Part shown: positions 1 to 32,506 of the stretch, one piece after another
Numbering within the stretch: position 1 is the first letter of the stretch
Layout of the letters: each line of letters begins with the position of its first letter
Assembly (NCBI GenBank): GCA_026785945.1
Contig: JAJAZD010000047.1
Coordinates: 1 to 32,506 of the forward strand
From: Pseudonocardia sp.
Lineage (GTDB): Bacteria > Actinomycetota > Actinomycetes > Mycobacteriales > Pseudonocardiaceae
DNA length: 32,506 bases
Direction of reading: 5' to 3'
Notes under the pieces: generated by a model
The model's database searches: none
What the model saw: only the letters and a program-made list of their open reading frames with translations
Told to the model about the DNA's origin: nothing
Program-made: the position numbers and the translations under genes

Positions 1-81
1 CGGCACCACCCCGCCGCAGCCCTTCTAGCGGGCTGACGAAGTCCCACACGACGGCCGTGGCGGGGCCCCCGCCCCCGCGGC

Positions 82-120
82 GGGGGGGGGGGGGGGGGGG
101 GGCCCCCCCCCCCCCCCCCC
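82..120. repeat. G-homopolymer (about 21 nt) directly followed by C-homopolymer (about 18 nt), self-complementary; flanked by more G/C runs to about 160
   Basis: Read directly: c(g)21(c)18g, then further ggggggg / ccccccccc runs. Possible assembly or sequencing artefact. Confidence 0.9.
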
Positions 121-164
121 GCCGCGGCCGGGGGGGCCCCCCCCGGCCCCCCCCCCCGCCCCGG

Positions 165-421
165 CCACGACGCTTCGTGCCGCCACAGCTCGGCCCCGCC
201 CACCCCGACCAGTGCCGCGATGCCGGGTGCCAGCGCCACCGTGTAGTACTCGTGGAAGATCCCGCCAGCTAAGCTGAACACGGCCGCCGTGACCACGGTC
301 CAGCCGCCCCACAGCAGCAGAGACGCGCGGACGCCGTCGGTGCGGGCCGCGTTCCGGGTGCAGAAGAGCCCGGTCACCAGCAGGGCGAGGGCCGCCATTC
401 TCGCGACGGAACGGACGGTCA
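165..421 (-). pseudogene. Glycosyltransferase family 39 (YkcB-like membrane mannosyltransferase) fragment
   Basis: Reverse-strand translation ...ALALLVTGLFCTRNAARTDGVRASLLLWGGWTVVTAAVFSLAGGIFHEYYTVALAPGIAALVGVGGAELWRHEAS resembles the GIFHxYYTVALAPAIAALVG motif of GT39 proteins; continuity is lost in the G/C run. Confidence 0.6.
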
Positions 422-3018
422 TGATTCGAACGCGGGGCCTGGACGGCCCGTCACCGCCCGGGTCACGCGAGGGCTTCTCGTCCGCCGGGCCGCGCGCGCT
501 GATCGGCGTGCGGACCGTGGTTCGTCGGACCCTGCGTCGGACACCGCTGACCGTCGCGATGATCGTGGTGGTGTGGACTGTCGGCGCGGTGTCCGGTTCG
601 CTGGTGTCGGGTCCGTCGGCGGAGCTGTTGTCGTCGGTCGGCGTCGGGCTCGGCCCGGTGGTCCAGGGCCGATGGTGGGTGCCGTTCACCGCGCCGTTGT
701 GGTCGTCGGGATTGGCCGGGTATCTCGGGTCGACCGTGGTGGTCGCGGTGCTGGTCGGTGTGGCCGAGCGCCGCATCGGCAGGGTCCGTACCGCAGTCGT
801 GGGGCTGGTGGTGCAGGTCGTCGGCACGGTGGTGGCGCTCGGGGTGGTCGCGGTCGTCGTCGGCGTGGGTGGCCGTTGGGGGGAGCAGCTGCGCAGCGCT
901 GTCGCGGTCGGGCCGGCGCCGCTGGCGATCGGGGTCGGCCTGGCGGCGAGCGCCGCGTTGCCCGCGCTGTGGCGCCGCCGGTTGCGGGTCGTGCTGGTGA
1001 TCGGTCTGGTCATGCTGGTGCTGTACTCGGGGCTGTTGTCCGACGTGCTGCGGATGTCGGCCGGGCTGGTGGGGCTGGTCGTGGGTGCGGTGTGGTTCGG
1101 TCGGGCGCGGCGTCGGGATGTCGGGGTCGACTCCGCCGCCCCGTCGCGGCGGGAGGCCCGGGTACTGATCGCGCTGGTGGTGGCGGCGTCGGCGGTGGGC
1201 CCGCTGATCGCGGTGCTGGCGGAGACCCGGGTCGGTCCGTTGTCGGTGCTGCGGTTCGTGTTCGCCTCGCCGCCCCCGGATGCCGCGACCGTCGACCAGC
1301 TGTGCGGTGATCCGGCCGCCGTGCAGGAGTGCACCGACCTGCGGGCCAGGCTGCGGTTGTCGGGGGTCGGTCCGGCGGTGATGTCGGTGGTGCCGGTGCT
1401 GCTGCTGCTGGTCGCGGCGGAGGGGCTGCGGCGGGGGCGGCGGGCCGCGTGGCTGGCCGCGGTGGCGCTGAACCTCGCGCTGGCGGCGTTGGGTCTGTTC
1501 CTGGCCGCGGACTTGGCGACGACCCCGGCCGAGCTGCGGGTCGTGCTCGGCCCGGGGGTGCACCTGCACAGCGCACTGGCGCTGGCGCTGCCGGCGTTGC
1601 AGCCCCTGCTGGTCGCCGCACTGCTGGTGCTCGTGCGCGGCCGGTTCACGGTGCGCGCCCTCACGGGCACCTATCGGCGGTGGGTCCGAGTGATCGGGGT
1701 GACCGGGGTGGCGGTCTCGCTGGTGTACGTGCTGGGCAGCCTGATCGTCGCCGATCAGTACGTGCCGCCGCCCGGATTCGTCGACGTCGTGCTGGATCTG
1801 CCGACCCGGTTCCTGCCGCCGGGATACCTGGGGGAGGTGGAGGCGGCGTTCCTGCCCCAGGGGTTCGTGGCGACGCTGTTGTTCGAGTGGACCGGGATCG
1901 TGTTCTGGTCGGTGGTCCTGGTCGCGGGGCTGGCCACCTTCGCCCGGACGCCGCCGGCCGCCGCCGAGACGGATGCGGTCCGGGTCCGGCGGGTGCTCGC
2001 GGGCACCGGCGGCTCGTCGCTGGCGCACATGGCGACCTGGCCGGGACATTCCTACGCGTTCACCCCCGCCGACGACGGGACTGCCGAGCCCGGTGACGGC
2101 GCGGTCGTCGCGTTCCGGGTCATCGGCGGGGTCGCGATCACCACCGGCGAGCCGGTCGGGGATCAGCGGTACCGGGAGCGCGCAGTGCGGGGTTTCGTCG
2201 AGCTGTGCCAGCGGCAGGGCTGGACGGCGTGTCTGTACAGCGTCGGCGAGGTGCTGGCCGGACACGTCCGGACGCTGGGGTGGAGCACGGTGCAGGTGGC
2301 CGAGGAGACGGTGGTGCCACTGGGGGGCCTGGCGTTCACCGGGAAGAAGTGGCAGGACGTGCGGACGGCGTTGAACAAGGCGGACAAGGCCGGGATCACG
2401 GCCGAGTGGCTGGCGTGGCGGGACGCGCCGCTGGCGCTGACCGACCAGATCCGGGCGATCTCCGAGGAGTGGGTGGCCGACAAGGGGTTGCCGGAGATGG
2501 GGTTCACCCTCGGTGGCCTCGAGGAGCTGGCCGACGACGAGGTCCGGTTGCTGCTCGCCGTCGACGCCGACCGCACCGTGCATGGCGTGACCAGCTGGTT
2601 GCCGGTGCACCGCGACGGTGTGGTGGTGGGCTGGACGCTGGACTTCATGCGCCGCCGGGGCGACGGATTCCGTGGGGTGATGGAGTTCCTCATCGCGTCG
2701 GCGGCGCTGCGCGTGCAGGAGGACGGGGCGGAGTTCCTGTCGCTGTCGGGTGCGCCGCTGGCCCGCCTGGACCGCGGTGTGCCGGCGGACGGGTTGCAGC
2801 GGTTGCTCGATCTGGCCGGGCGGTCGCTCGAGCCGGTGTACGGCTTCCGTTCGCTGTTGGCGTTCAAGGCCAAGTTCCAGCCCGAGTACCGCCCCCTGTA
2901 TCTGGCCTACCAGGACCCTGCGGCGCTGGCGTCGATCGGGAGCGCGATCGGGCGCGCGTACCTGCCCGACGCCGGTGCCCGCCAGCTCGGTCGGCTCGTG
3001 CGCCGCGTGGTGGGTTGA
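421..3018 (+). CDS. MprF/LpiA-like membrane protein with C-terminal DUF2156 (aminoacyl-phosphatidylglycerol synthase-like)
   Basis: Multi-TM N-terminus; C-terminal half SSLAHMATWPGHSYAFTPADDG...AVVAFRVIGGVAITTGEPVG...FTGKKWQDVRTALNKADKAGI...DFMRRR...MEFLIASAA...FKAKFQPEYRPLYLAY typical of DUF2156/MprF. Start at 421 is the internal ATG; the listed ORF begins at 289. Confidence 0.85.
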   Translation: MIRTRGLDGPSPPGSREGFSSAGPRALIGVRTVVRRTLRRTPLTVAMIVVVWTVGAVSGSLVSGPSAELLSSVGVGLGPVVQGRWWVPFTAPLWSSGLAGYLGSTVVVAVLVGVAERRIGRVRTAVVGLVVQVVGTVVALGVVAVVVGVGGRWGEQLRSAVAVGPAPLAIGVGLAASAALPALWRRRLRVVLVIGLVMLVLYSGLLSDVLRMSAGLVGLVVGAVWFGRARRRDVGVDSAAPSRREARVLIALVVAASAVGPLIAVLAETRVGPLSVLRFVFASPPPDAATVDQLCGDPAAVQECTDLRARLRLSGVGPAVMSVVPVLLLLVAAEGLRRGRRAAWLAAVALNLALAALGLFLAADLATTPAELRVVLGPGVHLHSALALALPALQPLLVAALLVLVRGRFTVRALTGTYRRWVRVIGVTGVAVSLVYVLGSLIVADQYVPPPGFVDVVLDLPTRFLPPGYLGEVEAAFLPQGFVATLLFEWTGIVFWSVVLVAGLATFARTPPAAAETDAVRVRRVLAGTGGSSLAHMATWPGHSYAFTPADDGTAEPGDGAVVAFRVIGGVAITTGEPVGDQRYRERAVRGFVELCQRQGWTACLYSVGEVLAGHVRTLGWSTVQVAEETVVPLGGLAFTGKKWQDVRTALNKADKAGITAEWLAWRDAPLALTDQIRAISEEWVADKGLPEMGFTLGGLEELADDEVRLLLAVDADRTVHGVTSWLPVHRDGVVVGWTLDFMRRRGDGFRGVMEFLIASAALRVQEDGAEFLSLSGAPLARLDRGVPADGLQRLLDLAGRSLEPVYGFRSLLAFKAKFQPEYRPLYLAYQDPAALASIGSAIGRAYLPDAGARQLGRLVRRVVG

Positions 3019-3021
3019 GGC

Positions 3022-4326
3022 GTGAACCGGATACTTGACGCATCGCTGCTCGACGGACCGTTGCCGTGGGTGCTGATCGCCGCCGGGGCCGCGGGCGGGA
3101 TCGTCCTGCTCGCGGTGTCGTCGCGGCGGTGGTGGACGCGGTTGGTGCCGCTGGTGCTGGTCGCCGCGGTGCTGTTCGCCGCCGGGGCGGCGCTGGTGGT
3201 GGACCGGGTGTGGCGGCCGTTCCCCGATCCGCTGCCGGTCTCGGCGCTGGTGGCCGCGGGGGTGGTGCTCGCGGCGATCGGCCTTGCGGTCGCGGGGTTC
3301 GGCCGCCGCGGGGGGCCCGGACGGGTGGGTTCGGTGGTGGCCGTGGTCGCGGTGCTCGCCGCGGCGGCGCAGTCGATGAACGGGGTGTACCGGGAGTACC
3401 CGACGGTCCGCACCGTGCTGGGCCTGCCCGCCGCCGACCAGGTCCCGTTCACCGACGTCCCGCTGCAGGCGCCGCTGGTCCCGGCCCGCGCTGGTCGCCC
3501 GCTGGCGCAGGTGTGGCGGGCCCCCGCGGGGATGCCGCAGGCCGGGGTGGTGACCCAGGTGGACATCCCTGGTACCGGCTCGGGTTTCGTGGCCCGCCCG
3601 GCGCTGGTGTACCTGCCGCCGTCGTACCTGACCTCGCCGCGGGCGCAGCTGCCGGTCCTGGTGCTGATGGCCGGCCAGCCGGGCTCGCCGCAGGACTGGG
3701 TCGACGCGGGCATGTTGGCTGCCCGGATGGACGCCTACGCCGCCGTGCACGATGGGCTGGCTCCGGTGGTCGTGGTCGTCGACCACCTCGGCGCGCCCCT
3801 GTCGAACCCGCTGTGCATGGACTCGCGACTCGGGCAGGTGGCCACGTACCTGGCGGTCGACGTGCCGGCCTGGATCCGGGCGACCCTGCAGGTCGACCGC
3901 GACCCCGCGGCGTGGGCGATCGGTGGGCTGTCCAGCGGGGGAACCTGCTCGTTGCAGATGGCGGTGAACGCCCCGCAGGTGTACCCGACGTTCGTCGCCA
4001 TCTCCGGGGAGTCCGAACCCACGCTCGGGGACCGGGCGAGCACCGTGGCGGCGGCGTTCGGCGGGGACGCGGCGAGCTTCACCGCGGTCAACCCGCTCGA
4101 CGTGCTCACCACCCGTCGGTTCCCGGGCACTGCCGGATTCCTCGTGGCCGGTCAGCAGGATCCGCAGTACCTGCCCCAGGCGCGGCAGCTGCTCGGCGCG
4201 TGCCGCGCGGCCGGCATGGACGTGCAGCTGCAGATCCTGCCCGGCGGGCACACATGGCAGGTGTGGGGACCCGGCCTCACCGCGGCGCTGCCGTGGCTGG
4301 GCACCCGGCTCGGTCTCACCGAATGA
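3022..4326 (+). CDS. Alpha/beta-hydrolase-fold esterase with N-terminal TM segments (esterase D / putative aminoacyl-PG hydrolase-like)
   Basis: GTG start 3 nt after the MprF-like stop; AIGGLSSGGTCSLQMAV (GxSxG-like) and LPGGHTWQVWGPGL; three N-terminal hydrophobic stretches. Confidence 0.8.
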   Translation: MNRILDASLLDGPLPWVLIAAGAAGGIVLLAVSSRRWWTRLVPLVLVAAVLFAAGAALVVDRVWRPFPDPLPVSALVAAGVVLAAIGLAVAGFGRRGGPGRVGSVVAVVAVLAAAAQSMNGVYREYPTVRTVLGLPAADQVPFTDVPLQAPLVPARAGRPLAQVWRAPAGMPQAGVVTQVDIPGTGSGFVARPALVYLPPSYLTSPRAQLPVLVLMAGQPGSPQDWVDAGMLAARMDAYAAVHDGLAPVVVVVDHLGAPLSNPLCMDSRLGQVATYLAVDVPAWIRATLQVDRDPAAWAIGGLSSGGTCSLQMAVNAPQVYPTFVAISGESEPTLGDRASTVAAAFGGDAASFTAVNPLDVLTTRRFPGTAGFLVAGQQDPQYLPQARQLLGACRAAGMDVQLQILPGGHTWQVWGPGLTAALPWLGTRLGLTE

Positions 4327-4394
4327 TCAACACCGGGGTGCTGCCGTCGCCGGCGTCGACGTAGGTTGCGGCGATAACCACACTGGAGTCGCGG

Positions 4395-4736
4395 TTGAGC
4401 CGCAGCCGCGACCGTCGCCGGGTACATCACGGGCACCGCACGCCCACCTCCGCGGCCGAGGTCACCGCGCACCTGGGTGCTCCGAACTGGGGTACCGACA
4501 GCGACGCGGGTACCGGGAGCGATGCTGATCGGCCGGACGATTCCGGCGTGGACCCCACACCAAGGATCGTGCGGGAGATGGAGCACTCGGCCGAGTCGAC
4601 CCCTGTGGACCAGGCGCTGCACGAGATGGAGCTGGTTGGGCACGACTTCTACCTGTTCGTCGACGCCTGCACCGGGCTGCCCAGCGTGGTGTACCGGCGC
4701 GCGTCACTGCGCTTCGGCGTCATCCGTCTCGTCTGA
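4395..4736 (+). CDS. Orphan S30EA C-terminal domain (RaiA/HPF C-terminal dimerisation domain) protein, probably truncated
   Basis: C-terminus PVDQALHEMELVGHDFYLFVDACTGLPSVVYRRASLRFGVIRLV matches the S30EA_C pattern; no RaiA N-terminal domain recognised upstream. Confidence 0.6.
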   Translation: MSRSRDRRRVHHGHRTPTSAAEVTAHLGAPNWGTDSDAGTGSDADRPDDSGVDPTPRIVREMEHSAESTPVDQALHEMELVGHDFYLFVDACTGLPSVVYRRASLRFGVIRLV

Positions 4737-4804
4737 CGGTTCGGGGTCCGCGAACTCAATCGTCGGAGTGTCGCAGCTCGGTCGCGTAGACAGCCACGGG
4801 CGAG

Positions 4805-5509
4805 TCAGGACGTGTGCCTGGGCGCGCCGTAGGCGGCCAGGAAGACCCGCACGCCTTCGTCGGCGTAGCGGTCCAGGTCGCCTTCGGCGAGAGACGAGTC
4901 GTCGATCGGGCGGGCCATGGCCTCGTTGAGTGGGATCGAAAGGATCAGCCAGTTGAAGTGCTGAGCTGCGAGAACGGGGTCATCGGCGCGCAGCAGCCCT
5001 CGCTGGTCCAGTGTTTCGAACCAGTGGGCGAAGGTGGTGTACGCCTGCGCCGGTCCGCTGGTGTACCAGGCTGCGGCGAGCTCGGGGAAGCGTTCGGCCT
5101 CGCCGATGACGACGCGCCGCAGGCGGATCAGGTGCGGCGCCATGACGGCGGCGAGGTAGGCGCGGGCGAAGGCGCGCAGATCGGTCTCGAGGTCCTGGCT
5201 GTCCGGCACGGCCTCTGCGAGGGCGGCGACCGTGGCGTCGGCGCCGGCCATACATCCGGTGAGGAGTTCGACGAACATCCGTCGCTTGTCACCGAAGTGC
5301 TTGTAGACGGTCTGTTTGGACACCTTCGCGGCGGCGGCGACGTCGTCCATGCTCGTGCCCAGGTAGCCGTGCCGGAGGAACAGCCCCAAGGCGGCGTCCA
5401 GGATCGCGCGCTGCTTCCGGACGGAACGGCCTGGCTCGTCGCCTCCCAGCGTGGCCGGAGTCACCGATCCGGGGATCTCGGGCATGGTCTTCGGGCGACC
5501 TCTGTTCAT
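4805..5509 (-). CDS. TetR/AcrR family transcriptional regulator
   Basis: RKQRAILDAALGLFLRHGYLGTSMDDVAAAAKVSKQTVYKHFGDKRRMFVELL is a canonical TetR HTH. Confidence 0.92.
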   Translation of the reverse strand: MNRGRPKTMPEIPGSVTPATLGGDEPGRSVRKQRAILDAALGLFLRHGYLGTSMDDVAAAAKVSKQTVYKHFGDKRRMFVELLTGCMAGADATVAALAEAVPDSQDLETDLRAFARAYLAAVMAPHLIRLRRVVIGEAERFPELAAAWYTSGPAQAYTTFAHWFETLDQRGLLRADDPVLAAQHFNWLILSIPLNEAMARPIDDSSLAEGDLDRYADEGVRVFLAAYGAPRHTS

Positions 5510-5532
5510 TCGTCATCCACCTCAACGTCAAG

Positions 5533-5553
5533 AGTACTGGACGGATCAGTACT
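5533..5553. promoter_or_regulatory. Candidate TetR operator: AGTACTG-N7-CAGTACT
   Basis: Perfect 7-bp inverted repeat in the divergent tetR/hydrolase intergenic region; a further CGTACTG half-site lies at 5560-5566. Confidence 0.6.
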
Positions 5554-5608
5554 TGTGTCCGTACTGTGCCGTCTAGTTCCGAGACCGGTCGATGACGTGG
5601 AGGATCTG

Positions 5609-6442
5609 ATGAGCACCACCGGAGTGATGACCAGCACGGGCGCGACCTTGGAGGTGCCGGGGGCCCGGCTTCACTACGAGCTGCGCGGCGCGGGCTCGCT
5701 CGCCGTGCTCGTCGGGGCGCCGATGGACGCCGCCGCGTTCGCGCCGCTGGCCGAGTCGCTCGCCACCGACCACACAGTGCTGACCACCGACCCGCGCGGC
5801 ATCCACCGCAGCCAGGTCGACAACCCCGAGGCGGACTCCACCCCCGAGCTGCGCGCCGACGACCTGTCCGCACTCATCGCCCACGTCGGCGCCGGCCCCG
5901 CGGTGGTCTTCGGCTCCAGCGGCGGCGCGGTCACCGCACTGGCGCTCGTGCAGGCCCATCCCGAGCAGGTCCACACGGTGATCGCCCACGAGCCGCCGCT
6001 GGACGAGCTGCTGGAGGACCGCGAGCAGCAACGCGCCCGGACCGAGGACTGCTGCGAAACCTACCTCGCCGGCGACGTCGTGGGGGCGTGGACGAAGTTC
6101 CTCGACCAGGCGAACATCGCCATCCCCGCCGAGGTCGTCGAGCAGATGTTCGGCGGGGAGCGCGTCGCCCAGGTCGTCACCGACGAGCGGTTCTGGTTCG
6201 CACACGAGCTGCGCCCCTCGACCTGGTGGCGACCCGACCTCGCCGCCCTCCGCTCGGTGCCGTCCCGGATCGTGGTCGGCCTCGGCGCGGACTCCACGGG
6301 GCAGGCCTGCGACCACACCTCTCGTGCACTGGCGAGCGCCCTCGACACCGAGCCGACGATGTTCCCCGGCGGTCACACCGGCTTCGTCGACGCCCCCGAC
6401 GTCTTCGCCCACCGCCTGCGGTCTGTGCTGAACGGGAGTTGA
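5609..6442 (+). CDS. Alpha/beta fold hydrolase
   Basis: LHYELRGAGSLAVLVGAPMDAAAFAPLAESLA...VFGSSGGAVTALALVQAHPEQV...MFPGGHTGFVDAPDVFAHRLRSVL; internal ATG start divergent from tetR. Confidence 0.85.
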   Translation: MSTTGVMTSTGATLEVPGARLHYELRGAGSLAVLVGAPMDAAAFAPLAESLATDHTVLTTDPRGIHRSQVDNPEADSTPELRADDLSALIAHVGAGPAVVFGSSGGAVTALALVQAHPEQVHTVIAHEPPLDELLEDREQQRARTEDCCETYLAGDVVGAWTKFLDQANIAIPAEVVEQMFGGERVAQVVTDERFWFAHELRPSTWWRPDLAALRSVPSRIVVGLGADSTGQACDHTSRALASALDTEPTMFPGGHTGFVDAPDVFAHRLRSVLNGS

Positions 6443-6479
6443 CCACGACGCCCGACCCCTGCTGATCCGGTTGCCCGGG

Positions 6480-6965
6480 CGCCCGTCGGCGTCGGTCGAC
6501 ATCGGCGACGCCGACCTGAGTCACTTCCGGCTGGAGTTCACCGGTCAGCACAACGTCTCCCACTCCGCCGTCGGCGACCGTGACGTGCGCGGCCACGCGG
6601 CCGACGGTGGGGGAGTGCGGGAACCGGAGATGACGCCGCTCGCGGAGGTCATCGCCGAACTCAACGACCGGTTCCGGCTGGGACTGGGCACCTCCGACGA
6701 GATCCCGGTCTACCAGCAGGTCATCGGGCTGGTGGAGGACACGTCGATGCAGCAGATCGCGCTCATGAACGACGAGGCGCGCTTCGGGCAGGTCGCCGAC
6801 GACCGCCTCGACGACATCGTGGCAGGGATGCCGAGCGCAACACCGACTTCATGAAGCTCTACTTCGACAACGACGAGTTCCAGAAGGCCATCAAGGAAGC
6901 AGCGCGCAAACGCGCCCACAAGATCATCAATGATCCCGCCCGGGACGACCCTCATCGACGCGTTA
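6480..6965 (+). pseudogene. hsdR (remnant): Type I restriction endonuclease HsdR / DEAD-helicase C-terminal fragment, frameshifted
   Basis: IGDADLSHFRLEFTGQHNV...REPEMTPLAEVIAELNDRFRLGLGTSDEI...ALMNDEARFGQVADDRLDDIVAG then, in another frame (about 6830), NTDFMKLYFDNDEFQKAIKEAARKRAHKIIND. Confidence 0.6.
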
Positions 6966-7065
6966 GCCGCCGACCGTTCCGCACCCACCACCAGTACACC
7001 ACTGCCCCCACCAGTGGCCCTCGGACTTCATCATGTGATCACCACAGCGAGGTGACCTCTCTGGC

Positions 7066-8430
7066 CTATTCGATGATGCGGGCGAGGTAGTCGACCTTCG
7101 TGTCGTCGTCGCCGAGCTGCGGATGTGGTCGGCCGAGTGCGTAGGGCAGGCAGCGGTCGATCAGCTCCGGCTCGGAGGTGTTCCGTGCGGCCAGCCATCG
7201 GACCCACTCGGGCAGCAGCGCCATCAGTTGGTCGGCGTAGTCGTGGAGGTAGTAGTTGCGCATATGCAGCGCGCACAGGGCGACCCGGTGCGGGGAACAC
7301 GTGGCGTAGACCGCGTCGATCCCGTTCAGGTTCCAGGAGTCGGCCAACTCCTCGACCAGTTCGTCCAGGTCCTGCGTCGGCTCCGGTTGGCCGGATTCGT
7401 GGGCACGGAGCCAGGCGGCGAACTCGACCGCGGCGGTGGCCGCCGTCAGGCCGGAGTCCGATCGGGCTTCCGGTCGGGGTCCTGCCCGCTTGACGGCCTC
7501 GGCCAACCGCTTGCTGCGGTGGTACTCGGCGAACTGCTCGACATTTTCCCCGCCGGGTCGCATGAACCCTGCCTCGACCGGGAGCAGGTCGGCCAGCAGT
7601 CCCGGGTCGTCGACCGGGGCCAGGACGGTCCCGGCCGACGAGGTCGGGCCCACTCCGTTCTGCCAGCTGGTCAACGCCGCTGCGGATGAGGGGTAGTAGC
7701 CGCTGTGCACGGTGAACGCCTCATGCCCGCAGGCGTCGATGTCCCACAGATACCAGCGCACAGCCTCCTCGGCGGTCATGATCGCGGCGGTGAAGGCGAA
7801 CCGGCTGCCGTAGCGGTCCGCGGTCCACAGCACCTGCCCGGTCACCGTGGGGCCCCGCGGCACCTTGGGCAGCATCCGTCCGGCAGGCAGGGCCCGCAGC
7901 CGAGTGATCGTTTCATCGACGGCATCGTGGAACGGATGGGGCAGCACGGCCGTCACTGCAGTGAGCACCCGCCACGGCCCGCGCCAGGCGTCGGCCTGCT
8001 CGACGGTCGCCGTCAACGCCGCCACGACGGAAGCCTCGGCCGCCACCAGCGCGGCCTCAGCCAGGTGGTGCGGGTCGATCCGCACATCCCCCGGTGATCG
8101 CTCGTCATCGGCGAGCAGGGCTCCCAGCCGTTCGCACAGGGCGTCGGTCACGACGATGTCCGGCTGTTCGGCCACCGCCTGGGCGAGGTCCGCGATCAGA
8201 TCCGTCGCCATCGTGGCGGCCCGCGACGCCCGTTGCATGTGGACCTGGTCTCGATACTCCATCAGACCACGGAAGGCTCGCACCAGCTCGTGGTCGTTGC
8301 GCGCAGGCGTGGCAATTTCGGACCCCCGTTGGATCATGGGGGACCGAGACCGCACCGAAGACTGACCAGAGCTGCCGGACTTCTTCTTCTTCCGCTTCCG
8401 CGATACAGGCACGCGCGTGAGCATAGGCAC
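7066..8430 (-). CDS. Hypothetical protein, Lys/Arg-rich N-terminus (RKRKKKKSG)
   Basis: 454-aa ORF with compositionally normal protein sequence (mixed hydrophobic/acidic content, few low-complexity Arg/Pro runs); no family recognised. Confidence 0.65.
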   Translation of the reverse strand: MPMLTRVPVSRKRKKKKSGSSGQSSVRSRSPMIQRGSEIATPARNDHELVRAFRGLMEYRDQVHMQRASRAATMATDLIADLAQAVAEQPDIVVTDALCERLGALLADDERSPGDVRIDPHHLAEAALVAAEASVVAALTATVEQADAWRGPWRVLTAVTAVLPHPFHDAVDETITRLRALPAGRMLPKVPRGPTVTGQVLWTADRYGSRFAFTAAIMTAEEAVRWYLWDIDACGHEAFTVHSGYYPSSAAALTSWQNGVGPTSSAGTVLAPVDDPGLLADLLPVEAGFMRPGGENVEQFAEYHRSKRLAEAVKRAGPRPEARSDSGLTAATAAVEFAAWLRAHESGQPEPTQDLDELVEELADSWNLNGIDAVYATCSPHRVALCALHMRNYYLHDYADQLMALLPEWVRWLAARNTSEPELIDRCLPYALGRPHPQLGDDDTKVDYLARIIE

Positions 8431-8698
8431 GCAGGCTCACCGCCTGGACGAGCCGTGCACAAACCCGACCGACCAGGCTGCGCCGGTGCGGCTTGCCCTC
8501 ACCCGCCGTGCTCAAGGCTCGATGAGCGACGTCGGCGACGCGGCCCCGGACGCGAAGAGGGCCAGATCGCCGGGACGGGTCTCCGCTGCCGGTGCACGCA
8601 GAGCTTCATCGGTTGTCGAATACCCGGACGCCGGTTCGGTGATGCTGGCAAGCCACGGTGTTGTTGTGTCCTGAACACGAAAGGAAGGCTCATGTAGC

Positions 8699-9040
8699 GT
8701 GGGCCACCAGGCCAACCAGCAGGTCCTCCTCGGCGGGGCGCCCGTCACTGCGCCCGCGCAGCAGACGTTCTGGGCCACGTCGGTGGCCGGAGCGGGACCG
8801 CAGCAGCTGACCTGGACGGTGGCGCAGGGTGAGTGGGCCGTCGTGGTGATGAACGCCGACGGCTCCAGGCCCGTCGTCGTCGACCTGTCGGCCGGCGCGA
8901 CGGCACCGTGGCTGCGGTGGGTGTGGATCGGGATGTACATGGGCGCCGGCATCGGCCTGGTCGCCGGTGGAGCCCTGGTCCTGCTCGCCGTGCGGCGCCG
9001 GCGCGACGAGACCGGCGCCGGGGTGATCGGCGCCGTGTGA
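8699..9040 (+). pseudogene. C-terminal fragment of an actinobacterial single-TM membrane protein
   Basis: AQQTFWATSVAGAGPQQLTWTVAQGEWAVVVMNADGSRPVVVDLSAGATAPWL...GMYMGAGIGLVAGGALVLLAVRRRR resembles the C-terminal half of longer actinobacterial proteins; upstream half absent, and an RBS-like AAAGGAAGG is followed by ATG TAG. Confidence 0.45.
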
Positions 9041-9205
9041 TCGACGTCAGGGTGCTGGTCCGGTGGCGCCCAGGTAGGTGTGACCGCGACGGCGGCGATT
9101 CAGCGACAGTTCGCGACGGCTCGCCTCAGCGCAGCTTCGCGACGGTGAGCAGGAGAGGGCGGAGGCCTCCACATATGCGGTCGACTCGGTCGTCCAGGCG
9201 GACAG

Positions 9206-9751
9206 CTATTGCACGACCCGGGTGCCGGCCGCCCGGTCGTGCAGGGCTCGGCGCAGCGGGTCGCGTGCCACCATGACGATGCTCGCGACCGCGATCAGCA
9301 CCGACAGCGCGTAGGTGATCCCGATCGTCACCGGCTGATCGACTCCCAGGATCAGCCGCCCCACCGCCAGATGGGCGAGTTGCCAGGGCAGGAGTTTGAC
9401 CGCGTTGCGGATCGCGGCCCGACCCGGGCCTGGTGGTCCGCCATCCGCGGTGATCACCCGCAACCGGGTCCAGCGCTTTCCCCAAGTCGCGTGCCGGGCT
9501 CCGCCCTCGGTCACGGACAGGTAGACCCCGACCGGCAGTACGGAGAGGGTGAACGCGACAACATCGGTCAGCGCCGGAGGCAGGGGCTCGGCCTGGGTCG
9601 GCAGGAGCGGCCGGATGGCGAAGCCGGCCGCGGTGATGACCGCGAGCCAGCCGACGATCACCACGTAGTCCCCTCCCGACGCCCGCAGTCGTGCCCACCC
9701 GGGCGCTGGCAGTGCCCGGGCCGGGGATGTCCGAGAAGGGTCGGCGGGCAT
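9206..9751 (-). CDS. RDD family membrane protein
   Basis: MPADPSRTSPARALPAPGWARLRASGGDYVVIVGWLAVITAAGFAIRP...GKRWTRLRVITADGGPPGPGRAAIRNAVKLLPWQLAHLA...DPLRRALHDRAAGTRVVQ, RDD-family signatures. Confidence 0.8.
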   Translation of the reverse strand: MPADPSRTSPARALPAPGWARLRASGGDYVVIVGWLAVITAAGFAIRPLLPTQAEPLPPALTDVVAFTLSVLPVGVYLSVTEGGARHATWGKRWTRLRVITADGGPPGPGRAAIRNAVKLLPWQLAHLAVGRLILGVDQPVTIGITYALSVLIAVASIVMVARDPLRRALHDRAAGTRVVQ

Positions 9752-9881
9752 TGACCCACGGTAGTGGCGATCCTCGACATCCCTCGCCGTGCGGCGTCGG
9801 AGCCGAGGACGGGCACGTCGCCGGTCCGTTCGAGACCTTGGCCCCTGCCCGCGCCGCGGCCCGCGCGCGCAGCATCGACCG

Positions 9882-10715
9882 ATGAACACGACCGTCACCG
9901 TTCTCGTCGTCGTCGTCGTCCTGCTGGTGCTGGGCCTTGCGGTGCGCATCATCAAGCAGTACGAGCAGGGCGTGCTGTTCCGGCTGGGCCGGGTGCAGGG
10001 CACCCAGGAACCGGGGCTGCGCCTGATCATCCCGATCATCGACGTCCTGCACCGGGTGTCGATGCGGATCGTCACGATGCCGATCCAGTCCCAGGGCATC
10101 ATCACGCGCGACAACGTGAGCGTGGACGTCTCCGCCGTCGCCTACTTCCGGGTCGTGGACGCGGTCAAGTCGGTGGTCGCGATCGAGAACGTCTACGTCG
10201 CCATCGACCAGATCGCGCAGACCACCTTGCGGACGGTGGTCGGGCAGCACACGCTCGACGAGACGCTGTCGGAGACCGACCGGATCAACTCCGACATCCG
10301 CGAGATCCTCGACGTCGCCACGCTCGACTGGGGCGTGGAGGTGACCCTGGTGGAGCTCAAGGACATCCAGCTGCCCGACAGCATGAAGCGGGCCATGGCC
10401 CGGCAGGCCGAGGCCGAGCGCGAGAAGCGCGCCAAGATCATCAACGCCGAGGGTGAGTCGCTGGCGGCTGAGGCGCTCGGGCAGGCCTCGGACATCATGA
10501 TGGAGCACCCGCTGGCCCTGCAGCTGCGCAACCTGCAGAGCCTCGTGGAGATCGGCGTCGACAAGAACACCACCGTCGTGTTCCCGGCCCCGCTGATGAG
10601 CACCATCGGCGAGCTGGGCTCGTTCCTCGCTCGCGAGACGGCCGCTGCCGCGGCTCCCGTCGCCACCCCGGTCATCACCACCAACGGCACGCCGGCCGTA
10701 CCCTCCACCAACTGA
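9882..10715 (+). CDS. SPFH/Band 7 slipin family protein
   Basis: [69 protein letters not shown]...[44 protein letters not shown]. Confidence 0.95.
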
Positions 10716-10772
10716 GCCCGTCATACCGCCCGACGTGGGACCTTCTGCACTGTGGTGGGACCGGATCGGCCC

Positions 10773-10917
10773 ATGACGTCGACACTGCACAGATCCGACG
10801 CCAGCTGAAGTCGGCGGTGGTCGAGGAGCTGGGCTGGACGCCGAGCGTGGACGGCACGCACGTCGGGGTCGCGGTCAACGACAGTGCGGTGGCTCTGTCC
10901 GGTGAGGTCGCGAGCTA
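10773..10917 (+). pseudogene. BON-domain protein fragment, frameshifted and truncated
   Basis: MTSTLHRSDA / (frameshift) LKSAVVEELGWTPSVDGTHVGVAVNDSAVALSGEVASY; homology stops at about 10917. Confidence 0.6.
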
Positions 10918-10964
10918 CGTCAGCTTCGCGCACCTCGACGTGCACACCGCGCTCGCCTTGTTGC

Positions 10965-11120
10965 CCGCCGACGCGCGCTGATTCCCTTCGCGCGGTGGAG
11001 GCCGGCGAGCTCGGCCAGCTCCTCCTCGGGACACTGCTCGAGCTCGGCGCGTTCGGTGGCGAGCAGGGCGCGTTCGGTGTCGCGCCGGCTGGCCCATGAG
11101 GCAGATGCGTTCCTGGTGGA
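10965..11120 (-). pseudogene. VIT1/CCC1 family transporter internal fragment fused in frame to the hydrolase fragment
   Basis: RNASASWASRRDTERALLATERAELEQCPEEELAELAGLHRAKGIS resembles the VIT1 cytosolic segment (GEYVSVSSQRDTE.ALL..ER.EL...PE.ELAELA.IY.AKGL). Confidence 0.5.
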
Positions 11121-11645
11121 CCTGACGCGCAGCTGCTCGGTGAGCTCGATCGTGTCGGCGAAGGCCTGGTCGAACGTCAGCGTCGAGGTGGGATCCAGGG
11201 CGCCGTAGGAGGTGCCGGCGCCGCGCTGGTCCCAGGTCCCAACGACGAAATCGCGCTCGAGCGGCTCGCCGAACAGGTGCATGGAACCCATCTCGGTGCC
11301 GCCAGGACCACCTGCCAGGTAGAGCAGTACAGGTGCGGCGGCGCTGCGGCCGCGCAGCAGCAGGCTTGTGTCGTGACCGCCCACCCGCGCGGTGCCGAAC
11401 TCTGCGATGCTGCCGGTGAGCGGTGTGCTGTCGGCCGCCCATCGACGCCCGGTCGACCGGCGGGCCGCCCCGGCTCCGTAGACCACGCCGACAGCAGCCG
11501 GCACCACCACCAGCAGCAGGCCGTGGAACCCCCGGCCGGTGACGAACCCGACGATGCCGTCGGTCGTGTCGAGGTGGATGCCGTCGACGGTCGGCCCGGC
11601 GACGGGTAGGCGCACCAGCTCCAGCGCCGCGACGTGCGCGGCCAC
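11120..11645 (-). pseudogene. Alpha/beta hydrolase N-terminal fragment (proline iminopeptidase-like, N-terminal TM)
   Basis: APVLLYLAGGPGGTEMGSMHLFGEPLERDFVVGTWDQRGAGTSYGALDPTSTLTFDQAFADTIELTEQLR then loss of the fold. Confidence 0.6.
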
Positions 11646-11867
11646 CCCGAGGACGATCGGACGGTGGCGACGTCATCGCAGCCCTCACGGCACCTCTGTC
11701 TGCGTCATGACTCGCTTCCGTCCCCGGGACCCGCGTCCAGTCGGGGCAGAACGGCCGGCGCTCCAGGGTCGGGTGGAGGTCCCGGGTCGAGGGGACCAAC
11801 GGCCGCAGCGCCGGACCCGGCATCGCGCCTAGCGTCGACGGGACCGACAGGAAAGGCCGGGACGTCG

Positions 11868-12497
11868 ATGCGTGCCAGTGACATCATGACCAGGAGCGTC
11901 GTCACTGTGACGGCCACCACCACCATCCAGGAGGCGGCGACGCTGCTGGCGTCGAGCGGTTTCACCGCCCTCCCGGTGGTGGACCGCGACGGGGCGCTGA
12001 TCGGCCTCCTCACCGAAGCCGACATCCTTCGGGACCGGTTCCCCCACGACCCCCGATTTCACTGCTCCGACGAGGGCAGCATCCAGGGCCCGGAACAGCC
12101 ACCACGAGAACCGGCGTACACAGTGGGCGCGGTCATGACCTCACCGGCCGCGAGCGTGCGGGTCGGGGACGACGTGGTGGACCTGGTGACGATCATGCAG
12201 GCCGACGGGCTGCGCAGTATGCCGGTCGTCGACGGCCCTCGGCTGGTCGGCATCGTCACGCGACGCGACATGGTGCGCACCCTGACCCGCGACGACGGGG
12301 TCGTGGCCTCCGATGTGCGCAACCAGCTCGAGATCTACGGCGGCCGCGGCCGCTGGACCGTCGAGGTCGATGGCGGCGCCGTCACCATCACCGACGCGCT
12401 CGACAACCAGACCGACCGACACGTCGCGACCGTGCTCGCCGAAGCGGTCCAGGGGGTGACGGTCGTCCACATGACCGGCGAAGGAACCCAGCGATGA
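11868..12497 (+). CDS. CBS-domain-pair protein with C-terminal BON-like domain
   Basis: MRASDIMTRSVVTVTATTTIQEAATLLASSGFTALPVVDRDGALIGLLTEADI...VGAVMTSPAASVRVGDDVVDLVTIMQADGLRSMPVVDGPRLVGIVTRRDMVRTL. Confidence 0.92.
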   Translation: MRASDIMTRSVVTVTATTTIQEAATLLASSGFTALPVVDRDGALIGLLTEADILRDRFPHDPRFHCSDEGSIQGPEQPPREPAYTVGAVMTSPAASVRVGDDVVDLVTIMQADGLRSMPVVDGPRLVGIVTRRDMVRTLTRDDGVVASDVRNQLEIYGGRGRWTVEVDGGAVTITDALDNQTDRHVATVLAEAVQGVTVVHMTGEGTQR

Positions 12498-12665
12498 GCC
12501 GTCCCACCCGAACCACGATCCTCGTCGGGGTGGACGGTTAGACCTCCGCTCTGCACGCCGCCCGCTGGGCCGCCGGCGGGGGCCGCCCAGCGCCACCATC
12601 CGCTGCGGCTGGTGTACGCGAGCAACGAGTTCGCCTTCGGATACCCATCGCAGGCCGTCGCTACG
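12494..12665 (+). pseudogene. Universal stress protein (UspA) N-terminal fragment with in-frame TAG and frameshift
   Basis: MSRPTRTTILVGVDG*TSALHAARWAAGG / frameshift / HHPLRLVYASNEFAFGYP; start overlaps the CBS stop (ATGA). Confidence 0.65.
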
Positions 12666-12899
12666 TCGCCGAACACGACTGGTCCTACCGTAGATCCATC
12701 AGCTCACGTGGTTCGTCAGTGCTCCGATGAGATCGGTTGCGCAGGCCGAGGACCAGGACCTGCACGATCACGGCGTGCGTATCCAGGTGCAGGTCCGACA
12801 TCTGAGTGAGGAGCTCGACGACGAGTTCGTGTGGCCTGGGGGCGGGCGGCCGCGTCGCCGAGCCGGGCTGCGGCGCCTCGGCCGGGTGACGCGGCCGGG

Positions 12900-13215
12900 T
12901 CAGCCGCTGGCCGGCGCGGGGACGGCGGGGCGCCGGCGGATCCCGTCGTGGACGATAGAGGTCAGCGACGTGAGGACAATCCCCGCGATGAGTAAGAAAA
13001 CGATCGGGTCGACGGTGGCGTAGTGCGCCGATGGCGAACACGACCAGCGGGGACAGCGCCAGGCAGGTCGACACGGTCAGTCGTGGCGCGAGTTCCACCC
13101 CGCGTTGCAGCAGGCAGGCCGCCGTCGCGATGCCGATCAGCCCGACGGCGACGGCGAGCAGCACCGTCTGCGGCCGGGCTCGCCGCGTCCGCGAAGTCCT
13201 TCGCCAGTACGAGCG
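12900..13215 (-). pseudogene. Small membrane protein remnant, frameshifted
   Basis: TVLLAVAVGLIGIATAACLLQRGVELAPRLTVSTCLALSPLVVFAIG (frame 1) continues in another frame as AHYATVDPIVFLLIAGIVLTSLTSIVHDGIRRRPAVPAPASG. Confidence 0.4.
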
Positions 13216-13339
13216 TGGCCGTGTTCGGCCCGGGTGGCCAGGACAGCGGGCAGAAGGATCGCGACACGCCGCCGCACACCCTTCGCGAGACTGTCGGTGG
13301 TTCCCGATACCGTTGGGCGCGTTTGAGGGAGGGGTGTCG

Positions 13340-15034
13340 ATGACGGTCACGTCCGCGGCGGAGCGGTCGGTCCAGGAGCTCTACGCCCCTTTGCTGGCGA
13401 GGTTGGCGCGCGCGGGCTCGGTCGACGAGCGACGGTCGGCGCTGGTCGACGAGGCCGGCGCGGTGTGGAGCAGACCCGGTTTCGACACGGTGCTCTGCGA
13501 GTCCCGCCTCACCTTCACCCCGTTCGACTACCAGCTCGCCACGATGCAGACGGTGCTGCGCCGGATGCGGGGGCGGGCGATCCTCGCCGACGAGGTCGGG
13601 CTGGGCAAGACGATCGAGGCCGGGCTGGTGCTCTCGGAGCTGCGGATGCGGGGGCTGGCCGACCGCGCACTGGTGGTCACCCCGGCCGGGCTGGTCGGGC
13701 AGTGGGGCGAGGAGCTGGAGCGCAAGTTCGCGCTGCCCACCACGGTGGCCGCACGCGGTAGCTGGGCGACCGATGCCGACCGGCCGGTGGTACTGGCGTC
13801 GCTGGCCGCGGCCCGACGCGATCCGCTGAAATCGGCGCTGCTCGAGCAGCGCTGGAACGTGGTGATCGTCGACGAGGCGCACCGGCTGCGCAACCCGGCC
13901 AGCGCGTCCGGGAAGCTCGCCCGCGCGCTGCGCACCCGCTACCTGTTGCTGCTCACCGCGACCCCGGTGGAGAACCGCCTGCAGGATCTCTACGAGCTCG
14001 TCAATCTCGTCGCACCCGGCCTGCTGGGCACCGCGGCGCACTTCCGGCGCACCCACGGCAACGCCGACACCGGGGTCGACGCCCTGCGCAACGTCTCGGC
14101 GCTGCGCGCCCGCACCCGGGAGATCATGGTGCGGCACCGGCGCAGCGAGGTGTCGGTGCTGCTGCCGCAGCGTCTCGCCGAGACGGTGCTGGTCACGCCG
14201 TGTGACGCCGAGCGTGCGGTGTACGCCGACATCGTGGCCCGGATCCGCGAGCAGGCCCGCGACGCGGCGTCCTCACACCGGATGACCCTGCGCAGCCTCA
14301 CCCGGCTGGCCGGGTCCAGCCCGGCGGCGGTGGCGCCCACCCTGGACAAGGTCGGGTGGCCCGATCTTGCCGCCCGCGCGCGGGCGATCGGGCGGCCCCG
14401 CAAGACCGACGAGCTGCTGGCCCGGCTGCGCACGCACGTCGAGCGCGGCGAGAAGGTGCTGGTGTTCACCGCGTTCCGGCACACCCTCGACGCCCTGGCC
14501 GCCGAGGTAGCGGCCGCCGGGATCGCGGCGGCGAGCTACCACGGCAGCCTGTCGCGGCGGGAGAAGGACGCCGCGGTGAGCGCGTTCGCGGGCGACGTGC
14601 CGGTGCTGCTGTCGACCGAGTCGGCGGGGGAGGGTCGCAACCTGCAGTTCTGCCACGTCATGATCAACATGGACCTGCCGTGGAACCCGATGCAGATCGA
14701 GCAGCGCCTGGGCCGGCTGCACCGGGTTGGCCAGCAACACGACGTGCTGCTGGCCAACCTCGTCTCCCGCGGCACGATCGAGGAACGGATCCTGCACGTC
14801 CTCGAATCCAAGATCAACCTGTTCGAGCTGGTGGTGGGGGAGTTGGACATGATCCTCGGCCGGGTCACCGACGACTTCGACTTCGAGACCTCGGTGTTCT
14901 CCGCCTACGTCACCGCCGCCGACGACGCCGAGTTCGCCGCCTCGCTCGACGACCTGGGTGCCGACCTCGCCCGTGCCCGTACCGACTACCTGCGCACCCG
15001 CGGGGCCGTCGACCAGCTCGTCGGGGAGGACTGA
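13340..15034 (+). CDS. SNF2/RapA-like DEAD/DEAH-box helicase
   Basis: DEVGLGKTIEAGLVLSEL (Walker A), VVIVDEAHRLRN (DExH), LLLTATPVENRLQDLYELVNLV, VLLSTESAGEGRNLQFCHVMINMDLPWNPMQIEQRLGRLHRVGQ, SRGTIEERIL. Confidence 0.95.
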   Translation: MTVTSAAERSVQELYAPLLARLARAGSVDERRSALVDEAGAVWSRPGFDTVLCESRLTFTPFDYQLATMQTVLRRMRGRAILADEVGLGKTIEAGLVLSELRMRGLADRALVVTPAGLVGQWGEELERKFALPTTVAARGSWATDADRPVVLASLAAARRDPLKSALLEQRWNVVIVDEAHRLRNPASASGKLARALRTRYLLLLTATPVENRLQDLYELVNLVAPGLLGTAAHFRRTHGNADTGVDALRNVSALRARTREIMVRHRRSEVSVLLPQRLAETVLVTPCDAERAVYADIVARIREQARDAASSHRMTLRSLTRLAGSSPAAVAPTLDKVGWPDLAARARAIGRPRKTDELLARLRTHVERGEKVLVFTAFRHTLDALAAEVAAAGIAAASYHGSLSRREKDAAVSAFAGDVPVLLSTESAGEGRNLQFCHVMINMDLPWNPMQIEQRLGRLHRVGQQHDVLLANLVSRGTIEERILHVLESKINLFELVVGELDMILGRVTDDFDFETSVFSAYVTAADDAEFAASLDDLGADLARARTDYLRTRGAVDQLVGED

Positions 15035-15037
15035 CTG

Positions 15038-16108
15038 GTGAACCCCGGCAACGTGGATCCCGGCCTACGGTTCTGGCTGCGTTACGTCGACGACCGCGGC
15101 GGGCTCACCGAGCCCGCGGGCGACAGCACGCTGGTGATGCTGCCGGAGTCGGTGGCCGCCCAGTTCGACCTGCCCGACGAGCTGGTCGTCACCGCCGAGC
15201 CCGACATCGCGCGCGACGACGGGGTGGTGCTGCTCGCCACCGGTCACCCGGTGTTGGTCCAGGCCGCCGACGCCACACTGAGCGACGGCGACGTCGGGGT
15301 GATGGGCCTGGCCACACCGTCGGGTCCGGCACCCGGCTCGGCGTTCCTGGAGGAGCGGGTGCGCGACCAGTTCCCGGTGGAGCACGGCAAGATCGAGGTC
15401 AGCGGCCTGCCGACCCGGATCGTCCGGCCGGTGCTGCGGCTGGGTGCGCTGGCCACCTACACGGTCTCGGCCGAGGAGACCTACCAGGAGAGGCTCGAAT
15501 GCTGGGTCGACGCGGGGTCCGGACTCCGGCTCGCCCCCGACGTCGTCGCGCGGTTGCAGGCCGCACCGCGTGCCGACGCCCCGGCGGCGCCCGGCGCACC
15601 GGTGCTCGACGCGGTGGCCGGCGCGCTCGACACCGCCCACGGGATTCTCGACGACGCGGCGCAGCGGCGTCGCACCGCACTGTCGGGTCAGGCCTCCGAC
15701 GCCCACCGGCGCGAACGCGCCCACGCCCGCGACTACTACGCCGACGTCCTGCGCTCGCTGGAACGTCGCCGCGCAGGCGCCGAGGTCGACCGGGCCGAGC
15801 TGCTCGCCGCCCGAGCGCAGAGCACGAAGGAGGAACGCACCCGGCGCCTGCTGGAGATCGACGAGAAGTACCAGGCGCGCCACGAGATCCGCCCGTACCG
15901 GCTGCACGCGATGCTGGTCCCGGGATGGCGGGTGCCGGTCGACGTCCAGCGCGGCCCGCGGCGCTACCCGCTCACCGTCGACTGGCTCGCCCCGCTCGGT
16001 GCGTTCGCCCAGGAACGCTGCCCGCACTGCGGTTCGACGGCCACGCTCTCGGCGAGCAAGACCCGGCTCGGGTGCACCGTGTGCCTGCCCGCCGCGGTGT
16101 CGGCGTGA
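15038..16108 (+). CDS. Conserved protein with C-terminal zinc ribbon, partner of the SNF2 helicase
   Basis: GTG start 3 nt downstream of the helicase; charged mid-region (ERAHARDYYADVLRSLERRRAGAEVDRAELLAARAQSTKEERTRRLLEIDEKYQARHEIRPYRLHAMLVPGW) and C-terminal CPHC...CTVC. Confidence 0.8.
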   Translation: MNPGNVDPGLRFWLRYVDDRGGLTEPAGDSTLVMLPESVAAQFDLPDELVVTAEPDIARDDGVVLLATGHPVLVQAADATLSDGDVGVMGLATPSGPAPGSAFLEERVRDQFPVEHGKIEVSGLPTRIVRPVLRLGALATYTVSAEETYQERLECWVDAGSGLRLAPDVVARLQAAPRADAPAAPGAPVLDAVAGALDTAHGILDDAAQRRRTALSGQASDAHRRERAHARDYYADVLRSLERRRAGAEVDRAELLAARAQSTKEERTRRLLEIDEKYQARHEIRPYRLHAMLVPGWRVPVDVQRGPRRYPLTVDWLAPLGAFAQERCPHCGSTATLSASKTRLGCTVCLPAAVSA

Positions 16109-16118
16109 GCGGCCTCCG

Positions 16119-16562
16119 ATGACCGATCAATGCGGACTGTTCGATCTTCCTGAGCCCGTCGGGGTGCCGCACGCTCGATCTCCGGGTCGGGGGCGGGCGC
16201 GGGAGACGTTCCTGCGCAGGGTCGTCGCGGACGTGACCGTGCAGGACGCGGGCGCGCTGCGGGCGCAGGCGCTGCGCCTGTTGGAGGGCGGGATCGTCCT
16301 GGACGGCTGGGGCGCCGGCGAGGACGGCGACGAGGAGCTGCCCGATCCCCGCGAGGAGGTGCTCACCAGCTCGGCCGCCGCGCTCGAATGGTGTCTGGAA
16401 CCCACCGCCGGAATGGCGGCGCTGCTGGAGGGCGGGGCGGTGGCGCTGCGCTTCGTGGGGCACTGGGCCGCTGAACCCGGCGCCCCGCTCCGGGGGGTAC
16501 CCGGCATCACGTGGGCGGCGATGGAGGTCGACGTCGAGCAGGTGTTCGCGCGAGCACGCTGA
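16119..16562 (+). CDS. Small hypothetical protein, third gene of the helicase unit
   Basis: MTDQCGLFDLPEPVGVPHARSPGRGRARETFLRRVVADVTVQDAGALRAQALRLLEGG...; starts 10 nt after the preceding stop. Confidence 0.65.
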   Translation: MTDQCGLFDLPEPVGVPHARSPGRGRARETFLRRVVADVTVQDAGALRAQALRLLEGGIVLDGWGAGEDGDEELPDPREEVLTSSAAALEWCLEPTAGMAALLEGGAVALRFVGHWAAEPGAPLRGVPGITWAAMEVDVEQVFARAR

Positions 16563-16590
16563 CGCTGCCCCGGTCGGGCGCGGGGGGGCC

Positions 16591-17772
16591 TCAGGCTCGG
16601 GCGGGGAGGAGTTCGGTCAGCGCGCGGTGGACGGAGTCGATGTCGAACGGGACCGACCCGGGTCCCTCCCCGTCGGGATCCCAGTCCTCGACGGGAGCGT
16701 CGCCCCGCCCGGTCACGCACATCGGGTACGCGCGGTGCGGGTCCCGGTCGACGATCTTCTCGACGGTGATCGTGTGGTCCCAGCAGTCGCCCAGGTCGTA
16801 GCGGTAGTCCAGCGACAACCCGGCCCGGGGTGCGACGGCGGCGAGGGTGACCCCGTTCTCGTCGGCGCAGCCATCGAGTTCGAAGAACGGATCGGAGTAG
16901 CAGCGCCGATCCGCGGTGAAGACGTGCAGGTGGTCGTCGTCCCAGTTCAGGACGGCCCGGATGACGAGGTGCAACGCTCCGAGGTCGGCGTCGGCGGGCA
17001 CCAGGACGCGACGCCACACGGGCGGGCGGAACCCACGCAGGCCGATCTTGAGCTGGTAGACGTGGTCCGGGCCGAACTCGGGGACGTGGTCGACGGGGCC
17101 GGCCGTGTCGGCAGTGGGATCGTCGTCGAGCCGCGACAGCGCCCACCGGCCCAGCGACGTCACGCTCGGAACCCCTCCGGACCGGTCGACCGCGCCGAAC
17201 TCGACGAGCACGTCGACGGCGGCCGCAACCGCCGTCTCGCCGTGCCGGAACGCCCGGTATGCCGCGTCCGCCCGACCGATCGGTTGGGCTCGGAACTCGA
17301 GGTGCACGGCGGACTGCAGGGCCTCCGGCGTCGGATCCCCGGGCAGGTGGCGCAGTACGAGTTCGCACAGGATCCGTGCCCCGACCCGCTCGTCGTCGTG
17401 CGACTCCTCGTTCAGCACCGCGCGCAGGGCGCGCAGCCACTGCTCGGCCGGGTCGGGGTGCTCATGGCCGGTCGCGGTGGCGCGGTTCGCGTCCAGGCGC
17501 AGCCAGCCCGCGGCGGTCGCCACCACCCACGGCCGGTGCAGTGCGTCGATGTCGGCGGCCGTCCGTACCCAGCTGGGGACCTCGATGCCGATGGCGTCAG
17601 CGGCCCGTGCGACGTCGGCGCGGCGCAGGACACCCTTCGCGGTCAGGTCCTTGCCGGCGCCGACCCACGTCGCCAACGCCCGGGACCTGGTCATGACGGC
17701 GCACTGCTGGGCTGCCGCCAGCACGGTGAACATGCCGGCACCGTAGTGGGTCACCATCCCATCAGGGATCAC
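16591..17772 (-). CDS. Plasmid pRiA4b ORF-3 family-like protein
   Basis: C-terminal HVYQLKIGLRGFRPPVWRRVLVPADADLGALHLVIRAVLNWDDDHLHVFTADRRCYSDPFFELD...LDYRYDLGDCWDHTITVEKIV...AYPMCVTGRGDAPVEDW is typical of the family. Confidence 0.88.
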   Translation of the reverse strand: MIPDGMVTHYGAGMFTVLAAAQQCAVMTRSRALATWVGAGKDLTAKGVLRRADVARAADAIGIEVPSWVRTAADIDALHRPWVVATAAGWLRLDANRATATGHEHPDPAEQWLRALRAVLNEESHDDERVGARILCELVLRHLPGDPTPEALQSAVHLEFRAQPIGRADAAYRAFRHGETAVAAAVDVLVEFGAVDRSGGVPSVTSLGRWALSRLDDDPTADTAGPVDHVPEFGPDHVYQLKIGLRGFRPPVWRRVLVPADADLGALHLVIRAVLNWDDDHLHVFTADRRCYSDPFFELDGCADENGVTLAAVAPRAGLSLDYRYDLGDCWDHTITVEKIVDRDPHRAYPMCVTGRGDAPVEDWDPDGEGPGSVPFDIDSVHRALTELLPARA

Positions 17773-18005
17773 GGGCCGGACCCGCCCGACGTGGCCTGGC
17801 GGACGGCGCTGCGGGCATACGCCGCCGGGGCGGCGATCGACGTGCCTGGGCGCGGGGCCGGAAGATGGTGTTCTGACAGTCCCCGCGCATCCGCAAGCAG
17901 TCCCGGCCCGGCGTGCGGATGCCGACCGCGCGGGCTGAGATCACCGAGATGCGGACGGGATTCCCGATCCGGGAAGCGGCGGCGTCCTCGGAGCGGTCCC
18001 CGCGG

Positions 18006-18329
18006 TCAGCAACCGACAGCGAAGCGATAGGAGCGGCACACCTCGTCGAGCCGAGCTGCGGGCAGTGCGGTGATGTACGAGCGCAGCCTGTCCCGTCGGA
18101 GGGTGAAGACGTTGTCGAAGTTCGCGGCACATCGGCGCGGCAGGCCGTCGGCCTCGCTCAGCTCGACCTCGGTCGGTATGCCCCGAACCCGGGTGGTGAC
18201 CGGTGCGACGATCACCGAGCTCAGCCGGTCGATGAATCGCTCCCTGGTCAGGACCAGGACGGGTCTGACCTTGTCGCCCGGCACATCCGCCCACCAGACG
18301 TCCCCGCGACGCGGAACCGGCGTGCTCAC
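18006..18329 (-). CDS. PemK/MazF family toxin
   Basis: PRRGDVWWADVPGDKVRPVLVLTRERFIDRLSSVIVAPVTTRVRGIPTEVELSEADGLPRRCAANFDNVFTLRRDRL; GTGA overlap with the antitoxin stop. Confidence 0.9.
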   Translation of the reverse strand: MSTPVPRRGDVWWADVPGDKVRPVLVLTRERFIDRLSSVIVAPVTTRVRGIPTEVELSEADGLPRRCAANFDNVFTLRRDRLRSYITALPAARLDEVCRSYRFAVGC

Positions 18330-18559
18330 TCCGACTCCCACGGGACGTCGGCGAGGTCGACCGGGACCTCGCCCGGCAGGTCGGTCTCCCCGACGGCTGC
18401 TCGTTCGTGCGCGTCCAGCCAGCGTCGTTCGAGCTCGCGATCGACGAGCGCATCGAGCGCATCGTCGAGCAACTCGGACAGACTGGATCGCCCCGTCACC
18501 GCGCGGGCCCGCTCGACACGCTCCGGGGTGAGGGTCACCGACACCTTCTGTTTCGCCAC
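18326..18559 (-). CDS. Ribbon-helix-helix type antitoxin
   Basis: MAKQKVSVTLTPERVERARAVTGRSSLSELLDDALDALVDRELERRW, immediately upstream of MazF. Confidence 0.82.
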   Translation of the reverse strand: MAKQKVSVTLTPERVERARAVTGRSSLSELLDDALDALVDRELERRWLDAHERAAVGETDLPGEVPVDLADVPWESE

Positions 18560-18771
18560 CAGGTGAGCGTACTCGTCATCGCCCCTGCAGTCCTTCCATC
18601 GGTACGCTCAGGAGTGCGAATCAGGCACGCGCCCAGGTGGCAGACGACGCGGTCTCCGGCGGCGGTCGAGACGGACCTCCAACAGTGCCTCGCACAGCAC
18701 ATTCGGAGCACCGTCACCAAGGTCGACATGCCGCCGACCGGCGCCAACGACCGGCGGCCGTGCGGCGCTAC

Positions 18772-18966
18772 CTGAGCGAGCTCGATCTGGGCCTCGGTGT
18801 CGACCTTGCCGAACACAACGTCGTGGTGCCTATCGGCGGCCTTCTCGAAGACCGGGGCGAACATGCGGCACGGCCCGCACCACGACGCCCAGAAGTCGAG
18901 GAGCACGATCCCGCCGTCGTCGACGGTGTCGCTGAGGTTCTCGGTGGTCGGTTCGATCGTCGCCAT
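18772..18966 (-). pseudogene. trxA (remnant): Thioredoxin, C-terminally truncated
   Basis: MATIEPTTENLSDTVDDGGIVLLDFWASWCGPCRMFAPVFEKAADRHHDVVFGKVDTEAQIELAQ then unrelated VAPHGRRSLAPVGG...; CGPC active site retained. Confidence 0.8.
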
Positions 18967-18986
18967 GATTCCACCTCTGACGTTCG

Positions 18987-19003
18987 GATACCCCCCCGGT
19001 ATC
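18987..19003. promoter_or_regulatory. CstR/CsoR-type operator candidate GATACC-CCCCC-GGTATC
   Basis: Perfect 6-bp inverted repeat with C-rich core, about 21 nt upstream of the thioredoxin remnant start. Confidence 0.7.
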
Positions 19004-19049
19004 TGCCAACGCGTGTCCCGTCCGTGTCGTTCCCGCTCCGGTGCCCTGG

Positions 19050-19649
19050 TCAGCCGACGGGGCGGACCGCCCGGACTACGGTGTCCACGGCGAGCCGCTC
19101 GACGCCGTCGACCTCGACGGGCCGCCGATACTGCTCGGCGCGTTGCACGTCCAGTCCTGCCAACGGCCCGCTGACCTCATCGACCGTGTGCAGGACCGCG
19201 GGGTCCTGCGGGCCGCCCACCCCGTCCCTGAGGTTGGCGCGGTCGTGGCCGACGAGCAGCAGGGTGCCGCCCGGCGCCAGGGCTGCGGCGGCCCTGGTGA
19301 GCACGGGTGACAGGACGGAGAAGGGGAGTTGCAGGTAGGCCACGACCACCAGGTCGAACGATCCTGCCGGTCGGTACCCCGACACATCGGCGACGATCCA
19401 CTCGACCGTCGCCGCATTCTCCTGGGCGAGTCGCCGGCCCTTCTCGATGCCGACCGGAGAGAAGTCGACCGCGGTGACCTGCCATCCCCGGGTCGCCATC
19501 CAGACGGCGTTGCGCCCCTCGCCGGCCCCGAGGTCGAGGGCGCGGCCGGGCCGTAGCCGACCGACCTCGTCGGCCAGCAGGCGGTTGGGCTCGACCGACC
19601 AGACGAAGTCCTGGCCGGCGTACCGCTGGTCCCAATCGCTGGCGTTCAT
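19050..19649 (-). CDS. Class I SAM-dependent methyltransferase
   Basis: WDQRYAGQDFVWSVEPNRLLADEVGRLRPGRALDLGAGEGRNAVWMATRGWQVTAVDFSPVGIEKGRRLA...DLVVVAYLQLP, motif I and TehB-like pattern. Confidence 0.9.
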   Translation of the reverse strand: MNASDWDQRYAGQDFVWSVEPNRLLADEVGRLRPGRALDLGAGEGRNAVWMATRGWQVTAVDFSPVGIEKGRRLAQENAATVEWIVADVSGYRPAGSFDLVVVAYLQLPFSVLSPVLTRAAAALAPGGTLLLVGHDRANLRDGVGGPQDPAVLHTVDEVSGPLAGLDVQRAEQYRRPVEVDGVERLAVDTVVRAVRPVG

Positions 19650-19807
19650 CGGAGTCCACCGTGCCCTTCGTCGGACCGGCGCGCAGACGGGTCGAGCGCT
19701 CGGTCGTGTGTCCGTCACTCTCTCGCGGCGCTGGTCCGCATCGAACCCTCGGCGCCGATGGAGGCCGGAAGGCCCCACGAGACGGGTCCTTCGGCACGCA
19801 GGAACAA

Positions 19808-19824
19808 ATACCCCCCGGGGGTTC
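19808..19824. promoter_or_regulatory. CstR/CsoR-type operator candidate ATACCCCCCGGGGGTTC
   Basis: Near-palindromic ATACCCCC.GGGGGT, about 38 nt upstream of the MBL-fold remnant start (19862). Confidence 0.6.
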
Positions 19825-19861
19825 AGTGGAGGTAACCGTCGGACGAGACGAGGAGGGCGCC

Positions 19862-20292
19862 ATGTCCTTCACGCAGTACTACCTGGACTGTCTGTCGCAG
19901 GCTTCGTACCTGGTCGGTGACGAGAGCACCGGCCAGGCCGTTCCACGCCGACTTCCTGGCCGGGCATCTCGAGCTCGCGCAGGCCACCGGAGCGTGGATC
20001 GGCCACGGGCAGCGGGCCGAAGCCGACCACCCGATCCGCGCGCTCGCCGACGAGGAGCGGGTCGTGCTCGGTGACGTGGTCCTGCAGATCCTGGAGACTC
20101 CCGGGCACACGCCGGAGTCGATCAGTGCCGCGGTGTTCGAGCACGCCGCAGACGAGGTGCCCTACGGCATCCTGACCGGGGACGCGCTGTTCATCGGCGA
20201 CGTGGGCCGCCCCGACCTGCTGGCCTCGATCGGCGTGACCGCCCACGAGCTGGGCCAGATGCTGTACGCGTCGATCCGGAAGCTGATGGCGG
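19862..20292 (+). pseudogene. MBL-fold persulfide dioxygenase (ETHE1-like) remnant with internal deletion and C-terminal truncation
   Basis: MSFTQYYLDCLSQASYLVGDESTGQA then (frame change, region before the first metal motif missing) FHADFLAGHLELAQATGAWIGHG...LGDVVLQILETPGHTPESISAAVFEHAADEVPYGILTGDALFIGDVGRPDLLASIGVTAHELGQMLYASIRKLMA, then homology stops. Confidence 0.8.
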
Positions 20293-20294
20293 CC

Positions 20295-20549
20295 CACCAC
20301 CATCCCAGGGCCGCGTTGAGGACGAGTCCGATGAGAACCGATCCGGCGAGGAGCGCATCGACCAGGGTGACCAGGCCCTCCGTGAGGAGCACCGGGTTGC
20401 CCAGTGCCGTCCCCGGTCCGGGTCTTGGCGGCGGCGAGCGCCAGCATCACCAGGAAGGTCGCCGCGGTCCAGCCGATACCCGCCGGGGACGGCGCGGGCC
20501 TGCTCCCGGTGGCGAGGACAACGGCGACCTGCACGACCAGGTAGATCAC
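20295..20549 (-). pseudogene. Cation diffusion facilitator-like transporter fragment, frameshifted
   Basis: MIYLVVQVAVVLATGSRPAPSPAGIGWTAATFLVMLALAAAKTRTG / frameshift / VLLTEGLVTLVDALLAGSVLIGLVLNAALGWWWA. Confidence 0.55.
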
Positions 20550-20645
20550 AAGCAGCGCTCATCGGGGGAGTGTCGCCCCCGGCGGCGCCCGGGGTCGGTC
20601 CTGCCGGTCACGCAGCGGGCAACTTCGCCGGAATCCCTGGTTGCC

Positions 20646-21119
20646 TCAGGTGAAGATGATCTGGCCGCCGGCGGCGAGGTCGTAGAACTCGCCCACGGTG
20701 ATGATGTCCTTGACCTGGTCGACGAAGTCGTCCTTGGACAGCTCGAACAGGTCGACCGAGGCCTTGCAGGCGTAGAGCCCGGCCCCGGTGTCGGCGATCA
20801 TCTCGACGAACTCCGGGATCGAGGGGATGTCGAGCTTCTCCATCCGGTGGCTCATGTACTGGGTCATCACGCTGGACACGCCCGGCAGGCCGCCGGCCCA
20901 CGTTGCGAGATGCAGGCCGGGGTTGCCGACGGTGGCGAGCTTGATGTGCTCGTGGCGCTGCCGATGGATCGCGTCGAGGCCGAAGAAGGTGAAGAACAAG
21001 TTGGCCTCCATGCCCTCGGCACGGGCTCCGTTGGCCATGATCAAACCTGGGTAGATGCCTTCCAAGGAACCCTTGGATATGACGATCGAGACCTTTTCGA
21101 TCTTGCCGGTGTCCGGCAT
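20646..21119 (-). CDS. DsrE/DsrF (DsrE2-like) family protein
   Basis: KVSIVISKGSLEGIYPGLIMANGARAEGMEANLFFTFFGLDAI...IPEFVEMIADTGAGLYACKASVDLFEL. Confidence 0.88.
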   Translation of the reverse strand: MPDTGKIEKVSIVISKGSLEGIYPGLIMANGARAEGMEANLFFTFFGLDAIHRQRHEHIKLATVGNPGLHLATWAGGLPGVSSVMTQYMSHRMEKLDIPSIPEFVEMIADTGAGLYACKASVDLFELSKDDFVDQVKDIITVGEFYDLAAGGQIIFT

Positions 21120-21149
21120 GGTGGCGTCCTCACGATTGTCGCGTCGGGG

Positions 21150-21467
21150 TCAGATGCAGCCGCGGGGCTTGGGGATCCCGGCGATCCTCGCGGCGAGCTT
21201 GGCCGGTCCCTTGGGGAAGAGCAGGTAGAGTTCCTTGATGCTCACGCCGGAGGTGCGACCCAGCGCGCGCACGGTCGGGCCGGTGCCCTTCCCGGCGAAC
21301 TCCTTGCGCATGTGCATGATGACCTGCCAGTGCCGGTCGGTCAGCACGTCGATGCCGGCGTCGCGGGCGATCTCCGGAGCCATGTCCTCCCGCCACTGGT
21401 CGGGGTCGAGGTAGAAGCCCTCCTCGGTGACGGTGACGGGTGTACCGGCGTAGACGGCAGTGGGCAT
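21150..21467 (-). CDS. TusE/DsrC family sulfur relay protein (single conserved C-terminal Cys)
   Basis: VTVTEEGFYLDPDQWREDMAPEIARDAGIDVLTDRHWQVIMHMRKEFAGKGTGPTVRALGRTSGVSIKELYLLFPKGPAKLAARIAGIPKPRGCI. Confidence 0.9.
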   Translation of the reverse strand: MPTAVYAGTPVTVTEEGFYLDPDQWREDMAPEIARDAGIDVLTDRHWQVIMHMRKEFAGKGTGPTVRALGRTSGVSIKELYLLFPKGPAKLAARIAGIPKPRGCI

Positions 21468-21498
21468 GGCAGGCTCCAGGTTCTGTGGCGCAGGTGTC

Positions 21499-22746
21499 TC
21501 AGCTGCGGGTGGGGACGGGCATGTGCTTGCCGGCCGTGGGCATGGCGGCGGTGAGCCCGGGGACGTCACGTCCGGGCAGCAGGCTGTGCCAGTAGAACCA
21601 GGCGAACATCAGCTTGCCGAGGTGGTTGAGCCGCGACGGCGAGAGAAGCGGCAGCCCGACCCCGGAGGGGTAGTGGCCCGGCAGCGGTTCGGTGTCGTAG
21701 TTGAAGTCGATCAGCATCGCCTTGCCGAAGCCGCTCTCGATGAAGCAGTTGGTGTGCCCGTCGAAGGAGGCGTCGAGCGCCTCTCCGGCCAGGAACCGCA
21801 CCACGTTGCGGGCGATGGTCTCGCCCTCGAAATGGGTGACCGACCCGGCCTTGGAGGTGGGGATCGCGGCGGCGTCGCCGATGACGAACACGTTCGGGGC
21901 GGCCGTCGACTGCAACGTGTGCTTGTCGGTGGGGACGAAGCCGAACTCGTCGCCCAGACCCGGTGAGCGGTCCACATAGGCGGCGCCACCGTGCAGCGGC
22001 ACCACGACGGCCAGGTCGAACGGGACCTCCCGGCCGTCGTAGCCGACCAGGCGGCCGCCGGTGCCGTCGACCTCGCCGGTGTTGAACTCGGTGACCAGCT
22101 CGACGTGCTTCTCGGCCAGCAGCCCCGAGAGCGTGCGGGCGGCGACGGGCTTGGTGAAGGCCGCATCCAAGGGGGTGACGTAGATCAGCTCCACCTGTTC
22201 GCGGATCCCACGTTCGGTGAAGTACCAGTCGGCCAGGAAACAGAACTCCAGAGGGGCGACCGGGCACTTGATCGGCATGTCCACGACGTTCACCACCAGC
22301 CGCCCACCGGTGAAGCGCGACAGCGCCCCTTCCAGGGCGGTCGCACCGTCGAGGTCGTAGAAGGTGTGCACGGTCTCCCGCGCGCCGGGCCCGGTCAGGC
22401 CCTCGGTCTCCTCCGGCAGCAGCCGAGCACCCGTGGCGACGACCAGCACGTCGTATGCCAGCGTCACGCCGTCCGACAGCAGCACCTGCTCCGCGCCGAG
22501 GTCCACGCGCTCGATGTCCGCCGTGCGGTAGGTGATGCCGTCGTGCAGCTGCGCGGGCCGGGACCGCACCAGATCCTGCGGCCGGGACAGCCCGAACGGC
22601 ACGAACAGCAATCCGGGCTGGTAGAGGTGGTCGTCGTCCTGGTCGACCACCGTGATCACGACCTCGTCACCGAGGTCGCGACGCAGCCGATTGGCCGCGA
22701 GGGTGCCGCCGGTGCCACCGCCGAGTACCACGATCCGGTTCGTCAC
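21499..22746 (-). CDS. FAD-dependent sulfide:quinone oxidoreductase-like NAD(P)/FAD oxidoreductase
   Basis: TNRIVVLGGGTGGTLAANRLRRDLGDEVVITVVDQDDDHLYQPGLLFVPFGL...DVLVVATGARLLPEETEGL...DMPIKCPVAPLEFCFLADWYFTERGIREQVELIYVTPLDAAFTKPVAARTLSGLLAEKHVELVTEF...TLQSTAAPNVFVIGDAAAIPTSKAGSVTHFE. Confidence 0.9.
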   Translation of the reverse strand: MTNRIVVLGGGTGGTLAANRLRRDLGDEVVITVVDQDDDHLYQPGLLFVPFGLSRPQDLVRSRPAQLHDGITYRTADIERVDLGAEQVLLSDGVTLAYDVLVVATGARLLPEETEGLTGPGARETVHTFYDLDGATALEGALSRFTGGRLVVNVVDMPIKCPVAPLEFCFLADWYFTERGIREQVELIYVTPLDAAFTKPVAARTLSGLLAEKHVELVTEFNTGEVDGTGGRLVGYDGREVPFDLAVVVPLHGGAAYVDRSPGLGDEFGFVPTDKHTLQSTAAPNVFVIGDAAAIPTSKAGSVTHFEGETIARNVVRFLAGEALDASFDGHTNCFIESGFGKAMLIDFNYDTEPLPGHYPSGVGLPLLSPSRLNHLGKLMFAWFYWHSLLPGRDVPGLTAAMPTAGKHMPVPTRS

Positions 22747-22869
22747 GATCCCCAGTGTCGGGCCGACCCCGCGGCTCGCCGAGAGCCGAAAGTCCCGTTC
22801 CCGGACGCCGGAGGTCGGTACTTCTCCTGGCGACCTGGTTGCCCGGGTCGGCACCTGGTGCTCGCCGGT

Positions 22870-24318
22870 TCAGGTGACCACCACGGTGGCCATCATCCCG
22901 GCGTCCTCGTGGTCGAGGATGTGGCAGTGGTAGACGCTGCGCCCAGCGAACGTGGTGAACGGGATCCGCAGCCGCACCCAGCCGCGGGGCGGGATGAGCA
23001 CCACGTCCTGCGGCGTGCCGGTGGTGGCACGGCCGTCGCTGGCGGCGGTCACGGTGAAGGGCCACACGTGGATGTGGAACGGGTGGGCGAGCGGGCTGGT
23101 GTTCGTGACGGTCCATTCCTCCGTGCTGCCGAAGGCGACGATCTGGTCGTCGCGGGAAGGGTCGAAGGTGCGACCGTCGATCGACATGGCCATCCCGCCG
23201 CCCATGCCGCCCATGCCCATGTTGAAGTCCGTCTGCCGTGTCCGGGAGATCGCTGTGGTGGGGAGGGTCTCGGCAGGAAGGACGGCCGGTAGTGGCGTGG
23301 AGGCACGGAGCGGGCCTGAGGTGATCAGCGTGGCGAGGGTGGTGGGCCCGGTGTCGCCGGTGCTGCTGCCCATCATGGAGCCGCGGTCGTAGGGGTCGGC
23401 GAGGAGCGCGAACCGGCCGGTGCCGGTGGGCTGGACGACGACGTCGGCGCGGTTGCCCGGGGCGAGGACCAGCGTGTCGCGGCGGGTCGGCCGTGAGAGG
23501 AACGACCCGTCCTGGGCGATCTGGACGAGCTGCTGGCCCTCGAGGCGCAGCGCCAGGACCCGGGAGGTGCAGGCGTTGACGATCCGCCAGCGCTCCGCGG
23601 TTCCGGGTGCGGCGCTGAGGATGGGCTGGTGCTGGCCGTTGACCAGCAGCAGCCGCCCTTCGCGGCCCATGGCGCGGTCGGTGGAGTTGGCTGGGACGAC
23701 GGCTCCGGCGCCGTCGAGGGTGATATCGGTGACGAGCATCAGCCGGTCGGTGGTGACGGGCAGGTCGGGGCCGCGGTCGACGATCAGCCCGCCCACCAGT
23801 CCGCCGAAGAGCTGGTCGGCGACCATGCCGTGGTGGTGCGGGTGGTACCAGTGGGTGCCGGCCGGGTGGTCGGCGGGGATCCGGTAGAGGTAGTCGAACG
23901 ACGCCCCGGGTTCGATGCTCACGAAGGGGTTGTCGCTGTTGGCCTGCGGGGACACGTGCAGGCCGTGGGTGTGCAGGTTCGTCGGCTGCACGAGCCGGTT
24001 GGTCAGCAGCACGGCGAGCTCGTCGCCGGGGCGCACCCGCAGTGTCGGGCCGGGGGAGCCGCCGTTGAAGCCGAGTGCGGAGGTGTCCCGGCCGGCCAGG
24101 CGGACGCCCGCGGCCGCGGTCAGCTCGACGGCCAGCCGGCCGTCGCGACTGTCGAGCAGCGGCGGCTGGAGGAGTTCCGCGCCGGTGCCGCTGGGGTCGA
24201 AGGCGCCGGTGCTCGCGGTGGCGCTCGCGATCCACCCGGTGGCTCCGGCGACCACCACGGCCGTGCCGAGGCCGCCGAGGGCCAGCGCGCGGCGGCGGCT
24301 GATCGGTGCCGGTGTCAC
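22870..24318 (-). CDS. Multicopper oxidase with Tat-like signal
   Basis: SRRRALALGG signal; PTNLHTHGLHVSP, GTHWYHPHHHGMVADQLFGG, HPFHIHVWPF, YHCHILDHEDAGMM copper motifs; Met-rich MGMGGMGGGMAM loop. Confidence 0.95.
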   Translation of the reverse strand: MTPAPISRRRALALGGLGTAVVVAGATGWIASATASTGAFDPSGTGAELLQPPLLDSRDGRLAVELTAAAGVRLAGRDTSALGFNGGSPGPTLRVRPGDELAVLLTNRLVQPTNLHTHGLHVSPQANSDNPFVSIEPGASFDYLYRIPADHPAGTHWYHPHHHGMVADQLFGGLVGGLIVDRGPDLPVTTDRLMLVTDITLDGAGAVVPANSTDRAMGREGRLLLVNGQHQPILSAAPGTAERWRIVNACTSRVLALRLEGQQLVQIAQDGSFLSRPTRRDTLVLAPGNRADVVVQPTGTGRFALLADPYDRGSMMGSSTGDTGPTTLATLITSGPLRASTPLPAVLPAETLPTTAISRTRQTDFNMGMGGMGGGMAMSIDGRTFDPSRDDQIVAFGSTEEWTVTNTSPLAHPFHIHVWPFTVTAASDGRATTGTPQDVVLIPPRGWVRLRIPFTTFAGRSVYHCHILDHEDAGMMATVVVT

Positions 24319-24533
24319 AGGAGGTCGACGCGGCGGCGGTAGTCGTCTGCGTCGATCTCGCCGCGCGCGAGGCGTTCGTCGAGGATCTGGCGTGCAGCTC
24401 CGGTCCCGGCAGGGGACCTGTCGGGTGCCCGGCTCCGGGTCATCCGGTAGGCGAGGTAGCCGAGCAACGTGAGTCCGATGAGGACAAGGGCGGGCCAGAT
24501 CCAGAACCAGCTCATTGCTGTAGTGCCCATCAT
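24315..24533 (-). CDS. Small membrane protein with SHOCT-like C-terminus
   Basis: MMGTTAMSWFWIWPALVLIGLTLLGYLAYRMTRS...ARQILDERLARGEIDADDYRRRVDLL. Confidence 0.85.
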   Translation of the reverse strand: MMGTTAMSWFWIWPALVLIGLTLLGYLAYRMTRSRAPDRSPAGTGAARQILDERLARGEIDADDYRRRVDLL

Positions 24534-24632
24534 GGTGCGGTCCTTTCGCCGACCGTGTCGACGGTCCTCGGCGCGCGCCACGAGGGCGAGGGTCGTTGGG
24601 CCCGTCGTGCAGGGTCGGAGGATCTCCGACGA

Positions 24633-25037
24633 TCAGATCGTGGTCAGGGAGTCGAGTGCGGCCCGGAGCTTGCCGGAGGCGTCGCGGGCGACGTCGGCGA
24701 GCTCGGCCGGCTGCGGGCCACCGTCGCCGGCCATGGCGAGGAGCTCGGCGGGGTCGACGGCCTGTACGAGGGTGTGGCCGCCGGCCTGGCGGACGGTGAC
24801 GTTGCAGGGCAGCAGCAGGCCGATCTCGGGGTCGGTGGACAGGGCCTGGTGGGCGAGGGCGGGGTTGCAGGCGCCGAGGATCGTGTAGTCCTCGACGTCC
24901 TCGCCGAGCTTGGCCTTGAGGGTGGCCCGGATGTCGATGGTGGTGAGGACGCCGAATCCCTGGGTGGCCAGAGCCGCGGTGACCGCGTCGATGGCGTCGG
25001 CCTGGGAGAGATCGAGGGTGACGGTGTGAGCGGACAT
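24633..25037 (-). CDS. DUF302 domain protein
   Basis: DAIDAVTAALATQGFGVLTTIDIRATLKAKLGEDVEDYTILGACNPALAHQALSTDPEIGLLLPCNVTVRQAGGHTLVQAVDP. Confidence 0.93.
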   Translation of the reverse strand: MSAHTVTLDLSQADAIDAVTAALATQGFGVLTTIDIRATLKAKLGEDVEDYTILGACNPALAHQALSTDPEIGLLLPCNVTVRQAGGHTLVQAVDPAELLAMAGDGGPQPAELADVARDASGKLRAALDSLTTI

Positions 25038-25062
25038 GGTGATCTCCTGTGTCGGTGGGGTG

Positions 25063-25945
<883 letters not shown>

Positions 25946-26066
25946 GCGCCGTTATCCGCCGGCTTCATCGACTCGAACCTTGGTTCTGTCGGTTCCGGTC
26001 GGTCGTGGTCGGGATGGCATGCAGCTCCTTCCCCGAACGGATCTGGACGCGTCGATGCGGGACGGG

Positions 26067-27452
26067 TCAGTTCGCGGTCTCCCGCGTCGCGAGGCCGAGC
26101 TCCTGGGCGTGGGGGAACTCGTCGGCGAGGAGGACGACGTCGAAGCCGGCGCGGTCGAGGAGGCTCGCGCCGATGGAGGCGCGGTAGGCGCTCTGGCAGT
26201 GCACCCACAGCTGCCGGTCCGGGATCTCGCCGAGGCGGTCGGCGAGCTCGGGGAGCGGGATGTGCAGGGCCCCGTGGATGTGCGACGCGGCGTACTCGTC
26301 GTCGCGGCGGACGTCGAGGATCACCGGGTCCTCACCGCGGTCGCCCCGCCCGGCCTGGAGGTCCTCGAAGGTCGCGGTGGGGTAGCTGCGGGTGGGTCGC
26401 CCGTCGGCGAGGACGTCGATGGTGCCGGTGGCCCGGCCCTCGGGGCGGTCGATGCCGATCCGCACGAGCTGGCGCTGCGCCTCGGCGACCTGGTCCGGGT
26501 TCTCGCCGATGAGGGTGAGCGGGGTATTCCAGGGGATGACCCAGCCGAGCCAGGTGGCGAACTGCGGGCCGAGGCCGATCCCGACGCTGCCGGTGAGGTG
26601 CTCGGCGGCGTAGGCGGTGCGGTCGCGCAGGTCCACCACCCATTCCCCGGCCGCGATGCGCTTGGCCAGCTCACGCGGTTCGAGGATGGGCAGGGGGGAG
26701 AGGTCGATCTCGCCGGGCCCGGCGAGGTTCGCCGGGGCCATGTGGGCGTAGTACGCGGGGTAGGCGGTGAGGCCGGCGACGAGGCGGGTGACGAAGGCGT
26801 CCTCGTCGGGTTCGAGAACGGCGTCGTTGCGGGCGCGCTCGTCGGCGATGGTGCCGCCTGGTCCGCCGACGGCTGGTCCGGCGGAGCAGAAGCTGCCGAA
26901 CCCGTGGGTCGGGTAGACCGCGGTGTCGCCGGGCAGGGTCTGGGCGAGGTGGCGGGTGGAGTGGTACTGGGCGCGGGTGAGCTCGTCGGTGCGGGCCGGG
27001 TCGACGAGGTCGGTGCGCCCGACGCTGCCGTAGAGCAGGGACCCGCCGGTGAACACAGCCAGGGGCGCGGTCGCGTCGGGTGTGTTGTCGCTGAACACGT
27101 ACGCGAGGTGGGTGAAGGTGTGGCCCGGGGTGGCGATCACGCGCACGGTCATCGTCCCGGCGTGCAGCTCGTCGCCGTCGTGCACGGCGACCCGGTCGAA
27201 GGCGACGGGGTCCTCTGCGTTGACGACGTAGCGGGCGCCGGTGCGGGCTGCGAGCTGGTAGCCGCCGGTGACGTAGTCGTTGTGGATGTGGGTCTCGACC
27301 ACCATCTCCAGCCTCAGGCCACGCCGGGCCAGCAGCGCGTCGATGCGGTCGATGTCGCGCTGCGGGTCGACGACCACCGCGACGGAACCGTCGTGCGCGA
27401 GGTAGCTGCGGTCCCCGAGCTCCTCGGTGGCGATCACTTCGACATTCAGCAT
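26067..27452 (-). CDS. CstB-like MBL-fold persulfide dioxygenase fused to rhodanese domains
   Basis: MBL motifs THIHNDYVTGG, TPGHTFTHLAYV, VFTGGSLLYGSVGRTDLV, YPTHGFGSFC; a central rhodanese-like domain lacking the active-site Cys; C-terminal rhodanese with WVHCQSAYRASIGASLLDRAGF. Confidence 0.93.
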   Translation of the reverse strand: MLNVEVIATEELGDRSYLAHDGSVAVVVDPQRDIDRIDALLARRGLRLEMVVETHIHNDYVTGGYQLAARTGARYVVNAEDPVAFDRVAVHDGDELHAGTMTVRVIATPGHTFTHLAYVFSDNTPDATAPLAVFTGGSLLYGSVGRTDLVDPARTDELTRAQYHSTRHLAQTLPGDTAVYPTHGFGSFCSAGPAVGGPGGTIADERARNDAVLEPDEDAFVTRLVAGLTAYPAYYAHMAPANLAGPGEIDLSPLPILEPRELAKRIAAGEWVVDLRDRTAYAAEHLTGSVGIGLGPQFATWLGWVIPWNTPLTLIGENPDQVAEAQRQLVRIGIDRPEGRATGTIDVLADGRPTRSYPTATFEDLQAGRGDRGEDPVILDVRRDDEYAASHIHGALHIPLPELADRLGEIPDRQLWVHCQSAYRASIGASLLDRAGFDVVLLADEFPHAQELGLATRETAN

Positions 27453-27469
27453 GCGGACCCTCCGAGTAA

Positions 27470-27481
27470 ATGTCCGTACAT
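27470..27481. promoter_or_regulatory. GntR operator candidate ATGTCCGTACAT
   Basis: 18 nt upstream of the CstB-like start; same 12-mer at 27618, near-identical at 28976. Confidence 0.75.
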
Positions 27482-27617
27482 AGCGCTGTCGAAGGTAGGC
27501 GCACGGAGTGACGAGGTCAACCAGATCGGCACCGCGCGAGGGCGAAATCGCCGCGGTCGGGCCGGACGCTCGACGGTATCCGACCTTGTGGTCTCACTCA
27601 CCGGAAGCTACGTTCAG

Positions 27618-27629
27618 ATGTCCGTACAT
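27618..27629. promoter_or_regulatory. GntR operator candidate ATGTCCGTACAT
   Basis: Exact copy of the 27470 motif, about 20 nt upstream of the SQR remnant ATG (27649). Confidence 0.75.
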
Positions 27630-27648
27630 TTAACCGATAGGAGCGGCC

Positions 27649-28526
27649 ATGGCAGGGCACAAGATCGTCGTCGTCGGTGGGGGGGGCAGTGCGGGCCTCA
27701 CCGACGACGCTCGACTCAAGCGCCAGGGGCGGACCGACGTCGCGGTCATCGACCCCGCATCGACGCACTACCACCAGCCGCTGTGGACGTTGGTCGGCGG
27801 CGGCCGCGCACCGGTCGAGGCCAGTGTCAAGCCGCAGTCGAAGGTCATGCCGAAGGGGGTGGCCTGGATTCAGCGGGCCGCCGTCGGCGTCGATCCCCGA
27901 CGCCGAGCAGGTGATGCTCGACGACGGCTCCAACGTCGGCTACGAGTACCTGGTCATGTGCCCGGGCATCCAGCTGGACCGGGAGAAGATCACCGGCCTG
28001 GGCAGACCCTGGGACGCGACGGGGTGTCGAGCAACCACCTCTACGAGCTCGCCCCGGCCACCTGGAAGTTCATCCGCGACACCCGCTCGGGCACGGCGAC
28101 GTTCACGATGCCGTCCGGGCCGATCAAGTGCGCGGGTGCGCCGCAGAAGATCGCGTATCTCGCAGCGGACTACTGGCGGGAGCAGGGCGTGCTGGACAAG
28201 GTGGACATCCACCTGGTGCTGCCCACTCCGGGGATGTTCGGGGTCAAGGAGTTCTCCGACGTCCTGGTATGCGTGGCGAAACGCTACGGCATCACGGTGC
28301 ACCTGCAGAGCGAGGCGATCAGCGTGAACCCCGACGCCCGCGAGGTGACCATCGCCGACCTGGAGTCTTCTTCACCCAGTTCGGCGCGGACTGCGGCGGG
28401 ACCATGTGCATGACGTCGTAGCCCAGCGTGGACTCAATGTCGTTCGAGCGACGGGACATGTGGTACCTCAAGCGCTATGGGCTCCCCGCGCTCTACTGGC
28501 AGGGCATGCTCCGCGGGGTCGCCTGA
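27649..28526 (+). pseudogene. sqr (remnant): Second sulfide:quinone oxidoreductase (type II-like), frameshifted with internal deletion
   Basis: KIVVVGGGGSAGLTDDARLKRQGRTDVAVIDPASTHYHQPLWTLVGGG; middle DAEQVMLDDGSNVGYEYLVMCPGIQLDREKITGL in another frame; then SSNHLYELAPATWKFI...SGPIKCAGAPQKIAYLAADYW...EVTIADLES; C-terminal tail MSFERRDMWYLKRYGLPALYWQGMLRGVA* at 28437-28526. Confidence 0.85.
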
Positions 28527-28975
28527 ACGGGCAGCGGTCCTGCACGCTCAGAACGGCACAGAGGCCGTGTGTGCTGCCCGCACGGCCTCGGAGATCCGGT
28601 CCAGGAGACGACGGGGAGGTCTCGTCGATTCGCCGAGGCGGCTGTCCTGGTCCTCGGCGGGAGTCCGGTGGTCTTGTGTGCGGGACGTGGCGGAGGCGTC
28701 GTGTGGGGTGCCGGTCGTGCTCATGAGTGCGGGTGCTTCCTGTCGGACGACGTGTTGGGCGCAGGGTGGCGCGGACCGCGAGGTCAGCGGGACCGGGGGC
28801 ACGTCCGACAGCGACGGTCGTCGACCGACAGCTGATCCGTCGCGAGCAGGCACACGCAGAACGTGTGTCGCGTCGAGGCGAGCGCTGCCGTCACGATGTC
28901 ATTCGACCACCTGCGGCGACCGGCATGCAACGTGTCAGCGCCGTCCGCGTCGCAGTTTCTTGCTGCCGCCAGAAA

Positions 28976-28987
28976 ATGACCGTACAT
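28976..28987. promoter_or_regulatory. GntR operator candidate ATGACCGTACAT within AAAATG-N6-CATTTT
   Basis: Inverted repeat AAAATG/CATTTT about 20 nt upstream of the gntR start. Confidence 0.7.
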
Positions 28988-29008
28988 TTTGGGGGTAGTG
29001 TCCAATAT

Positions 29009-29848
29009 GTGGCAGAGGAGCGGGTGACGGTGGGTGAGAGCAGCGGCGCGAGACTGGAGAACGACGCGAGCCCGCAGGCTCTGCTGCGAGGCGACGGCCC
29101 GTTGTGGCTTCAGCTGCTCACCGATCTGCGCCGCCGCCTCGAGCGTCGGTCGTTCGACCACCACTTCCCCGGCGAGCTGGAGTTGGTCGAGGAGTACCAG
29201 GTCAGCAGGGCCACCGTTCGCCAGGCGTTGCGCGTCCCGCGGGAGGAGGGCGTTCTCGTCGCCGGGAGTGGGCGGGCCCCTCGGGTGGTCGAGCCGGTCG
29301 AGATCGCCCAGCGGATCGGGTCGATCTACAGCCTCTTCGAGTCGGTCCAGGCCAGCGGGCAGAAGCAGCGCGGCGTGATCTGTGCGCTCGACGTCCGTCG
29401 GGACGGGCTGATGGCGACCCGGCTGGGACTCGAGGAATCGACCCCCCTCGTCCATCTGGAACGGCTCCGGCTCGCCGGGCCCGAGCCACTGACCCTGGAC
29501 AAGGTGTGGATGCCCGAGCGGATCGCCGCACCGCTGCTGGACGTCGAGTTCACCCACACCGCCCTCTACACGGAGTACGCCCGGCTGTGCGGGGTGGCGA
29601 TGACCACCGGCGAGGAGCACATCCGGGCGGTCGTCCCGACACCGGCGGAGCAGCGGCTGCTCGGCATCACCCCGGACGTCGCGCTGTTCGCGATCGAGCG
29701 CGTCGGCTGCTCCCACGGCCGCCCCGTCGAATGGCGCCACACCCTGGTGCGCGGCGACAGGTTCACCGTCACCGCCGACATCGCCGCCCACGACGGCTAC
29801 CGCCTCCAGCAGGTGGAGGGCGGTCTCCTCGGCCTCGCGAACACCTGA
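29009..29848 (+). CDS. GntR family (HutC/UTRA-type) transcriptional regulator
   Basis: LWLQLLTDLRRRLERRSFDHHFPGELELVEEYQVSRATVRQALRVPREEGVLVAGSGRAPRV then UTRA-like IGSIYSLFESVQASGQ...LVHLERLRLAGPEPLTLDKVWMPERIAAPLL...; GTG start assumed. Confidence 0.9.
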   Translation: MAEERVTVGESSGARLENDASPQALLRGDGPLWLQLLTDLRRRLERRSFDHHFPGELELVEEYQVSRATVRQALRVPREEGVLVAGSGRAPRVVEPVEIAQRIGSIYSLFESVQASGQKQRGVICALDVRRDGLMATRLGLEESTPLVHLERLRLAGPEPLTLDKVWMPERIAAPLLDVEFTHTALYTEYARLCGVAMTTGEEHIRAVVPTPAEQRLLGITPDVALFAIERVGCSHGRPVEWRHTLVRGDRFTVTADIAAHDGYRLQQVEGGLLGLANT

Positions 29849-29887
29849 CCGCACCGACACCCGATGACCGCCTCCGGAAGGACCCCG

Positions 29888-30223
29888 ATGACCAGCACCG
29901 ATCCGATCGCCCAGATCGACCCGACCACGGCGAGCGAGTTGGCCGACAGCGGCGCGCTGCTGCTCGACGTCCGTGAGCCCGAGGAGTGGCGGGTCGGGCT
30001 CATCGCCGACGCCGTGCACATGCCCCTCGGCGACCTGCAGCCGGATTCCGTGCCACGCATCGTGGTCGCGGTGTGCCGGTCGGGCAACCGATCGGGCAAG
30101 GCTGCCATCCAGCTCGCGGCCGCCGGTGTCGACGTCCGCAACATGGCCGGCGGCATGAAGGCCTGGGCCGAGACCGGGCTGCCGATCACCACCGACGACG
30201 GCACACCGGACACGGTCGGCTGA
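29888..30223 (+). CDS. Single-domain rhodanese
   Basis: ALLLDVREPEEWRVGLIADAVHMPLGDL...VVAVCRSGNRSGKAAIQLAAAGVDVRNMAGGMKAWAETGLPI. Confidence 0.95.
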   Translation: MTSTDPIAQIDPTTASELADSGALLLDVREPEEWRVGLIADAVHMPLGDLQPDSVPRIVVAVCRSGNRSGKAAIQLAAAGVDVRNMAGGMKAWAETGLPITTDDGTPDTVG

Positions 30224-31074
30224 TGATGGTCCTGGCGGCCGCGCTCGGCCTGGTGATGGGCCTGGTCATCGGAGCACTCGGTGGCGGGGGTGGGGTACTG
30301 ACCGTCCCACTGCTGGTCTACGTCCTCGGGCTCACCGCACAGAGCGCCACGACCAGCAGCATCATCATCGTCGGCATCACCGCCCTGTTCGGCACCCTCG
30401 CGCGGCTGCGCGGCAAACTGATCGACTGGCGCACCGGACTGATCTTCGGGGTCCTCGGTATCCCCGCCGCCTACCTCGGCACCCTGCTCAACCACGCTGT
30501 CGAACAGCGGGTGCTACTGCTGGCCTTCGCCACGATCACCATCGTCGCCGCGATCGCCATGCTGCTCAACAACAGATCCGGTGCCCCCGAACCCGACATC
30601 ATGCCTGCCGACCCCGGTTCACCGGGGAGCGCCAGTGGCGCCGCCACGTCGATGACCTCGCGCACCGCGGCACAGGTGGCCACCCAGCGGCACCAGTTGC
30701 TCGCCACCGCCGCCAAGGTCGTCCTCAGTGGTCTGATCGTCGGGTTCATGACCGGGTTCCTCGGCGTGGGCGGCGGGTTCCTCGTCGTCCCGGCGCTGGT
30801 GATCATTCTGCGGGTACCGATGACCTACGCCATCGGTACCTCACTGCTGATCATCACGCTGAACTCGGTGTCGTCGATGGCCTCCCGGCTGGGATCCCCA
30901 CTGCACCTGGACTGGCGGATCGTCGTCCCGTTCACCCTGCTCGCCGTGGTCGGAAGCCTGCTCGGCAAGCGTGTCGCCGACAAGTGCTCCGGCGACGCCC
31001 TGACCAAGGCGTTCGCCGTGATGCTGATCCTGGTCGGCGGCTACGTCGCCGCACAGACGCTGGGCGTGCTCTGA
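30223..31074 (+). CDS. TauE/SafE family sulfite/organosulfonate exporter
   Basis: GLVMGLVIGALGGGGGVLTVPLLVYVLGLTAQSATTSSIIIVG...SGLIVGFMTGFLGVGGGFLVVPALVIILRVPMTYAIGTSLLIITLNS; ATGA overlap with the rhodanese. Confidence 0.95.
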   Translation: MMVLAAALGLVMGLVIGALGGGGGVLTVPLLVYVLGLTAQSATTSSIIIVGITALFGTLARLRGKLIDWRTGLIFGVLGIPAAYLGTLLNHAVEQRVLLLAFATITIVAAIAMLLNNRSGAPEPDIMPADPGSPGSASGAATSMTSRTAAQVATQRHQLLATAAKVVLSGLIVGFMTGFLGVGGGFLVVPALVIILRVPMTYAIGTSLLIITLNSVSSMASRLGSPLHLDWRIVVPFTLLAVVGSLLGKRVADKCSGDALTKAFAVMLILVGGYVAAQTLGVL

Positions 31075-31189
31075 CCCGAAACCGGCCCGCGAACAGTGAG
31101 TTTGGTCGACGACGATCGCAGGTGGATGAGATGTATTCGGCCGCGCGCACATTCCGGCACGCCTTCCGGGAGGTGACAGTTATCCGTCC

Positions 31190-31270
31190 ACACCTGGTCG
31201 ATGTGTTGGAGGTAATGCGCCGGACCGCTTGATCCAACCGTGCAGGGTGTCGGGCACGATTCCGATCCGC
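31190..31270 (-). pseudogene. Possible IS3-family OrfA helix-turn-helix remnant
   Basis: PRIGPRIGIVPDTLHGWIKRSGALP resembles IARIAPRIGVxPETLRGWVKQAE of IS3 OrfA; only a short match. Confidence 0.35.
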
Positions 31271-31478
31271 GGGCCGATCCGTGGCATCGCCGTGGCCGGT
31301 GAACTCGATGGTGTGGATGCGCCGGTTCTGCGGGTCGCGGCGGCGGATGCGCATTCAGCGATACGAGAATCGGCCAGACGGGCAGCGACCCCCCCGATGC
31401 AGTCGGATGCGCTGGACACCACCTTGGCGGTCCGCGCGAGTACCAGCCCGATCGGCGGCCGGTGGGGGTCCGGCATGG

Positions 31479-31960
31479 CTACGGGACGGTGTGCACGATC
31501 GATCCGGCCGTTCGCTCCATCTCAACGATCACGGCGGCGCAGTCGGCGTCACCGAGCCCGGCGTTCACCGCCGAGGTGAGCATCTGGTGGCTCGCGGCCA
31601 CCGCCGGCACGGATGTCCCGAGACGCAGCGCCTCGGCCAGTACGAGTCCGAGGTCCTTGCGCATCAGCGCGAGCTTGAAGTCGGCCCGCTCGAACGCCCG
31701 CCGCATCACCCCGCTCTTGAAGCGCACCACAGGTGAGCTGTAGCCACTCGGCGCCACGAGGGAGATGAACGTGTCGCGCGCCAGGCCGGCCCGTTCGGCG
31801 AAGACGATCGCCTCACTCATGGCCTGCATCTGCACGCCCATCAGCAGGTTCATGGCCAGCTTGGCTGTGGCGCCATGCCGTGGCCGCCGACGTGGGTGAT
31901 CTCCTCGGCCATGGACTCGACCGTCGGACGGAGAGCGTGCAGATCGGCGGGGTCGATGAG
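31479..31960 (-). pseudogene. 3-hydroxyisobutyrate dehydrogenase-like NAD(P)-dependent oxidoreductase, C-terminal part, frameshifted and N-terminally truncated
   Basis: HALRPTVESMAEEITHVGGHG / frameshift / ATAKLAMNLLMGVQMQAMSEAIVFAERAGLARDTFISLVAPSGYSSPVVRFKSGVMRRAFERADFKLALMRKDLGLVLAEALRLGTSVPAVAASHQMLTSAVNAGLGDADCAAVIVEMERTAG. Confidence 0.75.
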
Positions 31961-31996
31961 GACGTGGTGGAGCCGCCGGTGCCGGGGTGAACCGCG

Positions 31997-32362
31997 TTGA
32001 CCGGTTCGCAGGCCGCGCCGGCGGAGTTGCTGCGGATCGAGATCGACAGAGCCGCGCTCCTCGTCGGGCTGCTGCGGGGGGATGATCCTCATCTGCGCGC
32101 TGAGACGCTCCGCATCGCGGAGAAGAAGCCGTCGGGCTGCGACATCGCGGTGGATCTGCTGGTGGATCTGCGCGAGGTGTGCGACCCGGTCGAGTTCGCG
32201 AGCCGGCTCGACTGGTTGCGACGCAAGCACGGCCGCAAGGTGACGTTCGTCGAGCTTCTCGGGCACGCCGGACTGCAATGGAAGCGCTGTTCCCCTCGCC
32301 GGAGGCAGAGCTGGCGGTGCTGCGGGCGGAGAATGCTCGGTTGCGGCGGTTGCCTGATCTGA
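31997..32362 (+). CDS. Hypothetical protein; natural C-terminus uncertain
   Basis: ELLRIEIDRAALLVGLLRGDDPHLRAETLRIAEKKPSGCDIAVDLLVDLREVCDPVEFASRLDWLRRKHGRKVTFVELLGHAG reads as real protein; the downstream part looks like out-of-frame reading of the next ORF. Confidence 0.4.
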   Translation: MTGSQAAPAELLRIEIDRAALLVGLLRGDDPHLRAETLRIAEKKPSGCDIAVDLLVDLREVCDPVEFASRLDWLRRKHGRKVTFVELLGHAGLQWKRCSPRRRQSWRCCGRRMLGCGGCLI

Positions 32363-32385
32363 CGCCTGCTCGACCTCAGCGGAAG
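32278..32385 (+). pseudogene. N-terminal fragment resembling TOTE-conflict-system / primase-helicase proteins
   Basis: MEALFPSPEAELAVLRAENARLRRLPDLTPA; recalled N-terminal coiled-coil pattern of actinobacterial TOTE-type helicases; abruptly ends. Confidence 0.4.
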
Positions 32386-32506
32386 ACCCCGGTCGCTCCC
32401 TTGAGGACGGTGTTGAGCAGCCCGTTGCGCTGCACCTCGTCCTGCAGCCGACGCCCGGCCTGGCTGACCGCCTGGTTGACGGTGTAGCCGCCGGCCAGAT
32501 TGTTGA
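32376..32506 (-). CDS. C-terminal end of an unidentified protein running off the window
   Basis: Reverse strand reads ...NNLAGGYTVNQAVSQAGRRLQDEVQRNGLLNTVLKGATGVFR*, open to the window edge. Confidence 0.4.
   Translation of the reverse strand, partial: NNLAGGYTVNQAVSQAGRRLQDEVQRNGLLNTVLKGATGVFR

Follow-up and report, generated by a model that had tools for sequence, protein, structure and literature searches.

A GntR/HutC-type regulator and palindromic operators predicted to govern sulfide and persulfide oxidation genes in Pseudonocardia and other Actinomycetota

The dedicated bacterial regulators of sulfide and persulfide metabolism CstR, SqrR/BigR, and FisR sense their signals by cysteine chemistry (PMC9774590). 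Among Streptomyces genomes with a persulfide dioxygenase (PDO) gene, a CsoR-like gene is found nearby in 773 of 1248 (PMC7533328), which leaves many actinobacterial PDO genes without an assigned regulator. In Salmonella, the transporter YeiH confers sulfite resistance under the control of the sulfite-binding regulator YeiE (PMC12880088). For regulators of the GntR/HutC type, the HutC operator has the consensus NyGTMTAKACNy with the core GTMTAKAC (PMC4494728), and in NagR, Arg48 reads G-4 and Arg38 reads G-5 of the operator, while Arg133 and Arg135 hold the phosphate of the effector (PMC4333415). Searches of open-access papers found no UTRA-type GntR protein tied to sulfide oxidation or to PDO, TauE, or rhodanese genes, in keeping with the remark in a preliminary description of the DNA studied here that such a protein is an unfamiliar class of regulator for this pathway.

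The window, by which we mean the whole stretch of 32,506 nucleotides that was analysed from a contig of Pseudonocardia sp., was described as carrying three palindromes, at 27470, 27618, and 28976, placed ahead of a CstB-like gene, the remnant of an SQR gene, and a gntR gene. The sequences and coordinates proved exact, and the distances to the start codons were measured as 17, 19, and 36-42 nt, respectively, the last depending on whether the probable GTG start of gntR is at 29024 or 29030. The genes and putative operators of the locus, by position in the window, are as follows.

25469..25945, minus strand: fragment of a YeiH-type (Cons_hypoth698) transporter gene, 158 aa of about 340 (Pfam PF03601 positions 103-219 of 304)
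26067..27452, minus strand: predicted CstB-like PDO, metallo-beta-lactamase plus rhodanese, 461 aa (Pfam; PDB matches)
27470-27481: operator 1, ATGTCCGTACAT, exact match, ahead of the PDO ATG (27452, minus strand); kept in the nearest relative, G316
27618-27629: operator 2, ATGTCCGTACAT, exact match, ahead of the ATG of the SQR remnant (27649); kept in G316
27649..28523, plus strand: SQR pseudogene, whose pieces share 61-74% identity with the intact SQR at locus L074
28976-28987 (AAAATGACCGTACATTTT): operator 3, ATGACCGTACAT within AAAATG-N6-CATTTT, exact match
29030..29848 (GTG start at 29030 or 29024), plus strand: gntR, GntR/HutC regulator with a UTRA domain, 272 aa (Pfam; model matches NagR/YvoA, PhnF, and DasR)
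29864..30223, plus strand: single-domain rhodanese of the gntR operon (Pfam Rhodanese, E 4e-14)
30223..31074, plus strand: TauE/SafE-type exporter of the gntR operon (Pfam TauE, E 1e-47)

The PDO gene is divergent from gntR and upstream of it, while the rhodanese and tauE genes lie downstream of gntR in the same direction, and the order gntR-rhodanese-tauE is kept at four other loci (L041, L042, L049, and L252). The three palindromes are very likely the binding sites of the adjacent GntR/HutC (UTRA) regulator, so that regulator and operators would together define a regulon. The operator core is an imperfect palindrome in which the arms ATGT and ACAT flank C-CG-T, one arm of site 3 containing TGAC, and operators 1 and 2 are separated by 148 bp. 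Across the 4.46 Mb of the genome, operators 1 and 2 are the only exact copies of the 12-mer ATGTCCGTACAT, and allowing at most one mismatch adds only operator 3 and three other places. When up to two mismatches are allowed in the window alone, there are six matches against 1.6 expected, a modest excess; two of the six come from reading sites 1 and 2 on the reverse strand. All three operators form islands of 14-15 bases identical to those of G316 (L041), within intergenic DNA that is otherwise poorly conserved, and operator 2 is conserved in G316 although the SQR gene has decayed in both genomes. In relatives, the ATGACCGTACAT form is also the most frequent of those preceding gntR (14 of 28 sites).

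The product of 26067-27452 matches PDB entries 3tp9 (1.5e-62) and 3r2u (4e-42) along almost the whole of its length, with a weak Lactamase_B match in Pfam (19.7 bits against a cut-off of 22.7) and a C-terminal Rhodanese domain (64.3 bits). It thus has the CstB-like order of a metallo-beta-lactamase followed by a rhodanese domain and is predicted to be a persulfide dioxygenase. The SQR region at 27649-28523 has no intact reading frame over the whole enzyme; its pieces are spread over at least two frames, and some of the C-terminal half has been lost. In G300, a PDO gene (86% identical) faces an intact SQR gene with one operator ahead of each, which looks like the undecayed arrangement, and the intact yeiH genes of relatives bear the operator. 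A second, apparently intact sulfur module lies at 20646-22854 on the minus strand, next to a multicopper oxidase gene (22870-24318), and encodes DsrE-like, DsrC/TusE-like, and type III-like SQR proteins, the last a match to NF049943, for which a 374-aa part scores 511 bits (cut-off 525). No operator was found beside this module, and its presence may be what left the operator-linked SQR free to decay. In G312 (L206, 7315-7669), only two partial pieces of the gntR homologue appear, alongside an SQR gene that is intact, and both have kept their operators, another sign of turnover at the locus.

The regulator itself has an N-terminal GntR winged helix-turn-helix (HTH) and a C-terminal UTRA domain of the chorismate-lyase fold. 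Pfam gives 101.1 bits for UTRA (cut-off 23.8), and the GntR HTH, at 26.1 bits, narrowly misses its cut-off of 27. An AlphaFold model built on a 26-sequence alignment (mean pLDDT 79.7) matches YvoA/NagR over its full length (4u0v, TM 0.7-0.8) as well as PhnF and DasR, the effector domains of the latter two matching at TM 0.85-0.89. The protein falls far below the cut-offs of the named HutC equivalogs in NCBIfam (HutC, PhnF, TreR, and others), with the best scores being 90.2 bits against 220 for TIGR02018 HutC and 64.5 against 156.8 for PhnF. Its fold also differs from the CsoR, ArsR, or Fis folds with conserved sensing cysteines that mark reactive-sulfur regulators. Among 52 GntR sequences, the HTH residues R60, T62, and R64 are invariant, as are S101, Y180, and the pair R145/R147, which aligns with NagR Arg133/Arg135, while no cysteine is invariant. 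C187 is present in 30 of the 52 and in 15 of the 19 sulfur-linked members, and the yeiH-linked clade and some of the members linked to PDO have Thr or Ala there instead. The GntR of the window departs from nearly all others, its nearest relative among them, at four positions, with P70, S80, G115, and T155 in place of L/M, R, S, and A, and may therefore be an impaired copy. Added to the decayed SQR gene and the fragmentary yeiH gene, these residues suggest a local system that is partly decaying. The same genome encodes a second GntR (G000:C3:28138-28857, L046) that is 63% identical and belongs to a clade with neither sulfur genes nor operators nearby. It shares the HTH residues of the window GntR and may act on the same operators. 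A scan of contigs with single peptides found one distant Ligilactobacillus protein only.

The 82 operator sites that were collected give the consensus AATGTMCGKACATT, which has the features of a GntR/HutC-type palindrome, with GT and AC 4 nt apart (GT-N4-AC) around a CG centre. By the gene downstream, these sites divide into 28 before gntR, 23 before PDO, 13 before YeiH, 10 before TauE, 6 before SQR, and 2 before rhodanese genes, counts that are partly biased, as many of the sites were first fetched with more specific patterns, but with which the protein-fetched loci agree. Two positions were left free in the scans, and these were A/C in 79 of 82 sites and G/T in 78 of 82. Relative to the HutC consensus, the spacing and the M/K positions are kept, and the TA centre is replaced by CG. 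In the alignment, the equivalent of NagR Arg48, R60, is invariant (52/52), and the position equivalent to Arg38 (position 50) is never Arg, while the operators have G-4 and T-5; the pairing of this GntR with AATGTMCGKACATT is therefore supported, since a kept R60 and the lack of Arg at position 50 fit G-4 and T-5. Where genus sites are linked to a gene, the asymmetric AATGACC form is oriented towards gntR or tauE (19 of 20 cases) and away from PDO (10 of 11). Tandem operator pairs spaced 23-25 bp apart are found ahead of gntR and yeiH (L076, L078, L090, and L095-L097, beside yeiH) and in Rhodococcus plasmids (L249 at 4804/4827 and 6400/6423; L250 at 4798/4821), and this spacing of about two helical turns suggests cooperative binding of two dimers. 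Two variant patterns were also observed. Sites of the form AATGACCGGACATT in genus genomes (L158, L161, L167, L178, L193, and L195) lie mostly near non-sulfur genes, such as those for class V aminotransferases and CLC channels, and once 115 bp ahead of a Cds1 cysteine desulfhydrase gene; AATGACCGGACATT is perhaps the site of a related GntR. The form AATGACCGTACATT occurs in three genus genomes (L172, L186, and L198) beside an MFS transporter gene or at its start; the encoded proteins are similar (assigned by Pfam for L172 and by resemblance for L186 and L198), and this transporter may belong to the regulon as an additional exporter.

Searches across genomes link the motif both to sulfur genes and to the regulator. 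Exact ATGTCCGTACAT was found at 46 sites in 300 family genomes, compared to 10 for the reversed pattern; by a hand count, about 26 of the 46 adjoin SQR, PDO, TauE, YeiH, or GntR homologues, and about 20 are not beside the six query genes. In 64 genus genomes, AATGWCCGNACATT gave 63 sites (57 distinct once duplicates were removed) compared to four for the reversed-pattern control. Of the distinct sites, 35 lie no more than 94 bp upstream of a gntR (11), PDO (11), tauE (9), yeiH (3), or rhodanese (1) gene, linkage counts that come from related genomes and are not independent. The remaining 22 are not beside query genes; in some cases, the gene that follows is a different one of the rhodanese type, as identified by Pfam for L182 and only by resemblance for L207. 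In 80 genomes of other families, AATGTMCGKACAT was present in 7 of the 15 with GntR and 4 of the 65 without it (Fisher p=4e-4), and the sites adjoin sulfur genes in six of the seven GntR-bearing genomes and in none of the four that lack GntR. One GntR-bearing genome (locus L221) has a second, unlinked AATGTMCGKACAT site ahead of a rhodanese-PDO pair.

The regulator has a homologue in 61 of the 64 genus genomes and, at E<=1e-45, in 16 of 347 class genomes. Seven distant loci (L129, L130, and L134-L138) combine a GntR with PDO, SQR, and/or TauE genes and an operator-like site, and a sister GntR clade (tree support 95/91) adjoins yeiH and has either a single operator or two, spaced 24-25 bp from each other. 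Two genus genomes without GntR, G301 and G321, have kept PDO genes and have no operator. Many genus paralogues (L046, L048, and L050-L060) have neither operator nor sulfur genes nearby, and the linkage is therefore not general to this GntR group. Six named plasmid loci, from Embleya sp., Rhodococcus jostii RHA1 (pRHL1), R. pyridinivorans, Mycobacterium adipatum (pMYC1), R. qingshengii, and R. erythropolis, were fetched by the GntR protein alone; all six have PDO and TauE genes, four have SQR, and each has one to four operators, compared to no more than 0.25 expected. The GntR proteins annotated at these loci are labelled only "GntR family transcriptional regulator". On pMYC1 (L251, 7762-10654), an operator is followed in one direction by genes for a rhodanese, TauE, a sulfite oxidase, and a thioredoxin-domain protein, apparently a full route from persulfide to sulfate. 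Motif and sulfur genes thus co-occur beside orthologous gntR genes throughout these searches, from the genus and the family to further families of actinobacteria and to Rhodococcus, Mycobacterium, and Embleya plasmids, a pattern whose absence the preliminary description had named as refuting its idea. This co-occurrence supports its prediction of a GntR-controlled sulfide-oxidation regulon. Of the regulon content it named, the sites at PDO and SQR stand, with the SQR here being a pseudogene, and the regulon would also take in tauE, rhodanese, and yeiH-type genes.

The regulon that we propose would operate as follows. A GntR dimer would bind the operators close to the start codons and most likely repress PDO, the now decayed SQR, and its own gntR-rhodanese-tauE operon, as well as yeiH in relatives. 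An effector bound in the UTRA pocket would release GntR from the DNA, and the persulfide-oxidising and sulfite/thiosulfate-exporting proteins would then be made when their substrates or products build up. The basis for this model lies in the sequence, namely operator identity, conservation, position, and linkage, the regulator fold, and the retained anion-binding arginines. DNA binding, repression rather than activation, and the identity of the effector are what we infer, with repression assumed because of the GntR family and the operator position. We hold the explanation as a whole, comprising operators, repression by GntR, release by a UTRA effector, and sulfur-gene targets, to be likely. 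It is improbable that the palindrome is instead bound by another regulator, such as a CsoR or ArsR protein or an unlinked GntR paralogue, with the adjacent gntR being merely one of its targets. Five genomes (G105, G204, G222, G296, and G300) do have the motif at sulfur genes without an adjoining gntR, but they carry GntR elsewhere, and action in trans would suffice. Some Rhodococcus and Mycobacterium loci have CsoR-type genes nearby, but a CsoR-type site can be rejected, as the known S. coelicolor CsoR site, ATACC-n6-GGTAT (PMC7533328), is unlike the operator here, which has the HutC form and, at G-4/T-5, matches the GntR residues. The GntR paralogue has the same HTH residues, yet it would still be a regulator of the same GntR type, and motif and GntR co-occur across genomes. 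The modest window-only count at two mismatches would be compatible with a chance repeat without function, an idea to which we give practically no weight, as it is ruled out by genome-wide uniqueness, cross-genus conservation, and linkage.

As for the effector of the proposed GntR regulon, we tentatively favour an oxyanion, either sulfite or thiosulfate, because these are the common denominator of the targets: PDO and rhodanese produce them, and TauE and YeiH presumably carry them. PhnF, by sequence the closest solved relative, held sulfate in the pocket matching R145/R147 (PMC4918961). However, the UTRA arginines serve phosphosugar or phosphate ligands in other members, so sulfur oxyanions are not singled out. 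An organic anion, such as an organosulfonate, S-sulfocysteine, a mycothiol derivative, or a phosphorylated metabolite, could act on the same regulon, a doubtful but credible reading: known UTRA domains bind sugar phosphates, alkylphosphonates, histidine, and fatty acids (PMC4494728, PMC4333415), and the arginine pair would hold any ligand bearing a phosphate or sulfonate. The conserved neighbours, on the other hand, are inorganic-sulfur genes (PDO, SQR, rhodanese, TauE, and YeiH, with sulfite oxidase on pMYC1), and no organosulfonate catabolic genes were seen at the loci examined. It is unlikely that GntR is a thiol switch of the same regulon in which persulfidation of UTRA C187, perhaps with C227, causes release as in CstR and SqrR. 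The window GntR has several cysteines, C187 is frequent among the sulfur-linked members, and the known sulfide/persulfide regulators of these genes use cysteines, but CstR, SqrR, and FisR use two or three of them (PMC9774590), C187 is not kept throughout the family, and the anion-binding arginines are invariant. A family-wide cysteine switch is disfavoured because no cysteine is invariant. With sulfite or thiosulfate as the favoured effector, these proteins might, as a tentative and more specific proposal, constitute an undescribed GntR/HutC subfamily that senses sulfite/thiosulfate by oxyanion binding rather than cysteine persulfidation and switches on sulfide/persulfide oxidation and sulfite efflux. 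The subfamily appears to be spread over several actinobacterial families and to be carried on Rhodococcus and Mycobacterium plasmids.

Such a regulon would be under a family unrelated to CstR, SqrR/BigR, and FisR, possibly with sensing of products. With AATGTMCGKACATT as its operator and R. jostii RHA1 (pRHL1) as a named laboratory strain, the proposal is open to direct test, and the operator also offers a route to further sulfur genes in Actinomycetota. In comparison with known systems, the protein family and the operator architecture are familiar, and the novelty appears to lie in the function, the sequence of the operator, and the probable signal. NagR (YvoA), DasR, and PhnF share the GntR HTH and UTRA fold, the GT-N4-AC operator, the Arg that reads G-4, and the phosphate-binding Arg pair, but here the targets are sulfide/persulfide oxidation and sulfite-efflux genes, the operator centre is CG rather than TA, T-5 replaces G-5, and there is no Arg at the NagR Arg38 position. 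The S. coelicolor ScCsoR circuit (PMC7533328) likewise has actinobacterial PDO, rhodanese, and sulfite transporter (TauE) targets, but ScCsoR is a CsoR-family sulfane-sulfur regulator whose fold and ATACC-n6-GGTAT operator are unrelated to those of GntR. CstR of S. aureus, SqrR/BigR, and FisR (PMC9774590) also exert transcriptional control over sulfide/persulfide detoxification genes, but these belong to the CsoR, ArsR, and Fis families and sense via two or three cysteines, in contrast to a GntR without an invariant cysteine. Finally, the Salmonella YeiE-YeiH system (PMC12880088) pairs an autoregulated, sulfite-responsive regulator with the adjacent yeiH, just as the sister GntR clade adjoins yeiH with an operator, but YeiE is a LysR-type activator, and both the protein and its site are unrelated to those of GntR.
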